In this document: piece by piece, positions 1 through 64,000 of the stretch
Numbering within the stretch: position 1 is the stretch's first letter
Layout of the letters: each line of letters opens with the position of its first letter
Origin: an uncultured Tateyamaria sp.
GTDB lineage: Bacteria; Pseudomonadota; Alphaproteobacteria; Rhodobacterales; Rhodobacteraceae
Reading direction: 5' to 3'
Assembly: GCF_947494755.1 (NCBI RefSeq)
Contig: NZ_CANLVZ010000006.1
Span: 62,001-126,000, forward strand
DNA length: 64,000 nucleotides
Program-made: the position numbers and the translations under genes
Notes under the pieces: model-generated
Seen by the model: only the letters and a program-made list of their open reading frames with translations
The model's database searches: none
What the model was told of the DNA's origin: nothing

Positions 1-407
1 GCAACTAAGAGTGTAGATACCGCGACCACGCCGCCGAGAGCCATCGCCACATAGGCCATCGCTTGCGACGCCGCCACGAACCCGACCGCAGTTTTTACAA
101 GAACTGTGATGGCAGTGCGATTGTCTTCAACGATCTCTTGAACGTTTACCTCTGGGTCATGGATGATATCTTTTGAGCTTTGCAGAAGCTGGATCGCTCT
201 GGCAGAAGTCAGCAGTTTGAGCCTATTGGTAGAATAAATTCGGGCGACGATCCCGAAGATAGCGATTCCTAGGCCAAGACCACACAACACTAGCACCATT
301 GATTGAAGTCCATCCCTGGCAGTGGGCGTCTCAACTACAAAAACAGCACCAACGCCGAGCATCATCCCTATGGTTACAAATACTAAAGCCGTAACTGTAG
401 TCCGCAT
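1..407 (-). CDS. Hypothetical membrane protein, C-terminus cut by window edge
   Basis: A minus-strand frame opens with ATG at 407-405 and stays open to base 1, so only the first 135 or so residues are visible. Residues 4-24 and 37-55 are hydrophobic and read as two membrane helices. A more polar segment follows (about 56-95, containing SSKDIIHDPEVNVQEIVEDN), and a third hydrophobic segment begins near residue 100. This suggests a small inner-membrane protein with a cytoplasmic loop. I do not recognise the family. Codon use is less GC-rich than in the core genes beyond 12 kb, which fits a gene of the integrated element. Confidence 0.55.
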   Translation of the reverse strand, partial: MRTTVTALVFVTIGMMLGVGAVFVVETPTARDGLQSMVLVLCGLGLGIAIFGIVARIYSTNRLKLLTSARAIQLLQSSKDIIHDPEVNVQEIVEDNRTAITVLVKTAVGFVAASQAMAYVAMALGGVVAVSTLLV

Positions 408-969
408 GATCAAATGGCCCTCGTCTGAAATTACCTAGAATACAATAATGAGCTTCGAAATTTAAGGCCATCGAAGATGATTGGTGGCGCGTAACTTTTG
501 CAGCCGACATCCTATGCGTCCATGCCTGTGGATGAATCTCATGTTTGTATTCGTGAGCCCAAAAACCGTACTTACGCCTGTTGGTGGTTGACCTACCTGT
601 GGCTACTATTGATGGACGAAAGTCAGATCACGTTACTCGGCGCTGCTGTGCCGTGGTCAAAGGATACCCGGCGATTACTTTGCTGCGCGCGCAGCACAAA
701 AATATAATGGCTGGGTTGGGCTCTTAGTTGACCTCGGAGGCGGTGCAGCATCCATGCGACAACCGACCCAAGCCACCTTCAGTCTCGGCCCAAACCGGAA
801 TTTGACCGTGGTGTCGAACGCTGCAGCGCGGCTTCTCCAAAGCGGACATAAGCGCACTGGGGCCGCATTGGACCGGTTCAAGGCCTGTGCCTTTATATTC
901 CGACTATGTCATCGACAAAAAGGAACCGCGGCAGAGGCCACACAAAATCTGCCAGCACTATGACTTTAA
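408..969. other. 562-base stretch without a convincing gene
   Basis: Only short frames occur here on either strand. None has a clear ribosome binding site or recognisable protein character. The stretch lies between the starts of the truncated membrane gene and the 3' end of the helicase gene, so it should hold the promoter of the former. It contains a 16-base perfect palindrome at 681-696. It may hold decayed gene remnants, but none could be identified. Confidence 0.5.
681..696. repeat. 16-bp perfect palindrome
   Basis: TGCTGCGC is followed directly by its reverse complement GCGCAGCA, giving an uninterrupted dyad. No T-run follows on either strand, so it is not an intrinsic terminator. It could be an operator, or a chance GC-rich palindrome, inside the gene-free stretch downstream of the helicase. 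Confidence 0.4.
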
Positions 970-3438
970 TTAGCGACATTCACGGGTGAAATGCTCTAGT
1001 ACCATCTCAGCATTGAGGTCGTTTTCCGCCAAGAGCGCCGCAATACGTTCTACGCTGCGTATCGCGCTTTCGTCGCTCGCCAACGCACGAATAAATGCCG
1101 CCATTGCTTTTTTGAGTGCCTTGAGGTCCTTTGGCGTCATGACGCGTGTACCCTGAGGGACAGAGGCAGTCGGACCGGCCTTGGCGTGAGGGTGAATAAT
1201 CACCGGTACCGCTTCGACTGCGCCGTACTGACCACTGAACCAGGTCATCGACTGTTGGAGTTGGCCTAGATCTTTCTTGGAAATGCCATCCTGAGATGTC
1301 ACGCCGTTCTTACACTCTATGACAGCAAACATGTCTCCGTGAAGGTGCCAAAGGTTGTCCGGACCTTCGCCAAAGCGCTTCTCGGGTCTTTGGCATGATA
1401 ATCCTATAAGACGGCCAGCATCGTCTATGGCTTGCTCAAATGGTTCTGAGGTGTCCGGGCGAAACTGAAGGTCTTCCGCGAGCGCATCAACGAAACGAAC
1501 GCGGTCATAAGCCTCCAACATTCTCCCTAGATAGGCCTGTGATGCCTCAGCTTGCCGGATCTCTCGGCGGCGCAAGGCATCGTAGTCAACACCTACGAGA
1601 GGTCTGAGAACCTGCATGTTGTGCTTTCTAGCTTTCACGAGACGGGCCTGCGCAGCAGTTGGATCAAAACTTTGCCTATGAAAAGCCTCACGGACGAGGA
1701 GCCAGGCCTTCAGGCCAGGGTCAGTTGCCTTCTTTGACTCTTCCTCCAAGATGTCCGCAGCGCGTTGATCTCCGTCCAACCATGCCGAGTCAAAGGCACG
1801 CCGCAGATTGACTGAGGTGTCGTCAAGCCTGAGCGCCTTGTCAGGCCTAATGCTGGCGCGGGCCTTACGACTACCGGTAGTCCAAATCTTTTCTTGATCG
1901 AGACATAACATCATCGTCTCATGCAGGTCATCAATCGAACCACCCTGAGACTGTGCTGCCATCCTCTGCGCGATATCGATCTGTTTTCGTGTCGCGTTAG
2001 AAAGAAGTAGCTTGCCTTCGACGGACAGAAGGCGCTCAGTTAACCTTGCCCCAAGCAGGAGGACTACGCAATGGTCGTCGACCGATCGAACCCCACGGCC
2101 CATCCCTTGTTCGATCCGTTCAATCTGGCGACGCAGGCCAACTGTGCCGTTTCCAAGGATAACGTTATCTACGCGTTCAATTAGTGAATTTGCCTCCGGC
2201 AGGCCATCGATAACAAGTACCCGGCAAGCGTCGTGAGGAAGATCGACTCCATCGTACCGGTTTACGAGAACTACGAGGCCAACATGCCCCGCCCGAAGGC
2301 GCGCAACGCCAGGCGATACTTGATCTCCCATCAATACTTCGGTTGCTATCCCTCTCCAGTCGTCCGCCGCGCGCTTCGATGGCACAATAACAACGCAATT
2401 CTTGTCCTGAGCGAGATCGACGATTAGCTGCTTTATTTCCTCGCGTTTGATGTCGCGATTGATTTCCTTCGGAAGCAGAATCATCCGGTCTCCCATCGCA
2501 TTCGCGACGTCGGGGGTCACTGGATCTGCAAGAGTTTCCGGATCTGCGCCGAAATGCGTCACGAAAACCGAGTCATCTGCAAGCGTCGCACTCATGTAAA
2601 TTCGGCGCTTTGCCGCTTCAAAGGACGGGATCATTGAAGGAATAGGAAAGAGAGGATCAATCTCAATCTCCTTGCCTCCTATTACGATGCGACAGAGATG
2701 AAGGTGGTCGGCAAGAAATGGATAGTTGAATGCCAACTCATCAGTCTCTTCGTGCTCCGTTAGGATGTGAAGGAGCTCGTCTGCTTTTTCTCTTACATCC
2801 CAGAAAGGGACCTCCAAATAGTCATGCGGATCGCCGGCCTTGATTGACAGAGCGGCTGAAGCGCTCTGCCTTCCTAGGGCTGTCTCGAACAATTCACCAG
2901 TCTCTCCGTATGCTGGATGGTCCGATTTCAGTCGAATTCGAAACTGGTTCGCGACCGTCGCAAGGCACGCATGAGCATCGTCTATGATGATTGCACCAAT
3001 TTTGAGTTTTACACCTCTCCTACCAACGCCAAATATTGATTTTCCGTTGAAGAGCTTGAAGATGTTGGTCACATAAATCGCGGAGCCCGCGCGAACGCGG
3101 GGGTCATTCGCATTATCTGTCGCTTCGATGCCAAGCGCTTCAGCTTCAGCTAAAACCTGTTCGGTAAGGTATTTGTCCGGTGTGAGATAAACTGCCGGAT
3201 GTACGTCTTCGTTGATACAGCTCTGAAGTATGAGAAGACCAGACGTCGTCTTCCCGCCGCCAGTATCGAGCTTGATGACTGTGTCACGTTGGTCTCGGCC
3301 GCGATACCAACCGTCAAGAATATCGGCCTGTACGTCCCTAAGAAATTCGAAGCGTGGCGTCTTGTCGAGGAGACCGAATATTTCGCGGGGGTTTGTCGGC
3401 TGTTCGCTGCTGTCGCCGAAAATATCATCCCAATCCAT
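970..3438 (-). CDS. SF2 DEAD/DEAH-type helicase with C-terminal PD-(D/E)xK-like domain
   Basis: A large (822-residue) superfamily 2 helicase. Walker A reads LDTGGGKTTSG (about 57-66), the Walker B box is DDAH (153-156), motif III is SAT (283-285), and motif VI is QGMGRGVR (444-451). After a long helical middle region, the C-terminus has a GPDNLW segment (692-697) followed by IECKN (707-711) and a downstream QLQQ. That spacing resembles the PD-(D/E)xK fold of restriction-type nucleases. The ATG is supported by AGGAG about 10 bases upstream. The gene is divergent from the DUF488 pair across 390 bases. A helicase-nuclease in an element with H-NS and ArdA suggests DNA processing or defence, which is inference. 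The helicase call is firm; the nuclease call is moderate. Confidence 0.8.
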   Translation of the reverse strand: MDWDDIFGDSSEQPTNPREIFGLLDKTPRFEFLRDVQADILDGWYRGRDQRDTVIKLDTGGGKTTSGLLILQSCINEDVHPAVYLTPDKYLTEQVLAEAEALGIEATDNANDPRVRAGSAIYVTNIFKLFNGKSIFGVGRRGVKLKIGAIIIDDAHACLATVANQFRIRLKSDHPAYGETGELFETALGRQSASAALSIKAGDPHDYLEVPFWDVREKADELLHILTEHEETDELAFNYPFLADHLHLCRIVIGGKEIEIDPLFPIPSMIPSFEAAKRRIYMSATLADDSVFVTHFGADPETLADPVTPDVANAMGDRMILLPKEINRDIKREEIKQLIVDLAQDKNCVVIVPSKRAADDWRGIATEVLMGDQVSPGVARLRAGHVGLVVLVNRYDGVDLPHDACRVLVIDGLPEANSLIERVDNVILGNGTVGLRRQIERIEQGMGRGVRSVDDHCVVLLLGARLTERLLSVEGKLLLSNATRKQIDIAQRMAAQSQGGSIDDLHETMMLCLDQEKIWTTGSRKARASIRPDKALRLDDTSVNLRRAFDSAWLDGDQRAADILEEESKKATDPGLKAWLLVREAFHRQSFDPTAAQARLVKARKHNMQVLRPLVGVDYDALRRREIRQAEASQAYLGRMLEAYDRVRFVDALAEDLQFRPDTSEPFEQAIDDAGRLIGLSCQRPEKRFGEGPDNLWHLHGDMFAVIECKNGVTSQDGISKKDLGQLQQSMTWFSGQYGAVEAVPVIIHPHAKAGPTASVPQGTRVMTPKDLKALKKAMAAFIRALASDESAIRSVERIAALLAENDLNAEMVLEHFTRECR

Positions 3439-3828
3439 AGTGCAGGTCTCCTATACAAAATAGAAACCGTATGGTGGACCCGACTTTGTGGCGCAACCCT
3501 GAATTGATATAGAATTCGCGCATAGCGAGCACCAGAATGCTTGGCGCTGCCCGCATACACTGAGCAGCATCGGTTATTGTGGGCTCAATGCGGCCATCAG
3601 GGTAAGCGCAGAACCTGCCTTGACGAGGACCCGTTGCCTGCCACTGGCGGCCCAAAGCTGCCCATAGTGACCCTGATCAGCAATCCTTCTTGGATCCGTT
3701 GATGTAATACTGACACGAGTCTGGCAACATCTGGCCCATGTCGTAACGGCGTTGTCGCCTTTGTCGTACTTTGGGTACTACAAATCGCGCAACAAAAAAT
3801 GAGATTTAAGCAGTTAGGAGAGAAAATC
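3439..3828. other. Divergent intergenic region between helicase and DUF488 unit
   Basis: This 390-base region separates two divergently transcribed units and must hold both promoters. Frames through it lack gene character. The visible signals are an AGGAG ribosome binding site for the helicase gene, an inverted repeat at 3761-3783, and TAGGAGAG just upstream of the DUF488 start. Confidence 0.5.
3761..3783. promoter_or_regulatory. Inverted repeat upstream of DUF488 gene, candidate operator
   Basis: TTGTCGTAC (3761-3769) and GTACTACAA (3775-3783) are inverted with one mismatch around a five-base spacer. The repeat lies 45 bases before the ATG at 3829, in the divergent intergenic region. It could be a regulator-binding site or a short 5' hairpin. 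Confidence 0.35.
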
Positions 3829-4320
3829 ATGTTTGACCAAGCGGGCGATAGCGTCAAAGCGCGGCTTATGACTATCGGATACGAGGGGGCAGAAATTGCC
3901 GACTTTATCGCGACGCTCCAAGCTTCCAACGTGACAACCTTAGTTGACATACGTGAACTACCTCTTTCTCGAAAAAAAGGCTTTTCAAAGAACAAGCTAC
4001 GCGAACAGCTTGAAGCGTCAGGTATCACCTATATGCACGTAAAACAGTTAGGCGACCCAAAGTCCGGTCGCTTGGCAGCACGTGCGGGCAACATGAGTGA
4101 GTTTCGCCGTATTTTTGGTGACCATATCAAGTTGGACGCAACCCGCGAGGCTCTCCGAGAAGTTGTGCCCGTAATAGAGGCGGGCGGCGCGTGTCTTTTG
4201 TGCTTCGAGCGTTGTCATTCCGATTGCCACCGGTCTATCGTTGCAGACGAGTTGGCAAAGCTGGCCGATTTTGAGCTGGCACATATCGGAGTAAAGCAAG
4301 GCATTGCAAAACAGCACTGA
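3829..4320 (+). CDS. DUF488 family protein
   Basis: A 163-residue protein with the hallmarks of DUF488: the N-terminal MTIGYEG motif, LVDIRELP, and near the C-terminus a cysteine-rich signature LLCFERCHSDCHR. An in-frame ATG exists at 3799, but 3829 is preferred because TAGGAGAG sits about seven bases upstream. The biochemical function of the family is unknown; the Cys/His cluster suggests metal binding or catalysis. The stop overlaps the next gene by 17 bases, so the two are probably co-translated. Base composition is lower in GC than the core genes, consistent with acquisition on the mobile element. Confidence 0.8.
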   Translation: MFDQAGDSVKARLMTIGYEGAEIADFIATLQASNVTTLVDIRELPLSRKKGFSKNKLREQLEASGITYMHVKQLGDPKSGRLAARAGNMSEFRRIFGDHIKLDATREALREVVPVIEAGGACLLCFERCHSDCHRSIVADELAKLADFELAHIGVKQGIAKQH

Positions 4321-5080
4321 CGCTAAATCAGGTACCGCAGAAACCATTGTACTTATCAAAGCGGCCCCTGTTATCGGGCAGAAACACGGCGAGACCGTAT
4401 GTTGCGCCGGGATAGATATATACGGCCATTGGCACCGTATGTATCCGGTTTCCTTCCGTCTCTTAGAGGACGCTAAACGCTTTGGCCGATGGGATATTGT
4501 TACCTACAATTGGCGAAGGCCCACTGATGACGACCGCGTTGAAAGCCGTCACGTTGATAGCCAAACGCTCGAAATCTCTGGCTGCATGAAGAAAACCGAG
4601 CGGGCCAACTTCTTAGACAACCATATCGTTACGAGCCTCAAAGCTGAAAATGAGGCGGGCCGTTCGCTTGCATTGCTTCGCCCAACGATCAAAGAATTTG
4701 TGATTGTCGCGAAGTCACGGAGCGAAGTTGCTACCGAACAACGCAAGATCGACAATTATCACGCTCAAACCGATATGTTTGCGCCGCCGCCAGGCGTACC
4801 CCGCGTAGCGTGCCCATACGAATTTAAATACAAATACCGCACCGATGACGGTGACCGCACCGGGACGTGCCAAGATTGGGAAACCGAGGCCACATTTTAC
4901 AAATGGCGCAATGAGTATGGGGAGCAAGGTGCAATAACTCATATGCAGGAGGCGTACGGGCACACGTTGCCTGAGCGTGGCTTGTATTTCGCCATGGGTA
5001 CGCACTCACTCCACCGTGATACGTGGCTGATCAATGGCCTTCTACAGCTTAGGGCCACAAAGCAACCGTCGCTATTTTAG
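4304..5080 (+). CDS. Unrecognised 258-residue partner of DUF488 protein
   Basis: The frame begins with TTG inside the end of the DUF488 gene and runs for 258 residues. No ATG lies before the first well-ordered segment (TIVLIKAAPVIGQKHGETVCCAGI), so a TTG start is plausible. Ordered features include IDIYGHWHRMYPV, a central CPYEFKYKYR and GTCQDWE pair of Cys segments (about 165-190), and a C-terminal segment AMGTHSLHRDTWLINGLLQL. There is no signal peptide or membrane helix. I do not recognise the family. The overlap argues for a stoichiometric partner of the DUF488 protein. The helicase-nuclease is the divergent neighbour. Confidence 0.65.
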   Translation: MQNSTDAKSGTAETIVLIKAAPVIGQKHGETVCCAGIDIYGHWHRMYPVSFRLLEDAKRFGRWDIVTYNWRRPTDDDRVESRHVDSQTLEISGCMKKTERANFLDNHIVTSLKAENEAGRSLALLRPTIKEFVIVAKSRSEVATEQRKIDNYHAQTDMFAPPPGVPRVACPYEFKYKYRTDDGDRTGTCQDWETEATFYKWRNEYGEQGAITHMQEAYGHTLPERGLYFAMGTHSLHRDTWLINGLLQLRATKQPSLF

Positions 5081-5197
5081 CGCCTCAAGTACTTGGCGTT
5101 CAAAAGCCAGCACAGATGCTTAGGCGGGAATGTCAGCTTTTTGCATGGTTCGCCGAAGGGATCGCGCGTGCAGCGAAAGTCTGCCTCCCCGCCAATC

Positions 5198-5620
5198 TCA
5201 CCGACAGTAACTAGACTGCGGCAGTCTGCGACTATCCTTGATTTCGAACCTCTGATACTTGCCGCGCGAGTATCGCGGACAGTCACGTGCGAGGCCGTGT
5301 GCAATTGCCAAGGCCCCGATGTCTTCACCGGAAGGTAGATAGCACGTTCCAACCCATCGGTCATAGGTCCTTACGCCTGTCATGCTGCACGTGACCGGCT
5401 TTCGCAACACAAGATTTCTGAGCCATTTTTGACCCGCTCGGCCAACAGGCGTCTGGAGTTCGGGGCCGTCGATGCCATTAAAGCGAACGGCAAGGCCATT
5501 GACCTCGATGGTGTCGATATCGCGCACATGGGTCACGCGCCCTTCAATCCACTCTTCAGCCGGAAGGGCTGTCGATAGCGCGATGAAAAGTACGGCGGCG
5601 AGACCTGTCACATAGCGCAT
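5198..5620 (-). CDS. Secreted thermonuclease (SNase)-like protein
   Basis: A 140-residue protein with an N-terminal signal peptide (MRYVTGLAAVLFIALSTALP) and a staphylococcal-nuclease-like OB fold. GRVTHVRDIDTIEV opens the domain. VRFNGIDGPEL carries the Arg and Glu equivalent to the catalytic Arg35/Glu43 pair, and RTYDRWVGTC the third catalytic Arg. Several cysteines in the C-terminal half suggest disulfides, fitting export. The ATG shares bases with the upstream stop (TGATG), so the start at 5620 and translational coupling are well supported. It probably degrades nucleic acid in the periplasm or outside. It converges on the 258-residue gene. Confidence 0.8.
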   Translation of the reverse strand: MRYVTGLAAVLFIALSTALPAEEWIEGRVTHVRDIDTIEVNGLAVRFNGIDGPELQTPVGRAGQKWLRNLVLRKPVTCSMTGVRTYDRWVGTCYLPSGEDIGALAIAHGLARDCPRYSRGKYQRFEIKDSRRLPQSSYCR

Positions 5621-6042
5621 CAACAGGCGATCCTTTGGTCCGAGCATCGCTCATACAAAATAGCCTGAGTGGCGAGGATGACGTGGACGACGTGCATGGG
5701 ATCTCTGGTTATAGCTGCCAATCCATCATCTATCGCGGCCTCCATCATCAAGGCTGTTCTCCGGTTGGTTGACGCATGCTCGAACTCATCCAATTCATCG
5801 GCCTCTGCAAGCTGTGCCACCCAGAGAGCGGCACACTCCTTTGAAAGCCTAACGGGCAACACGCCTGCGGCCAATGCAAATTCGAGAACGTCATAGATCG
5901 TGGAATAACTCAGGGCGGCGATGGGCCGATGCGTGCAATGTAGCGACCTTTGCAATAAGCCTCGACGCCAAAGCAGATCGAGCTGTACCGGAGCAACCTG
6001 CAGGAAGGCCGCGATCTCGTCTCGGCTGAGAGGAATGTGCAT
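5620..6042 (-). CDS. Hypothetical 140-residue protein coupled to the nuclease gene
   Basis: This frame has an N-terminal segment (LSRDEIAAFLQVAPVQLDLL) that reads like a helix-turn-helix, then a second helical region and an acidic patch (LAEADELDEFEH). There is no signal peptide or membrane helix. Its TGA overlaps the ATG of the SNase-like gene, making a two-gene unit. A DNA-binding or regulatory role is possible, but I do not recognise the family. Confidence 0.55.
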   Translation of the reverse strand: MHIPLSRDEIAAFLQVAPVQLDLLWRRGLLQRSLHCTHRPIAALSYSTIYDVLEFALAAGVLPVRLSKECAALWVAQLAEADELDEFEHASTNRRTALMMEAAIDDGLAAITRDPMHVVHVILATQAILYERCSDQRIAC

Positions 6043-6503
6043 CAGCGGTCCCTGTCGGTTTCAATGGCGTTGATCCTTCATAGGACGGAGGTTGTTTATA
6101 ATTTGTGTAAATCGATCGACGTGATGAAGGTGGTGTCTGTTCTGGATATGATGTTTATCGCTTCGGTTGATTGAGCTGAACAATCCCTGCTGTCTTTCCG
6201 GGCTGTCGTGTACGGAGCCTGCGCCTTGCTTGTCTCGGCCAGTCGGCATCCATCCCTGACAGGGTGTTGAGGCGACGTAGCCGCCACTTCATTTCATAGA
6301 GTAAGGCTTGAGGCGTTGCCCCTGGCGCACTTTGATACCAACAGATCGAAGAGCGGCTTCTTTTGCCGGTGCCACCGCTGTCCGTGGGGAAGGTCTGGGC
6401 GCATCAGGTTCCTTGCGCGGTGCTTTTGATCCGCCGTTCGGGTGACGAGAGCGACGCGTCGTTCAAATCACAGTGGTTGATCTGAACGATATCGCTTGGG
6501 CAA
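6043..6503. other. Gene-poor stretch with possible gene remnants on the minus strand
   Basis: About 460 bases lie between the H-NS gene and the 140-residue protein gene. On the minus strand a frame from about 6462 down to 6292 reads as ordered protein (ending RSVGIKVRQGQRLKPYSMK) but has no ATG, GTG or TTG near its 5' end after the preceding stop. A second short frame starts in an ATGA overlap with its stop (near 6293). They could be the tail of a decayed gene, or short genes with unusual starts. Neither is called as a gene. Confidence 0.3.
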
Positions 6504-6821
6504 TCACGTAACGATCAGCAGATCTTCCAGTGCCTTGCCGCTGGCCAATGCGTCTTTGATCCACTTCGGCTGGCGGCCTTTCCCCGTCCACGTCTTCGCA
6601 GGGTTTTCCGGGTGGCAGTATTTGGGGGCCGACTTTGTGCCCTTTGTCTTTGCGCCGCCCGTCAGTTCGCTCAGGGAAAAGCCCATTTCGGCTGCTTTTG
6701 CCTCCACAACGGCCAGTGCTTCTTTGCGTTTGCGCGCCTCATAGCTGTTGACGGCCTTTGTGGCGGCTTTCTGAATGTCTTTCAGCTCGTCCAGTGAAAG
6801 CGTGTCCCAATTGATATCCAT
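6504..6821 (-). CDS. H-NS family nucleoid-associated protein
   Basis: A 105-residue protein with the two-part H-NS layout. An N-terminal helical oligomerisation region (about 5-55, rich in Lys/Glu/Ala) is followed by a flexible TKGTKSAP linker and the C-terminal DNA-binding motif, here HPENPAKTWTGKGRQPKW (about 70-87). The ATG at 6821 is chosen over one at 6830, because AAAGGG directly abuts the earlier codon but lies at proper distance from the later one. H-NS proteins coat AT-rich and horizontally acquired DNA and silence it. An island-borne copy could silence the element or modulate host H-NS. Confidence 0.9.
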   Translation of the reverse strand: MDINWDTLSLDELKDIQKAATKAVNSYEARKRKEALAVVEAKAAEMGFSLSELTGGAKTKGTKSAPKYCHPENPAKTWTGKGRQPKWIKDALASGKALEDLLIVT

Positions 6822-6982
6822 GTCATGCATCCCTTTATGTTTTGTGATCGGCTACGTGAATAGACGTGCCGGTGCAATAGTTTGGCCGCACCTTGCGTTT
6901 TATTCATCCATGACGTGCAGTTTATCGCCTGTCACGGGGTAAACCTGTTCTAAATCATAGGTTTATTGATGCGATTGCGCGT

Positions 6983-7004
6983 CAATTGCGCGAGCGCGCA
7001 ATTG
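6983..7004. repeat. 22-bp inverted repeat between hns-like gene and next gene
   Basis: CAATTGCGCG and CGCGCAATTG flank the two bases AG, a perfect dyad with ten-base arms. It lies in the divergent region between the H-NS gene and the 88-residue gene, so it is a plausible operator. It could also be a ParB-type binding site, since a ParB-like gene follows 1.3 kb away. No T-run is present, so a terminator is unlikely. Confidence 0.5.
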
Positions 7005-7106
7005 CATACGTGAGTATGACCAGAGTGGAATTGCTTGATTCAATGGATGAGATGTGTTCCTTATTTGTTCCAATTGTTGAACCTATATTGAGTAAGGAGT
7101 AATTTT

Positions 7107-7373
7107 ATGAGTAACGAACAAGACAACCGATTATCACCAACCCGCAAACCCAGTCTATTGGGGTATTCCGTGCGCCCGATTGGGGATGGCAAGAGATCGT
7201 CCTGGAGCAAGATTGCAGCCGCTTGGGCGCATAAAGACGGGGAAGGTTTTGAGGTCCGTTTTGACGCGCTGCCCGTCGATGGGCGGATGGTGTTTCGTGT
7301 GCCCAAGGACAATGATCAGCCGGATATGACCGACGGCGAGGTTATTGATCGCAGGCCGGACGGTTTGAGTTAG
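7107..7373 (+). CDS. Small hypothetical protein of the mobile element
   Basis: An 88-residue soluble protein with a well-placed TAAGGAG ribosome binding site before the ATG. The middle (SSWSKIAAAWAHKDGEGFEVRFDALPVDGRMV) resembles small element-borne proteins that follow a 'W-KIG-AW-H-DG-G' pattern. Their function is unknown to me. It is separated from ardA by a strong intrinsic terminator and a structured leader, so it is probably transcribed on its own. Upstream are a 22-bp dyad (6983-7004) and a GTTC/GAAC half-site pair near 7067-7083 that may form its operator. Confidence 0.65.
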   Translation: MSNEQDNRLSPTRKPSLLGYSVRPIGDGKRSSWSKIAAAWAHKDGEGFEVRFDALPVDGRMVFRVPKDNDQPDMTDGEVIDRRPDGLS

Positions 7374-7397
7374 GCTTTTCCAGTTTACTGTGTGGGG

Positions 7398-7430
7398 AAG
7401 AGGCGTGCCGATGGGTGCGCCTCTTTTCTT
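7398..7430 (+). terminator. Intrinsic terminator after the 88-residue gene
   Basis: AAGAGGCG (7398-7405) and CGCCTCTT (7418-7425) form an eight-base-pair stem with a 12-base loop, followed by TTCTTTT. It begins 24 bases after the stop at 7373 and separates the small gene from the ardA leader. Confidence 0.75.
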
Positions 7431-7521
7431 TTGGGCGCATCCCTTCGGGCCAGGCTCGCGTGAACCACGCCCAAGGGCGGTCGTGGCCCTGCGGGCTTTG
7501 ATCCTTTGCGTATCATTTGTC

Positions 7522-7715
7522 GGGGAGGCCGAGAGGCTTTGCCTCTTCTCTCCCCACAAGAAAAACAGATCGCAGAGAAGCTTGCTTTGACGGTTTCCGG
7601 CAGGCCGGACCCTCCGCCAAAGACAGAGCTTCTTTCGCCGATTTTTCTTGTCCCCTCCCATCTCCACTCTCGGCGAGAGCCAAGGGTTGCAGGCGCAACC
7701 CCTCCCCAAGGGAGG
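7522..7715 (+). promoter_or_regulatory. Hairpin-rich leader upstream of ardA
   Basis: The gene-free 360 bases before ardA are packed with inverted repeats. These are GGGGAG/CTCCCC (7522-7527, 7550-7555) enclosing AGAGGC/GCCTCT (7532-7546), an AGAAGCT/AGCTTCT stem (7576-7582, 7627-7633) enclosing TTTGACGG/CCGCCAAA and a CCGGC/GCCGG core, then CTCTC/GAGAG (7667-7679), GGGTTGC/GCAACCC (7684-7701) and CCTCCC/GGGAGG (7701-7715). The last stem ends eight bases before the AAGGA ribosome binding site. Possible roles are an antitermination or RNA-level control, or a single-strand promoter used during conjugative transfer as described for ardA leading regions. Confidence 0.5.
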
Positions 7716-7735
7716 AAAAAGAGAAGGACAAGACC

Positions 7736-8242
7736 ATGACCATTCAATTGCACGCACAGCCCTATGATTTGGCTGCAACAGGGTTCTATTTTGAAGACTA
7801 TGACGACTACGCCCAGAAGGCCACCAAGCTGCGGAATGACTACGGTGATCCGGTCGAAGAGTTCGAGATTCAGTTCATTGATGGTGAGCACATTGATTGC
7901 GATCTGGCGCAGGCCATCGGGATCAATCAGGCCAATCTCAAGCAGTTCCTTGAAGCGGTTGAGGAGTGGGACGAGCACGACAAGACCCGTGTGATCCTCT
8001 CGGTGGGGGAGTGTGGCTATCGCTTTGATGCCAAAACCCAGCCCAGCGACTTTGAAGTCGATATCTACCACGTCGATACCATGCGCGACCTTGCTGAGCA
8101 GTTTGTCGATGAAGGGCTGTTTGGCGACATTCCCGAGCCTCTGCAATTCTACATCGATTATGACGCCATCGCGCGGGATTTGGCTGTCGATTATGCCACC
8201 GCCGAAGTGGCAGGCAATCATCTGATTTATCGCTGCGCATGA
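7736..8242 (+). CDS. ardA: Antirestriction protein ArdA
   Basis: A 168-residue, strongly acidic protein typical of ArdA, a DNA mimic that blocks type I restriction enzymes. The acidic character is plain in FYFEDYDDYAQKATKL near residue 20 and VEEFEIQFIDGE near 40, and the middle has FLEAVEEWDEHD. It ends in the conserved-looking FIDYDAIARDL-type helix (YIDYDAIARDLAVDY). The start at 7736 is set by AAGGA seven bases upstream. ArdA protects incoming mobile DNA in a new host, fitting the ParB-like and recombinase neighbours. Expression is probably governed by the structured leader. Confidence 0.9.
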   Translation: MTIQLHAQPYDLAATGFYFEDYDDYAQKATKLRNDYGDPVEEFEIQFIDGEHIDCDLAQAIGINQANLKQFLEAVEEWDEHDKTRVILSVGECGYRFDAKTQPSDFEVDIYHVDTMRDLAEQFVDEGLFGDIPEPLQFYIDYDAIARDLAVDYATAEVAGNHLIYRCA

Positions 8243-8331
8243 TCAAGAGCGCAGCCCCAAGCCGCTCCAGCGAGAGGCTTCAGGGTGCGCTTTTGCACTG
8301 AACCAAATCAGCAAAAACAGGAGATAGACCC

Positions 8332-10077
8332 ATGACTTTGCAACATATCAACATTGAAAACCTTTCCGTGTCCCCTTTGAACGTGCGCAAATACGGCGCA
8401 AAGGATTGCGCCGATCTGGTGACCAGCATCCGCAGCCTTGGCGTGCTGCAACCGCTTTTGGTGCGCGAGACAGCGGACGGCTTTGAAGTCATCGCAGGCC
8501 AACGCCGTTTTAACGCCTGTCGCATCATTGCGGAAGATGGCGACACCGATCCGCTGCCGTGCCTTGTGATGGCAGAGGGCGACGATGCGACGGCGATTGA
8601 GGCCTCACTCGCAGAAAACATCGAGCGCCTGCCCATGGATGAGGTGGATCAGTATAAGGCCTTTGCCACGCTGATCAAAGAGGGGCGGGAGCCTGCCGAC
8701 ATTGCCGCCACCTTCGGTATCACCGAACGGACGGTGTCGCAGCGCTTGGCCTTGGGGCGGCTCTACGCCCCGATCCTGACCGCCTATCGCAAGGGGGATA
8801 TTCACGCCCGCGACATCCGCATCCTGACCATGGCAACGACAAAGCAACAAAAGGCATGGTGGGCATTGGTCAAAGACGAGGAAGCCTATGTTCCGACAGG
8901 GCAGCGGCTCAAGGATTGGCTCTTTGGCGGGGCGCATATCCCCGTTGCCAACGCGCAGTTTGATGTCGAAGCCTCTGGTCTTGCCGTGGTGTCCGACCTG
9001 TTTGGCGAAGACGCCTATTTTGCGGATGCCGAGGCATTCTGGATCAAGCAGGAAGAAGCCATCCAGATGATTGCCACAGGTTATGAGGTTCTGGGCTGGG
9101 CGGAAACCGTTGTCATGGAACGCGGCGCGTATTTTGCCACATGGGATCATCAAAAGACGACCATGAAGGACGGAGGACGGGTATTCATCACCGTGAGCCA
9201 ACAGGGTGAGGTGACCGAACACGAAGGCTACATCACCCGTGCTGAGGCCAAGCGCCGCGAGAAAGCGGACACGAATGTCGAACCCGCGCCCAAACCTGAA
9301 CTCACCAAAGCAGCCCAAAACTATGTCGATCTACACCGTCATGCCGCTGTGCGCTCCGATCTGTTGAGCCAAAGCGGTATCGCCCTGCGTTTGATCGCGG
9401 CACACATGATCGCGGGATCATCCCTCTGGCAGGTGGAATCCGATCCGCAAAAAACGGCAAAGCCCGAGATTGAAGACAGCCTTGCCCGCAATGTAGGCCA
9501 TCGGCGGATGGTGGCCCAACGCGCCGACATCAAGGCTTTGCTAGGTATGGACGACGACACAGCACTCATGGACACCGCCAATGCATGGTCACCACGCCCC
9601 TGCATCACAGAGGTTTTTGCGACACTGCAAAGCCTGTCTGACGACGCCGTCACGCGCATCCTGACCTTCCTAATGGCAGACGGCCTGTCCGTCCACAGCC
9701 CGCTGATCGACAAACTTGGCGAGGCGATGGAAGCAGACATGCGCAACCACTGGTCACCCGAACCCCTGTTCTTCGATCTGGTACGCGACAAGCAAGTGTT
9801 GAATGCGATGGTGCGGGAATATGCGGGTGAAACAGCGGCGGATCAAAACCTGACCGCCACCGCCAAAACCCAACGCGCAATCCTGACCGCCTGTCTGGAC
9901 GGAACCCGCGCACCAGAACGGGAAGACTGGATGCCATACTATATGGCGTTTCCAAGCGGGTCGTATCGGTATGAGGTCAAAGCCGTCGACAAGAGCGGTG
10001 AAGAGCCGAACGCAGCAGAGGACATTTCGGACACGGAAATCGATCTCTCCGAAGTCGAACAGGCCAAAGCCGCGTAA
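8332..10077 (+). CDS. Large ParB/RepB/Spo0J-domain protein without ParA
   Basis: A 581-residue protein. The N-terminal ParB/Sulfiredoxin fold has LSVSPLNVRKYG (about 10-21), IRSLGVLQPLLVR, the GQRRF nucleotide-binding box (about 57-61) and ENIERLPMDEVDQYKAF (about 96-112). A helix-turn-helix follows (DIAATFGITERTVSQRLALG, about 123-142). The remaining 430 residues are element-specific and end in an acidic tail. The GGAGA upstream supports the start. ParB proteins act as CTP-dependent clamps in partitioning, but no parA lies nearby. Similar stand-alone proteins in mobile elements may regulate transcription or protect the element. It ends before a strong terminator. Confidence 0.85.
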   Translation: MTLQHINIENLSVSPLNVRKYGAKDCADLVTSIRSLGVLQPLLVRETADGFEVIAGQRRFNACRIIAEDGDTDPLPCLVMAEGDDATAIEASLAENIERLPMDEVDQYKAFATLIKEGREPADIAATFGITERTVSQRLALGRLYAPILTAYRKGDIHARDIRILTMATTKQQKAWWALVKDEEAYVPTGQRLKDWLFGGAHIPVANAQFDVEASGLAVVSDLFGEDAYFADAEAFWIKQEEAIQMIATGYEVLGWAETVVMERGAYFATWDHQKTTMKDGGRVFITVSQQGEVTEHEGYITRAEAKRREKADTNVEPAPKPELTKAAQNYVDLHRHAAVRSDLLSQSGIALRLIAAHMIAGSSLWQVESDPQKTAKPEIEDSLARNVGHRRMVAQRADIKALLGMDDDTALMDTANAWSPRPCITEVFATLQSLSDDAVTRILTFLMADGLSVHSPLIDKLGEAMEADMRNHWSPEPLFFDLVRDKQVLNAMVREYAGETAADQNLTATAKTQRAILTACLDGTRAPEREDWMPYYMAFPSGSYRYEVKAVDKSGEEPNAAEDISDTEIDLSEVEQAKAA

Positions 10078-10086
10078 CCCAACGAA

Positions 10087-10121
10087 CTTGCTGGATGGGA
10101 TTGCCCATCCGGCAAGTCTCT
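10087..10121 (+). terminator. Strong hairpin after the ParB-like gene
   Basis: CTTGCTGGATGGG (10087-10099) and CCCATCCGGCAAG (10104-10116) pair over 13 positions with one G-U and a four-base loop, nine bases after the stop. Only a weak T-tract (TCTCT) follows, so it may act as a Rho-independent terminator or as an RNA-stabilising hairpin. Confidence 0.7.
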
Positions 10122-10182
10122 AAAAACGTTGGACAAAAACAGAAATCTCTGACATGATTAGGACTGTATTCCCAAAAATCCG

Positions 10183-10292
10183 CCCAAATTTTGGGCCGCA
10201 GCCCGCCCGGCTGCGGCCCGCACCGTTTGGCGCATGCGGATTTGCTTTCTTAACCAGTAACTTTGAAACGCGCGCCCCAACTAGGGCGCGCG
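10183..10292. repeat. Cluster of perfect inverted repeats upstream of the recombinase operon
   Basis: Three dyads are packed into 110 bases: CCCAAA/TTTGGG around one base (10183-10195), GGGCCGCAGCC/GGCTGCGGCCC with a five-base loop (10193-10219), and CGCGCGCCC/GGGCGCGCG with a six-base spacer (10269-10292). None is followed by a T-run. The cluster ends 15 bases before the ATG of the small gene that precedes the recombinase. It may be a recombinase or regulator binding region, or RNA structure. Confidence 0.5.
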
Positions 10293-10306
10293 GGAAAGTG
10301 TTTTTC

Positions 10307-10522
10307 ATGTCCCCCGATCTCGACAAATACCGCCGCATCGGTGCAGCGGAAAGCGAGCACGGGCTAAGCGACGATGCCTTACTTGCCCTTTGGGCGTTTT
10401 TAGAAGCCGTCGCAGCCCGTACCGAAGATTATCCACCGATTTCCCCATCCAGCCCCACTACCAAACGCGACGCCACAGCCGCAAATGGGCTATACTCAGA
10501 CCGACAGGAGGCCAGCCCATGA
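10307..10522 (+). CDS. Small protein translationally coupled to the recombinase
   Basis: A 71-residue soluble protein starting MSPDLDKYRRIGAAE with a helical middle (LSDDALLALWAFLEAVAAR) and a low-complexity tail. The frame stays open upstream to 10154, but ATG 10307 is preferred because the upstream part crosses the hairpin cluster. Its TGA overlaps the recombinase ATG (ATGA at 10519-10522), so the two are coupled. It might be a recombination directionality factor or a regulator, given size and position; this is inference only. Confidence 0.55.
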   Translation: MSPDLDKYRRIGAAESEHGLSDDALLALWAFLEAVAARTEDYPPISPSSPTTKRDATAANGLYSDRQEASP

Positions 10523-12114
10523 CCACAGCCGTGATATACGCCCGCGTGTCTTCCAAAGCGCAGCTCAAAAAAGGCGACGGCCTTGCCAGCCAAGAATCCC
10601 GTTGCCGTGATTTTGCAACCTACAGAGGCTATGATGTCGTCCGCGTGTTCTTTGAGCGCGGCGTGACAGGCCGCATCGACGACCGTCCGGCCATGCGTGA
10701 GATGCTGATGTGGCTGCGCAAGCACCGCAAAGACAGCCCTGTTGTTATCATCGACGACATCTCGCGCCTTGCCCGCAATCTCGAAGCACATATCAAGCTA
10801 CGCGCCACCATCGGCGCGGTCGGCGCTCAATTGGAAAGCCCGTCTATTGAGTTTGGCGATGACAGCGACAGCCGCCTGATCGAGAACATGCTCGCCAGCG
10901 TGTCCCAACATCACAGCCAGAAAAACGCCGAACAGGTGCGCCACCGGATGACGGCGCGCCTCAAGGCGGGGTACTTCTGCTTCTGGGCACCGACGGGCTA
11001 CACCTATGTAAAAGGTCAGGGCGGCGGCAAAGTGTTGGAGCGTGTTGAGCCCACTGCAAGCCTTTTGCAAGAAGCGTTGGAAGGCTTTGCCTCGGGCCGC
11101 TTTGAATCGCAGGCGGACGTGGCGCGGTTCCTCGCACCGCACCCGATCTTTGCCCGAGATGCCAAGGGTAACATCCACCCACAGCGCATCAAGAACCTAC
11201 TCACCAACAAGATTTACGCGGGCTACTATGCCTACAAGCCATGGGGCATCGGCCTGACGAAAGGCAAGCACGAGACGCTGATCTCGTGGGAGACGTTTCA
11301 ACGCATCCAAGCCCGTATAAATGATCGTACAACTGCGCCGCAAAAGACCGTCAGCACCGACGACTTTCCACTGCGCGGCTATGTCGCCTGCGACGGTTGC
11401 GGGCATCCCATGACAGGCTATTGGGCAAAAGGGCGCAACAAGCGCTATCCTTATTACGAGTGTTTCCAGAAAGGCTGCGATCTACGCCGCAAGTCGATCA
11501 AACGCGCTGACATCGAAGACGCTTTTGAAAACCTCTTGCAGTCCCTCACCCCAAGTCGCGGCTTGATCGCTGTGGCTTCGGAAATGTTCAAAGATATTTG
11601 GGACGGGCGCATCACGCAGTGGCAAACACAGCGCAAAGCGCAAAAGACAGAACTGGTCCGCATCGAGTCGCAAATCAGCAAAACAGCGGATCGTTTGATC
11701 GACACAACAAGCACCGCCACAGAACGCGCCCTTGAGGCCAAAATCGACAAACTGGAAGCACAGCGGGTAAAAACTGCAGAAGACCTCGCATTTTCGAAAC
11801 CAAAACCCGAAGACTTCCAGCGGAAATTTCGAACCGCTCTCACGTTTCTCACAAACCCTTGGAAACTCTGGGAAACAGGCAAAAGCAGCGACCGACAAAC
11901 CGTCCTGAAACTGGTTTTCGACAGCCCCATCCCATATGCGCGAAATAGAGGGTTTCGAACCGCCAAAACTACCATACCGTTCAATACCTTAGACGATATC
12001 GATGGGGTAAGAAATAAAATGGCGGAGACTGTGGGATTCGAACCCACGGGACGCTCTCACGCCCAACGGTTTTCAAGACCGCCGCATTCGACCACTCTGC
12101 CAAATCTCCGTTGA
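10519..12114 (+). CDS. Large serine recombinase (site-specific integrase)
   Basis: A 531-residue large serine recombinase. The N-terminal resolvase domain starts VIYARVSSKAQ with the nucleophile at Ser11 and includes DRPAMREML and DDISRLAR. The recombinase domain follows (about 160-270, including LTNKIYAGYYAY). A zinc ribbon has CDGC near 290 and a second Cys pair near 315-320 (ECFQKGC). A coiled coil rich in Lys/Glu spans about 375-430. The start is set by GGAGG and the ATGA overlap. The last 32 residues are encoded antisense to the whole tRNA-Ser gene, so the C-terminus was probably created by integration. It catalyses integration, and possibly excision, of the element. Confidence 0.9.
   Translation: MTTAVIYARVSSKAQLKKGDGLASQESRCRDFATYRGYDVVRVFFERGVTGRIDDRPAMREMLMWLRKHRKDSPVVIIDDISRLARNLEAHIKLRATIGAVGAQLESPSIEFGDDSDSRLIENMLASVSQHHSQKNAEQVRHRMTARLKAGYFCFWAPTGYTYVKGQGGGKVLERVEPTASLLQEALEGFASGRFESQADVARFLAPHPIFARDAKGNIHPQRIKNLLTNKIYAGYYAYKPWGIGLTKGKHETLISWETFQRIQARINDRTTAPQKTVSTDDFPLRGYVACDGCGHPMTGYWAKGRNKRYPYYECFQKGCDLRRKSIKRADIEDAFENLLQSLTPSRGLIAVASEMFKDIWDGRITQWQTQRKAQKTELVRIESQISKTADRLIDTTSTATERALEAKIDKLEAQRVKTAEDLAFSKPKPEDFQRKFRTALTFLTNPWKLWETGKSSDRQTVLKLVFDSPIPYARNRGFRTAKTTIPFNTLDDIDGVRNKMAETVGFEPTGRSHAQRFSRPPHSTTLPNLR
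12020..12109 (-). tRNA. tRNA-Ser (anticodon UGA), element junction
   Basis: Read on the minus strand, the RNA starts GGAGATTTGG, has the D-arm AGAGTGGTCGAATG, and the anticodon stem-loop GGTCTTGAAAACC presenting UGA. A long variable arm is typical of tRNA-Ser, the T-arm has GTTCGAATC, and the 3' end is AGTCTCCGCCA. The acceptor stem pairs GGAGATT with AGTCTCC (one wobble), and CCA is encoded at 12022-12020. The recombinase gene on the other strand overlaps the full tRNA, so the tRNA is the right attachment site of the mobile element. Confidence 0.95.
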
Positions 12115-12329
12115 TGCTGCTTTAGGCAAGCCCACGCGATTCGGCAAATGGCACCCGAAAGACTCACTTCTTGGGGAAATATGCCGATACCGCACGCGCC
12201 CGCTTTTCAGACCGTACGGCCCGCGCTATGGTGCGCCCACAACCCCGCGTGACGGGGCAAAAAATCGTGTCGAAAACGGCACTGGCCGGATACCGGCCCC
12301 ACAGGCAACAGCAGGCAAGGACTCGGTCC

Positions 12330-13250
12330 ATGAGCAGAGCATTTTCCCTTTCCACCCTCCGCAGCAGCGCAGCCGTCATGCTCGCCCTAGGTCTTTTGGC
12401 CGGGTGTGATGAAAACGGACAATTCGTGGCCATGCAGGCCAACAAATCCAACACAGCCACCGAAGGCACGCCCAAAGCAGGGGCCGCCGTCGAAACAATC
12501 GAGCGGGATGTGGAATCCCCGGATGTCTTTTCCGCAACCGAAGCGGGCCTCTGGGACGGACGCCCATCCTTGGGCGGTGTATGGGTCGCCCACCCCGATG
12601 TGACCGAACCCGAGCGGGTCATCATCCGCAACACCACCAATGACAAGTTTGTGGTCGGGGCCCTCTTCCGCCGGGAACGCGACATTCCGGGCCCGCGCCT
12701 GCAAATCAGCTCGGATGCCGCCGAAGCGTTGGGGATGTTGGCGGGCGCACCAGCCCAGCTCAACGTGACCGCCTTGCGCAAAGAGGAAGTGACCGTCGCC
12801 CCCGAAGTGACCCCCATTGACGCCGACACTGTCGCTGCTCCTTCGGATGTGACCGCCACCACGCTGGACCCCATCGAAAGTGCGGCTGCGGCCATCGACG
12901 CGCCCACACCAGCAACCGAGACTGAGAACACGACAACCGCCGCCTCGGGCATCCAGCCCGCGGCCGCGCCAACCCCAACCCCTGTGGCCGCTGCAACCCG
13001 ACCCGCAGCGTCCAGCCTTGATCGCCCCTTCATCCAGATCGGTATCTTTTCGGTACAAGCCAACGCCGAGCGCACCGCCAAGCAGATGCGCAGTGCCGGT
13101 GTCATCCCCACGGTCAAAACCTTTGACCGTGATGGCAAGCCGTTCTGGCGCGTCGTGGTCGGCCCCGCCGCCACGAAATCCGAGCGGGCGCAACTGTTGA
13201 CCAAGATCAAAGGCGAAGGGTTCACTGACGCATACGCCGTTCGAAACTGA
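12330..13250 (+). CDS. SPOR-domain lipoprotein
   Basis: A 306-residue envelope protein. The N-terminus is a lipoprotein signal peptide with lipobox LLAGC (about 26-30), so it is probably membrane-anchored through Cys. A small ordered domain follows (about 70-140, around RPSLGGVWVAHPDV and GMLAGAP), as in bacterial SPOR lipoproteins. A long Ala/Thr/Pro-rich linker comes next, then a C-terminal SPOR domain (about 230-306: FIQIGIFSVQANAERTAKQM ... FWRVVVGP), which binds denuded peptidoglycan at division sites. ATG 12330 is chosen because CAAGGA lies eight bases upstream. It directly precedes a D,D-carboxypeptidase gene (21-base gap), so both probably act on septal peptidoglycan. Confidence 0.85.
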   Translation: MSRAFSLSTLRSSAAVMLALGLLAGCDENGQFVAMQANKSNTATEGTPKAGAAVETIERDVESPDVFSATEAGLWDGRPSLGGVWVAHPDVTEPERVIIRNTTNDKFVVGALFRRERDIPGPRLQISSDAAEALGMLAGAPAQLNVTALRKEEVTVAPEVTPIDADTVAAPSDVTATTLDPIESAAAAIDAPTPATETENTTTAASGIQPAAAPTPTPVAAATRPAASSLDRPFIQIGIFSVQANAERTAKQMRSAGVIPTVKTFDRDGKPFWRVVVGPAATKSERAQLLTKIKGEGFTDAYAVRN

Positions 13251-13271
13251 CCGTTACAGGAGACATCGCCC

Positions 13272-14438
13272 GTGATCCGCACCCTCGCTGCCGCCGCCTT
13301 GCTGATCTCAACCACTGCCCTGCCGCTTGCCGCCTTCGAGACGCGGGCCCAAGCGGCCTATGTCATTGACCACACAACTGGCACGGTCTTGCTGAACAAG
13401 AACGCGGACGAACCGCTGCCGCCGGCCTCAATGTCCAAGCTGATGACCCTGTACATGGCGTTTGAGGCGATTGAGCGCGGCCAGCTGTCGATGACGGACG
13501 AGTTGGTCGTGTCGGCCCATGCCAACAGTTTTGGCGGCTCGACCCTGTTCCTCAAGGAAGGCGAGCGGGTGTCGGTCGAGGATCTGGTGCGCGGCGTGAT
13601 CGTGCTGTCGGGCAATGATGCCTGCGTGGTGATCGCCGAAGCGCTCAGCCCTGACGGCACCGAGGCCGGCTTTGCCCGCCTGATGACCCGGCGGGCGCAG
13701 GAAATGGGGATGACAAACTCGACCTTTGCCAATTCCAGCGGGTGGCCTGCGGCCGGGCATCGTATGTCGATGCGTGATCTGGGGCTACTCTCCCAACGGT
13801 TGCTGACGGATTACCCCGAATATTACCCGATGTTTTCGGAAACCGAGTTCCTGTTTGACGAAAACGAGTCCTCTAACCGGTTCAACCGCAACCCCCTGCT
13901 CACGCTTGGCATCGGGGCAGACGGGCTGAAAACAGGCCATACCCAGGAAGCAGGCTATGGCCTGGCCGGATCGGCCAAGCAGGACGACCGCCGCGTGGTC
14001 TTTGTGCTCTCGGGCCTTGATACAGCCGCCGCGCGCGCGCAGGAATCCGAAGCCATTGTCAATTGGGCCTTCCGCCAGTTTGCGCAGCGCACATTGGTGG
14101 ACGCAGGCGAACGCGTCGCCACCGCAAGCGTGTGGGAAGGTGGCGAACCCGAGGTCGGGCTGGTCTCCTCCGAAGATATCACCGTGTTGCTGCCCGTGCT
14201 TGCAGGCAAGACCGTGTCAGCCGAAGTGGTCTATACCGGGCCGGTGCAGGCCCCGATTGCCGCAGGAACAGCCTTGGCTGAACTGGTGATCCAGCCCGAA
14301 GGACTGCCTGAACAGCGCTTTCCACTGGTGGCCGAAACCGACATCGCCCATGGCGGCTTCCTTGCCAAAATCTCGACCGCAGCCCTGTCGTTGATTGATC
14401 AGTGGACCACACGCGCCCCATCCGAGGATGGCGCGTGA
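13272..14438 (+). CDS. dacC: D-alanyl-D-alanine carboxypeptidase (PBP5/6 type)
   Basis: A 388-residue penicillin-binding protein that trims the terminal D-Ala from peptidoglycan stem peptides in the periplasm. It starts with GTG after AGGAGA, with a signal peptide over about the first 28 residues. All three active-site motifs are present: SxxK as S53MSK56, SxN as S113GN115, and KTG at 220-222. The C-terminal 130 residues match the PBP5 beta domain and end in an amphipathic helix that would bind the membrane. The stop overlaps tmk by four bases, so the genes form an operon. The symbol is by family analogy. Confidence 0.9.
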   Translation: MIRTLAAAALLISTTALPLAAFETRAQAAYVIDHTTGTVLLNKNADEPLPPASMSKLMTLYMAFEAIERGQLSMTDELVVSAHANSFGGSTLFLKEGERVSVEDLVRGVIVLSGNDACVVIAEALSPDGTEAGFARLMTRRAQEMGMTNSTFANSSGWPAAGHRMSMRDLGLLSQRLLTDYPEYYPMFSETEFLFDENESSNRFNRNPLLTLGIGADGLKTGHTQEAGYGLAGSAKQDDRRVVFVLSGLDTAAARAQESEAIVNWAFRQFAQRTLVDAGERVATASVWEGGEPEVGLVSSEDITVLLPVLAGKTVSAEVVYTGPVQAPIAAGTALAELVIQPEGLPEQRFPLVAETDIAHGGFLAKISTAALSLIDQWTTRAPSEDGA

Positions 14439-15064
14439 GCGCAAAAGGTCACTTTATCAGCTTTGAAGGAATCGACGGATCGGGCAAGTCCACCCAAGCC
14501 CGAATGCTGGCCGATGATCTGCGCGCAGCCGGGCACGATGTGATCCTGACGCGCGAACCCGGCGGCAGTCCGGGGGCCGAAGAAATCCGTGCACTGGTGC
14601 TGCAAGGCGACCCGGACCGGTGGTCTGCGGAAACCGAATTGCTGTTGTTCACAGCCGCGCGGCGCGACCATCTGGAACGGGTGATTAATCCGGCTCTGGC
14701 AGAGGGCAAGATCGTGATCTGCGACCGCTTTGCAGACAGCACACGAATGTATCAGGGGCTCAGCCGGGGCGATCTGCGCGGCAAGGTCGACGCCCTCCAC
14801 GATCTGATGATCGGGCGCGAACCCGACCTCACGATCCTGATCGACATGGACCCCGGCCAAGGGCTGTCACGCGCCAAGGGCCGCCAGGGCCATGAGGAGC
14901 GGTTCGAAGATTTCGGCGCGGATCTACAAACCAAAATGCGCGCAGGCTTCCTTGCGCTGGCCAAGGAATTCGCCCCCCGCTACCGGATCATCGACGGCGC
15001 GGCCAGCATGGATCACGTCGCCGAACAGGTACGCAACGCAGTGCAGGCCTATCTGACACCCTGA
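14435..15064 (+). CDS. tmk: Thymidylate kinase
   Basis: A 209-residue kinase that phosphorylates dTMP to dTDP. The P-loop is GIDGSGKST (12-20), the DR motif is CDRFADST (96-103), and the mobile LID segment is RAKGRQGHEERFED. The GTG start at 14435 overlaps the dacC stop (GTGA), and the frame is open further upstream without a better site. Length is normal for the family. It sits in a run leading to holB, pairing nucleotide supply with replication. Confidence 0.95.
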   Translation: MSAKGHFISFEGIDGSGKSTQARMLADDLRAAGHDVILTREPGGSPGAEEIRALVLQGDPDRWSAETELLLFTAARRDHLERVINPALAEGKIVICDRFADSTRMYQGLSRGDLRGKVDALHDLMIGREPDLTILIDMDPGQGLSRAKGRQGHEERFEDFGADLQTKMRAGFLALAKEFAPRYRIIDGAASMDHVAEQVRNAVQAYLTP

Positions 15065-15108
15065 CCTTTTTTTGATCCCAAATACCGCAGGGGAATCGTG
15101 CCAGCGAT

Positions 15109-15171
15109 GGGGGCGGAGCCCCCTGAACGAAACGCTCCCTGCCACCGGCGGGGGGGGGGGGCGGAGCCCCC
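15109..15171. repeat. Two GGGGGC-NNN-GCCCCC hairpins with a 12-G run
   Basis: GGGGGC-GGA-GCCCCC occurs at 15109-15123 and again at 15157-15171. The second copy is preceded by Gs, making a run of twelve at 15150-15161. The same hairpin with other loops lies at 27750-27764 and 48914-48928, each time in an intergenic space. It looks like a dispersed REP-type element between tmk and holB. The G-run is prone to slippage or sequencing error. Confidence 0.65.
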
Positions 15172-15261
15172 TGAGCATCGCTCGCCGCAAGGCGGCCTTC
15201 AGACCACACCCGACGCGCAATCCCTCTCCCCTTCCGCAATGCGCTCTGCTACATCCTGCCC

Positions 15262-16377
15262 ATGGCTGATGACATACTCGATCCAACACGCGTGCCCGGG
15301 GCACCGCACCCCCGCGATACCGTGCAGCTGATCGGGCAGGACAAGGCCGAAGCCGCGTTTCTGGATGCCTTCACCACCGGGCGGCTGCACCACGCGTGGC
15401 TGATCACCGGCCCGCGCGGGGTCGGCAAGGCGACACTGGCCTGGCGCATCGCGCGCTTCCTTTTGGCCACGCCAGACCCCGACCCTGATGACATGTTCGG
15501 CGCACCGCTCCCGACGACCCTCGACGTCTCGCCCGACCACCCCATCGCACGCCGCATCACGGCCAACGCGGAACCGGGGCTGAAATCCGTCCACCGCACC
15601 GAAAATGAAAAGACCAAGCGGCTGCGCGATCAGATCACCATCGACGATATCCGTGCGCTGTCGGGGTTCTTTCAACTCTCCGCCACCGATGGTGGACGTC
15701 GTGTGGTGATCATTGATGCGGCAGACGACATGAACGTGAACGCCGCAAACGCCCTGCTCAAAATGCTCGAAGAGCCGCCCGCGCGCACCACCCTGCTGCT
15801 GATCTGCCACCAACCCAGCCGGTTGCTACCCACCATCCGGTCCCGCTGCCGCACCTTGCGGCTCGGGCCACTTGATGCGGCGCAAATGGGCACCGCCATG
15901 GCCAACGCCGGCGTTGATCCCGGCCCGGATGGGGCCGCGCTGGCCGAACTCAGCGCAGGGTCCGTTGGCGAGGCCATGCGGCTATCGCTTCTGGATGGGC
16001 TCAAGACCTATGGTGAAGTCATCGCCCTGTTGGACACCATGCCAAACCTCGACCGCGCCCGCGCGCTGGCCCTCGCCGAAGCCGCAGGCGCGCGGGGTGC
16101 CGAGGTCAAACTGGATCTCCTTTACACGCTCATCGACGTGGCTCTCAGCCGGTTGGCCCGCACAGGGGCCGGGCACCCGCCAACGGTCGAGGCGGCACGC
16201 AATGAGGCGGCCATCTTTGCTCGCCTTTGCGCCAGTCAGGGCCACGCGCGGGCTTGGGCCGAAACCGCGCAAACCGCACTGGCGCGCGCGCGCCATGGAC
16301 GGGCGGTCAACCTTGACCCCCCTGCCCTCGTCCTTGATACCCTGTTCAAACTCTCAGCGACGGCCCCCGCACGATGA
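15262..16377 (+). CDS. holB: DNA polymerase III subunit delta'
   Basis: A 371-residue clamp-loader AAA+ ATPase homologue. It keeps a Walker A-like segment GPRGVGKAT (50-58), has the sensor/Walker B region VVIIDAADDMNVNAANALLK (about 148-167) and the SRC motif (TIRSRCRTL), whose Arg is the trans arginine finger. It is longer than many HolB proteins, as is common in alphaproteobacteria. ATG 15262 has no strong ribosome binding site. The stop overlaps the tatD start by four bases (ATGA), giving a replication/nuclease operon. Confidence 0.93.
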   Translation: MADDILDPTRVPGAPHPRDTVQLIGQDKAEAAFLDAFTTGRLHHAWLITGPRGVGKATLAWRIARFLLATPDPDPDDMFGAPLPTTLDVSPDHPIARRITANAEPGLKSVHRTENEKTKRLRDQITIDDIRALSGFFQLSATDGGRRVVIIDAADDMNVNAANALLKMLEEPPARTTLLLICHQPSRLLPTIRSRCRTLRLGPLDAAQMGTAMANAGVDPGPDGAALAELSAGSVGEAMRLSLLDGLKTYGEVIALLDTMPNLDRARALALAEAAGARGAEVKLDLLYTLIDVALSRLARTGAGHPPTVEAARNEAAIFARLCASQGHARAWAETAQTALARARHGRAVNLDPPALVLDTLFKLSATAPAR

Positions 16378-17174
16378 CTCCAGAGATCACCGACAGCCAC
16401 TGCCACCTGGATTTTCCGGACTTTGAGGGGCAACTGGACCAGATCATCGCCAACGCCGCCGCCGCTGGCGTCACCCGCATGGTTACGATCTGCACCAAAC
16501 TGCGGCTCGAACCCCAAGTGCGCGCCATCGCCGAAGCCCACGCGCCCGTGTTCTACGCCGCAGGCACCCACCCGATGAGCGCGGCGGACGAACCGCTTGC
16601 CTCAACAGACGAGTTGATCGCCTTGGCTGGGCATCCCAAATTCGTCGGCATCGGCGAAACCGGACTTGATTATCATTACACCTCTGACAGCGCCGATATC
16701 CAAAAACAATCCCTGCGCATCCACATTGCCGCCGCCCGCGACACAGGTCTGCCGCTGATCATTCATGCCCGCGCAGCAGATGAAGACATGGCCCAGATCC
16801 TGACCGAAGAATACAGGAACGGTGCCTATACCTGCGTCATGCACTGCTTCTCGTCCTCCAAAGAACTGGCGCATGCTGCGCTCGACCTCGGGTTTTACCT
16901 GTCCATGTCCGGCATCACCGCCTTTCCGAAATCGCAGGACCTGCGCGACATCTTCGCCAGTGCACCCATCGACCGGATACTGGTCGAAACCGACGCACCC
17001 TACCTTGCCCCGCCTCCGCACCGGGGCAGACGCAATGAACCCGCCTACACCGCACATACCGCCCAAAAAGCAGCCGAGACGTTCGGGATGCCCTATCCCG
17101 ATTTTGCAGCCCAGACGCAAAAGAACTTCAACCGCTTGTTCTCCAAGGCACGGGCCGACACAGTACAACCATGA
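16374..17174 (+). CDS. tatD: TatD family metal-dependent DNase
   Basis: A 266-residue TIM-barrel hydrolase of the TatD/YcfH type. It has the N-terminal metal ligands H9-C-H11 (TDSHCHLDF), GETGLDY (94-100) with the bridging Glu, H131 in LIIHARAAD, MHCF, and the late ETDAPYL with the catalytic Asp. The family has 3'-exonuclease or D-aminoacyl-tRNA related activities. Start and stop both overlap neighbours by four bases (holB before, MBL hydrolase after), so translation is coupled. Confidence 0.92.
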   Translation: MTPEITDSHCHLDFPDFEGQLDQIIANAAAAGVTRMVTICTKLRLEPQVRAIAEAHAPVFYAAGTHPMSAADEPLASTDELIALAGHPKFVGIGETGLDYHYTSDSADIQKQSLRIHIAAARDTGLPLIIHARAADEDMAQILTEEYRNGAYTCVMHCFSSSKELAHAALDLGFYLSMSGITAFPKSQDLRDIFASAPIDRILVETDAPYLAPPPHRGRRNEPAYTAHTAQKAAETFGMPYPDFAAQTQKNFNRLFSKARADTVQP

Positions 17175-17974
17175 GTGTGACGACCACCTTCACGATCCTT
17201 GGATGCGGGTCCTCCGGCGGGGTGCCCCGTCTGGGCGGGCATTGGGGGGCCTGCGATCCGCACAATCCCAAGAACCGGCGGCAACGGTGTTCCCTTCTGA
17301 TCGAGCGCAAAGGGGCAGAGGGCGCCACAACGGTGCTGATCGACACCTCGCCCGATCTGCGCAATCAGTTGCTGTCCACGGGGACCGGGCGGCTGGACGG
17401 GGTGATCTATACCCATTCCCATGCCGACCATGTGCACGGCATTGATGATCTGCGCATGATCGTGTTCAACATGCGCGCCCGGCTTCAGGTCTGGGCGGAC
17501 GGGTACACCCAAAACGACCTGATCGCGCGGTTTGGATATGTGTTCGTGCAACCTGCCGGGTCGCCCTATCCCCCCATTCTCGATCTCAATACGATCAAGG
17601 GCGACGTGGTCATCGACGGCCCCGGCGGGCCGATCACTCTGACCCCGTTCGAGGTGGCGCATGGCGGCATCGACGCCCTCGGGTTTCGCGTCGGGGATGT
17701 CGCCTATCTGCCGGATGTCTCGGATATCCCCGACGCGGCATGGGCGCATCTCACAGACCTCGACTGCTGGATCGTGGACGCGCTGCGGCGCGACCCGCAC
17801 CCGACCCACAGCCATCTGGCCAACACTCTGGACTGGATCGAGCGGGCAAAACCCAAACAGGCGATCCTGACCAACATGCACAACGATCTCGACTATGACA
17901 CCGTCATGGCCGAAACGCCTGCCCATATCGAACCTGCCTATGATGGGATGACGCTCGTCACCCGCACCCCCTAG
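17171..17974 (+). CDS. MBL-fold metallo-hydrolase, PhnP-like
   Basis: A 267-residue metallo-beta-lactamase fold enzyme. The zinc motif HSHADH is at 82-87, the N-terminal glycine loop is GCGSSGGVP, a later Asp/His set includes YLPDVSD, and a C-terminal NMHNDLDY provides the final ligand. The pattern fits the PhnP/lipoate-adjacent phosphodiesterase subgroup, not RNase Z. It may hydrolyse cyclic phosphodiesters; the substrate is unknown. It begins inside the tatD stop and closes the tmk-holB-tatD run. Confidence 0.85.
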   Translation: MSVTTTFTILGCGSSGGVPRLGGHWGACDPHNPKNRRQRCSLLIERKGAEGATTVLIDTSPDLRNQLLSTGTGRLDGVIYTHSHADHVHGIDDLRMIVFNMRARLQVWADGYTQNDLIARFGYVFVQPAGSPYPPILDLNTIKGDVVIDGPGGPITLTPFEVAHGGIDALGFRVGDVAYLPDVSDIPDAAWAHLTDLDCWIVDALRRDPHPTHSHLANTLDWIERAKPKQAILTNMHNDLDYDTVMAETPAHIEPAYDGMTLVTRTP

Positions 17975-18042
17975 CCTTTCATTGTTCCCACAAAACTCCC
18001 GCCGAAGGCTCTCGCGGCTTCAGCGCACCCCAAGGCCCGATC

Positions 18043-18972
18043 ATGCAAGCCCTTCTCGACGTCATCCTTCCTGTGTTTCTGGTGATCGGGTTCGGCTATG
18101 TCGCTGTCTGGCGCGGTTTTTTCCCGGCCTCCGGTGTCGATGCCCTGATGAAGTTCTCGCAACACTTCGCCATCCCCTGCCTGCTGTTTTCGGCCATCGC
18201 CAACCTTGATCTGTCCGTCAGCCTGAATCCCGGCCTGCTGTTCAGCTTCTATCTCGGTGCGACGGCGGGCTTTTTCATTGGCCTGCTCGGCGCACGGATC
18301 GTTTTCAAGCGGGATTTGGAGGATTGCGTGGCCATCGGCTTTTGCTGCCTCTTTTCAAACTCGGTCCTGTTGGGCCTTGCGATCAACGAACGCGCCTATG
18401 GGCCTGAATCCCTTGCCGGGGCCTATTCGATCATCGCGTTCCACTCGCCCTTTTGCTACGGGCTTGGCATCACTGCGATGGAGATCACGCGCAATCGCGG
18501 GCAATCCCCGTTGGTCATGACGCGCGCGGTGGCGCGGGCGATGTTCCGCAATGTGCTGGTGCTGGCCATTGCGGCCGGGTTCGTGGTGAACCTTGCCGGA
18601 ATCACCCTGCCGGGTGTGTTGACGGACGGTCTTGATCTGGTGATCCGCGCCGCCTTGCCCACCGCTCTCTTCGCGCTTGGCGGCGTGCTGATCCAATACA
18701 AACCCGAAGGGGATGCGCGGGTGATCGTGATGATCTGTGCCGTGTCCTTGCTGATCCACCCCGCGATCACATGGACGCTCGGCACCACCCTGTCCGTCCC
18801 GCGCGAGGTCTTCAATCCCGGCGTGCTGACGGCGGCCATGGCACCGGGGGTCAACGGCTATATCTTTGCCAATATGTACGGGCGCGCGCGGCGGGTGGCG
18901 GCCTCCTCTGTACTGGTCGCGACGGGGGCGTCCGTGATCACGGCGTGGCTGTGGCTGATGGTTCTGGGATAG
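18043..18972 (+). CDS. AEC family transporter
   Basis: A 309-residue integral membrane protein with about ten hydrophobic helices arranged as two five-helix repeats, and a central polar break near 110-130 (LGLAINERAYGPES). This is the auxin-efflux-carrier/malate-permease layout. Such carriers export small organic anions or amino acids; no substrate can be named. Its 3' end overlaps the convergent YihY gene by 35 bases. Confidence 0.85.
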   Translation: MQALLDVILPVFLVIGFGYVAVWRGFFPASGVDALMKFSQHFAIPCLLFSAIANLDLSVSLNPGLLFSFYLGATAGFFIGLLGARIVFKRDLEDCVAIGFCCLFSNSVLLGLAINERAYGPESLAGAYSIIAFHSPFCYGLGITAMEITRNRGQSPLVMTRAVARAMFRNVLVLAIAAGFVVNLAGITLPGVLTDGLDLVIRAALPTALFALGGVLIQYKPEGDARVIVMICAVSLLIHPAITWTLGTTLSVPREVFNPGVLTAAMAPGVNGYIFANMYGRARRVAASSVLVATGASVITAWLWLMVLG

Positions 18973-19837
18973 ACAGTTTGGCCCGGCGCGCCCGCGCCAG
19001 TTCCGCATTGAGCGCCCCGCCAAGCAGCACCAAATAGGCGCTGATAAACAGCCACATCAACATCACGATCACCGCCCCGATTGAGCCATAGACCTCATTA
19101 TAAGTCCCGAAATTACGCAGATAGATCGAAAAGCCCACGGACGCCATCAACCACCCCACGGACGCGAAAGCCGCGCCGGGCGAAATCAGCTTGGGCCGCT
19201 GCCCTTTCAGGTTCGGCCCAAGCCGATAAATGATGGCAAAACCGATCAGCAACACGCCGACCCCAAGCACCCAGCGCAGCACATCAATCCCGAATTCAGC
19301 CCAAGGCCCAAGCGGGAAGAAGGCAAGGATCACCGGAATAATCACGATGCAGGCCATGGCAACCAGCAGCACGCCAATCAGGCTGCCCGTCAGCATCAGC
19401 GCCCGGATATAGTGCGATAGTCCCGTGCGATTGGGGGCCTCATAGATCGCGTTCAGCCCGCGCATGAGTGCTGCCACCCCTGCCCGCGCCGACCACAACG
19501 CAAAACCAAAAGACAGCAGCGACGCCCACCCAAGCGTCAGCCCATCCGTCGTCGCAAGTTTGACAAGCTGTCCGGCAAGAAGGCGATAGACATCACTCGG
19601 GATCACGGCCTGAAACTCTTCGAGCTGCACAAGGGCAAGCCCCGGATCACCTACAATCCCCCAAAGCGCGATCGTGGCGGCCAGCCCGGGGAAGATGGCC
19701 AGAATGGCATAAAACGCCACGCCGGCGGCAATCAGGCCGAGGTTCTTTTCGTCCATCAGCCGGAACACATGCGTGATCGCGCGCCACCACAAAGCCGTAT
19801 CTTTCGGGGGACTGGCGGAGGTGACCGGCTCGCTCAT
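18938..19837 (-). CDS. YihY/BrkB family inner-membrane protein
   Basis: A 299-residue membrane protein. The N-terminal signature is LIAAGVAFYAILAIFPGLAA (about 40-59), followed by about six helices and conserved LWSARAGVAALMRGLNAIYE. The family (formerly annotated as RNase BN) has no established nuclease activity and may be a transporter. ATG 19837 is preferred over longer in-frame starts, because the upstream part has no protein character. It converges on the AEC gene with a 35-base overlap. Confidence 0.85.
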   Translation of the reverse strand: MSEPVTSASPPKDTALWWRAITHVFRLMDEKNLGLIAAGVAFYAILAIFPGLAATIALWGIVGDPGLALVQLEEFQAVIPSDVYRLLAGQLVKLATTDGLTLGWASLLSFGFALWSARAGVAALMRGLNAIYEAPNRTGLSHYIRALMLTGSLIGVLLVAMACIVIIPVILAFFPLGPWAEFGIDVLRWVLGVGVLLIGFAIIYRLGPNLKGQRPKLISPGAAFASVGWLMASVGFSIYLRNFGTYNEVYGSIGAVIVMLMWLFISAYLVLLGGALNAELARARRAKLSIPEPSATATP

Positions 19838-20070
19838 GTCTATTGGTGCTTTCCCAAGTCTATCGACATTAAACCATAGCGCGATAGCGCGCCCGCGCAA
19901 CTTGAAGCTCTGACAGTCGCGGCTGATGTGCCATGCAAAGCGGCGGGATGTGCTGTCACGGGTGGAGAAGGAAACCGCAGGCGTTAGGCGATCAGATATG
20001 GTGCAGGTGGGAGGAGAGATCCAAAACCCGCACGGCCTCAAGTCGCCGTCGGCGGTAGGCCAATAAGAAG

Positions 20071-20157
20071 TGGTGCGGCCGGCGAGACTCGAACTCGCAC
20101 GAGTGTTACCTCACAGCGACCTCAACGCTGCGCGTCTACCAATTCCGCCACGGCCGC
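20071..20157 (-). tRNA. tRNA-Leu (anticodon GAG)
   Basis: The minus-strand RNA reads GCGGCCGTGGCGGAATTGG at its 5' end, with an anticodon stem CAGCG/CGCTG around TTGAGGT presenting GAG. It has a long variable arm, a T-arm GAGTTCGAGTC, and an acceptor 3' strand CGGCCGC with encoded CCA. All stems pair. The long variable arm and anticodon identify leucine. No mobile gene abuts it. Confidence 0.95.
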
Positions 20158-20223
20158 ACGCCTTGACTTGGTGCGCTGTCTCTAACCGCGAACGCAGCCC
20201 TTGCCAAGAGCGAAACCGCAAAG

Positions 20224-20253
20224 AAAAACCGGGGCCGCGCATGGGCCCCGGTT
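20224..20253 (-). terminator. Intrinsic terminator of the 454-residue gene
   Basis: On the minus strand AACCGGGGCC (20253-20244) pairs with GGCCCCGGTT (20236-20227), followed by TTTTT (20228-20224). It lies 27 bases after the stop at 20280. Confidence 0.85.
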
Positions 20254-20279
20254 CCAAAACTTGCAGCATGTGGGCGGTG

Positions 20280-21644
20280 TTACTCGCTGACCACACCAAA
20301 GCTGGGCAACGCGGCGGGCTGCACCAGTGGCTGCACCGGGTTGAACACTTCCGAATTGGAGGTGCCAAGGCGCAAGGACGCTTGACGCAGCAGCTCGACC
20401 CGCTCGGGCTGGCCGGGGGCAAAGACGGCTGGCGCGCCCTTGTCGACCGCCTTCAGACCTTCGGCGTACCACACACGGGCCGCATCCACGCGTTGGGACG
20501 TGCCGAAGCCTTGCGCCAGGTGGTGGCCCATCAGCTCGCCATAGACATGATCGCCCATCGCATAGAGCATCAGGGCCGACCCAAGAGCCACGTCCATGTC
20601 ATCCGTGCGATAGCCCACACCCATGCAGATACTTGCGGTGCCTTTCAGCTGCGCAGGCGACATGCCAGTGGTCAGGATGAACCCGGCCACGTCCTGCACC
20701 ACCTCGGCCTGAGGTTTGAGCGGAAGGGCGGCAACATGGGGCTGCATCGCGGGGCCGAACTGTTTGCACTGCGTCGCGATCTGCTCGGGCGTGAAGCCCT
20801 GCACCTTGGACACAAGCTCTTCACTGGCCGAGATCGCATAGGTCCGCGCAAGGCAGAACTGTTCGTTCAGAGCCACGTTCGGGTCCGTCATACCGCCCAA
20901 TGTGGTGAAGCCGCCATTGGTGTTGGTCAGCAAGGAAACGGTGTTGCAATGCGAGGCCAGAGACTTGGACGCCCCTGTGTCGAGGAACGTCGGCAGACCG
21001 GCTGCAAATGAGGGCGTCTCGGGCGCAGTCGCCTCAGGCGTTGCGGCGACAACGGTCGTCGTGGTTGTGGTGCCGACCGCCGGGGCCGCAGGTTGCGGCG
21101 CAACAACGATTGTTGTCGGGGCCACGGGGGCCGCCGTCTGCCCGGCCAATTCGGCACGGTAGGTCTTCAGAAGGCCGCGCGTGCCCTCAGGGTTCGACGC
21201 GATCTGCTGGTTGACCGCATAGCCACCCGCTTGGGCGCGGTTGTACGAGCTGATCAGCAGGTTCTGTTCGAACGGGCTAAGCTGGCCAGTGACCGGATAG
21301 CCGAGATACGCCTGATAGGACGAAATCGCATTGCGCGACCTGTTGCCCAACTGGCCATCCACCGTGCCCGCATTGAACCCGAAATAGTTCAGCGAGGCCT
21401 GAATTTCGCGCCCTTCCTGCGTCGAAGGCAGGCGCGGTTTATACGTCTTCTTGGTGTATGTGCGTGTCGAGGACCGCTGCGTCGTGGCCTTCTTGCGCTG
21501 GTTCTGACGTGTGGCCGCATGGCCAACGATCCCACCAATGATGGCCCCGGCGACAAAATCGCCTGCATCTGCCGACACGCGTGTGGCCGGAACAATCGCG
21601 ACCGACATCGCTATAATTGAAGCTGCAATTGACTTTGCGAACAT
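20280..21644 (-). CDS. Secreted peptidoglycan-binding-domain protein (454 aa)
   Basis: The signal peptide covers about the first 25 residues, followed by a glycine-rich hydrophobic patch (GAIIGGIVGHAA). A basic linker (TYTKKTYKPR) leads to a peptidoglycan-binding type 1 domain (about 74-130: REIQASLNYFGFNAGTVDGQ ... NAISSYQAYLGYPVTGQLS). The rest (about 215-454) is a helical domain after a Pro/Thr linker. The N-terminal half is a clear paralogue of the protein at 28075-28713, down to QQIA..PEGTRGLLK. It probably binds peptidoglycan in the periplasm. Confidence 0.8.
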   Translation of the reverse strand: MFAKSIAASIIAMSVAIVPATRVSADAGDFVAGAIIGGIVGHAATRQNQRKKATTQRSSTRTYTKKTYKPRLPSTQEGREIQASLNYFGFNAGTVDGQLGNRSRNAISSYQAYLGYPVTGQLSPFEQNLLISSYNRAQAGGYAVNQQIASNPEGTRGLLKTYRAELAGQTAAPVAPTTIVVAPQPAAPAVGTTTTTTVVAATPEATAPETPSFAAGLPTFLDTGASKSLASHCNTVSLLTNTNGGFTTLGGMTDPNVALNEQFCLARTYAISASEELVSKVQGFTPEQIATQCKQFGPAMQPHVAALPLKPQAEVVQDVAGFILTTGMSPAQLKGTASICMGVGYRTDDMDVALGSALMLYAMGDHVYGELMGHHLAQGFGTSQRVDAARVWYAEGLKAVDKGAPAVFAPGQPERVELLRQASLRLGTSNSEVFNPVQPLVQPAALPSFGVVSE

Positions 21645-21805
21645 AATTTAACCCTCCAGAAATACGCCCGCAGTCTACCAACGAACTGAAATTTGAAAAG
21701 TAACTTATTCCATACCTTTGCATACACACCCGCGCCGCGCTTGAAATTTGGGCCCACGCACGTGATGTAGGTGGCAGCCCTATTCCCATCGAAAGCGCCC
21801 CCAAA

Positions 21806-22480
21806 ATGAGCGATGCGAACACTCCCCAGTCCGACGGCCCTGTCATAGAGGTCGATATTGTCTCAGACGTCATGTGCCCGTGGTGCATCGTCGGATACCG
21901 TCAGTTGGAGCAGGCCCTGGGGGCCACCGGCATGGGCGCGCGCGTCCGCTGGCATCCGTTTGAGCTGAACCCGCAGATGCCGCCCGAAGGTCAGAACCTG
22001 ACTGAGCACATCGCCGAGAAATATGGCGCGAGCCCTGCCCAATCCGCGCAAAACCGGGCGCATTTGCAGGCCTTGGGCAAGGACTTGGGCATCACCTTCG
22101 CGTTTTCCGAAGACAGCCGCATCGTTAACAGCTTTGCCGCGCATCAGATGCTCGACTTTGCATTGGCTCACGGGCTCCAGCATCCACTGAAGCTCGCCCT
22201 GTTTGACGCGCATTTTGCGCAAGGCCGTGATGTGTCGGACACCGATGTGCTGCTGGATGTGGGTGAAACCGTGGGGCTGGACCGCACAGCCGCCGCCGAG
22301 ATGCTGGCCAGCGGAGCCCTCGTGGACAGCGTGCGCGAGAAACAGGCGTTCTGGACCTCACGCGGCATCTCGGGCGTCCCTTCGATGGTGTTTGGTGGCA
22401 AATATCTGATCACGGGCGCGCAAGGGGCGCAAAACTACGCCCAAATCCTGCAAAAAGTGGCACAGGAAGAGGCGGCCTGA
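21806..22480 (+). CDS. DsbA/FrnE-family oxidoreductase
   Basis: A 224-residue thioredoxin-fold protein with C24-P-W-C27 near the N-terminus ([13 protein letters not shown]), an inserted helical domain with FNP-like motif [11 protein letters not shown], and late cis-Pro loop [12 protein letters not shown]. This is the FrnE/2-hydroxychromene-isomerase-like DsbA subgroup. There is no signal peptide, so it is cytoplasmic. It may reduce or isomerise disulfides or act in stress. Its stop is four bases before the lipB start, suggesting co-transcription. Confidence 0.88.
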
Positions 22481-22484
22481 GCCG

Positions 22485-23141
22485 GTGGTCGAGTGGATCA
22501 CCACACCCGGCCTGACCGATTACCGCATGGCCGAGGCCTGGATGGAAGAGCGCGCCACAGCCATTGCCCGAGGACAGGCGGGGGAGTGCATCTGGCTGGT
22601 CGAACACCCCCCCCTTTATACCGCGGGCACCTCGGCCAAGCCCGCCGACCTGACCGACCCCGACCGGTTTGAGGTCCACCAGACCCGTCGCGGCGGGCAA
22701 TATACCTATCACGGCCCCGGACAACGGGTGGCCTATACCCTGCTGGATGTGGGCGCGCGGGGCCGCGATGTGCACGCCTTTGTTCAGGATCTTGAGGCGT
22801 GGGTGATTGCGACCCTTGCCACCTTCAATGTGACTGGCGAAATCCGCGAGGGCCGTGTGGGCGTCTGGGTACAGCGCCCCGAAAAGCCGCGCGATGCCGC
22901 CGGTCAGACCGCCGAGGACAAGATCGCAGCCATCGGCATTCGCCTGCGCAAATGGATCAGCTTTCACGGCCTGTCGATCAACGTGGAGCCGGACCTGTCG
23001 CATTTCGACGGGATCGTGCCATGCGGGATCGCGGATCACGGGGTGACCAGCCTTGTCGATCTGGGCTTGCCGGTCAGCATGGAGGACGTAGACGTGGCCC
23101 TGCGTCAGACCTTTGACAGCGTGTTTGGAGGACGCGCCTGA
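22485..23141 (+). CDS. lipB: Octanoyl-(acyl carrier protein):protein N-octanoyltransferase
   Basis: A 218-residue transferase that moves octanoate from ACP to lipoyl domains, the first step of lipoate synthesis. The family signature [13 protein letters not shown] (68-80) is intact, as are the catalytic Lys146 in [13 protein letters not shown] and Cys180 in IVPCGI. GTG is the start, five bases after the upstream stop. It follows a DsbA-like gene. The family length is normal. Confidence 0.95.
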
Positions 23142-23168
23142 CAGCCGATCTGCGCGAGGACCAAACGC

Positions 23169-25583
23169 CTAGCCAAGCAGTCCGGCAAGGGCGCGGGCCT
23201 CGTATCCTTTCATCACCGGGCGCACGCTGCGGCTTGCGCACATCAGAAGTTCCGGAAATATCCGCGCAATCTCGCGCGCCACGGCCCCCTCTTCGCTGTC
23301 ATCATACTCCGCCGCCTCGACGGCTTCGCGGGTCAGGTGGAAACTCTCGGTCGGGGCCCCTTCGGCATAGATCACCTCGTGGCGGTCCATCAGGATGTGA
23401 TAATAGGTCACCATCGGCGTCGGCACACGGCAGATCAGATCGCCACGCACAAGGCTGGACGCACTGACCAGCACCTCATCCGCACCGAACAGCATTTGCG
23501 CCCGCCAGTCCGAAATCAGCATGCGGTGGGCTGGCGAGACAAGCAAATCGCGCGTGTTATCAAGGGTGTGAGCCATGATCCGAACAGGGGCCAGATCGCC
23601 GGAGCCATCCACCATCCGACGCAGGATCGCCCGGACGGGCCGGTTCCCGTTGTCATAGGTGACAAGGCGCATCCCCCGGCGCAAATCCTCGATCGCCACT
23701 GGCCCGTCGGTCGTTTCGATCAGCGTACCGGCGGTAAAGCAGGCCACGTTGGTGTTGTCCTCGGTCAGGTCCGCCCCGGTCACGCCCGTGAACGCGATCG
23801 AACCGCCGCCAAGGGACGCGTTGTCCGAAAAATCGCCCGTCGACTGGTTCAGCAACCCGTCATCGGCCAGATCGGCGCGCAATTCGTGGATGTGGGTGTA
23901 ATAGGCGCTGAGGTCGATGAAGTCGTTGTTGGTCTGATCCCCGTCGTCAATCGCGCCAGAATTGCCGGTGTTGAAGTCGGTGATGACGTCGCTGCCGTCA
24001 CCGGTGTTGTAGATGAATGTGTCGTTCCCCTCACCACCGGTCAGCGTGTCGTTGCCCGCACCGCCAGTCAGCGTGTCGTCGGTATTCAGTTCATCCGTGA
24101 CGGCCGTGAATGTGTCCTCTGCATCATCCGTGCCGATGATGGTGAAGTTATCGATGGCAAAGCTTTCGTCCGCCGTGGACTGATCCAATGTGCTGCCAAA
24201 GCCCACTGTCAAATTGGCGGGCGGGTTTTCGACCGTAATACGCACCCCATAGGTGATGTCGTTGAACCCACTGTTGAACCCAAGCGCCCCCTGATTGGTC
24301 GGCGCGTAGTCAACAGTGTAGGTCGCCCCATCCGCGCCGATGAAGGTCTCGCTCCCGGCTGTTCCGGCTTGGGTAAAGAACTGGGTGAACGACACCTGCT
24401 CGCCGTTGAGGGTGATGATGAACTCTTCGCCGTCCCAACTGTCGATCAGGTGAGCGTCAAATTCTAGGATCGCAAAGTCCTTGGACTGATCCATCGCAAA
24501 GGTCTTTTGCGTGGCCACGGTGCCGTCGACGCTGCCGAACCGGCCCAGCACTTCGCCAAAGCCCGGATCGGTGTCGGTGCGATTGGTGGTCCAGCCCGTC
24601 GCGCCGCCCTCGAAATCCTCATCTGCAATGATAACACCCGTGGTGGCGGGCGAGCCGTCTGCGCTGTCGCCGAAAAGGCTGTCATTGCCTGTTCCGCCCA
24701 GCACAACGTCTGCACCAGAGCCACCCACAACCGTGTCGTTGTCTGCGCCACCGTCAAGACTATCATCCCCCGAGCCGGCAAAGATCTCGTCATCGCCCTG
24801 GTCGCCATTCAGCGTGTCATTGCCGCCATCGCCATAGATCGTGTCGTTGCCCGCCCCGCCGTCAATGCTGTCATCGCCTTCGACCCCCGCAGGGATGCCC
24901 GTGACGGAGTATTCAGGCCCCGGTGGCATCCCGATCATGCTGGTGGTCAGCAGGCTTTCGGAGACATTGCCCGTGTCCGGCCCGCTGATGCGCGCCTCCA
25001 GCACGTCCTGACCTGCGTTCTCCCAATACCGGATCTGGATCGTATAGGTTTCGTTCGGATCAAGCTGCACGTCGCCAAAACGGGTTGTAGGAGCCTGATG
25101 GAAGTCGTTGTTCAGATAGTCGAGCGTGCCGCCGGTCTGGTTCGCGAACTGGAGTGGGTTGCCGCTGGAATCGAAAATCTGGATGGTCGAGCCATCATCG
25201 GACCGGGTCTCAAGCCGATAGGTGCCACCTGCAATTGTGTTGAGCGTGCTGGTATAGATAATCCCAAAATCACTTGGGTTCCCTGTCGGACCACGGATCG
25301 TGTTGATCAGCCCATCCTCATTGAAATCAGTGACATAACCCGACCCGGTGCGGACCCCGTTTTCAATATCGAAGGCCTGCCCTGCGGAGGAGGTGAAATT
25401 GAAATCGAAGGTCTCGAAATGCCAGGCCCCCTGAACGGGGCCGTCCCCGCGCAGCACATCCGCCCCGTCGCCACCCGACAGCGTATCATTGCCGAATGCG
25501 CCGGTCAGCGTGTCCGCATCCGTAGTGCCAGAGATGACCTGATCGCCCTGCGTCCCGGGGTTGGTATTGTCGTTCGTTGCCAT
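23169..25583 (-). CDS. Hint-domain RTX/PA14 surface or secreted protein
   Basis: An 804-residue acidic protein with no classical signal peptide. Glycine-rich RTX calcium-binding repeats (GGxGxDxL/T type) appear near 15-45, in a long block (about 235-310) and again near 505-540. A PA14-like domain lies between about 50 and 225 (TYRLETRSDDGSTIQIFD). The C-terminal domain starts at Cys615 (CFTAGTLIETTDGPVAIEDL) and has SPAHRML, both hallmarks of the Hint (hedgehog/intein) fold. RTX repeats suggest type I secretion. The Hint domain may cleave or ligate the chain in extracellular maturation. Common in Rhodobacteraceae; substrate unknown. Confidence 0.85.
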   Translation of the reverse strand: MATNDNTNPGTQGDQVISGTTDADTLTGAFGNDTLSGGDGADVLRGDGPVQGAWHFETFDFNFTSSAGQAFDIENGVRTGSGYVTDFNEDGLINTIRGPTGNPSDFGIIYTSTLNTIAGGTYRLETRSDDGSTIQIFDSSGNPLQFANQTGGTLDYLNNDFHQAPTTRFGDVQLDPNETYTIQIRYWENAGQDVLEARISGPDTGNVSESLLTTSMIGMPPGPEYSVTGIPAGVEGDDSIDGGAGNDTIYGDGGNDTLNGDQGDDEIFAGSGDDSLDGGADNDTVVGGSGADVVLGGTGNDSLFGDSADGSPATTGVIIADEDFEGGATGWTTNRTDTDPGFGEVLGRFGSVDGTVATQKTFAMDQSKDFAILEFDAHLIDSWDGEEFIITLNGEQVSFTQFFTQAGTAGSETFIGADGATYTVDYAPTNQGALGFNSGFNDITYGVRITVENPPANLTVGFGSTLDQSTADESFAIDNFTIIGTDDAEDTFTAVTDELNTDDTLTGGAGNDTLTGGEGNDTFIYNTGDGSDVITDFNTGNSGAIDDGDQTNNDFIDLSAYYTHIHELRADLADDGLLNQSTGDFSDNASLGGGSIAFTGVTGADLTEDNTNVACFTAGTLIETTDGPVAIEDLRRGMRLVTYDNGNRPVRAILRRMVDGSGDLAPVRIMAHTLDNTRDLLVSPAHRMLISDWRAQMLFGADEVLVSASSLVRGDLICRVPTPMVTYYHILMDRHEVIYAEGAPTESFHLTREAVEAAEYDDSEEGAVAREIARIFPELLMCASRSVRPVMKGYEARALAGLLG

Positions 25584-25949
25584 GCGCCCTCATCCAAGCA
25601 ACGGCGCGGACTGCGCCCTTACGTTGCGGTGATGCGGGGCGAATAGGGTTTATCGAGGGACGGAACGCGCCAGAAAAGTGACCAAATTGAGGTAATTTCT
25701 GGTCATTGACCCGTGGGCGCGAACAGAACGGGTGCTGAGGTGGTCATCGGATCAACCCGCGCGACACTGCACATCACACTACACCACCTATGGTCGATTG
25801 TGCAGGATCGTTCACACGCGACAATTCATCCCGCTTTGATGCGCGATCTTCCATTGATGCGGACTGTGCAAATCTTTAGAACAATTCAAGAATCCATGCG
25901 CGGATGGGAACCCCGCGCATCAAAACAATCCCAAGCCAGGAGGCACCGC
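25584..25949. other. 366-base divergent upstream region of ctaD
   Basis: No gene is evident. The region separates the Hint protein from ctaD and should hold both promoters. A symmetric site at 25679-25705 (TGACCA and TGGTCA ends with AAATT/AATTT inside) is the most operator-like sequence. An AGGAGG just upstream of 25950 sets the ctaD start. Frames open through here have no protein character. Confidence 0.5.
25679..25705. promoter_or_regulatory. Symmetric site upstream of ctaD, candidate operator
   Basis: TGACCA (25679-25684) and TGGTCA (25700-25705) are inverted, with AAATT and AATTT as inner arms. The site is 245 bases before ctaD and about 96 bases before the Hint gene start on the other strand, so it could control either. 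The regulator is unknown. Confidence 0.4.
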
Positions 25950-27620
25950 ATGGCAGACGCAGCCATTCACGGGCACGATCACGAAGACGAACGTGGGTTC
26001 TTTACCCGCTGGTTCATGTCCACAAACCACAAAGATATCGGGATTCTGTACCTGATCGTATCAGCCTTCGTCGGCTTTGTTTCGGTAGCTTTCACCGTCT
26101 ACATGCGCCTCGAACTGATGGATCCGGGCGTGCAGTACATGTGTGCCGAAGGCGCGCGCTTCATTGCATCGGACGAATATTGCACGCCCAACGGGCACCT
26201 GTGGAATGTTTTGATCACGGGTCATGGCATTCTCATGATGTTCTTCGTGGTGATCCCCGCCCTGTTCGGCGGATTTGGTAACTATTTCATGCCCTTGCAG
26301 ATCGGCGCGCCGGACATGGCGTTTCCGCGGATGAACAACCTGTCCTTCTGGCTTTACGTCGCGGGCACCACACTAGCGATCTGTTCGGTGCTGGCACCGG
26401 GCGGCAATGGCCAGCTTGGGTCAGGCGTGGGCTGGGTGCTTTACCCGCCGCTGTCGACAACCGAACAAGGCATGTCGATGGATCTCGCGATCTTCGCCGT
26501 CCACGTCTCGGGGGCGTCCTCGATCCTGGGGGCAATCAACATGATTACCACCTTCCTGAACATGCGTGCGCCCGGCATGACCCTGTTTAAGGTGCCACTG
26601 TTCTCTTGGTCGATCTTTGTCACAAGCTGGCTGATCTTGCTGTCCTTGCCGGTTCTGGCGGGCGCGATCACCATGTTGCTGATGGACCGCAACTTCGGAT
26701 TTACCTTCTTTGATCCCGCAGGCGGGGGGGACCCGGTGCTCTACCAGCACATTCTGTGGTTCTTCGGCCACCCCGAGGTCTACATCATCATCCTGCCCGG
26801 CTTCGGGATCATCAGCCACGTGATCGCAACCTTCTCGCGCAAGCCGATCTTTGGCTATCTGCCCATGGTCTGGGCGATCATCGCCATCGGTGTGCTGGGC
26901 TTTGTCGTGTGGGCGCACCACATGTATACGGTGGGCATGTCGCTGAACCAGCAGGCCTATTTCATGCTGGCCACGATGGTCATCGCGGTGCCCACTGGGG
27001 TCAAGGTCTTCTCCTGGATCGCGACCATGTGGGGCGGTTCGGTCGAGCTGAAAACGCCGATGCTCTGGGCCTTCGGTTTCCTGTTCCTGTTCACGTTGGG
27101 CGGGGTCACAGGGATCGTGCTGAGCCAAGCGGCGGTCGACCGCTACTATCACGACACATATTACGTTGTGGCACACTTCCACTACGTGATGTCGCTCGGG
27201 GCTGTGTTCGCGATCTTCGCGGGGGTCTACTTCTACTTCCCCAAGATGACCGGGCGCATGTATCCTGAATGGGCGGGCAAGCTGCACTTCTGGACGATGT
27301 TCATCGGGGCGAACCTGACCTTCTTCCCCCAGCATTTCCTGGGCCGTCAGGGCATGCCACGGCGCTATATCGACTATCCAGAGGCGTTCGCCTACTGGAA
27401 CCAGTGGTCGTCCTGGGGCGCGTTCCTCAGCTTTGCGTCCTTCCTGTTCTTCTTTGGGGTGATCGCATGGTCGCTGCTGCGCGGGGCCAAGGCACCTGAA
27501 GCAAACCCATGGAACGAGTACGCGGACACGCTGGAATGGACCCTGCCCAGCCCGCCGCCCGAACACACGTTTGAAATCCTGCCCAAGCAGGAAGAGTGGG
27601 ATCACGACCGCGCCCACTAG
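25950..27620 (+). CDS. ctaD: Cytochrome c oxidase subunit I (aa3-type)
   Basis: A 556-residue, twelve-helix catalytic subunit of the respiratory terminal oxidase. It has the heme a His in [11 protein letters not shown] (near 91), the CuB His and cross-linked Tyr of HPEVY (about 274-278), the HH pair ([10 protein letters not shown]), and HFHYVMS (about 409-412) with the heme a3 and heme a ligands. [13 protein letters not shown] [12 protein letters not shown] at the N-terminus is diagnostic. ATG 25950 follows AGGAGG at good spacing. It is stand-alone, as in related bacteria where ctaC/ctaB/ctaE lie elsewhere. A strong terminator follows. Confidence 0.97.
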
Positions 27621-27642
27621 CGGTCCTCCAAATCGACATCTC

Positions 27643-27674
27643 AAAGGGCTCCGATATCAATCGGGGCCCTTTTT
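27643..27674 (+). terminator. Intrinsic terminator of ctaD
   Basis: AAAGGGCTCCG (27643-27653) pairs with CGGGGCCCTTT (27662-27672) with one wobble and an eight-base loop, running into a T-tract. It lies 22 bases after the ctaD stop. Confidence 0.9.
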
Positions 27675-27749
27675 GCATGACTCACCCCCACGTCAGGCCC
27701 GCCCACCCCCTTCCTTTCGCCACAAATACCTCGGGGGAGGCCAAAGGCC

Positions 27750-27764
27750 GGGGGCAGCGCCCCC
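27750..27764. repeat. GGGGGC-AGC-GCCCCC hairpin, dispersed repeat copy
   Basis: Six-base arms with a three-base loop, the same pattern as copies at 15109-15123, 15157-15171 and 48914-48928. It is preceded by CAAATACC and CGGGGGAGGCC, similar to sequence before the 15.1 kb copies. It is a REP-type intergenic element. Confidence 0.6.
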
Positions 27765-28074
27765 TCTCTTGGCTGCAATCCAACGCCACGCGCAAAGACG
27801 ACGCACCAGCGTCCCTCACACCTCGATCACCAACAACAATCGCATGCCACGACCTGGCTGTTATGCAATATCAACGCCCGCTGTCCAGCAAATCACCGCG
27901 CAGGGGGTGGCAGAAACAAGCAGGCCACCGCGCACCTGCGCCGGCTCACCGCAATCCCTCTTCCCCACATGCCGGGCTGGCCCATATGCCTCTCCCACTG
28001 CTGCCAGTGGAGCGCGCTGCCCGAACACCGTGACCCGCATCCCGCAGGACAACAGATACCAAACGGAGCATGAT

Positions 28075-28713
28075 ATGCGTCTCAACATCGTCACATCTGC
28101 CGCTCTTGCGGCTTCCCTCGCCCTTGTCCCGGCCACGCAAGCCAGCGCGGACCGCAAGGATTTCATCGCCGGGGCCATTCTTGGTGGCATCGGCGGGGCC
28201 ATCATCCAGAATGAAGTGCGCAAGAAGCGCGTCCAGCAAGCCCAGCAACAACGACTGCGCGCCCGAACGGTTGCGCCCAAAACTTATGCCGCGCGCACCT
28301 ACAGCGCCCAACCTCGCACCTACACGCCCAAAAAAACCTACCGGCCCAGCATTCCCGCGACTCAGGAAGGGCGCGACATCCAGTCCTCGCTCAACTATTT
28401 CGGCTTTGATGCAGGCAGCGTCGATGGGCGCATCGGGCCAGCCACGCGTACCGCTGTGTCCGACTATCAGCGCTATATGGGCTATCCGGCAACCGGCAAG
28501 CTGACCTCATTCCAGCAGCACCTGCTGACCACGTCCTACCTGCGCGCCGAAGCCGGTGGCAGCCGGACACTACAACAGATCGCAGGATTGCCCGAGGGCA
28601 CGCGCGGGCTCTTGAAACTCTACCGCGAAGACCTCGCCTCGGGTGGACAGCAGCGCGATCAGTTCGGCACAGGGCCCGACCAACTCAGCGGTTCGGCCTA
28701 CACAGACCTCTAA
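28075..28713 (+). CDS. Secreted peptidoglycan-binding-domain protein (212 aa)
   Basis: The signal peptide covers about 23 residues, followed by GAILGGIGGA, a Gln/Arg-rich segment (VRKKRVQQAQQQRLRAR), a basic TYTPKKTYRPS linker, and a peptidoglycan-binding type 1 domain (about 100-160: DIQSSLNYFGFDAGSVDGRI ... AVSDYQRYMGYPATGKLT). It is a shorter paralogue of the 454-residue protein at 20280-21644, lacking the C-terminal domain. ATG 28075 follows an ACGGAG site. A hairpin terminator-like stem follows the stop. It probably binds cell wall in the periplasm. Confidence 0.8.
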   Translation: MRLNIVTSAALAASLALVPATQASADRKDFIAGAILGGIGGAIIQNEVRKKRVQQAQQQRLRARTVAPKTYAARTYSAQPRTYTPKKTYRPSIPATQEGRDIQSSLNYFGFDAGSVDGRIGPATRTAVSDYQRYMGYPATGKLTSFQQHLLTTSYLRAEAGGSRTLQQIAGLPEGTRGLLKLYREDLASGGQQRDQFGTGPDQLSGSAYTDL

Positions 28714-28725
28714 ATCCAAACGACA

Positions 28726-28752
28726 CCGCCGCCCGCATAGACCGGGCGGCGG
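28726..28752 (+). terminator. Hairpin after the 212-residue gene
   Basis: CCGCCGCCCG (28726-28735) and CGGGCGGCGG (28743-28752) form a perfect ten-base-pair stem with a seven-base loop, 13 bases after the stop. No T-run follows, so Rho assistance or RNA protection is possible. Confidence 0.6.
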
Positions 28753-28806
28753 CCCCGCGACAACCTGCCCTTAGACACCTGAAACCAGGCGCGTATAAAA
28801 AGGGAT

Positions 28807-29289
28807 ATGCCGTACCGTTGGACATCCGACCCAGACGCGCCCACGCAGGAAATGCAACTCTGGCCTCACAACTCCCTGCCCCAGCACGGCATGGCAGCTG
28901 TGGTGCTGACAACCTTCACGCTGATCCTGATCCCTGCCCTGCCGCTGCTTGGCAGTGTGGTCCTGTGGGGGCTGCTGCCGTTTCTAATGCTGGCGGTCTG
29001 GGGGATTTACTTTGCGCTGCGGCGCAATCGCAAATCCCGCCAGATCATCGAAGTGCTGACGCTGGATGGCGACCAAACGCACCTGTGCCGCACTGGTCCG
29101 AACGGCGCGGTGCAGGAATGGGATTGCAACCGCTATTGGACCCAAGTGACCAAATATGACGATCAGGGACCGATCCCGCATTACGTCACGCTCAAGGGCA
29201 AAGGACGCGAGGTCGAGATTGGTGCCTTCCTCAGCGAGGAAGAACGGATCGCGCTGTTCGACGATCTGACAAAAGCCTTACGCCAGTGA
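28807..29289 (+). CDS. DUF2244 family membrane protein
   Basis: A 160-residue protein. An N-terminal LWPHNSLPQHG motif is followed by two hydrophobic helices (about 31-52 and 55-72), and a cytoplasmic beta-rich domain (from about 85, QIIEVLTLDGDQTHLCR ... WDCNRYWTQV). This is the DUF2244 layout. The function of the family is unknown. It converges on the yqeY-like gene across an 83-base region with a paired hairpin. Confidence 0.8.
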   Translation: MPYRWTSDPDAPTQEMQLWPHNSLPQHGMAAVVLTTFTLILIPALPLLGSVVLWGLLPFLMLAVWGIYFALRRNRKSRQIIEVLTLDGDQTHLCRTGPNGAVQEWDCNRYWTQVTKYDDQGPIPHYVTLKGKGREVEIGAFLSEEERIALFDDLTKALRQ

Positions 29290-29293
29290 CCTT

Positions 29294-29362
29294 GGCGCAC
29301 GACACGTGCGCCTTACAGACCCACGGTGTCGGCCCGTATGTAAGGCGCACATGATGTGCGCC
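29294..29362. repeat. Nested inverted repeat between convergent genes
   Basis: Two copies of GGCGCAC-N5-GTGCGCC (29294-29312 and 29344-29362) face each other and share TTACA/TGTAA next to the inner arms, making a long inverted repeat of about 21 out of 24 matching bases around a 21-base centre. It fills the space between two convergent genes and probably serves as a bidirectional terminator or RNA stabiliser, though no T-run is evident. Confidence 0.65.
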
Positions 29363-29372
29363 CAACACCTGA

Positions 29373-29834
29373 TCAGCGACAGAGCCGGTCCTTGACCACC
29401 GGGCCCACCGCACCGAAATCCATCTGGCCGGTATATTTCGCCTTGAGCAGGCCCATGACCTTGCCCATGTCGCGAATGCTGTCAGCCCCGGCCTCTGCGA
29501 TCGCGGCGTCCACCGCCCTGGCGGCCGCCTCTTCGTCAAGTTGCTGAGGCAGGAATTCCTCGATCACCTTGATCTCGGCCAGTTCGCGCTCTGCCAGATC
29601 CAACCGGCCCCCTTCTTCATAGGTGCGCGCGCTCTCAGTCCGTTGCTTGGACATTTTGCCAAGGATTGCAAGCACTTCCGCCTCGCCCACGCCCTCGTCC
29701 TGACCCGCGGCACGCGCATCGATATCCTTGTCCTTGATCGCGGCATTCACCAACCGCAAGGTCGACAACCGCTCAGCCGCTTTGTCTTTCATCGCCTGTT
29801 TCAAGGCCGCAGAAATTCTGGTGCGTAAATCCAT
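29373..29834 (-). CDS. GatB/YqeY domain protein
   Basis: A 153-residue helical protein with the YqeY/GatB C-terminal tRNA-binding-like layout: MDLRTRISAALKQAMKDKA at the start, STLRLVNAAIKDKDID, and GKVMGLLKAKYTGQMDFG near the end. It is probably involved in tRNA-dependent amidation or a related RNA function, but bacterial stand-alone YqeY proteins have no proven role. ATG 29834 is preferred over the frame's longer upstream extension, which crosses a TA-rich promoter-like region. It is divergent from carA. Confidence 0.85.
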   Translation of the reverse strand: MDLRTRISAALKQAMKDKAAERLSTLRLVNAAIKDKDIDARAAGQDEGVGEAEVLAILGKMSKQRTESARTYEEGGRLDLAERELAEIKVIEEFLPQQLDEEAAARAVDAAIAEAGADSIRDMGKVMGLLKAKYTGQMDFGAVGPVVKDRLCR

Positions 29835-30043
29835 ATGTGTTGTCCATCCCCATGGGCACGTGTTGAGCGCGCGACCATATGGGATCACACGGCACGAGGC
29901 AAGGGCCGAGCAATCCCCTAACCTATTGATATATATAGATATACAAATTTCCAATCCAGCTTGACCCCACGTGCCACGCACATTAGTTTCCGCCAAGTTT
30001 GCCGCTGATCACCCTGCCCTTTCCTGCCGCCAAAGGTCTGCCC

Positions 30044-31201
30044 ATGAACGCCCCTGCCTTCTCCAAACCGACCGCCTGCCTTGTTCTTGCGGACGGCACA
30101 ATCTTTTACGGAACAGGCTTCGGGGCCACCGGCCAGACAGTGGCCGAGTTGTGCTTTAACACCGCCATGACCGGCTATCAGGAGATCATGACCGACCCGT
30201 CCTATGCGGGCCAAGTTGTCACCTTCACCTTCCCCCATATCGGCAACACCGGCGTGACCCCCGAAGATGATGAAACCGGCGATCCGGTCGCCTCGGGCAT
30301 GATCGTCAAATGGATGCCAACCGACCCGTCGAACTGGCGCGCGGTCGAGGGGCTGTCGACCTGGCTGGCCGCGCGCGGGCGCATTGCGATGGGCGGCGTG
30401 GACACGCGTCGTCTGACCCGCGCCATCCGGCTGGCCGGCGCGCCGCATATCGCGCTGGCCCACAATCCCGACGGCGTCTTTGACATTGATGCCATGCTGG
30501 CCGCCGCCCGCGATTTCGACGGGCTCGAGGGGGCAGACCTCGCCCGCGACGTCACCTGTGCGCAATCCTATCGCTGGAACGAGATGCGGTGGGCCTGGCC
30601 CGAAGGCTACACGCCCCAAAATGACCCGAAATACAAGGTCGTGGCCATTGATTACGGAGCCAAACGCAACATCCTGCGCTGCCTCGCCTCGGCGGGCTGT
30701 GACGTGACCGTCCTGCCAGCCACCGCCACGGCCGAGGAGGTCATGGCCCACGCCCCCGACGGTGTCTTCCTGTCAAACGGGCCCGGCGATCCGGCGGCCA
30801 CCGGCACCTATGCCGTGCCGATGATCAAGGACGTGCTGAAACAGGATATCCCCGTGTTCGGCATTTGCCTCGGCCACCAGATGCTGGCCCTCGCGCTTGG
30901 GGCCAAGACGATAAAGATGAACCACGGCCACCATGGGGCCAACCACCCCGTGAAGGATCTTGAGACCGGCAAAGTCGAAATCACCTCGATGAACCACGGC
31001 TTTGCGGTGGATGCCCAGACCCTGCCCGATGGCGTGGTCGAGACCCATACCTCGCTCTTTGACGGATCCAATTGCGGTATCCGGGTGTCGGGCAAACCGG
31101 TCTATTCGGTGCAGTACCACCCCGAGGCCAGCCCCGGCCCGCAGGACAGTTACTACCTCTTTGAGAGGTTTGCAGAGGCCATGTCCGCACGCTTAGGTTG
31201 A
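30044..31201 (+). CDS. carA: Carbamoyl-phosphate synthase small (glutaminase) subunit
   Basis: A 385-residue class I glutamine amidotransferase subunit providing ammonia for carbamoyl phosphate in arginine and pyrimidine synthesis. The C-terminal glutaminase has GICLGHQ with the nucleophilic Cys (near 273) and HPE (near 358). The N-terminal carA domain includes CFNTAMTGYQEI and GVDTRRLTR. ATG 30044 follows AAAGG. carB is not in the window. A TA-rich stretch at about 29927-29945 upstream is a likely promoter region shared with the divergent gene. Confidence 0.96.
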   Translation: MNAPAFSKPTACLVLADGTIFYGTGFGATGQTVAELCFNTAMTGYQEIMTDPSYAGQVVTFTFPHIGNTGVTPEDDETGDPVASGMIVKWMPTDPSNWRAVEGLSTWLAARGRIAMGGVDTRRLTRAIRLAGAPHIALAHNPDGVFDIDAMLAAARDFDGLEGADLARDVTCAQSYRWNEMRWAWPEGYTPQNDPKYKVVAIDYGAKRNILRCLASAGCDVTVLPATATAEEVMAHAPDGVFLSNGPGDPAATGTYAVPMIKDVLKQDIPVFGICLGHQMLALALGAKTIKMNHGHHGANHPVKDLETGKVEITSMNHGFAVDAQTLPDGVVETHTSLFDGSNCGIRVSGKPVYSVQYHPEASPGPQDSYYLFERFAEAMSARLG

Positions 31202-31284
31202 AAACTGCCTATGTTTTGAGGGGTTTAACCCTTCATTAACCACGCGGAGCCAGTGTGATCTGACCTTTGGGATCAGACCACACC

Positions 31285-33144
31285 ATGAGCGATCCACAAT
31301 TACGATTGTCCGCACCGCGCCCGGTGTCGCGCCATGACCGTGCGGCCACGCCGGTCGGGCGTCAACTGGTCAATGCGGGCCTGATCAGCCAGACACACCT
31401 GCTTGAGGCGCTGGCCATGCAGCGCAGCATCGACGCGCCGCTTGGCGAGATTCTGGTCGCGCAGGGCCATGTGGCGCGGGATGATGTGTTGCTGGCCATT
31501 GCGCTGCAATACGATGCAGAGCGTGTCGATCTTGACGTTGATCCCCCCTCTCCCCTGATGGCCGCCGCGCTAAGCGCGGATCTGTGCCAGCGCCACCGCG
31601 TTGTTCCGTGGCGCTGGATCGGCACCACCTTGCTGGTGGCCACGAGCCGCCCCGATCAACTTGACGCCCTGCGCGCCGATCTGGGCAGTGCTGGTGGCGA
31701 CCTCCTGCCGGTCATTGCCGATGACGACCAGATCATTCAGGCCACCACATCCCTCTTTGGCCCGCTTCTAGCGCAGCGTGCGGTGACGAAAGTTGCCGAT
31801 GACCTCAGTTGCCGCAACTGGTCGCTCAACACGGTGACGGGCCGGTTCTGGCTGCTGGCGGTGGCGGCCGCAACCCTGTTGGGTCTGGTCTTGGCCCCCG
31901 CATGGGTTTTGACCGTCTTGGTCGGATGGGGCGTGTTGACGCTGCTCATGACCACCACCCTCAAGACCTGCGCGCTGATCGCGCAGATCACGGTCCGCAC
32001 CCCCTCAAAGGTCGAACCGCTGCCCCCCGTCTCCATCGCGCGCAAACCGCGGGTGTCGGTGATGGTTCCGCTGTTCAAAGAGGAGCGGATTGCCGAGGCG
32101 CTGATCGAACGGCTGGCCCGGATCACCTATCCCAAGGCGCTGCTCGACGTGATCCTCGTGCTTGAGGCCAAGGACACCGTGACCCGCGCCACCCTTGCCC
32201 GCACCAACCTGCCCACATGGATGCACGTGATCGAAGTGCCCGATGACGGCGAAATCACCACCAAGCCCCGCGCGCTGAACTATGCGCTCGATTTTTGTCG
32301 CGGCGACATCATCGGCGTATGGGATGCAGAGGACGCGCCCGAACCCGATCAACTCGACAAGGTGGTGACCCATTTCGCCCAAGCCGGTCCCAAGGTGGCC
32401 TGCGTGCAGGGGATACTCGACTACTACAACGCCAAGCAGAACTGGCTCGCCTGCTGTTTCACGGTGGAATACGCTGCGTGGTGGCGGCTGATCCTGCCCG
32501 GCGTCGAGCGATTGGGGCTGGTCCTGCCCCTTGGCGGCACCACCTTGTTTTTCCGGCGCAAAGTCCTTGAGGACCTCGGCGGATGGGACGCCCACAACGT
32601 CACCGAAGATGCTGATCTGGGCATCCGGCTGGCCCGTCAGGGCTATACCACCGAACTGATCCCCACCGTCACCTACGAGGAAGCCAACTGCCGCGCCTGG
32701 CCGTGGGTCAAGCAACGCTCGCGCTGGCTCAAGGGGTTCTTGATCACATATTTCGTGCATATGCGGAACCCCGTGCAGCTGTGGCGTGACCTTGGGTTCA
32801 AGCGTTTCATGGGCATTCAGGCGATGCTGCTGGCCACCGTATCCCAATTTGCCGCCCTGCCGGTGTTGTGGAGCTTTTGGATGACCACATTCGGGCTGTC
32901 CCATCCGACGGTGGCGACCTTGGGGGCCTCTATCGTCTGGCCGCTGGCGGCGTTATTCCTGTTTACCGAAGTGCTCAGCGTGCTGATCGGGATGCTGGCG
33001 GTCTCGGATCGCGAACATCGCCACCTGATCCCGTGGGCGCTGGCCTTGCCGATCTACTTCACGCTCGGGGCGCTGGCCTGTTACAAGGCGCTTTATGAAA
33101 TGATGCTGGACCCGTTTTACTGGGACAAGACGCAGCACGGCTAG
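31285..33144 (+). CDS. GT2 glycosyltransferase with N-terminal MshEN (c-di-GMP-binding) domain
   Basis: A 619-residue membrane glycosyltransferase. Residues 24-46 and 53-75 are two tandem motifs of the form xGxxLxxxGxIxxxxLxxALxxQ, separated by a short spacer. That is the MshEN cyclic-di-GMP-binding signature first described in type II secretion ATPases. Two helices follow (about 185-235), then a GT-2 catalytic domain with VWDAEDAPEPDQL (near 345) and the processive-synthase-like QRSRW (near 474), and C-terminal helices (about 510-610). It probably makes a surface polysaccharide under c-di-GMP control. The GT call is firm; the ligand is inferred. Confidence 0.85.
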   Translation: MSDPQLRLSAPRPVSRHDRAATPVGRQLVNAGLISQTHLLEALAMQRSIDAPLGEILVAQGHVARDDVLLAIALQYDAERVDLDVDPPSPLMAAALSADLCQRHRVVPWRWIGTTLLVATSRPDQLDALRADLGSAGGDLLPVIADDDQIIQATTSLFGPLLAQRAVTKVADDLSCRNWSLNTVTGRFWLLAVAAATLLGLVLAPAWVLTVLVGWGVLTLLMTTTLKTCALIAQITVRTPSKVEPLPPVSIARKPRVSVMVPLFKEERIAEALIERLARITYPKALLDVILVLEAKDTVTRATLARTNLPTWMHVIEVPDDGEITTKPRALNYALDFCRGDIIGVWDAEDAPEPDQLDKVVTHFAQAGPKVACVQGILDYYNAKQNWLACCFTVEYAAWWRLILPGVERLGLVLPLGGTTLFFRRKVLEDLGGWDAHNVTEDADLGIRLARQGYTTELIPTVTYEEANCRAWPWVKQRSRWLKGFLITYFVHMRNPVQLWRDLGFKRFMGIQAMLLATVSQFAALPVLWSFWMTTFGLSHPTVATLGASIVWPLAALFLFTEVLSVLIGMLAVSDREHRHLIPWALALPIYFTLGALACYKALYEMMLDPFYWDKTQHG

Positions 33145-33153
33145 GAGCTGTCG

Positions 33154-33807
33154 TCAGCCCTCTTCTTTGCGCGCATCCGCGTCCTGTTTCAGCCGGGTCA
33201 TGAACGCGACCGAGATGTGATCGCGCAGCGCGCGTCCCGCCGCCACATCATCCTTGCGTTCAATGGCCGTCACGATCATGTCGTGCTCGCCTTGCGCAAT
33301 CTCGGTGCGCCCTGCGGCCGACAGCGACGTGGTTGCCATCAACGCCATGGTGCGATGCACCAGATCAAGCTGCTGCACCAGATAGCGGTTGTGCGAGGCG
33401 AGGTGAATTTGCTTGTGAAACCGGCGGTTTGCGCGGGCAAGAGCAGCCGGATCATTGATCAACGCGTTATCCTCGTCCACCATCTGACGCAGGATGCGCA
33501 CTTCTTCCATCGTGGCGTGTTGCGCGGCGAGCGAGGCTGCCAATCCCTCCAACTCGCGGCGCACCACATACAACTCCGACATCTGGTTGTGATCAAGCGA
33601 GGCCACGATCAGGCTGCGCCCGTCCCGCGACAACAGCGATTGAGTCTCAAGCCGCTGCAGCGCCTCGCGCACCGGCGTGCGCGACACCCCAAACCGGTCC
33701 GCCAATTCGCTTTCCACCAGCCGGTCGCCGGGGCGGTAGGTGCCGATGTCAATCGCCTCGAGAATCATCGAATAGGCATCGGTATTATGGGAGCGCAGTG
33801 CAGCCAT
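33154..33807 (-). CDS. GntR family (FCD) transcriptional regulator
   Basis: A 217-residue regulator. The winged helix (about 10-75) has GDRLVESELADRFGVSRTPV, with an FCD ligand-binding domain after it (metal-binding residues plausible in RRFHKQIH and HDMIV). It is divergent from the HAD phosphatase gene and next to the glycosyltransferase gene. The effector is unknown; the sugar-polymer neighbourhood is not proof of function. Confidence 0.9.
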   Translation of the reverse strand: MAALRSHNTDAYSMILEAIDIGTYRPGDRLVESELADRFGVSRTPVREALQRLETQSLLSRDGRSLIVASLDHNQMSELYVVRRELEGLAASLAAQHATMEEVRILRQMVDEDNALINDPAALARANRRFHKQIHLASHNRYLVQQLDLVHRTMALMATTSLSAAGRTEIAQGEHDMIVTAIERKDDVAAGRALRDHISVAFMTRLKQDADARKEEG

Positions 33808-33902
33808 GGGGGCCTCGCAAGTCGGTCAAGTGCACCACAGTAGGGCGGTGCGCGACCCGCGTGCAACCCTTGTCGGGCTTGTACGCACCGGCGCGGCCCC
33901 AT

Positions 33903-34562
33903 ATGCAATGGGCCATGCTTGCCTCCGATTTCACACATGTCCGCGCGTGGGTCTTTGACCTTGATAACACGCTCTATCCGCCCGCGGCCCGTCTGTTCGA
34001 CCAGATCGAGGTCAGAATGACGGCTTATGTCATGGACACATTGGGCGTAGACCGCGACCGCGCCGACCATTTGCGCCGCTATTACTGGCAGGAACATGGG
34101 ACGACTTTGGCGGGCCTCATGCGCGAACACGACGTTGATCCCGGCCCTTACCTGACGGATGTGCACAACATTTCGCTGGACCACCTTGACCCCGACCCGA
34201 CCCTGGCCGCCCGCATCCGCGCCCTGCCCGGTCGGCGTATTGTCTACACCAACGGCTGCGCTCCCTATGCCGAGCGGGTTCTGGCCGCGCGCGGGCTGTC
34301 GGGGCTGTTCGATGCGGTTTATGGCGTGGAACATGCCGACTTTCACCCCAAACCGGATCAGGGTGCCTTTGACCGGGTGTTTGCGCGCGACGGGCTCGAC
34401 CCACGCGTGGGTGCCATGTTCGAGGATGAGCCGCGCAATCTCGCCGTGCCCCACGCCATGGGCATGAAAACCGTGCATGTGGCCGAGGCCCCTGTAGCCG
34501 GCGCGCATATTCACCACCACACGGATGATCTGTCGGGCTTTCTGACGCGACTTGTGGGGTAG
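33903..34562 (+). CDS. HAD-family pyrimidine 5'-nucleotidase-like phosphatase
   Basis: A 219-residue HAD hydrolase with motif I WVFDLDNTLYPP, motif II YTNG, and motif III/IV around HPKPDQGAF and FEDEPRN. The layout matches the SDT1/pyrimidine-5'-nucleotidase-like subgroup. ATG 33903 is used; ATG 33915 is an alternative four codons later. The start is 95 bases from the divergent GntR gene. Confidence 0.85.
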   Translation: MQWAMLASDFTHVRAWVFDLDNTLYPPAARLFDQIEVRMTAYVMDTLGVDRDRADHLRRYYWQEHGTTLAGLMREHDVDPGPYLTDVHNISLDHLDPDPTLAARIRALPGRRIVYTNGCAPYAERVLAARGLSGLFDAVYGVEHADFHPKPDQGAFDRVFARDGLDPRVGAMFEDEPRNLAVPHAMGMKTVHVAEAPVAGAHIHHHTDDLSGFLTRLVG

Positions 34563-34625
34563 GACAGGATGCCGCCTTGGCCCCGCCCGCGCATGCCTTA
34601 CCTATAGATCAAACGGAGGCGCATC

Positions 34626-35852
34626 ATGGCGGACCTGACATCCTGTGACGTTCTGATTTCCGGCGGCGGCATTGCCGGGCTGACGGCGGCGGCCGCCTTT
34701 GGCACCGCCGGGTTCGACGTCATTTGCGTCGATCCTGCCCGCCCCATCACCACGCGCGAGGCCGAAGGGGCCGACATGCGCACCACGGCGATGCTGCAAC
34801 CGGCTCGCGACATGCTCGAACGCGCCGGTCTGTGGGAGGCGCTTGCCCCACATGGCGCGCCGCTTGAGGTCATGCAGATCGTGGATGCAGGCGGGGCCGA
34901 TGGGGCCGCCCGCGAGGTCAAGGCCTTCCGCGCTTCGGACGTGTCGGACCTGCCGTTTGGATGGAACCTGCCCAACTGGCGCTTGCGCCATGAAATGGTG
35001 GCGCGCCTCGACGCCCTTGCAAACGTCGATTTCCGCCCGGGCACCGGCACACGCAGCTTTCTGGGCCGCACCGCCGAGGCCCGCGTGGGGCTGAGCGACG
35101 GCACCCGCGTGCGCGCTCGCCTTGTGATCGCAGCCGACGGGCGTGGATCGCCGATGCGGCAGGCGGCGGGCATTGATGTGGTGACACAACGCTATGGTCA
35201 AAAGGCGCTGGCCTTTGCCGTGACCCATCCGATCCCGCACGAGAATGTGTCGACCGAGGTGCATCAGACCGGCGGGCCGTTCACCCTTGTCCCCCTGCCC
35301 GATCACGAGGGCATGCCTTCGTCGGCGGTGGTGTGGATGGATGACGGGCCGCTCGCGCAAGCACGGTTCGACATGGATGTGACAGAGTTCGAGGCTGAGA
35401 TGACGGCGCGCAGTTGCCATGTGCTTGGCCCGCTGACGCTGGCCTCAAAACGCACCATCTGGCCGATCATCAGCCAACGGGCCGAACGGCTGAGTGCGAC
35501 GCGGCTGGCCCTGATCGCCGAGGCCGCGCATGTGGTGCCGCCCATCGGTGCGCAGGGGCTGAACATGAGCCTGGCCGACACGGCCACCCTGCTCGACCTG
35601 GCCATCGCGCGTCCCGAAGGTCTGGGCGACGCGCAGATGCTCGAGGCCTATCACAAGGCCCGCTTCGGTGACATTCGGATGCGTGTGGCTGGGATTGATC
35701 TGCTCAACCGGGCCAGTCAGGCGAAGTCACCGCTGGCCCGCGACGCGCGCGCCTTCGGGCTGAACGCGCTGCATCAGGTCGCACCGGTGCGCAAGACACT
35801 GATGCAACTCGGGCTTGGCACCCGCAGCGCGGCGGCCCCTCAAAGCACCTGA
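34626..35852 (+). CDS. UbiH/Coq6-type FAD-dependent hydroxylase
   Basis: A 408-residue flavoprotein monooxygenase. The N-terminal FAD-binding GGGIAGL (about 13-19), the DG motif in IAADGRGSP (about 160), and the late GD-like EAAHVVPPIGAQGLNMSLAD (about 296-315) are intact; the usual GDAAH is EAAH. It probably hydroxylates the ubiquinone ring (UbiH/UbiF/UbiI group); the specific position cannot be decided. It overlaps the convergent aminotransferase gene by 13 bases. Confidence 0.85.
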   Translation: MADLTSCDVLISGGGIAGLTAAAAFGTAGFDVICVDPARPITTREAEGADMRTTAMLQPARDMLERAGLWEALAPHGAPLEVMQIVDAGGADGAAREVKAFRASDVSDLPFGWNLPNWRLRHEMVARLDALANVDFRPGTGTRSFLGRTAEARVGLSDGTRVRARLVIAADGRGSPMRQAAGIDVVTQRYGQKALAFAVTHPIPHENVSTEVHQTGGPFTLVPLPDHEGMPSSAVVWMDDGPLAQARFDMDVTEFEAEMTARSCHVLGPLTLASKRTIWPIISQRAERLSATRLALIAEAAHVVPPIGAQGLNMSLADTATLLDLAIARPEGLGDAQMLEAYHKARFGDIRMRVAGIDLLNRASQAKSPLARDARAFGLNALHQVAPVRKTLMQLGLGTRSAAAPQST

Positions 35853-36967
35853 TCGACGACCCGTTTCAGGCGGGCCACTGTACCCTCGACATCATAAAGC
35901 TTGTCGAGGCCAAAGAGCCCGATGCGGAAGGTGCGGAAATCGGCGGCCTCATCGCATTGCAGGGGCACACCTGCGGCGATCTGCATCCCATGGGCCGCGA
36001 ACGGCTTACCGGTCTGCATCGCCGGATCGGAAGTGTAATTCACCACCACACCCGGCGCGCCGAACCCGTCAGCGGCCACCGAGGTCACGCCCTTTTCAGC
36101 GAAAAGCGCGCGCACCGCATTCCCGAGCGCCCATTGCGCGTCCTTCAGCCGATCAAAGCCATACTCCTTTGTTTCCAGCATCGTATCGCGAAAATCGCGC
36201 AGGGCGTCCGTCGGCATGGTCGCATGATAGGCATGGCCGCCGCCCTCATAGGCGCCCATGATCTGATGCCATTTCTTGAGGTCGATGGCGAAACTGTCCG
36301 AGGTCGTCTCCTCCATCCGCGCCACGGCGCGCTCCGACAGCATCACGAGGCCTGCGCAGGGCGAGGCACTCCACCCCTTTTGCGGGGCGGAGATCAACAC
36401 ATCAACGCCGAGACTGCGCATATCAACCCAGGCACAGCCCGACGCGATGCAATCCAGCACCATGAGTGCGCCGACCTCATGCGCAGCCGCAGCCATCGCG
36501 GCAATGTAGTCATCAGGCAGGATCACACCGGCGCTGGTTTCCACGTGCGGCGCAAACACGACGTCGGGTTTCTGGGCGCGGATCGCCTCGACCACTTCGT
36601 CGATGGGCGCGGGCGCAAAGGGGGACGGGCTGGCATTGCCGGTCTGGCGCGCCTTCAAAACGGTGGTGTTCGTCGTCAGATCGCCGGTCTCGAAAATTTG
36701 GCTCCAGCGGTAGGAAAACCAGCCATTGCGGACCACCAGAACTTCGGCACCGCGCCCGAACTGACGGGCCACCGCCTCCATCCCGAAAGTGCCGCCACCG
36801 GGGATGATCACCACCGCATCGGCCTTGTAAACATCCTTGAGCATGGACGAGATGTCATTCATCACGCCCTGAAACGCCGCGCTCATGTGGTTGAGCGAGC
36901 GGTCAGTGAAGACTACCGAGAATTCTTCTAGGCCCGACGGGTCAACGGTATCAAGCAATGCGGCCAT
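35840..36967 (-). CDS. Class V aminotransferase (alanine-glyoxylate/serine-pyruvate type)
   Basis: A 375-residue PLP enzyme. PGGGTFGMEAV (about 58-68) binds the cofactor phosphate, LDCIASGCAW carries the Asp, and SAPQKGWSASP (about 193-203) carries the Schiff-base Lys. The C-terminus has GLFGLDKLYDVEG. It likely converts glyoxylate with alanine or serine, but substrates are uncertain. ATG 36967 follows AAAGGA; the longer frame is not supported. It sits downstream of the Lrp cluster and probably is not part of that operon (57-base gap). Confidence 0.85.
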   Translation of the reverse strand: MAALLDTVDPSGLEEFSVVFTDRSLNHMSAAFQGVMNDISSMLKDVYKADAVVIIPGGGTFGMEAVARQFGRGAEVLVVRNGWFSYRWSQIFETGDLTTNTTVLKARQTGNASPSPFAPAPIDEVVEAIRAQKPDVVFAPHVETSAGVILPDDYIAAMAAAAHEVGALMVLDCIASGCAWVDMRSLGVDVLISAPQKGWSASPCAGLVMLSERAVARMEETTSDSFAIDLKKWHQIMGAYEGGGHAYHATMPTDALRDFRDTMLETKEYGFDRLKDAQWALGNAVRALFAEKGVTSVAADGFGAPGVVVNYTSDPAMQTGKPFAAHGMQIAAGVPLQCDEAADFRTFRIGLFGLDKLYDVEGTVARLKRVVDQVL

Positions 36968-37024
36968 GGGATATCCTTTCATCAGTTGGACATACATACC
37001 GCCACCCGGAGCGGTCGGCAAAGC

Positions 37025-37408
37025 CTACTTCGGTATACAATCGGGGTCGCGCAACGCCGCCACAAGCCGCCGCATTTCAGGCCATTGGGGCAGCATCGCA
37101 CGCATGTTGCGCCGCCTCATCGGCGTCCACAGCCGCAGCAGCGGTTTGCGGCGCGCCCTGTATGCAGAGATTTTGGTCACCACGTCTTCCTCATCAAAGC
37201 CGGTCCAGACGCCTGCCGGCGCATAGAGGTTCCAGCCGCAGACCGGATAGACCTCGTGCAGCAGAATATGGTCGAGTTCCTCCAGATCAAAGGGCGAGGC
37301 GGCGAGGACACGCGCCGGCGCGTCCAACATATAGGCGAAGTCGGAATCGAGGAACATCTCCGCCATCGCCATCCAGACCTGTTCGCGCGCGCTCAACCCT
37401 GTCGTCAT
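37025..37408 (-). CDS. Uncharacterised 127-residue protein, third gene of an Lrp operon
   Basis: A soluble protein with an ordered segment LEELDHILLHEVYPVCGWNL (about 43-62) and a basic C-terminal half (YRARRKPLLRLWTPMRRRNM). It has the character of a small uncharacterised proteobacterial family that begins SARExVWxAMAEMFLD, but its role is unknown. It overlaps the upstream Lrp gene by four bases (ATGA), so it belongs to that unit. Confidence 0.65.
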   Translation of the reverse strand: MTTGLSAREQVWMAMAEMFLDSDFAYMLDAPARVLAASPFDLEELDHILLHEVYPVCGWNLYAPAGVWTGFDEEDVVTKISAYRARRKPLLRLWTPMRRRNMRAMLPQWPEMRRLVAALRDPDCIPK

Positions 37409-37863
37409 CCCAGTGGCCCCGGCCGGCGCTCTTCGCTCAGCAGCACGTTCGCCTCGACCTCACCTGCGCCGGGCAAGGTCATGATACGGCGGCGCAAGAC
37501 TCGCTCGAAGTCGGGCAGGTCCCGCGCGACGATGCGCAGGCGATAATCATAGAGGCCCAGCACATGTTCGACTGTCTGAACCTCGGGGATCGCGCTGACC
37601 GCGCGTTCGAAATCCTCCAGGCTGACGCGCCCCTTTGTGGCCAGCTTTACCCCCAGGAAGACGGTCACACCGAAGCCCAGCTTGGCCGCATCCAGAACCA
37701 GCCGTTGCCCCGCAATGACGCCGCTTTCACGCAGCCGCTTTATGCGCCGCCATGCCGAGGGCTGCGACAACCCGCACGCCCGCCCAATCGCCCCCGCCCC
37801 TTGGGTCGCATCCTCCGCCAACAGGGCCAGGATCGCGAAATCGGTCGCGTCCGGATCGCTCAT
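37405..37863 (-). CDS. Lrp/AsnC family regulator (second of a pair)
   Basis: A 152-residue regulator. The N-terminal helix-turn-helix has GRACGLSQPSAWRRIKRL (about 28-45), followed by a RAM/AsnC ligand-sensing domain (beginning LVLDAAKLGFGVTVFLGVKL; VQTVEHVLGLYDYRLRIVARD). It overlaps the preceding Lrp gene by four bases and the following gene by four bases. Two different Lrp proteins in one operon may form hetero-oligomers or sense different amino acids. Confidence 0.9.
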   Translation of the reverse strand: MSDPDATDFAILALLAEDATQGAGAIGRACGLSQPSAWRRIKRLRESGVIAGQRLVLDAAKLGFGVTVFLGVKLATKGRVSLEDFERAVSAIPEVQTVEHVLGLYDYRLRIVARDLPDFERVLRRRIMTLPGAGEVEANVLLSEERRPGPLG

Positions 37864-38315
37864 AACGGCACGGCCTCATCGCTCTTGATGCGCGCGACAT
37901 GCATCAGCGCCTCAATATCAGCGATATGTGGCAAGGTCAGGATACGACTGCGATAAAGGTGCTGATAATGCGCCATATCGCGGGCGATCACCGACAGGCG
38001 CACATCGACGCGGCCCAGAAAGGTCTGAATTTCGATCACTTCCGGTACATCCCGCGCAGCCGCAATAAAATCGTCGAAGGCGCGCGCTTGGGTCTTGTCC
38101 AGGGTCACCCGCAAGGACACTTCGACCGCATAGCCCAATGCGGCCCAGTCGATGCGTGCCTGCACACCGTGTACGACGCCTGCTTCGCGCAAGCGGACCT
38201 GGCGGCGGCCCAACTGGCCCACACTGACGCGCGCGCGCTCGGCCAGTTCGGCCGGGGCCAGACTTGGATCAGCTTGCCACTGCCGCAGGATACGTCTGTC
38301 TATGTCATCAAGCAT
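37860..38315 (-). CDS. Lrp/AsnC family regulator (first of a pair)
   Basis: A 151-residue regulator. MLDDIDRRILRQWQ opens the winged helix, with AELAERARVSVGQLGRRQVRL (about 23-43) as recognition region. The AsnC effector domain follows (VHGVQARIDWAALGYAVEVSL; IQTFLGRVDVRLSVIARDM). It starts close to a 30-base inverted repeat (38336-38365) and is divergent from ilvC, so it probably regulates itself and ilvC. Confidence 0.9.
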   Translation of the reverse strand: MLDDIDRRILRQWQADPSLAPAELAERARVSVGQLGRRQVRLREAGVVHGVQARIDWAALGYAVEVSLRVTLDKTQARAFDDFIAAARDVPEVIEIQTFLGRVDVRLSVIARDMAHYQHLYRSRILTLPHIADIEALMHVARIKSDEAVPL

Positions 38316-38335
38316 GATTTTTTTGCATATTTATA

Positions 38336-39470
<1,135 letters not shown>

Positions 39471-39472
39471 GC

Positions 39473-39512
39473 AAAAAAGGCGCGGCGCCCGAGGTAAGGG
39501 AAACGCCGCGCC
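39473..39512 (-). terminator. Shared terminator for ilvC and the small convergent gene
   Basis: GGCGCGGCG (39479-39487) and CGCCGCGCC (39504-39512) form a perfect nine-base-pair stem. The T-run of six is on the minus strand (39478-39473), so it is a strong intrinsic terminator for the 56-residue gene and can also stop ilvC transcription as a bidirectional hairpin. Confidence 0.85.
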
Positions 39513-39539
39513 TGATATTCGTTAATGCACTAAAACCGA

Positions 39540-39710
39540 TCAGACGTCCGCTGGTTTGCCGGAAGCTGATTTATCTGCCGCCAATGTCGATTTGGGGGCG
39601 TCGGGATCGGCCAAGCGATCCTCAATCTGTTTCTTGCCGACCAGGGCAAAAACGATGAAGCCCAACATGGTCAGCAGGGCCAGTATGACGATGATATTCG
39701 TCGCATCCAT
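39540..39710 (-). CDS. Small single-span membrane protein (56 aa)
   Basis: A short minus-strand gene reading MDATNIIVILALLTMLGFIV at the start, with a single hydrophobic helix (about 6-24), a basic boundary (GKKQIEDR) and an acidic/Ala-rich tail ending GKPADV. GGGAGAG lies eight bases before the ATG, and a perfect terminator lies just downstream, so it looks like a real expressed gene. It converges on ilvC. Function unknown; probably an inner-membrane microprotein. Confidence 0.75.
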   Translation of the reverse strand: MDATNIIVILALLTMLGFIVFALVGKKQIEDRLADPDAPKSTLAADKSASGKPADV

Positions 39711-39795
39711 CTTCACTCTCCCATTTCATGTGTCTTGCACATCAAACGCGGCTTGCCGGGTTTGGTTCCCTCCGGGTCACGTGAAAAAGGCGATG

Positions 39796-40485
39796 CTAGG
39801 TTGCGCCGACGGGAAAGGCCGCGTCAAAGGCGCGTTGGCCCGATAGGCTGAACAACACGGCGCGGCTGTTTGGGTCGCGGCTGATCCAGCCTTGCGCGCT
39901 CATGCGCGTAAACAGTGCCCGCCCCAGACTGCCTGCCAGGTGATTGCGCCGCTCGCTCCAGTCGAGGCAGGCCCGGCACAGCGGTGCGCGTGCGGTCTGA
40001 AGTGCAGCCATGTCGATTCCGAACGCGGTCGCGAATGATGTTCCGGACGCGGTGAGCGTCACCGCCTCACCCGCCTCGACCACATATCCTTGTGCCTGCA
40101 GGCTGCGATACATCTGCACCCCAAGCCGCCCGGCAAGGTGGTTGTAGCACACGCGCGCCTGCTGCATCTGCGCATCGCGCGGCCCGGTGCGCACGCGCGT
40201 CTGGCCCGTGCGCGCCGCCAGCCCCATCAGCGCCTCAAGCACGCCTGCCACGTCGTCATCGGCCAGTTGAAAATACTTGTGCCGCCCCTGTTTGCGCGGG
40301 CGCAACAGCCCACCATCGCTCAGTTTCGACAGATGCCCGCTGGCCGTGGACAGCCCCACCCCCGCCTCTTCGGCAAGTTCCGAGGCCGTCAGCGCGCGCC
40401 CATCCATCAGCGCCGTCAGGATATTGGCCCGCCCCGGATCACCAATCAGGGCCGCGATGCGTGAAATGTCCGGTCCTTCTTTCAT
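39796..40485 (-). CDS. ArsR family transcriptional regulator
   Basis: A 229-residue regulator, longer than classic ArsR. The N-terminal winged helix has LTASELAEEAGVGLSTASGHL (about 32-52) and KLSDGGLLRPRKQGRHKYF. A C-terminal domain of about 130 residues contains a Cys-bearing segment LCRACLDWSERRNHLAGSLG (about 173-192), typical of the helix-turn-helix proteins that sense an oxidised or bound ligand. It is divergent from the NIPSNAP/monooxygenase/transporter operon (81-base gap), its likely target. Confidence 0.85.
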   Translation of the reverse strand: MKEGPDISRIAALIGDPGRANILTALMDGRALTASELAEEAGVGLSTASGHLSKLSDGGLLRPRKQGRHKYFQLADDDVAGVLEALMGLAARTGQTRVRTGPRDAQMQQARVCYNHLAGRLGVQMYRSLQAQGYVVEAGEAVTLTASGTSFATAFGIDMAALQTARAPLCRACLDWSERRNHLAGSLGRALFTRMSAQGWISRDPNSRAVLFSLSGQRAFDAAFPVGAT

Positions 40486-40565
40486 AGTTTGATCATAGCC
40501 GAAGCATTTACGCCGCGCAATCCGTTAGAACGCGGCCACACCACTCACAAAACGGATACCCGACC

Positions 40566-40889
40566 ATGCTGACCTGCATCATTCAATACGACATCGACCC
40601 CACCAAGCGCGCCGCCTTTGAGACCTATGGGCAAAACTGGGCCACGGCCATCCCGCGCTGCGGCGCCGACCTTGTGGGATATTTTGCGCCGCACGAGGGC
40701 TCCGCCACCCGCGCCTATGGCATCTATCACATTGAAAACCTTGCCGCTTACGAGGCTTACCGCGCCAGATTGGCCGCTGATCCTTTGGGGCGCGAAAATT
40801 ACCTGTTTGCACAATCCGAAAAATTCATTCTCAAAGAGGATCGGACATGGCTGCGCAACGTGTCCCATCCAAAAGGGGGACATATATGA
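40566..40889 (+). CDS. NIPSNAP family protein
   Basis: A 107-residue dimeric alpha/beta-barrel (ferredoxin-like) protein: MLTCIIQYDIDPTKRAAFE, WATAIPRCGADLVGYFAPHEG and YRARLAADPLGREN. The family is a domain of unknown catalytic role in small-molecule handling. Its stop overlaps the next gene by four bases (ATGA at 40886), so it is the first gene of an operon under the divergent ArsR regulator. Confidence 0.85.
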   Translation: MLTCIIQYDIDPTKRAAFETYGQNWATAIPRCGADLVGYFAPHEGSATRAYGIYHIENLAAYEAYRARLAADPLGRENYLFAQSEKFILKEDRTWLRNVSHPKGGHI

Positions 40890-41233
40890 TCGCCGTTATC
40901 TTCGAAGTCTGGCCCAAAGAGGGCCACCGCGCGCCCTATCTTGCCCGTGCGGCGGACCTGAAAGCGCATCTGGCGGACATCCCCGGCTTTATCTCGGTCG
41001 AACGATACGAGAGCCTGATGGAGCCGGGCAAGCTGCTCTCCCTGTCCTTCTGGGAGGATGAGGACGCATTGGCCCATTGGCGCAAACTGCCCGAGCACCG
41101 CGATGCTCAGGGCGCGGGCCGCGACATCCATTTCGAAAACTATCGCCTGCGCGTGGCGGGCGTGATCCGCGATTACGGCATGACGGAGCGGGACGAGGCC
41201 CCGGCCGACAGCAAGGCGCTGCATGACCGATAG
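40886..41233 (+). CDS. Antibiotic biosynthesis monooxygenase (ABM) domain protein
   Basis: A 115-residue ferredoxin-like protein (IAVIFEVWPKEGHR ... FISVERYESL ... LSFWEDEDALAHWRKLPEHR) of the ABM family. The ATG at 40886 overlaps the NIPSNAP stop and follows AAAGGGGG; an earlier ATG in the frame is not supported. It overlaps the transporter start by 11 bases. Such enzymes act as cofactor-free oxygenases on quinone- or phenol-like compounds, but the reaction here is unknown. Confidence 0.85.
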   Translation: MIAVIFEVWPKEGHRAPYLARAADLKAHLADIPGFISVERYESLMEPGKLLSLSFWEDEDALAHWRKLPEHRDAQGAGRDIHFENYRLRVAGVIRDYGMTERDEAPADSKALHDR

Positions 41234-42146
41234 CCCCAACATCACGTGGCGCAGTTGGCTAATGGTCGCGACCCTTGGCTTGACCTGGGGCGCGACCTTC
41301 CTTGTCACCGAAATCGCCTTGCGTGGGATCACCCCGTTCTGGCTCGCCGCCGGGCGCATCGGTTTTGCCGCGGTGCTGATGGTGGCGATCTGGGGGGCGT
41401 TGGGATTTCGCCTGTTCGCGACCCCGCCGCCCCGTGATGCGCGCATCGCCCTTGCCGCCATCGGGGGGTTCAGCACCGCGATTCCCTTCATGCTGCTGGC
41501 CTGGGGTCAGCAATACACGACGGGCGGTTTTGCGGGCGTGTCCATGGCCTCGGTCGCGCTGATCGTGCTGCCGCTGGCCCATTTTCTGGTGCCTGGCGAG
41601 CGCATGACGTGGCGGCGCACCCTTGGCTTTGTCATCGGGTTCGTGGGCGTCTGCATCCTGATCGGCGGGCAGGCGTTCGAAAGTTCCGGGCAGGCGCTGG
41701 AGACGGCAGGGCGGTTGGCCTGCGTGTCAGCGGCGTGTTGTTACGGGATCAGTTCGATCCTGATGCGCCGCCTGCCTGCGGTGGACCCTATCGGATTGTC
41801 GACCGTACTGCTCTTGATTGCGGCCTGTATCACCGTACCACTGGCGTTGATTGTCGAAGGGTGGCCACCCCTGCCCGACACCCAAACCCTTGTGGTCATT
41901 GCCTGTTTGGGCCTCATCCCCACGGCAGCGGCCAATATGCTGCGCGTGCTGGTGATCCGCAGCGCAGGGCCGGTGTTCATGTCGATCACCAACTATCAGG
42001 TACCGCTCTGGTCAGTGTTGCTGGGTGCTTGGCTGCTCAATGAACCGCTACCGCCAAGCCTGCTTAGCGCGATGGTGCTGATCCTGATCGGCGTGGGTCT
42101 GAGCCAGTATGGCGCGCTCAGGCGGTTGTTCGGTGGGGCGGGCTAG
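41223..42146 (+). CDS. EamA/DMT family transporter
   Basis: A 307-residue membrane protein with ten hydrophobic helices in two EamA repeats. The first contains [14 protein letters not shown] (about 18-31), the second [14 protein letters not shown]. The family exports small metabolites or amino acids. It overlaps the ABM gene by 11 bases, making a three-gene operon with the NIPSNAP protein, perhaps to remove a toxic compound. Its TAG overlaps glmM's stop on the other strand. Confidence 0.88.
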
Positions 42147-43489
42147 GTCGCGACCGCCTCTTCGACCGCCGCCACGATCTGATCGACGCTGGCGTTCAGC
42201 ACCCCTTCATCCTCGCTTTCGGCCATCACGCGGATTAGCGGCTCAGTGCCCGATTTGCGGATCAGAAGGCGGCCATTGCCCTGCAACTGCGCCTCGGCGT
42301 CCGCAATCGCTGCCTTTACGCTGCCTGCCTCAAGCGGGGTCTGCCCGGCGGCAAAACGCACATTCTTCAGCAGTTGCGGCACCGGGTCAAAGACGTGCAG
42401 CACTTCGCTGGCCTTCTTGCCGGTCTCGATCAGCTCGCTGAGGAATTGAAGGCCCGCCATCAGCCCGTCGCCGGTGGTGGCATAGTCGGTCATCACGATA
42501 TGCCCGGACTGTTCGCCCCCAAGGTTGAAGCCGCCGCTGCGCATCCGTTCGACCACATAGCGATCCCCGACCGCTGTGCGTTCCAGACCGACGCCGTGCC
42601 CTTGCAAGAACCGCTCAAGCCCGAGGTTGGACATGACCGTGGCCACAAGCGCGTTGCCCTTGAGCCGTCCCTCAGCCGCCCATCGCCCGGCCATCAGCCC
42701 CATGAACTGATCGCCATTGCCAATGACGCCCTGCTCATCCAACAGGATCACGCGGTCCGCGTCGCCATCAAGGCAAATGCCGACATCCGCGCCATGCGCA
42801 ACGACCGCCTCCGCAGCGGTCTGGGGGGCCGTTGAACCGCATCCGTCGTTGATATTGTGCCCGTTCGGATTGGTGCCCACGGGGATCACGGTGGCCCCAA
42901 GCTCCCACAGGGCTTCCGGCGCAACGCGGTGCGCGGCCCCGTTGGCGCAGTCCACGACCACTTTCAGCCCATCCAGACGCAACTGGCGGGGGAACGAGGA
43001 TTTCACCCGCTCCACATAGCGGAAACGCCCGTCATCAATCCGCTTGGCACGACCGATCTCGCCGGCCGGAACCGCATCGACGCCATCGACCACCAACGCT
43101 TCGATCTCTGCCTCGACCGCGTCGCTAAGCTTGAACCCGTCGGGGCCGAAAAACTTGATCCCGTTGTCATGGGCGTGGTTGTGACTGGCCGAAATCATCA
43201 CGCCGAGATCAGCGCGCATCGACCGGGTGAGCAGTCCGACCGCAGGCGTCGGCACCGGCCCCAGCAAAAGCACGTTCATGCCCATGCTCGTCAGGCCCGC
43301 CGTCAGCGCGTTTTCAAACATGTATCCCGACAGGCGCGTATCCTTGCCGATCACAACCCGGTGGACGCTGTCCCCGTCGCGGCGAAAATAGCGCCCCACG
43401 GCCGCGCCAATGCGCAGGGCCATTTCGGCCGTCATCGGAGAGATGTTGGCCGTGCCGCGCACGCCATCGGTACCAAATAACTTGCTCAT
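42143..43489 (-). CDS. glmM: Phosphoglucosamine mutase
   Basis: A 448-residue alpha-D-phosphohexomutase making glucosamine-1-phosphate for cell-wall precursors. The phosphoserine loop is [11 protein letters not shown] (catalytic Ser102), the metal loop is DGDADR (about 243), the sugar loop is GEQSGH, and the phosphate site RKSGTEP (about 408). The loop has HNH where family members usually have HNP. ATG 43489 overlaps the folP stop by four bases, so folB-folP-glmM are one unit. Confidence 0.95.
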
Positions 43490-44469
43490 GCGGAGGGATG
43501 TGCCACAGAGGCGCGCCATAGCGCAATGGCCTGTACGTGATCGGCCACATCATGCGCCCGGACGATCTGCACCCCTTGTGCGATGGCCGCCAGTGCCACG
43601 CCGACCGATCCGGGGCCGCGATCCTTGGCCTCGGGCGCGTTCCCAAGCGTGCCGATGAAGCGTTTGCGCGAAGCCCCAATCAGGATCGGCACCCCCAGTC
43701 CGTGAAACAGGCTGATCCGGTTGAGCAGGGTCAGGTTGTGATCCAGCGTTTTGCCAAAGCCGATGCCGGGATCTGCGGTGATGTGCGCGCGCGGGATGCC
43801 TTGGGCCACAAGCGCGACAATCCGCTGCGCGAGGTGGTCATAGATATCCAACAGGATATTATCGTATGTCGGGCTGTTCTGCATCGTCTGCGGATCGCCT
43901 TGGGCGTGCATCACACAGACGGGCACGCCGCGCGCCGCGCACAAGGGGGCAAGGTCAGCGTCGAAGGTAAAGCCGGACACGTCGTTGACGATATCGGCCC
44001 CCGCATCCAAGGCGGCGGCGGCGACTTTGGCCTTACGGGTATCAATCGAGATGGGCGTGCGCACTCCAGCGCGGCGCAAAGCGGCGATCACAGGTGCGGT
44101 ACGCGCGATTTCGTCGTCTGCGGGCACCTCTGCCGCGCCGGGGCGCGTGGATTCACCACCAATATCAAGGATGTCCGCCCCGGCGGCCATCAAGGATTGG
44201 CCGTGGGCAACGGCCGCTTGCAACGTGTCATGCGCCCCCCCGTCCGAAAAACTGTCAGGGGTGGTGTTGAGGATGCCCATGATCCGCGGGGCCTCCCAAG
44301 GGCCTGCGAACCGCGCGCGTTCCTCCTCGGACAACTCCGATGCGGCAACTACATACGGCTCCGCATCGCGTGACAGGATTTCCGCGTGGGTGAACCAGCA
44401 CCAGCCGCAACGGATCGCGCCCACGGGCCGTGCCGGACCAACCTGCATCAACGGGCGCACATAGCGCAT
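43486..44469 (-). CDS. folP: Dihydropteroate synthase
   Basis: A 327-residue TIM-barrel enzyme that joins pABA to dihydropterin pyrophosphate. [15 protein letters not shown] (64-78) is the first signature, then [11 protein letters not shown] (about 100) and GASRKRFIG (about 270) as the last. About 60 N-terminal residues precede the barrel; they look ordered ([11 protein letters not shown]) as in related alphaproteobacterial proteins. It sits three bases after folB's stop and overlaps glmM, so folate genes are coupled with cell-wall precursor synthesis. Confidence 0.95.
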
Positions 44470-44472
44470 CGC

Positions 44473-45396
44473 TTACAACTCGGCTTGGGTCACAGGCACC
44501 GAACGCAATGCGACCGGCGCGTCGGTGGGGCCATCTCCGCCAATCACCAGCATCTCGCGCGCATCGAAGGTGGCGGCAAACCACGACGCGAGCGCGACGG
44601 CATCCGCCCCCTTGGCCGACGGGCCATCCACAGCGTCGAGCACAATCTTGGACGGAGCCCAGACGCAAATCTGCCCGTTGCGCATCGCCCAGTCGAGTTC
44701 GGTGCGCGTATCCACGACCTTGCAGCGCGCATCGCGCCCTGCAAGGACCCATGCGTTCTGTTCAATTGCCAGCAGATCAATGCGCCGTTGGGCCAGCGGG
44801 TGACTGGCCTGAGGTGCCGCGACATCCGCAGGCCCCACGCAGCAGATCAAGGGGCGGCCCAAAACCTCAAGCTGGTCAATCCAGCCCTTCAGAAAGGGCG
44901 ATGCGATGGCGGCATTGGAGAGATAGACCAGCTCAGGGTGCGGCACCTCTTCGATCAGCGCCTCGGCGGGTTTCACATGATCGCGGCTGCGCACGATCTC
45001 GACGCCAAGCGCGCCGGGGCCGCGATCCAGCTTTTCCACGCGGACAAAGGCGCGCATGGCCTGCGGTTCCAGCAGGATGCGATCTGCGACGCGTTCGGCC
45101 AGAGTTTCAAGCAGGTTCAACCGCTCATCCGCCAGTTCATAGGCGATGGCCTCGGTCACTTTGTCATAGCTGAGGATGCGGTCCACATCATCGTCGATGG
45201 GGCCCGTCAGCGGGCGCACCTCGACCACGATGTTGAAGGAAATGCGCTGCGTGACGCCCCGTTCGGCCTGAAAGGCCCCGATTTCGACCTCGACCGTGTG
45301 GTCGCGCACCGAAATGCGGTCCAGCGGGGCATCCGTGGCGGTCGCCTCGGACCGTTCCGAGGGGTGGGAAAAGGCAAGACGGATTTCGGACGCCAT
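44473..45396 (-). CDS. folB: Dihydroneopterin aldolase fused to an amino-acid-kinase-like domain
   Basis: A 307-residue protein. The N-terminal part (about 28-145) is a dihydroneopterin aldolase (VEVEIGAFQAERGVTQ, SYDKVTEAI, VEKLDRGPGALGVEIVR). A further 155 residues form a second domain, not usual in FolB. Its tail WAPSKIVLDAVDGPSAKGAD and DAREMLVIGG resemble the C-terminal segment of amino-acid kinases (aspartokinase superfamily). ATG 45396 is taken over a TTG six codons upstream. It precedes folP by three bases. The aldolase call is firm; the second-domain identity is inferred. Confidence 0.75.
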   Translation of the reverse strand: MASEIRLAFSHPSERSEATATDAPLDRISVRDHTVEVEIGAFQAERGVTQRISFNIVVEVRPLTGPIDDDVDRILSYDKVTEAIAYELADERLNLLETLAERVADRILLEPQAMRAFVRVEKLDRGPGALGVEIVRSRDHVKPAEALIEEVPHPELVYLSNAAIASPFLKGWIDQLEVLGRPLICCVGPADVAAPQASHPLAQRRIDLLAIEQNAWVLAGRDARCKVVDTRTELDWAMRNGQICVWAPSKIVLDAVDGPSAKGADAVALASWFAATFDAREMLVIGGDGPTDAPVALRSVPVTQAEL

Positions 45397-45503
45397 GAGA
45401 TGTGGCCTTTGCAATAGGTATCAGCATCGGCCTTGTAGCGCCCGCATGATCCGGGCAACAGGGGCAAAGACGCCGCCCCTTGATCCGAAAGCGTCAGATC
45501 GCT

Positions 45504-46163
45504 CTAGTTCGACGCCGTGCGATAGGTGTGGCGGTAAAACAGATGCACACCAATGGCCGCCGTCTTGGTATAGACGCGCGCCCAACGCGGGTTCACCGCC
45601 GTGGTGTGGTAATGCGTGGCACCATTCGTCACCGCAGGGGCGCGGCCATCCAGAATCGCGCGGGCCACCTTGGCGACACGGTCCCAGGCGCGAGGTTCGT
45701 TGATCGCTTCAGAGTTGCCATCGCAGGTGTAGGTGAACTGGCACTGATACTTGCGCCCGGTCCCCTGATTGATCACACCGCAGACGCTCGCGGGAAAGCG
45801 GGTGCTCTTGACCCGGTTCATGATGACCTCGGCCACCGCGAACTGGCCCTTGACCGTCTCGCCACGTGCTTCGAAATAAAGCGCCTCGGCCAGACAGCGC
45901 CAATGCGCATCACCGCTGGCCTTGGGCTGGGCATCAAGCCAGTGCCGCGCAAATTGGACGTCGGATTGAAGGTCGGATGTTTCGGCACCTTCAGGCGCAC
46001 TCAGCAGACCGCTCCAGCGTTGGGCGGGCACGGCATTCAATCCACGCGCTTCGGCCTTGCGCAAAGCGTCGGTCGTGGCTGCATTGGGTGCTTCGTCCGA
46101 CGCGGATACAAAGGTCGCAGACATCAAAGTGGCGGCCAAAATGGCCGTGATCAGAGAACGCAT
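45504..46163 (-). CDS. SleB-like cell wall hydrolase
   Basis: A 219-residue secreted protein. The signal peptide is about 21 residues. A SleB-type hydrolase domain follows (about 88-210), with the motif LAEALYFEARGE containing the catalytic Glu, AEVIMNRVKSTRFP, and NPRWARVY. The conserved Cys pair (CGVINQG, CQFTYTCDG) may form a disulfide. It probably cleaves peptidoglycan as a lytic transglycosylase-like enzyme. The gene is isolated, with 154 bases before it. Confidence 0.85.
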   Translation of the reverse strand: MRSLITAILAATLMSATFVSASDEAPNAATTDALRKAEARGLNAVPAQRWSGLLSAPEGAETSDLQSDVQFARHWLDAQPKASGDAHWRCLAEALYFEARGETVKGQFAVAEVIMNRVKSTRFPASVCGVINQGTGRKYQCQFTYTCDGNSEAINEPRAWDRVAKVARAILDGRAPAVTNGATHYHTTAVNPRWARVYTKTAAIGVHLFYRHTYRTASN

Positions 46164-46317
46164 ATGAAAACCCCCAAGGTTTATTCAATTCGGGGGCGTC
46201 TAGAGAGAATCTTGGTAAACGTCCAGTTTTGCTCACACTTATCGGCACATACCCGCCATGCACGGCGCGTCATGATGTAGTGCTTTCGGCAAAATATCGC
46301 GGAAGTCTGACGTGCCT

Positions 46318-48852
46318 CTACTCGATCTTGTCGGCGATGGCGAGCTGAGCAGCGGCCAGGCGCGCTACCGGGACGCGAAAGGGAGAGCAGGAGACATAGT
46401 CAAAGCCTGCACTCCGACAAAACGCAATTGATTCGGGATTTCCCCCATGTTCGCCACAAATCGACAGGGTGATGTCGGGTCGCGCGCTGCGGCCACGGGC
46501 AGATCCAAGCTGCAACAATTCCCCGACCCCGTCGATGTCGAGCGTGTGGAACGGGTCCTCCACAAAGACCTCCTGGCGCACATAGTCAGACATGAACCGG
46601 CCCGCATCGTCGCGTGACAGCCCATAGGTCATCTGGGTCAGATCGTTTGTTCCAAAGCTGAGAAAGCTGGCGTGTTCGGCAATATCACCGGCCCGCAAAG
46701 CGGCGCGCGGCGTTTCCACCATCACACCGAGCCGGTAGGTGAAATCGACACCGGTTTCCGCCGTGACGGCCGCCGCAATGGCGTCCACCCGGCTGCGCAC
46801 CAACTCGACCTCGCGTTTGGCGCTGACCAGCGGGATCATGATCTCGGGGACCACGGGTGCGCCGCCCTTGCTGGCAAAGACCGCAGCCTGAAAGATCGCA
46901 CGGGCCTGCATTTCGTAAATCTCGGGCACCGTCACCCCAAGCCGGACCCCGCGCAGGCCCAGCATCGGGTTATATTCCATCATCGATTCAATCCGGCGGG
47001 TCACATCCGACAAGGGCAGATCAAGGGCCGCAGCAAGCTCGCCCTGCCCCGCCCGGTCGACGGGCAGGAATTCGTGCAAAGGCGGGTCGAACAGGCGGAT
47101 GCAGACCGGTTGCCCCTGCATGATGTTGAACAGTTGCACAAAGTCGGTGCGCTGCATCGGCAGCAGACGTTCCAGAACGGCGCGCCGGTCATCGCTGGTT
47201 TCGGCAAAGATCATCTCGCGCATGACCGTGAGCCGTCCGGCTTCGAAGAACATGTGTTCGGTGCGACAAAGGCCAATTCCCTGGGCCGCGAAGTTGCGCG
47301 CGGTCTGGGCATCGGCAGGTGTGTCCGCATTGGCGCGGATGCCGATGTCGCGTTCGGCGTCGGCCCAGTCCATCAAATCCTGAAATGCGTCATCAAGGGC
47401 CGGTTCGAGCATCGCGGGTGCGCCAAGCAGGATGGTGCCGTTGGTTCCGTCCACGGTCACGATGTCACCGGCGCTCAGGACCCGCCCGTCCTGCGTGGAC
47501 AACTGGCTCTTGCGGGTCTGAAAGCGGATATTGCTGATCCCCACGACGCAGGGCAGCCCGAGGCCGCGCCCGATGACGGCGGCGTGGCTGGTGATGCCGC
47601 CCCGCTCGGTGATGACCGCCTTGGCCGCATGCATGCCCCGGATATCCTCGGGCGAGGTTTCGCGGCGCACCAGAATGCAGTCTTCGCCGCGCGAGGCGCT
47701 GGCTTGCGCGTCTTCTGCGGTGAAGACCAAACGCCCGGTGGCCGCGCCCGGGCTCGCGGCGATGCCCGATCCCAGCACATCGCGTTTGGCGTGGCGATCC
47801 ACCTGTCGGTGCAGCAATTCGTTGAGCGTGCGCGGCTCGACCCGCATCAACGCCTCCTGGCGCGGGATGACGTCGTCGCGGGCCAGTTGCACTGCAATCC
47901 GGACGGTGGCGCGGGACGAGCGGGCCACCCGGACCCCATCCAGAATGTGCAACTGCCCGTTTTCGATGGTGAATTCGACCTGCATCTCTTCGCGCAACTT
48001 AGCGCGCATCAGGCGGGCGTGATCGACCAGTTGGGCGAAACAGTCCGGCACCAGTTCCTCGAGCGAGGGGCCGCGATCGTCGCGCGTGATGTAAAGGCTC
48101 GCATCGCCGAACAGCGCATCACGCCCCTGGCTCTGGCGCAGATAGCGCCCGGTGATCTGCGGTTTGCCCGTCTTGGAGGACACAAGTTGCAACACGCCGG
48201 ACCCGCTTTCGCCTTGCCCGATGCCAAAGGCCATCTGCTGAATGACAAGGCCAAGCCCTGCATCCGCAGGCGCGCCTTTGGCCTGACGCAACAACCGGGC
48301 CGAGGTGCCGTCCCAGGCGCGGGCCATGGATTTCAGCACACTAGCCAGTTGCTCGGCGCGTGTGGTCGGAAAGGCCGTTTCGGTCTCGCGCTCGTAGGCG
48401 GCGAGGGCCTGTTGCAGCGCCTCGGCGCCCTCGCCGGTGATGTCGTCGAACATATCCGGGTCGAGCCGGTCCACGTGGATCGCGAAACTCTGGACAAAGC
48501 GCGTGAACAGGGCCGAGGCCGGATCGCGGCCAAGCGTGTCGCACAATACACCGTGGCGGCTGTCGTTCATCCCGATATTGAGGATCGCCGACGGCCCGCC
48601 CCAATCGGGATCTTCCGAAGACGGGCGCACGCAGAGCAACGCGTCCTGGGGGAATTGGCGCAGAATGGCGTCGATGTCAGGCAGGTGGCCGCTGGCGATG
48701 CTTTGCACCGCGTCAAAGGACAGCGCGACCGTCGGCGGCACCGGCAGGTCGAGCCGTGCCAGCCGCTGCAGGCATTTCGCCCGCCCCCCATGGGTCGCGG
48801 TCGCGATGGGTGCGGTCGCTGTGACCAGCGTGGTGTTCGGATTATTCTGCAC
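46318..48852 (-). CDS. ppdK: Pyruvate phosphate dikinase
   Basis: An 844-residue enzyme interconverting pyruvate and PEP with ATP and phosphate. The N-terminal ATP-grasp part (about 1-330) leads to the phosphohistidine domain GGITSHAAVIGRGLGLPCVVG (about 413-433). The PEP-binding TIM barrel has CRTEHMFF (about 527-534) and a late NDLTQMTYGLSRDD (about 741-754). Length is near that of bacterial PPDK, slightly short. It may support gluconeogenesis or PPi-linked metabolism. It follows glyS after a 120-base gap with a hairpin repeat. Confidence 0.92.
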   Translation of the reverse strand: MQNNPNTTLVTATAPIATATHGGRAKCLQRLARLDLPVPPTVALSFDAVQSIASGHLPDIDAILRQFPQDALLCVRPSSEDPDWGGPSAILNIGMNDSRHGVLCDTLGRDPASALFTRFVQSFAIHVDRLDPDMFDDITGEGAEALQQALAAYERETETAFPTTRAEQLASVLKSMARAWDGTSARLLRQAKGAPADAGLGLVIQQMAFGIGQGESGSGVLQLVSSKTGKPQITGRYLRQSQGRDALFGDASLYITRDDRGPSLEELVPDCFAQLVDHARLMRAKLREEMQVEFTIENGQLHILDGVRVARSSRATVRIAVQLARDDVIPRQEALMRVEPRTLNELLHRQVDRHAKRDVLGSGIAASPGAATGRLVFTAEDAQASASRGEDCILVRRETSPEDIRGMHAAKAVITERGGITSHAAVIGRGLGLPCVVGISNIRFQTRKSQLSTQDGRVLSAGDIVTVDGTNGTILLGAPAMLEPALDDAFQDLMDWADAERDIGIRANADTPADAQTARNFAAQGIGLCRTEHMFFEAGRLTVMREMIFAETSDDRRAVLERLLPMQRTDFVQLFNIMQGQPVCIRLFDPPLHEFLPVDRAGQGELAAALDLPLSDVTRRIESMMEYNPMLGLRGVRLGVTVPEIYEMQARAIFQAAVFASKGGAPVVPEIMIPLVSAKREVELVRSRVDAIAAAVTAETGVDFTYRLGVMVETPRAALRAGDIAEHASFLSFGTNDLTQMTYGLSRDDAGRFMSDYVRQEVFVEDPFHTLDIDGVGELLQLGSARGRSARPDITLSICGEHGGNPESIAFCRSAGFDYVSCSPFRVPVARLAAAQLAIADKIE

Positions 48853-48913
48853 TGCGGCACCATACCTTTCCGCCGCGCAGCATAGAGTGTCACGCTTGCG
48901 TTACAAGGGGGCT

Positions 48914-48928
48914 GGGGGCGCTGCCCCC
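48914..48928. repeat. GGGGGC-GCT-GCCCCC hairpin, dispersed repeat copy
   Basis: Six-base arms and a three-base loop match the copies at 15109-15123, 15157-15171 and 27750-27764. Here it is followed by CCTCCCCCGG. It lies in the 120 bases between ppdK and glyS. Confidence 0.6.
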
Positions 48929-48972
48929 GGTGCTGCGCACCTCCCCCGGCATGTTTTCAGAACAATGAAAGA

Positions 48973-51273
48973 TCAGCCGTCCAGTTTCGTGAGATCCGCG
49001 ACAGACAGACACAGCGTGCGAATGCGACTGAGCAGGTTGAGCCGGTTGCGCCGCACGGTCTGATTGTCGGTGTTGATCTGCACCGCGTCGAAAAAGGCGT
49101 CGATAGGTGTGCGCAGGGCAGCCATCGCGGACATGGCGGTGGTGAAGTCCTGTGCGGCCATGGCCGGGGTGATCTGCGCCTCGGCCTGATCGAGTGCGGT
49201 GAACAGCGCGGTTTCGGCGGGGTCTTGCGCGAATTTGGGATCGGCCCCGTAGGAATATTCGACCCCGTCGGCCTCTTCGGCTTGGCTCAGGATGTTATTG
49301 GCGCGTTTGAACCCCTGGATGAGGTTTTCACCGTCGTCGGTCTTGAGGGTTTCAGAGAGGGCTTTGGCCCGTTTGACCAGCAGGGTGAGGTCGTCGTTGT
49401 TCGGCATCGCGATGCAGGCGTCGATGATGTCGTGGCGGATGCCTTGATCGCGCAGGTAGACTTTGAGGCGGTCGTGGAAGAAGGCGAGGAGGTCGTCTTC
49501 TTCCAATGTTTCCGCAGGAGGGAACAAAGGTTCTTCCGAGACTGCATCAACTAGCACTTCCTCACCCGCTTCTTCATCCCAAATGAACTTAATCGACTCG
49601 AGATGTTCCACTGCCTTTTTTTCACCGCTGGTTTTAAGCATTCTCGCGAGTGTGCGCTCCATACTCGGATGCAAATCCAATATTCGAATGGCGTTCGCTC
49701 GCTTTTCTGCTCTGATCTGTCCCTCAATTTCAATTTTCTGATCAAGGTGGGACATGACCCCACTATTGAGCGACGAGAACAATGTATGCGAAATCTCATT
49801 CTCCAAAACCAACCGAATGACCCCCAATGCCGCGCGCCTCAGCGCGAACGGATCCTTGCTCCCTGTCGGCTTCTCATCGATCGCCCAGAACCCGGTCAGT
49901 GTGTCTAGCTTGTCCGCCAGCGCGACGGCCACCGACACAGGCGCAGTCGGCACGTCATCGGATGGGCCGAGTGGCGAGTAGTGCTCTTGCGCACCGGCCG
50001 CGATGGCATCGTCCTTACCCGCAGCGGTGATGTAATATCGACCCATAAGTCCTTGAAGTTCCGGGAATTCATAGACCATTTCCGAACTGAGGTCGGCCTT
50101 GGCGAGCCGTGCGGCCTCTTCGGCGATATCGGGGTCGGCACCGACCACGGGGGCCAGTTCGCGCGCAAGCGCCGCGATGCGCTCAATCCGATCCGCCTGG
50201 CTGCCTAACTTGTTGTGGAACGTCACGTTCTCAAGGGCTTGCGTCCAGACGCTCATGTCGTCCTTCGCCACCCGCAAATCATTTTCCCAGAAGAATTTCG
50301 CATCCGCCAGCCGCGCGCTTAGCACCTTTTCGTTGCCCGCCAGAATGGTGGCCCCGTTGTCGGCGGTTTCGCAGTTGGCCACAGTGATGAACCGTTCGAT
50401 CCGGCCCGTCTTGGGATTGCGAACGGAGAAGAATTTCTGGTGTTCCTTCATCGAGGTTTGCAGGACCTCCGGCGGCAGGTCGAGGAAATCGTCGCCGATC
50501 TTGCCCATCAGCACCACAGGCCATTCGACAAGGCCCGCCACTTCGGCCAGCAGACCCGCATCCTCGACCACCTCGAGGCCGGAGGCGAAGGCCATGTTTG
50601 TGGCATCATTCCAGATGGTTTCGGCGCGCGCGCCGGGGTCCAGCACCACGTGGGCGCGGGCCAGCTTGGCCTCGTAATCGGCAAAGGACGTGACCGACAT
50701 CTGCGCAGGGGCCATGAAGCGGTGGCCGCGCGTGGTGTCGCCCGAGGTGATCCCGTCAATGTCCACCGGGACAACCGCGTGCCCGGCCTCGTCGCTCAGG
50801 ATGCACAGGATCGATTGAAGCGGGCGCACCCATTTCAACGCGCTGCTGCCCCACCGCATCGACTTGGGCCACGGGAAATGGCGGACGGTCGCTTCCAGCA
50901 CCTCGGCGATGATCTCCGCCGCCGGACGCCCGGGTTTTTCGATCACCGCGAACAGCACATTGCCTTTGGGTGTTTCGCGTTCCTGCACCTGATCACGGGT
51001 CAGACCCGCACCGCGCAGGAACCCCTCGATGGCTTTTTCGGGCGCATCTGCCTTGGGGCCTTTGCGCTCTTCGCGGGTGGTCGGGCTTTGCGCCAGCAGC
51101 CCCTCAACCGTCAGCGTCAGACGGCGCGGCGTCGAAAAAGCCGCCGCAGAGGCATAGGTCAGTCCCGCCTCGACCAGTCCGTTCGTGACCAGCTTTTGCA
51201 GGTCTTCGCCCGCGCGTTTCTGCATCCGGGCCGGGATTTCCTCGGAAAAGAGTTCGATCAGAAGGTCAGGCAT
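48973..51273 (-). CDS. glyS: Glycyl-tRNA synthetase beta subunit
   Basis: A 766-residue subunit of the tetrameric glycyl-tRNA synthetase. The N-terminus is the conserved [18 protein letters not shown], with FSTPRRL, PKSMRWG and GRYYITAAGKDD further on, and a C-terminal anticodon-binding region. A stretch around 49,560-49,800 is less GC-rich than the rest but stays in frame. ATG 51273 shares a base with the preceding gene's TAA (TAATG), so translation is coupled with the small membrane protein between glyQ and glyS. Confidence 0.95.
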   Translation of the reverse strand: MPDLLIELFSEEIPARMQKRAGEDLQKLVTNGLVEAGLTYASAAAFSTPRRLTLTVEGLLAQSPTTREERKGPKADAPEKAIEGFLRGAGLTRDQVQERETPKGNVLFAVIEKPGRPAAEIIAEVLEATVRHFPWPKSMRWGSSALKWVRPLQSILCILSDEAGHAVVPVDIDGITSGDTTRGHRFMAPAQMSVTSFADYEAKLARAHVVLDPGARAETIWNDATNMAFASGLEVVEDAGLLAEVAGLVEWPVVLMGKIGDDFLDLPPEVLQTSMKEHQKFFSVRNPKTGRIERFITVANCETADNGATILAGNEKVLSARLADAKFFWENDLRVAKDDMSVWTQALENVTFHNKLGSQADRIERIAALARELAPVVGADPDIAEEAARLAKADLSSEMVYEFPELQGLMGRYYITAAGKDDAIAAGAQEHYSPLGPSDDVPTAPVSVAVALADKLDTLTGFWAIDEKPTGSKDPFALRRAALGVIRLVLENEISHTLFSSLNSGVMSHLDQKIEIEGQIRAEKRANAIRILDLHPSMERTLARMLKTSGEKKAVEHLESIKFIWDEEAGEEVLVDAVSEEPLFPPAETLEEDDLLAFFHDRLKVYLRDQGIRHDIIDACIAMPNNDDLTLLVKRAKALSETLKTDDGENLIQGFKRANNILSQAEEADGVEYSYGADPKFAQDPAETALFTALDQAEAQITPAMAAQDFTTAMSAMAALRTPIDAFFDAVQINTDNQTVRRNRLNLLSRIRTLCLSVADLTKLDG

Positions 51274-51788
51274 TATTCTGCGTCCCGTTTGGGGCATTCT
51301 TCGCCCACGATGGTTCCGTCATAGGCTTTTTCGCCGCAATCATTGAGTTCGTGCCAGACATAGCCGCGCCCGTCTTCGGTGATGGCCACGATCCGGTCGA
51401 CGCCGAAATCGACGTTCTTCTGTCCGAGGAAGGGCAATGCGGTGCCCGCGTCGAGTTCGGCAGCGATGGCCTCGGCATCAAAACAGTCGAACCAGTGGGG
51501 CGCGTTGCGCGGGGTGGCATCCTCAAGGCCCACATAGGTCTCGGTCAGCACGGCCAGTGACATATCCGTCGTGAAGCAGGCGCGATAGCGGATCGGCGAG
51601 CTTTCGGCGTCGATTGCGTCAAAGCTGTTGATGCTGATCGGTTCCGGCTCGTCCGAGACGACCGAAACCAGCGCGACCTCTTCTGCCTTCACAGCTTCGT
51701 AGAAGCCGTAGACTTGCAGATAATAGAGCGCGATGCCGCCAATCAGTGAGCCGAGCAAGATGGTGATCCCTATGATTTTGCCGCTCAC
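51273..51788 (-). CDS. Membrane-anchored protein between glyQ and glyS (probably DUF6446)
   Basis: A 171-residue protein starting with GTG, which overlaps the glyQ stop (GTGA). A single N-terminal helix (about 5-24, [20 protein letters not shown]) anchors an extracytoplasmic domain with three or four Cys ([26 protein letters not shown]), suggesting disulfides. This arrangement between the two glycyl-tRNA synthetase genes is characteristic of Rhodobacteraceae, where I recall the label DUF6446. Function unknown; translational coupling suggests shared expression only. Confidence 0.75.
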
Positions 51789-52726
51789 GCCGCATCCTCG
51801 GGTTGCCAGCCGCCCGCGCGGGTCTGCACGAATGCATCGGCGCATTGTTTGGCCAAGTTGCGCACCCGCCCGATATAGGCCTGCCGTTCAGTGACCGAAA
51901 TCACGCCGCGCGCGTCCAGCAGGTTGAAGATATGCGAGGCCTTGATGCACTGATCATAGGCGGGGTGCGCCATGACGATCCGCTTGCCGGTCTTGGGGTC
52001 GTCATGGGCGGCAGAAAGGGTCGCCTTGCACTCGGCCTCCGCCTCCTCGAAGTGGCGCAGCAGGACGTCAGTGTTGGCGGTGTCGAAATTCCAGCGCGCA
52101 TATTCCTCTTCGGTCTGCTTGAAAATGTCGCCGTAGGTCAGCGGGATTGCGGTTTGAGGGTCGTTGAAGGGCATGTCCATCACGTGATCGACGCCAAGGA
52201 TATACATGGCGAGGCGTTCCAGCCCATAGGTCAACTCACCGGAGACAGGGTGGCAATCATGGCCCCCAACCTGCTGAAAATAGGTGAACTGGCTGACTTC
52301 CATACCGTCGCACCAGACTTCCCAGCCCAGCCCCCAGGCGCCGAGTGTCGGGCTCTCCCAGTCGTCTTCGACAAAGCGGATGTCGTGCAGGGCCATGTCG
52401 ACCCCGATGGCCTCAAGCGAGCCGAGATAGAGCTCTTGCAGGTCCGGTGGGCTGGGTTTGATTAGCACCTGGTATTGGTAATAGTGCTGCAACCGGTTGG
52501 GGTTCTCGCCGTAGCGCCCATCGGTCGGGCGGCGTGAGGGTTGCACATAGGCCGCCGCCCAAGGCTGCGTGCCGAGGCTGCGCAGGGTTGTGGCGGGGTG
52601 AAAGGTCCCTGCCCCCACTTCCATGTCATAGGGCTGCAGGATCGCGCAGCCTTTGGACGCCCAGTAGGTTTGCAGCCTCAGGATGATCTCCTGAAACGAG
52701 CGGGGCGTATCTGGGGTGTCTGACAT
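51785..52726 (-). CDS. glyQ: Glycyl-tRNA synthetase alpha subunit
   Basis: A 313-residue class II aminoacyl-tRNA synthetase subunit. Motifs include [20 protein letters not shown] and [19 protein letters not shown] at the N-terminus, [20 protein letters not shown] as motif 2, and [17 protein letters not shown] as motif 3-like. It heads the operon glyQ / small membrane protein / glyS with coupled starts. Normal length. Confidence 0.97.
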
Positions 52727-52894
52727 GGCGTTTGGCCCTCTGAGCGGTGCGCGTCTTACCTACGGCCCACCCCGGGGGAGGTCAATTGCGCGCGAGGTGT
52801 CTTTTTTGGGGGTATTCCCCCATTTTCATTGGGCGGTTTCCAGCCTATTCTTTCGCTCGGAAATGGGCGCAAAGACCATTAAAGGGGATATCGG

Positions 52895-54646
52895 GTGATT
52901 TTTAAAAAGTTAGCGCTGGTTTGGGCGTTGATCGTCTGGACCGCGGGTGCGGTTTGGGCACAGGACGACACGGTCTGGATCCAGATTGAAGCGCAACCCA
53001 ACCTCAACGATGCCACCGCGCGGGCACGGGCCTTTGCGGCTGATCTGCCTGATGTGAATGGATTTTCACTTGGGGGCGGCTGGTATGGCATCGCCCTTGG
53101 CCCTTACGAGCGCACAGATGCCGAACAGGTGTTGCGGGTTTACCGCGCCGAGGGGGTCATTCCGCGCGACGCCTATATCGCGCTTGGCTCCAGCTTTCGC
53201 CAGCAATTCTGGCCTGTCGGGGCCAATGTGCTGGATCGCGGGGCCGTAAGCGCCCCTGTTGCGCCAAACACGCCCGTGGTCGAAACCCCGCCCGAGGTGG
53301 CCCCCGTGGTCGAGGCCCCCGCCCCTGCGGATGAAACGCCCGCGCAGGCGCAACGCAGCGAACGCACCCTCAACCGGACAGAGCGCGAAGCCTTGCAGGT
53401 CGCCCTGAAATGGGCGGGCACCTACACTGGCGCAATCGACGGGGCCTTCGGGCGCGGCACCCGCAATGCGATGGCGGCGTGGCAGGAAAGCAAAGGCTTT
53501 GATGTGACCGGCATTCTGACCACAGCGCAGCGTGCGGCATTGATCGGTGACTACAATTCCGTGCTGGATGATCTGGGTCTGCAAGTTGTGCGCGATGAGC
53601 GCGCGGGCATCGAAATCAAACTTCCAACGGATGTTGTCAGCTTTGCGACCTACGAATACCCCTTTGCGCAATATGACACGTCGGGCGACATCGCAGCCAA
53701 AGTGCTGCTGATCTCGCAAAAGGGGGACCAGAGCACGCTGTTTGGCCTGTACGACATCATGCAGACCCTCGACATCGTTCCGCTGGACGGCCCGCGCGAG
53801 CGCAAAAACACCTCTTTTGTGCTGGTCGGAGAGGATGCGACGCGCATTTCCGAAACGCGCGTCGCGCTCGAAGATGGGGTGATCAAGGGGTTCACTCTGA
53901 TCTGGCCAGCGGGCGACGAGGAACGCCGCACAAGGTTGATCGACGAAATGGAGCAAAGCTTTGTCCGGCTCGCCGCCGTGCTGCCTGCGGATGCGGGGTC
54001 GCAGGATCAGGCGATTGACCTGATTGCGGGGCTTGAGGTGCGCAAACCCCGCCTGTCACGCTCGGGGTTTTTCGTGGACCGGCGCGGCACCGTGCTGACC
54101 ACGACCGAGGCGGTCGAAGGCTGCACCCGTATTACCTTGGACGCTGATACCGAGGCTGAGGTGTCCTTGCTTGATGCCGCGCGCGGTGTGGCGGTTTTGA
54201 CGCCCAAGGGCGCATTGGCCCCGCTGTCTGTCGCGACCTTTGCCGACACGGACCCGCGCCTCAACTCCGAGGTGGCCATGTCGGGCTATAGCTATGAGGG
54301 CGTCTTGGGCGCGCCGTCGATCACCTTTGGCACCCTTGGGGATGTGCGCGGCCTGAATGGTGAAAAGGACCTGTCCCGTCTGGCCATGACCACCCTGCCC
54401 GGTGATGCGGGCGGGCCGGTACTGGACAGTGGTGGGGGCGTCTTTGGGATGCTGCTGCCGGCACCTGACACCGGGCGCGCATTGCCAGAGGGTGTAGCCT
54501 TTGCACTCGACAGCGCGGTCTTGCAGGACGTGTTGGCCCAAGCCGGGATGGCCGCAGCCAGCACTGACAGCACGGCCCCGATTGATCCGCTGGACTTGGC
54601 GCAGGCGGCCACGGGCATGACCGTACTCGTCGGGTGCTGGGACTGA
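52895..54646 (+). CDS. SPOR/peptidoglycan-binding protein with an inactive trypsin-like domain
   Basis: A 583-residue secreted protein starting GTG after AAAGGGG, with a signal peptide (1-22). Residues 25-100 have a SPOR-like pattern (VWIQIEAQPNLNDATARARA; YGIALGPYERTDAEQVLR). A Pro/Val linker leads to a peptidoglycan-binding type 1 domain (about 165-215). The C-terminal domain (about 388-545) aligns with trypsin-like serine proteases by eye, but the triad is replaced: His by Glu405 (VLTTTEAV), Asp by Gly431 (RGVAVL), Ser by Ala505 (GDAGGP). It is probably a non-catalytic cell-wall-anchored pseudo-protease. Confidence 0.8.
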   Translation: MIFKKLALVWALIVWTAGAVWAQDDTVWIQIEAQPNLNDATARARAFAADLPDVNGFSLGGGWYGIALGPYERTDAEQVLRVYRAEGVIPRDAYIALGSSFRQQFWPVGANVLDRGAVSAPVAPNTPVVETPPEVAPVVEAPAPADETPAQAQRSERTLNRTEREALQVALKWAGTYTGAIDGAFGRGTRNAMAAWQESKGFDVTGILTTAQRAALIGDYNSVLDDLGLQVVRDERAGIEIKLPTDVVSFATYEYPFAQYDTSGDIAAKVLLISQKGDQSTLFGLYDIMQTLDIVPLDGPRERKNTSFVLVGEDATRISETRVALEDGVIKGFTLIWPAGDEERRTRLIDEMEQSFVRLAAVLPADAGSQDQAIDLIAGLEVRKPRLSRSGFFVDRRGTVLTTTEAVEGCTRITLDADTEAEVSLLDAARGVAVLTPKGALAPLSVATFADTDPRLNSEVAMSGYSYEGVLGAPSITFGTLGDVRGLNGEKDLSRLAMTTLPGDAGGPVLDSGGGVFGMLLPAPDTGRALPEGVAFALDSAVLQDVLAQAGMAAASTDSTAPIDPLDLAQAATGMTVLVGCWD

Positions 54647-54663
54647 CCCATTCGTTAAAATTG

Positions 54664-54683
54664 GGCAGACTGAAGCGTCTGCC
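54664..54683 (+). terminator. Hairpin after the pseudo-protease gene
   Basis: GGCAGAC (54664-54670) and GTCTGCC (54677-54683) form a seven-base-pair stem with a six-base loop, 18 bases after the stop. Only TTAGGG follows, so termination is uncertain. Confidence 0.5.
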
Positions 54684-54768
54684 GTTAGGGCGGCGTTAAC
54701 GCACACGCGCCCATGGTGACATCAAGGCGTGGGGGCGCTGGTAACGTCATCAGTGAACGGAGTGTGTC

Positions 54769-55035
54769 ATGTTCAAATCAATTCTATCTGCTGCCGCTTT
54801 GGCGGTGTTTTTCACCATCCCTGCCACCCAGACAGTCGCCGCGGTCGCCAAACCGCCCGCTACGTTTCAGGGACAATGGTGGACCCATCCTTTGGGCTGC
54901 GAATACAGCCGCGCCGGCCGTCCGGGCGAAACGATGTGGTTTCTGATCGTCAACACCCGCAAAAAAGGCTGCCCGGCTTACATCGCTGGCAAGACCTGGG
55001 GCAATATCTATCGCGAGGAAGGGTCCAAGATGTAG
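54769..55035 (+). CDS. Small secreted protein (88 aa)
   Basis: The signal peptide covers about 25 residues (LSAAALAVFFTIPATQTVAA). The mature part has aromatic residues and two Cys (QGQWWTHPLGCEYSRAGR ... KKGCPAYIAG), which could form a disulfide. An ACGGAG site precedes the ATG. A similar CEYSRAGRPGE pattern is familiar in Rhodobacteraceae hypothetical proteins, but the function is unknown. Confidence 0.7.
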   Translation: MFKSILSAAALAVFFTIPATQTVAAVAKPPATFQGQWWTHPLGCEYSRAGRPGETMWFLIVNTRKKGCPAYIAGKTWGNIYREEGSKM

Positions 55036-55114
55036 GACCCGCGCGGCTGCTCAGAGGCGCGGGGCTTTGGCCCAGCCTCTCCGGCCGCGTTTCTGATCTG
55101 AAAAAGTCAAGACA

Positions 55115-56698
55115 TCACAGAACGTCTGATGTGAGGTAGATCAGCGTTGGGCCGTCTGCGTCGAATGCGGCGCGGACGGCCTTTTGCATGTCCGGCAGAG
55201 ACTCTGGGGCTTTGGCATATGCGCCAAAGGCGTGTGCCAGTTTGACGAAATCGGGGTTCCGCGCAACGACCGCATTGGGCGCAATCTGGGCGCGCACCAT
55301 CGAATCCTCGATCTCTCCCAATTTGCCGTTGTCCCACAGGATGATCGGCAGCGGCAGCTTGAGTTCGACGGCCACTCCCAGTTCCGCCATCGTGTAGTGG
55401 AACCCGTAATCCCCGATAATCGCCATGGTCGGCTGGCCTTGGCGCGCAACTGCGCCACCGATGGCTGCGGGTGTGGCGTATCCCAAGGTCCCAAATCCGA
55501 AAGGATGGTGCCAATGGCCGGGGTGATCCATGTCCCACACCTCTTTGGCGACATAGGCGAATTGGGTCATGTCGGAATAGATCATCGTCTGATCCGGCAG
55601 GCAGTCGCGCAGCGCGTCACAGATCGGCACGATGCCGGGCCGCTCCGCATCGACCTCCGCACGCCAACGGGCGCGGGTAGTGGCGATCTCCGAAGCGTTC
55701 CAGTCGGTCTTGCGCGGGGTGAACTCGTGGTCGAGCGCCGGCACAAACGCCTCCGCATCACAGTGCAATCGCAGTGCGGCATCCTGCGCATCGCACAGAG
55801 ACGTCGCATCCATATCAACCCGGATCAGCGGTGCCGTGTGCCCCAGTTCTGCCCGCCACAGGTCGACCTCGGCCATTTCCGTGCCAATCGCAAGCACCAG
55901 GTCGGCTTGCCCAATAACACCCGCACTGTCGGGCCGCGCCAATGCAGCACCAAACAGGTACTCATAGGACGGCGGCACGATCCCACGCCCGGCATAGGTG
56001 GTGAAGACGGCAGCCGTCCAACGTGACAGCAAGCTGCGAATGGCCTCGGTCGCACCAACGGCCCCGCCCCCAAGGATCAATATCGGTTTTTCGGATTGGT
56101 CAATGAGATCAACGACCTGCGCGATGTCTTCTTTCGAAGCCACAGACCGCGCTTGCGGCAGCGGTTGAGCACTGTGCGGCGCTGCCGTTGCTTCAAGCGC
56201 GCCAATGGGCACCTGGATATGTTTGGGGCGCGGGCGGCCCGTCGCCAATTCGCCAAAGGCGCGGTCAATCAGCGTGTAGGCGGCCTGCGCCGTCCCCGCC
56301 TCCTCGGACCAGTCACAGACAGTAGCGGCAGCGGCGCGTTGATCGTTCATTTGATGCAGCTGCCCCTTGCGGGCTGCGACCTCATCCAGACAGCTGGAAA
56401 TGACCAGCATCGGCACCGAATCCGAATAGGCCTGCCCCATCGGCGTCATGATATTGCACAGCCCCGGCCCTGTGATCACGTAAGCCACCCCCGGTTTGCC
56501 GGCGGCGCGCGCATATCCGTCCGCCATAAACCCCGCACCCTGTTCGTGACGGGCAAGGATGTGGGTGATCCCGGCCTCTTCGATACCGCGATACATTTCC
56601 TGATTGTGCACGCCGGGGATGCCAAAGATCGTGTCGACCCCGCGATCCTTCAGCATATGGGAAATTTGCGCACCAAGCGGGCGGTGTTGAGGCATCAC
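55115..56698 (-). CDS. aruI: Thiamine-diphosphate enzyme, likely 5-guanidino-2-oxopentanoate decarboxylase
   Basis: A 527-residue ThDP-dependent enzyme of the acetolactate synthase family: catalytic Glu in ARHEQGAGFMADGYAR (near 52), FAD/PYR region ITGPGLCN, and a ThDP-phosphate motif GDYGFHYTMAE with WDN (the usual GDG reads GDY). The best match by memory of the family is AruI, the 2-oxoarginine decarboxylase of the arginine transaminase pathway. Other ThDP decarboxylases cannot be excluded. Its ATG overlaps trkH's stop by four bases (ATGA). Confidence 0.65.
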   Translation of the reverse strand: MMPQHRPLGAQISHMLKDRGVDTIFGIPGVHNQEMYRGIEEAGITHILARHEQGAGFMADGYARAAGKPGVAYVITGPGLCNIMTPMGQAYSDSVPMLVISSCLDEVAARKGQLHQMNDQRAAAATVCDWSEEAGTAQAAYTLIDRAFGELATGRPRPKHIQVPIGALEATAAPHSAQPLPQARSVASKEDIAQVVDLIDQSEKPILILGGGAVGATEAIRSLLSRWTAAVFTTYAGRGIVPPSYEYLFGAALARPDSAGVIGQADLVLAIGTEMAEVDLWRAELGHTAPLIRVDMDATSLCDAQDAALRLHCDAEAFVPALDHEFTPRKTDWNASEIATTRARWRAEVDAERPGIVPICDALRDCLPDQTMIYSDMTQFAYVAKEVWDMDHPGHWHHPFGFGTLGYATPAAIGGAVARQGQPTMAIIGDYGFHYTMAELGVAVELKLPLPIILWDNGKLGEIEDSMVRAQIAPNAVVARNPDFVKLAHAFGAYAKAPESLPDMQKAVRAAFDADGPTLIYLTSDVL

Positions 56699-58143
56699 GC
56701 TCTCCAGAATTGTAGGGTAAAGATCACGTAAACGGCCATGAGCTCAAGCCGACCAATCAGCATGGCCCCCGCCAGCAACCATTTGGCCGTGTCATTGAGC
56801 ATCGAAAAGTTGCCGGCCGGTCCGATCTGATCCCCGAGACCGGGGCCGATATTGGCCAGGGCCGAGGCTGCGCCGGACACCGAGGTGATGAAATCAAGGC
56901 CCGTCATGGCCAGCCCGACAGACAGCAGCCCCAAGGTGACCGTGAAAAACATGAAGAAGGACATCACCGAGTTCAGCACATCCTCACTGACGGCCCGCCC
57001 GGCATAGCGCGGCGTGAAAATCCCATGCGGGCTGCGTGTTTTCTGGATCTGCGCGCGGATCGAGGCGAAAAGCAGCTGGTAGCGGAAGACTTTGATCGAA
57101 CAGGCGGTCGACCCGGCACAGCCCCCGATCAGCCCCGTGAAAAACAGCACCGTCACCGCAAAACTGCCCCACTGCATGTAATCCGCACTTGCATAGCCGG
57201 TGCCTGTCATCAGCGACACGGTGTTGAACAGCGCAACCCGCACCGCCCCTTCGCCCGAGCCGTTTTGCTGCCACAGGTTCCAGACGGCAATCAGGCAGAC
57301 GATCACGCCGGCGGTGATCAGAAAGGCATGGATTTGCGTATCGCGCATCAGCGGCTGCGCGGTGCCCGCGCTCAGCTGCACGAACCGCACAAAAGGCAAG
57401 GCGGCAAGGATCATGAACAGCACAGCCACATAGGAGGCCGCAGGGGGCAAGGCTCCAAAGGAGGCGTCGTAGTTTGCAAACCCCCCCGTCGCGATGGTCG
57501 TCATCGCGTGCACCGTGGCGTCAAAGGCGTTCATGCCGGACGAGATGTAGGCCAGCGCGCAAAGCAATGTCAGCGCCACGTAGATCACCGAAATCCGGCT
57601 GGCGATTTCCGTGGCGCGCGGCAGGATTTTCCCAAATGTATCAAAGGCTTCGGTACGAAAAATCTGCATCCCCCCGACCCGCAATTCGGGCAGGAACACC
57701 ATCGCCACAACGATGATACCGATGCCCCCCAACCATTGCAGGATGCCCCGCCACAGCAAAAGGCCCTTTGGCATCTCGTCGAGGCCCGTGAACACCGTTG
57801 ACCCGGTGGTGGTCAGCCCGGACATCGCCTCAAAGAACGCATCGACAAAGCGCGCCTCGGTGGCCCCGATGACAAAGGGGAGCGCACCAAAGATGGGCAG
57901 CGCAAGCCACACACCCGTGGTCAGCAGAAAGGTCTGTTGGATCGTGAGCCCTTCGCGCACCCCATTTTGGCAACTCAGCGCGATAATCGTCCCGATCAGG
58001 ATCGTCAGCAGCGCGCTTTCGGCAAAGACCGGCCAGTGGTCGCGCCCCTCTGCAAGATCGACCAGCATCGGCAACAGCATCGCAATGCCAAGCACCGCGA
58101 CCAGAAGGCCAATCACATATCCAACAGGGCGCAGGTCAATCAT
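56695..58143 (-). CDS. trkH: Trk potassium transporter membrane subunit
   Basis: A 482-residue membrane protein with four pore repeats. The selectivity-loop segments are TTTGSTV (near 110), TIATGGFAN (near 219), SLMTGTGYAS (near 312) and NIGPGLGD (near 431). The fold has about ten helices. It takes up K+ with H+ or Na+, together with a TrkA subunit that is not in the window. It precedes the ThDP gene with a four-base overlap. Confidence 0.92.
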   Translation of the reverse strand: MIDLRPVGYVIGLLVAVLGIAMLLPMLVDLAEGRDHWPVFAESALLTILIGTIIALSCQNGVREGLTIQQTFLLTTGVWLALPIFGALPFVIGATEARFVDAFFEAMSGLTTTGSTVFTGLDEMPKGLLLWRGILQWLGGIGIIVVAMVFLPELRVGGMQIFRTEAFDTFGKILPRATEIASRISVIYVALTLLCALAYISSGMNAFDATVHAMTTIATGGFANYDASFGALPPAASYVAVLFMILAALPFVRFVQLSAGTAQPLMRDTQIHAFLITAGVIVCLIAVWNLWQQNGSGEGAVRVALFNTVSLMTGTGYASADYMQWGSFAVTVLFFTGLIGGCAGSTACSIKVFRYQLLFASIRAQIQKTRSPHGIFTPRYAGRAVSEDVLNSVMSFFMFFTVTLGLLSVGLAMTGLDFITSVSGAASALANIGPGLGDQIGPAGNFSMLNDTAKWLLAGAMLIGRLELMAVYVIFTLQFWRA

Positions 58144-58200
58144 CTCGCACAGCGTTGGAGTGCCGCGCGCGGCGTGTCAAGCACGTGCGATCGGTTGGTT

Positions 58201-58440
58201 TCAGATGTGCATCAGGTCCCGAAAGACGAAGGCCGGAATATCGGCGCGGCGCAGGTTCATCGCGGCAAGTTCGGCGTCCGTCTTGGCATTGAGCGCCTCG
58301 ATCCGGCGAAAGCGGGTTTCGGCTGCGGCGGACAAGGTGACGGAGTGCCCAAGTGCGCTGAGTGCGCGGGTGATCCCGTCCCTGAGGGATGACAGCAGGC
58401 CAGCGATGGATTTCGGGGCGGTGTGTGTGATGTAAGCCAT
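58201..58440 (-). CDS. Small DUF1127-like protein
   Basis: A 79-residue protein with a C-terminal signature RFRRIEALNAKTDAELAAMNLRRADIPAFVFRDL that reads like DUF1127-type small regulators. (The motif is at about 44-77.) DUF1127 proteins bind RNA or act in small-molecule stress responses. It lies between trkH and a ParB-like gene, 60 bases from trkH's start. Confidence 0.6.
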   Translation of the reverse strand: MAYITHTAPKSIAGLLSSLRDGITRALSALGHSVTLSAAAETRFRRIEALNAKTDAELAAMNLRRADIPAFVFRDLMHI

Positions 58441-58564
58441 TGGGATACCTTATAAACGTAACGGTTTTATGTGTCCTCCCGTTGGCTCAGGCGTAACAGT
58501 GCGGGCGCGAAACTACCAATGCCCGCTTTGCATAACCGGGTTGCACGCGGTCTGGGTCAGTACG

Positions 58565-58939
58565 TCAGATCGCGCGGGTCGGGGTCGATGAAATCGGGGG
58601 GGGCAGCTGCGCCAGACGGTGCGCCGTGATATGGGTATGCCCGAGATCAAGCGCCTTCAGCACCCTGTGCATTCCATCCATCACCCGCCCTTCTGGGCAC
58701 AGCAGGATGGGCCATTTCAGGTCGGCCTGCTTGATCAGACGCGCGTGATGCAGGATCGACCGGCAAGTCGGCGTGGCCCCTTCCAGATCGTACCAATAAG
58801 GCGCGTCAATTTCACGGATCTGGTCGAGGGAAATATCGGTGACGGATGGATCATCACCAAGCTCGGCGATCAGTTTGGCGATATTCCAGACCAGAACGCG
58901 CCCGGCGTCGCGACGGAAATGGTATTGAGGACGGATCAT
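58565..58939 (-). CDS. ParB-like-domain protein with probable C-terminal frameshift
   Basis: A 124-residue protein with an N-terminal QYHFRRDAGRVLVWNIAKLI, a central region DISLDQIREIDAPYWY, and a ParB/sulfiredoxin-like core LLCPEGRVMDGMHRVLKALD (about 81-100). The frame ends RLAQLPPPISSTPTRAI after a run of eight C on the minus strand (58596-58603). One extra C would give an ending PPPDFIDPDPRDLTY with a stop at once, which looks more like a conserved C-terminus. This suggests a slippage-prone tract or a sequencing error. Function unknown. Confidence 0.6.
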   Translation of the reverse strand: MIRPQYHFRRDAGRVLVWNIAKLIAELGDDPSVTDISLDQIREIDAPYWYDLEGATPTCRSILHHARLIKQADLKWPILLCPEGRVMDGMHRVLKALDLGHTHITAHRLAQLPPPISSTPTRAI

Positions 58940-58962
58940 GGTGGCAAAGACCCCTTGGACGT

Positions 58963-58995
58963 AAAAAAGGCGCGCCTCGGTTTCGGGCGCGCCTT
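58963..58995 (-). terminator. Intrinsic terminator of folE2
   Basis: On the minus strand AAGGCGCGCC (58995-58986) pairs with GGCGCGCCTT (58976-58967), followed by TTTTTT (58968-58963). It lies 44 bases after folE2's stop; a second stem GGCGGAGG/CCTCCGCC (59012-59030) lies nearer the stop. Confidence 0.85.
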
Positions 58996-59038
58996 GTCGT
59001 TTATTCCGTAAGGCGGAGGTGTCCTCCGCCCTGCGCTG

Positions 59039-60142
59039 CTAGCCCACGTGGAACAGGGTGCTGAACATCTTGGGATCGATGCTTTCGCAGGCGAAGGTCT
59101 CGCCTTCGGTCAGCACCGACACCGCATCGTGGCTGTGCAGGCTTTCCTGATGGCTTGCGATCACGCGGAAATCGCCGACACGCACATCCGCCAGAAGTTG
59201 TTCGCAGAACAGACGCGCTGCGTCTTCCACAAAGATCGGGTTGGCGGCGTTCAACTCGGCAAAAGCCTGTTCGTCTTCGCGTTTGACCATCACCTGCGTT
59301 TCGGTCGGCACTGCGCGGCGGCAGGCCTCAATCACGTCTTCGAACCACAGTACGTTTGTGTCGTCTTCCAGCACCACAGACACCCGCGCAACCGAGCGCT
59401 GCGAATGGGGCGTCGCCAGTTGCCCACGGGTGGCGCGGGCATGTTCGCTCAATTCCAGCGAACAGGGACAGGTCGAGGAATAGACATAATCGAGGTGCAT
59501 GATCTTTTTGCGCACCCCGCCCCGTTCGACCAGTTCCAGCGCGATGTCATAGTACTGGTATCCTGACAGGCCCGAGCGCAGGCTGTCGATTTTCATCGGA
59601 AAGCTGAAGCGCATCTGAATGCGCGCATCAAAGGATTCTAGGTCGGTTTTGTAATCGTCCAGCGCCGCCTCGATCACCTCAAAGCTAAAGGTCTCTTCGG
59701 CGTATTTGTAGAACGACCGCATAATCCGGGACATGTTGATGCCCTTCTTGTCCGCCTCAAGGCTGACAGTGCCGGTCACGGAGGTCTCAAGCGTCAGCGC
59801 ATCGCCCGAGCGGGTCTGCACCCGCAGCGGCAGGCGGAAATTCGAGATGCCAACGTGTTGAATCTGCTGCTTGGAGCCGCGGATCAGGCTTGAGGGCCCG
59901 TTTTGCAGATCGGGCAGCGTGTTCTTGTAATCAGAATCGACGTTGAAGCTGTCGGGATAGGTCCGCTCGAAGGACGGATAGTTCACCGCGTCCCCCCCAG
60001 GCACCAGTCGCGCCACGGATGGGTCCAGCTCAAGTATGTCAGTGGTTGATGCGGTTTTGGCCCATCTGCGCAGGGTGTCCAGCGCTGCTTCGGCGTCATC
60101 GCGTTTGGGTATTGAAGTCATGTCGGGCGTATGAATGTTCAT
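59039..60142 (-). CDS. folE2: GTP cyclohydrolase FolE2
   Basis: A 367-residue type IB GTP cyclohydrolase making dihydroneopterin triphosphate for folate and related pathways. SSTCPCSLELSEH (about 227-239) carries the metal-binding Cys, followed by RGQLATPHSQRS and VKREDEQAFAELNAANPIFVEDAAR. It is zinc-independent in some bacteria and often replaces FolE1. A terminator follows it. The upstream region (60143-60298) has no recognised regulatory motif. folB and folP lie 15 kb away. Confidence 0.95.
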   Translation of the reverse strand: MNIHTPDMTSIPKRDDAEAALDTLRRWAKTASTTDILELDPSVARLVPGGDAVNYPSFERTYPDSFNVDSDYKNTLPDLQNGPSSLIRGSKQQIQHVGISNFRLPLRVQTRSGDALTLETSVTGTVSLEADKKGINMSRIMRSFYKYAEETFSFEVIEAALDDYKTDLESFDARIQMRFSFPMKIDSLRSGLSGYQYYDIALELVERGGVRKKIMHLDYVYSSTCPCSLELSEHARATRGQLATPHSQRSVARVSVVLEDDTNVLWFEDVIEACRRAVPTETQVMVKREDEQAFAELNAANPIFVEDAARLFCEQLLADVRVGDFRVIASHQESLHSHDAVSVLTEGETFACESIDPKMFSTLFHVG

Positions 60143-60266
60143 AAAGTAGCCCCCCTTTTGTTTTGCATGTGACGATCATTTAGGTCGATCCGTCACAGAT
60201 TTCCAATATTGCTAACGTACACGTGTGAGGTTGCAACATGGATGACATCACCGTGCGTGATGCTGT

Positions 60267-60288
60267 GGCCCCGCATAACTGCGGGGCC
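60267..60288 (-). terminator. Hairpin after metZ
   Basis: GGCCCCGCA (60267-60275) and TGCGGGGCC (60280-60288) form a perfect nine-base-pair stem with a four-base loop, 11 bases after the metZ stop. No T-run follows, so it may act with Rho or as an RNA stabiliser. Confidence 0.6.
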
Positions 60289-60298
60289 TGACGTCGAT

Positions 60299-61498
60299 TT
60301 AGCCCGCCTTTTCCAAGGCTTGCAGCACATCCGCGATCAGATCATCGGGGTCTTCGATCCCCACGGACATCCGCACCAATCCCGGTGTGATGCCCAAAAT
60401 ATCTTTTTGGTCCTGTGGCAGGCGCTGGTGCGTCGTGGTGGCAGGATGGGTCAGGATCGATTTGGCATCGCCCAGATTGTTCGAAATCACCGGGATCGTC
60501 AGCGCGTTGAGGAACCGAAACGCCGCCTCTTGCCCACCTTTGAGGTCAAGCGACAACACAGTGCCCCCCTTGCCTCCCATCTGCGTCTGCACCAGCGCGT
60601 GTTGCGCGTGGCTTGAATGGCCGGGGAAAATGACCCGCGACAGGGCGGTGTGACCCGTCAGTGCTTCGGCCAGGGCAAGTGCCGATCCGGCCTGTACGCG
60701 CACCCGAAGATCGAGTGTTTCCAATCCCTTGAGCATGACCCAAGCCGTGAACGGCGACATGGAGCCGCCGGTGTGTTTCATATAAGGTTCAACCGTTTTG
60801 CGGATGAAATCGCGTGTGCCGAGGATGATCCCGCCAAGCGCACGCCCCTGCCCGTCGATATGTTTGGTGGCCGAATAGATCACCACGTCCGCCCCTTGCG
60901 CGATGGCATTCGAAAAAGCAGGCGTGGCAAAAACGTTGTCGACCAGCACAGTCGCCCCAACCGCATGTGCAAGTTTCGAAACCGCCGCGATATCAACAAC
61001 TTCCAGTGTCGGGTTCGAGATGGATTCGAAGAAGACGGCCGTTGTGTCCGGTGTGATCGCAGCCTCCCAGGCCTCCAGATCGGTCCCGTCGACAAATTCG
61101 ACCTCAACCCCATAGCGGGTCAGGATTTCTTCAAGCACATAAAGGCACGACCCGAACAGCGCACGCGCCGACACCACCCGATCCCCCGCCTTGAGCATCG
61201 CACTCAGCGCGCCGGACACCGCCGCCATGCCGGATGCGGTCGCAAACCCGTCTTCGGCCCCTTCGAGAAGGGCAATGCGTTCTTCGAACATCCGCACCGT
61301 GGGGTTGCCATAGCGCGCATAGATAAATTCGTCTTCACCTGCGGCCTGGAACCGCTGTGCGGCGGCTTCGGCACTGTCATAGACGAAGCCTTGGGTCAGA
61401 AATATCGCTTCGGAGACTTCACCGTATTGGCTGCGCCGCGTGCCGCCGTGTACCGCGTGAGTGCGCGGCTTCCAATCTTTGGACGTGCTGTCAGACAT
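60299..61498 (-). CDS. metZ: O-succinylhomoserine sulfhydrylase
   Basis: A 399-residue PLP enzyme of the cystathionine-gamma-synthase family, making homocysteine from O-succinylhomoserine and sulfide in methionine synthesis. It has YARYGNPT (60-67), the ASGMAA loop (88-93), VDNVFATP (187-194), and YSATKHIDG with Lys212 as Schiff base. Start at ATG 61498 follows AAGGAG. A SAM-II-like aptamer and an intrinsic terminator lie between the promoter and the gene, so SAM probably represses it. The metZ call over other family members is supported by this regulation. Confidence 0.88.
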   Translation of the reverse strand: MSDSTSKDWKPRTHAVHGGTRRSQYGEVSEAIFLTQGFVYDSAEAAAQRFQAAGEDEFIYARYGNPTVRMFEERIALLEGAEDGFATASGMAAVSGALSAMLKAGDRVVSARALFGSCLYVLEEILTRYGVEVEFVDGTDLEAWEAAITPDTTAVFFESISNPTLEVVDIAAVSKLAHAVGATVLVDNVFATPAFSNAIAQGADVVIYSATKHIDGQGRALGGIILGTRDFIRKTVEPYMKHTGGSMSPFTAWVMLKGLETLDLRVRVQAGSALALAEALTGHTALSRVIFPGHSSHAQHALVQTQMGGKGGTVLSLDLKGGQEAAFRFLNALTIPVISNNLGDAKSILTHPATTTHQRLPQDQKDILGITPGLVRMSVGIEDPDDLIADVLQALEKAG

Positions 61499-61542
61499 CT
61501 GTCTAACTCCTTGATCACGGGCCTGAAATCGGGTCAGGCCAC

Positions 61543-61579
61543 AAAAAACCCCCAGACGCCAAGTCAAGCGAAAGGGGGG
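61543..61579 (-). terminator. Attenuator terminator between riboswitch and metZ
   Basis: On the minus strand CCCCC (within 61579-61574) pairs with GGGGG (61553-61549), with an inner CGC/GCG, followed by TTTTTT (61548-61543). It lies 45 bases before metZ's start. With the upstream aptamer it reads as a transcription attenuator. Confidence 0.7.
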
Positions 61580-61593
61580 CTTTCATCCTGACC

Positions 61594-61667
61594 TTTTAGC
61601 GGAATTTTCCAGACATTCACTCAAGGTGAACACAAGAGAGGCCCGCAATCCGGTAACAAATCGCCTC
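61594..61667 (-). promoter_or_regulatory. SAM-II-type riboswitch upstream of metZ
   Basis: The minus strand has GAGGC (61667-61663), GATTTG, ACCGGATTGC, then GCCTC (61642-61638) pairing with the first arm (P1). After a longer linker comes AAATT (able to pair with GATTT, P2) and GCTAAAA (61600-61594). Order and wording match the SAM-II consensus (a GATTT loop, TTGC, and a 3' GCTAAA box near the start of the leader's expression part). It precedes metZ through a terminator, consistent with SAM-controlled attenuation in alphaproteobacteria. Confidence 0.7.
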
Positions 61668-61793
61668 ATGCTTTGGATTTACGCGCAGGCTTGCGCAGCG
61701 TCAACACCGTCACGGTGCCGTAACCAAAATTTCATGCCCCCATCATATGAAGACTCCAGAGCAGCCCCACTAGATGTGGTAGGAGGTGGTGAC

Positions 61794-62732
61794 ATGCCGA
61801 TCCTGAGAGTGAATGCAGGCCCCGAGGGGCTCTGCCTTGATCGCTCGCCCGCTGCCCCGTCTTCCGCCTTGCGCAGCGCAGCCCGTGGGACCGGTCCGAT
61901 CATCATTCTGATCCACGGGTTCAAATATGACCCGACCTGCCTGCGCCACTCTCCGCACACCCGCATTTTTGCGCAGCGCACCCATCCGGACAAACCGGGT
62001 GATGTGGCGTGGCTGCGCCATTTGGGCTTTGGCACCGGCGACCCGGGCGAGGGGCTGGCCATCGCCTTTGGCTGGCGGGCGCGGGGCAATATCTGGGCAG
62101 CCCATGCCTCGGCCAGGGCGGCGGGTCGCCAATTGGCGGATATGGTCGCGGATTTGCATCGCCACGCGCCAACCCGTCCGATCCATGTGATGACCCATTC
62201 GATGGGATCCGAAGTGATCTTTGAGGCGCTGCGCACCCTGCCCGCCCACTCGATACAGCGCATCGTCACGATCACCGGCGCCAGCTATATCAGCAGCGCT
62301 GTGACCGCCTTGCAAAGCGGTGCCGGGCGTCTTGCTGAACTCATCAACATCACCAGCCGCGAAAACGATCTGTTCGATTTCATCTATGAACGGCTCATCG
62401 CGCCGCCCGCGCCGCTTGACCGCGCCATCGGGGGTGGTCTTGATCTGCCGAATACCGTGACCATTCAGCTAGATTGCGCCCACACATTGGCCCAACTGAC
62501 CTGCTTTGGCGGTCATGTCGCCCCTGCCAAGGCGCGCGTCTGCCACTGGTCCGGCTACACGCGGCCCGGCGCGTTGCGCTTTTACACCCATTGCCTGCGC
62601 GCGCCGGGGGCCACCCCCTTGGCAGCACTTCAAGCCGCCATGCCAAGCGTCCCTGCCCCCCGTTGGTCACGTCTATTTGCCCAGCCATACACGCCCAAAC
62701 CCTTGCCGGTGGCCCAAAAACACGCATCATGA
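61794..62732 (+). CDS. Alpha/beta hydrolase (DUF900-like)
   Basis: A 312-residue hydrolase. IIILIHGFKYDP (about 39-50) is the oxyanion strand, and the nucleophile elbow is THSMGSE (about 142-148, GxSxG-like HSMGS). RENDLFDFIYE and a late HCLRAPG provide further polar residues. There is no signal peptide or membrane helix. ATG 61794 has AGGAGG five bases upstream, so the longer open frame that crosses the riboswitch region is rejected. Substrate unknown. Confidence 0.82.
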   Translation: MPILRVNAGPEGLCLDRSPAAPSSALRSAARGTGPIIILIHGFKYDPTCLRHSPHTRIFAQRTHPDKPGDVAWLRHLGFGTGDPGEGLAIAFGWRARGNIWAAHASARAAGRQLADMVADLHRHAPTRPIHVMTHSMGSEVIFEALRTLPAHSIQRIVTITGASYISSAVTALQSGAGRLAELINITSRENDLFDFIYERLIAPPAPLDRAIGGGLDLPNTVTIQLDCAHTLAQLTCFGGHVAPAKARVCHWSGYTRPGALRFYTHCLRAPGATPLAALQAAMPSVPAPRWSRLFAQPYTPKPLPVAQKHAS

Positions 62733-62758
62733 CGCCCTGAAACAACAGGGGCTGCGCA

Positions 62759-63445
62759 ATGATTGATCTGTTTTACTGGCCCACGCCAAACGGGTGGAAA
62801 ATCTCCATCGCGCTTGAGGAATTCGGCCTGCCCTACACGACCCACCTGATCGACATCGGGGCGGGCGATCAGTTCAAGCCCGACTTTCTGGCCATTGCCC
62901 CCAACAACCGGATGCCTGCGATCACCGATCCCGATGGGCCGGATGGCGCGCCGATTTCGATCTTTGAAAGTGGGGCGATCCTGCAATATCTGGCACGCAA
63001 GACCGGGCAATTCGGGGGCGCGACCGAACGCGAGCGTATTGCGGTCGATCAATGGCTGATGTGGCAGATGGGCGGCGTCGGCCCGATGGCCGGTCAGGCG
63101 CACCACTTTCTGAAATACGCCCCCGGCATGGGCCACGACATCCCTTATGCCAAGGATCGGTATCGCGCCGAAACGGGGCGGCTTTACGGCGTGTTGGACC
63201 GCCAGCTTACCAAGACCGAATATGTGGCAGGAGATTATTCCATCGCCGACATGGCGATTTGGCCCTGGGCCTCGCTGTGGGAAGGTCAGCAGCAGACGTT
63301 GGAGGACAAACCCAACCTCGCCCGCTGGCTGGATACCGTGGCCGCCCGTCCGGCTGTGCAGCGGGGTCACGCGTTGCATCTGGACAAACGCAACACCAAG
63401 CCTGACGCGGCGGCACAAGAAAAATTGTTCGGCAAAAAAGATTAG
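62759..63445 (+). CDS. Glutathione S-transferase family protein
   Basis: A 228-residue GST with N-terminal thioredoxin fold (MIDLFYWPTPNGWKISIAL, about 1-19), cis-Pro loop NNRMPAITDP, and ESGAILQYLARKTG. The C-terminal helical domain has MWQMGGVGPMAGQAHHF (about 101-117) and DYSIADMAIWPW. This resembles the YfcG/Ure2-like disulfide-reductase subgroup. It follows the alpha/beta hydrolase gene by 26 bases and may be co-transcribed. Confidence 0.88.
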   Translation: MIDLFYWPTPNGWKISIALEEFGLPYTTHLIDIGAGDQFKPDFLAIAPNNRMPAITDPDGPDGAPISIFESGAILQYLARKTGQFGGATERERIAVDQWLMWQMGGVGPMAGQAHHFLKYAPGMGHDIPYAKDRYRAETGRLYGVLDRQLTKTEYVAGDYSIADMAIWPWASLWEGQQQTLEDKPNLARWLDTVAARPAVQRGHALHLDKRNTKPDAAAQEKLFGKKD

Positions 63446-63495
63446 GTGACGCTAGATGGGCGCGCGGGACACCTGATCAAGAAAGACAAACCTCG

Positions 63496-64000
63496 ATGCT
63501 GACTGACTATGTGGCCCCCGAAGTGGTGATTTTGCTGGCCGGTGGTGCCTTTACGATCGGCTATCTGATCATCAACCAGATCGTGCTGCGGCTGATGATC
63601 CTGTTGGGCACAAGCCTTTATATTTACTACTATTTCACCGCTGCCGACACACCCTTGTGGGAGGCGATCTACATCTCGATGGTGATGGGCACGGCCAATC
63701 TGATCGGGCTTGGCGGACTTCTTTGGCAGCAGTCCAAACTGGCCGTGCCGCATGCGCACCGCGACATCTATCCGCTGTTTTCCAGCCTGCCCCCCGGCGA
63801 TTTTCGCGATCTGGTTCTGCGGGCCGAGCGGAAGGTGCTTGAGGCACCGATGCAGGTCACGACCGAAGGGGTGGAGCCGGACACCCTCATCTTTGTGATT
63901 TCCGGCCAGATTGATGTGGTTAAGCGAGGCGAGCGGTTTTCGATGCCGCCCAACCTATTCGTGGGCGAGGTCGCTTACCTGACCCAGCAACCCAGTGCGG
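63496..64000 (+). CDS. Popeye-like / cyclic-nucleotide-binding membrane protein, cut at window end
   Basis: Starts at ATG 63496 and remains open to the last base (168 residues visible). Two or three N-terminal helices (about 12-30, 32-50 and 60-80) precede a cytoplasmic domain with VEPDTLIFVISGQIDV and GEVAYLTQQPSA, the phosphate-binding cassette of the CRP/cNMP-binding fold. The three-helix plus cNMP layout is that of Popeye-domain proteins. The C-terminus is outside the window. Confidence 0.75.
   Translation, partial: MLTDYVAPEVVILLAGGAFTIGYLIINQIVLRLMILLGTSLYIYYYFTAADTPLWEAIYISMVMGTANLIGLGGLLWQQSKLAVPHAHRDIYPLFSSLPPGDFRDLVLRAERKVLEAPMQVTTEGVEPDTLIFVISGQIDVVKRGERFSMPPNLFVGEVAYLTQQPSA

Follow-up and report, generated by a model that had tools for sequence, protein, structure and literature searches.

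Hna of S. meliloti (PDB 10UJ, 9YKJ; PMC13381803) is a characterised anti-phage helicase-nuclease. It is described as a 3'-5' single-stranded DNA exonuclease stimulated by the phage single-stranded-DNA-binding protein (SSB) and acting through abortive infection, with R36 and Q39 as ATP-site residues and P712, D713, E727 and K729 as nuclease residues (PMC13381803); S. meliloti regains resistance with hna alone. Besides such characterised enzymes, the PADLOC models include PDC-x systems, which a 2025 paper attributes to Payne et al. 2021 as candidates still unpublished. A paper mentioning PDC-S28 leaves Hna unnamed in its main text, and no report of anti-phage activity was found for PDC-M19 in the main texts of the open-licence literature. 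PDC-M45 associates a dual-OB (DuOB) protein with two DUF488 genes. DUF488 itself was reportedly put by Burroughs and Aravind, in 2023, in the RapZ-C/DUF488/DUF4326 clade of the Rhodanese-phosphatase superfamily, for some members of which a role in the processing of DNA ends during virus-host conflict has reportedly been predicted. A 2022 paper of related authors places DUF4326, and not DUF488, in that superfamily.

Here we compare with these systems a three-gene locus at positions 970-5080 of a 64,000-nucleotide stretch of DNA (the window) from an uncultured Tateyamaria sp.

Gene layout and mobile setting

The locus and the genes that follow it are arranged as below.

970-3438, minus strand: helicase-nuclease gene, 822 aa, ATG start, as read from the open reading frame (ORF)
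3439-3798, no strand: gap of 360 bases between the divergent genes
3799-4320, plus strand: DUF488 gene, 173 aa, ATG start (PF04343; PADLOC PDC-M19A)
4304-5080, plus strand: 258-aa gene, TTG start (PADLOC PDC-M19B)
5198-5647, minus strand: SNase-like protein, element neighbour assigned to neither module
5620-6042, minus strand: 140-aa ORF with no family recognised, element neighbour assigned to neither module
6504-6830, minus strand: H-NS, mobile element
within ORF 7517-8242, plus strand: ArdA, mobile element
8332-10077, plus strand: ParB-like protein, mobile element
within ORF 10390-12114, plus strand: large serine recombinase, the ORF extending over tRNA-Ser
12020-12109, minus strand: tRNA-Ser, up to which these genes of the mobile element follow

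The ORF coordinates agree with the initial annotation on the three genes, their placement, the divergence of the helicase and DUF488 genes, and the 17-base overlap (4304-4320) of the DUF488 gene with the 258-aa gene. That annotation had also regarded the genes as cargo of an ArdA/H-NS/recombinase mobile element with a lower GC content than the core, and both points are borne out: GC is 0.505-0.545 in the five 1-kb steps of positions 1-5000 versus 0.570-0.671 in the 52 steps beyond 12000 (at least 0.600 in 40 of them), and genes for H-NS, ArdA, a ParB-like protein and a serine recombinase follow alongside, up to tRNA-Ser. Both promoters of the divergent genes are presumed to lie inside the gap. 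The TTG start of the 258-aa gene is supported by its relatives P0006, P0009 and P0010, since these carry M in the alignment column of the window protein's start. The DUF488 gene has a second in-frame ATG at 3829, with AGGAG ahead of it at 3816-3820 (read by eye), and a start there, giving 163 aa, is possible.

A search for an attachment repeat, made with the tRNA-Ser stretch against its own genome, yielded no far end of the element; three more matches (72-78%), on other contigs, presumably represent other tRNA genes. Conservation of the element as a whole was considered and rejected: of nine window proteins sought in 121 loci of the 258-aa family, those detected were the 258-aa protein (120 loci), DUF488 (117), the serine recombinase (8) and the ParB-like protein (2), the remaining five occurring in no locus.

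The 822-aa protein and Hna

The 822-aa gene is, by its sequence, a full-length relative of Hna. Its product carries the Pfam domains ResIII/DEAD and Helicase_C_2 and matches nearly the whole PADLOC PDC-S28 model, from which we saw no difference (E 3.6e-285; protein residues 2-820 on model positions 3-826 of 831). Residues 12-817 of the window protein also align to positions 14-837 of the chain in the structure of the S. meliloti Hna monomer (PDB 10UJ; E 8.7e-110), with the same domain order, an SF2 helicase followed by a PD-(D/E)xK nuclease; the PD-(D/E)xK-like tail proposed initially for this SF2 helicase is confirmed by this alignment. All six key residues of Hna are identical in the window protein, R36 and Q39 of the ATP site (LRDVQ aligned to LRPAQ) as well as P712, D713, E727 and K729 of the nuclease, where GPDNLW (residues 692-697 of the window protein) falls on GPDNLW and ECK (708-710) on ECK. 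In an alignment of 41 rows, made of the window protein and 40 relatives, the P, D, E and K of the nuclease motifs, the R and Q of LRDVQ, the G, K and T of GKT and the D, D and H of DDAH are each present in 41/41 rows.

The identification of PDC-S28 with Hna would thereby follow from the alignment of the window protein to Hna. A possible difference from the S. meliloti enzyme lies in the PADLOC models favoured, the window protein scoring far higher with PDLC04986 (946 bits) than with PDLC04987 (398 bits), and its subfamily could be the sister of that of S. meliloti Hna.

The DUF488 gene and its 258-aa partner

As a tight two-gene unit, the DUF488 gene and the 258-aa gene are already listed as candidate PDC-M19. 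The 173-aa protein matches Pfam DUF488 (E 5e-29) and PDC-M19A (PDLC04505, E 1.2e-32), the 258-aa protein matches PDC-M19B (PDLC04508, E 2e-33), and the two genes are adjacent and overlapping. DUF488 adjoins the 258-aa family gene in 76/80 genome loci and 39/40 viral-contig loci, and in the order sample a CHR-motif ORF lies directly upstream of the 258-aa gene in all ten loci, one of which is that of the window. The DUF488 proteins share an invariant C-x-E...C-H-R site; an N-terminal extension of ~150-170 residues, seen on some M19A members (L150, L152), is missing from that of the window. The pairing is not obligatory, because DUF488 is absent from the locus of the 258-aa protein's closest relative in the genome collection (L018, 90%) and a Gordonia phage copy lies instead behind a gene for an HTH protein; a DUF488 fusion was rejected for the latter gene, which gave weak HTH matches only. 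Sequence searches for solved relatives of either the 258-aa family or DUF488 returned weak, implausible matches only.

On the strength of profile and model comparisons, the 258-aa protein appears to be a divergent dual-OB protein. It matched no Pfam family, DuOB (PF22557) included, and no Pfam domain was found among the 120 relatives listed of the 842 retrieved at E 0.001 or better. Among 75 family members, six matched DuOB at E 10 or better (best E 4.1e-4), and one matched a YscD/CdsD-like Pfam domain at 1.4e-4, lower than the best DuOB value. Comparison of the family with DuOB by hhalign gave 93.4% (P 2.6e-7) over 111 columns, confined to residues 25-138, versus 0.1% for a control with one profile (DUF488). 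The order of secondary-structure elements, compared between two models, is largely common to the 258-aa protein and DuOB, with differences in both directions.

With this profile kinship and similar element order, the window resembles PDC-M45 in having a putative dual-OB protein beside DUF488. It differs from the definition of that candidate (DuOB and two DUF488 genes), in which the DuOB gene comes first, whereas the window has one DUF488 gene, placed first, and no second DUF488 among the nine window proteins scanned. PDC-M19 and PDC-M45 may nonetheless be one class, and this link between M19B and DuOB is the one point that may be new.

One system or two adjoining cargoes

The initial annotation had joined the three genes into one undescribed module with a DNA-defence profile, in which, as we would phrase it, DUF488 and the dual-OB protein would recognise or tag the DNA that the divergent helicase-nuclease cuts. 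The defence flavour holds, all three proteins matching PADLOC models, and the genes are divergent neighbours with a common 360-base gap in this genome. "Undescribed" does not, the helicase being related to published Hna and the pair being a listed candidate, and of the co-occurrence expected in other genomes, that of DUF488 with the 258-aa family was found and that of the helicase was not. Across the 121 neighbourhoods of 258-aa family genes, an Hna profile built from the window protein and 40 of its 120 listed relatives (every third) detected no Hna-like ORF within the stretch covered (at least 4 kb upstream in 100/121), which speaks against a single three-gene module. More weakly, helicase and pair occurred together only in the window's own genome in the order sample (292 genomes) and the class sample (385), a comparison of little power with 0.09 and 0.14 shared genomes expected. 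In the order sample, six genomes had a helicase match, of which G000, G039, G078 and G153 were counted as Hna and G040 and G046, with weak partial matches, were left out. In the class sample, 185 genomes matched PDC-S28; six, whose matches reach at least 330 bits and cover the larger part of the model, were counted (one of them, G340, with a stop inside the match), and the other 179 were left uncounted, the next best at 58 bits; as in the other genome searches, only some candidates were scored per genome, here at most two, so that an Hna may have been missed. Furthermore, none of eight further window proteins turned up in the stretches covered of G039, whose Hna is 76-77% identical, and the restoration of resistance by hna alone in S. 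meliloti also counts against a single system. We thus regard the three-gene system as very improbable.

The carriage of the pair raises another explanation, that it serves phage lysogeny, DNA modification or counter-defence and was acquired by host elements, rather than being a host defence. The 258-aa family occurs in 41 viral-contig loci, with a DNA methylase relative in 22 and a terminase, portal or capsid relative in 18, and in a temperate Gordonia phage its relative sits directly behind the annotated immunity repressor gene. Phages nevertheless carry genes against other phages themselves, the family is also plasmid-borne (23 records), the pair accompanies Hna and ArdA in the window, and phage structural markers were found in only 6/80 genome loci, a lower bound given that the seeds were drawn from the loci themselves; such a phage origin of function is therefore conceivable, if on balance unlikely. 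Being small, overlapping and carried by mobile DNA, and with a DUF488 product of only putative activity, the two genes could also be a toxin-antitoxin-like or nucleotide-metabolism pair without a nucleic-acid target. The OB kinship of the partner points to nucleic acid, and the association of both kinds of protein in the arrangement with two DUF488 genes would better fit a working pair, making this explanation quite improbable.

We consider it probable instead that two independent anti-phage (or anti-mobile-element) cargoes, an Hna-type enzyme and the DUF488/258-aa pair, adjoin on one mobile element. By homology to S. meliloti Hna, for which this behaviour is shown, the 822-aa enzyme would be restrained by ATP until the phage's own single-stranded-DNA-binding protein led it to degrade DNA from single-stranded 3' ends, and this degradation would abort the infection. 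For the putative dual-OB protein of 258 aa, nucleic acid is the probable target, perhaps at its ends, and it would deliver there the DUF488 enzyme, whose C-x-E...C-H-R site would then process the phosphate or sugar. The kinship and pairing of these two proteins are supported by computation; their substrate and outcome we infer.

The candidate three-gene system is thus replaced by two testable statements, namely a new Hna relative and a 258-aa family apparently kin to dual-OB proteins, and the latter kinship, if true, ties together two unexplained PADLOC candidates. A bolder and rather doubtful extension is that PDC-M19 and PDC-M45 are one phage- and plasmid-borne conflict class, in which the dual-OB protein presents nucleic-acid ends and DUF488 chemically alters them, so that, stacked with Hna as here, ends would be both altered and chewed back. 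Should the pair act on nucleic-acid ends, its chemistry would be a rare one among phage-host conflicts, and alteration of the ends by DUF488 would disable or mark invading DNA in a way distinct from plain cutting and from methylation. As divergent neighbours in the window, the helicase gene and the pair may also have regulation in common here.

Identity of the three genes

The arrangement at the start of the window comprises three ORFs:

970-3438, minus strand: 822-aa gene
3799-4320, divergent from the 822-aa gene: DUF488 gene
4304-5080, overlapping the end of the DUF488 gene by 17 bases: 258-aa gene

These coordinates agree with the layout described in the initial annotation, a helicase gene divergent from two overlapping genes, with 360 bases separating the 822-aa and DUF488 genes. 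By sequence comparison, the 822-aa helicase is a relative of Hna, an anti-phage helicase-nuclease of Sinorhizobium meliloti that is already published. It matched the PADLOC candidate PDC-S28 over almost its entire length (E 3.6e-285) and, among solved structures, had one strong match, covering residues 12-817 (E 8.7e-110; next-best structure, E 0.011): 10UJ and two sequence-identical entries. According to PMC13381803, 10UJ and 9YKJ are the 845-aa S. meliloti Hna, composed of two helicase domains and one PD-(D/E)xK domain and acting as a 3'-5' ssDNA exonuclease that is restrained by ATP and stimulated by phage SSB. The Hna residues mutated in that study (R36, Q39, P712, D713, E727 and K729) are identical in the aligned 822-aa protein, within LRDVQ, GPDNLW and ECK, and each is kept in 41/41 alignment rows. 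By homology with the S. meliloti protein, the 822-aa relative would mediate abortive infection through ssDNA exonuclease activity. Model PDLC04986 (946 bits) fitted it better than PDLC04987 (398 bits), and five other family members were divided between the two, three preferring the former and two the latter. The alignment suggests equating PDC-S28 with Hna; a single paper mentioning PDC-S28 was found, and Hna does not appear by name in its main text.

The DUF488 and 258-aa genes are the PADLOC candidate PDC-M19, matching M19A (E 1.2e-32) and M19B (E 2e-33), respectively. At an E-value cut-off of 0.001, the 258-aa family counts 842 relatives, and no precomputed Pfam domain was present in the 120 listed. 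Scanning genome contigs gave 195 confirmed loci, of which the best 80 were kept, and scanning viral contigs (status as assigned by the collection) gave 41. DUF488 immediately preceded the 258-aa gene in 76/80 genome loci and 39/40 viral-contig loci, the 41st being excluded as its 258-aa ORF was not detected. The exceptions were loci L018, L053, L074, L082, where the gene is at the end of its contig, and L137, where DUF488 is on the opposite strand. L018, the closest by identity (90%) among these best 80 of 195, differs in its upstream DNA: its relative (L018:9959-10774) lacks DUF488, and DNA similarity to the window begins at the gene itself. On a Pseudomonas plasmid, DUF488 is convergent to the 258-aa relative, with overlapping tails, and two DUF488 partners (L152:567-1478 and L150:2326-3237) carry an N-terminal extension of ~170 residues with no Pfam match above cut-off.

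Association between the Hna relative and the pair

The three genes had been proposed as a single candidate undescribed module, to be checked by co-occurrence across genomes; the DUF488/258-aa adjacency recurred, but the helicase did not recur with the pair in the loci and samples below. Searching ORFs of at least 60 aa with an Hna profile (E 1e-5) revealed an Hna-like ORF in 0/121 loci fetched with the 258-aa family, matches being confined to the window, loci of its own genome and loci fetched with Hna. More than 4 kb of upstream sequence, which suffices to show the window's arrangement, was present in 70/80 genome and 30/41 viral loci, and 9 kb on each side in 44/80 and 13/41. The 258-aa family and substantial Hna occurred in 10 and 4 of the 292 order-sample genomes, and in 12 and 6 of the 385 class-sample genomes (for the latter, Hna matching most of the PDC-S28 model with at least 330 bits). 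No genome of either sample carried both except the window's own, a result that says little since chance alone predicts 0.09 (order) and 0.14 (class) further shared genomes. As far as tested, the Hna gene and the pair are not one module. The 258-aa family occurs in 23 plasmid records and Hna relatives in 240; no plasmid record carried both among the matches listed (15 and 60, respectively).

The nearest Hna of the order sample (genome G039; 77% for residues 345-822 and 76% for 1-348) is split across two contig ends (L193, L194), making its neighbourhood readable only in part; the readable stretches contained no match to the eight further window proteins tested. One of 50,697 phage records, labelled Salmonella, held an Hna relative.

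Around the pair, relatives of neighbouring N6/N4 DNA methylases were found in 22/41 viral-contig and 11/80 genome loci, and terminase, portal or capsid relatives in 18/41 and 6/80, all lower bounds because the marker seeds were taken from these same loci. Seven Gordonia phage records carry a 258-aa relative (28% identical). In phage Nymphadora (L190:4021-5825) it lies behind, and overlaps by one base, a gene annotated as the immunity repressor, hinting at a role near lysogeny control; this neighbour gave no DUF488 match and weak HTH matches only.

Probable dual-OB kinship and possible role of the pair

Six of 75 diverse 258-aa family members matched the Pfam dual-OB family DuOB (best E 4.1e-4) and one a different family, the YscD/CdsD-like domain (E 1.4e-4); the window protein itself gave no DuOB match. 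Profile-profile comparison of the 258-aa family with DuOB reached a probability of 93.4% (P 2.6e-7, 111 columns, residues 25-138 of 258), against 0.1% for the sole control profile, DUF488. The predicted models (mean pLDDT 88.3 for the 258-aa protein and 96.3 for DuOB), compared without superposition, share one element order: six strands, two helices and two strands, then two strands, a helix and two strands. They differ by two extra helices in the 258-aa protein (one at 139-154, separating the halves, the other within 192-224) and two extra short strands in DuOB (131-133 and 198-202).

DuOB exceeded the cut-off in 3/292 order-sample genomes, none with the 258-aa family. At two of these loci the DuOB gene is followed by two DUF488 genes, an arrangement corresponding to PADLOC PDC-M45 (all three genes scanned at L183, DuOB only at L184); the third, 132 bases from a contig end, showed no DUF488 within its 2,160 bases. 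From these comparisons we infer PDC-M19B to be a divergent member of the dual-OB proteins, and M19 and M45 to belong to one class. Both are already listed as candidates; their kinship through M19B and DuOB may be new. No paper testing PDC-M19, PDC-M45 or DUF488 in defence was found in the open-licence literature, supplements excluded.

The DUF488 protein has the look of an active enzyme, with C135, E137, C143, H144 and R145, plus D50, R52, S57, R58, K88 and R91, invariant in 41 rows. OB folds usually bind nucleic acid. Burroughs and Aravind (2023) reportedly put DUF488 in the rhodanese-phosphatase superfamily and are said to have predicted DNA-end processing in virus-host conflict. Together, these features suggest a nucleic-acid-binding partner (the 258-aa protein) acting with an end-processing enzyme (DUF488), a pair that may serve its host, the mobile element or a prophage.

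Mobile surroundings

The lower GC attributed to this segment was confirmed, with 0.505-0.545 across the first five 1-kb steps versus 0.570-0.671 in the 52 steps beyond 12 kb (40/52 at 0.600 or more). H-NS, ArdA and ParB-like genes precede the segment boundary, formed by a serine recombinase ORF (10390-12114) that crosses the whole of an opposite-strand tRNA-Ser (12020-12109), so that the end of the recombinase is encoded by the antisense strand of the tRNA gene.

The contig spans 264,756 bases in a genome of 60 contigs, and the 17 kb to the left of the window hold a TraG/TraD-like coupling-protein gene (L139:4023-5471), another resolvase, a caspase-like gene and a pentapeptide-repeat gene. The mobile region may therefore continue beyond the window and, given the TraG/TraD-like gene, may be a conjugative element or its remnant. 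The caspase-like gene (L139:9441-10472, i.e. G000:C6:55441-56472 in the window's own genome; Peptidase_C14 E 3.8e-11, PADLOC caspase E 6.2e-9) may be a further conflict gene belonging to this region; the ORF next to it weakly matches ankyrin.
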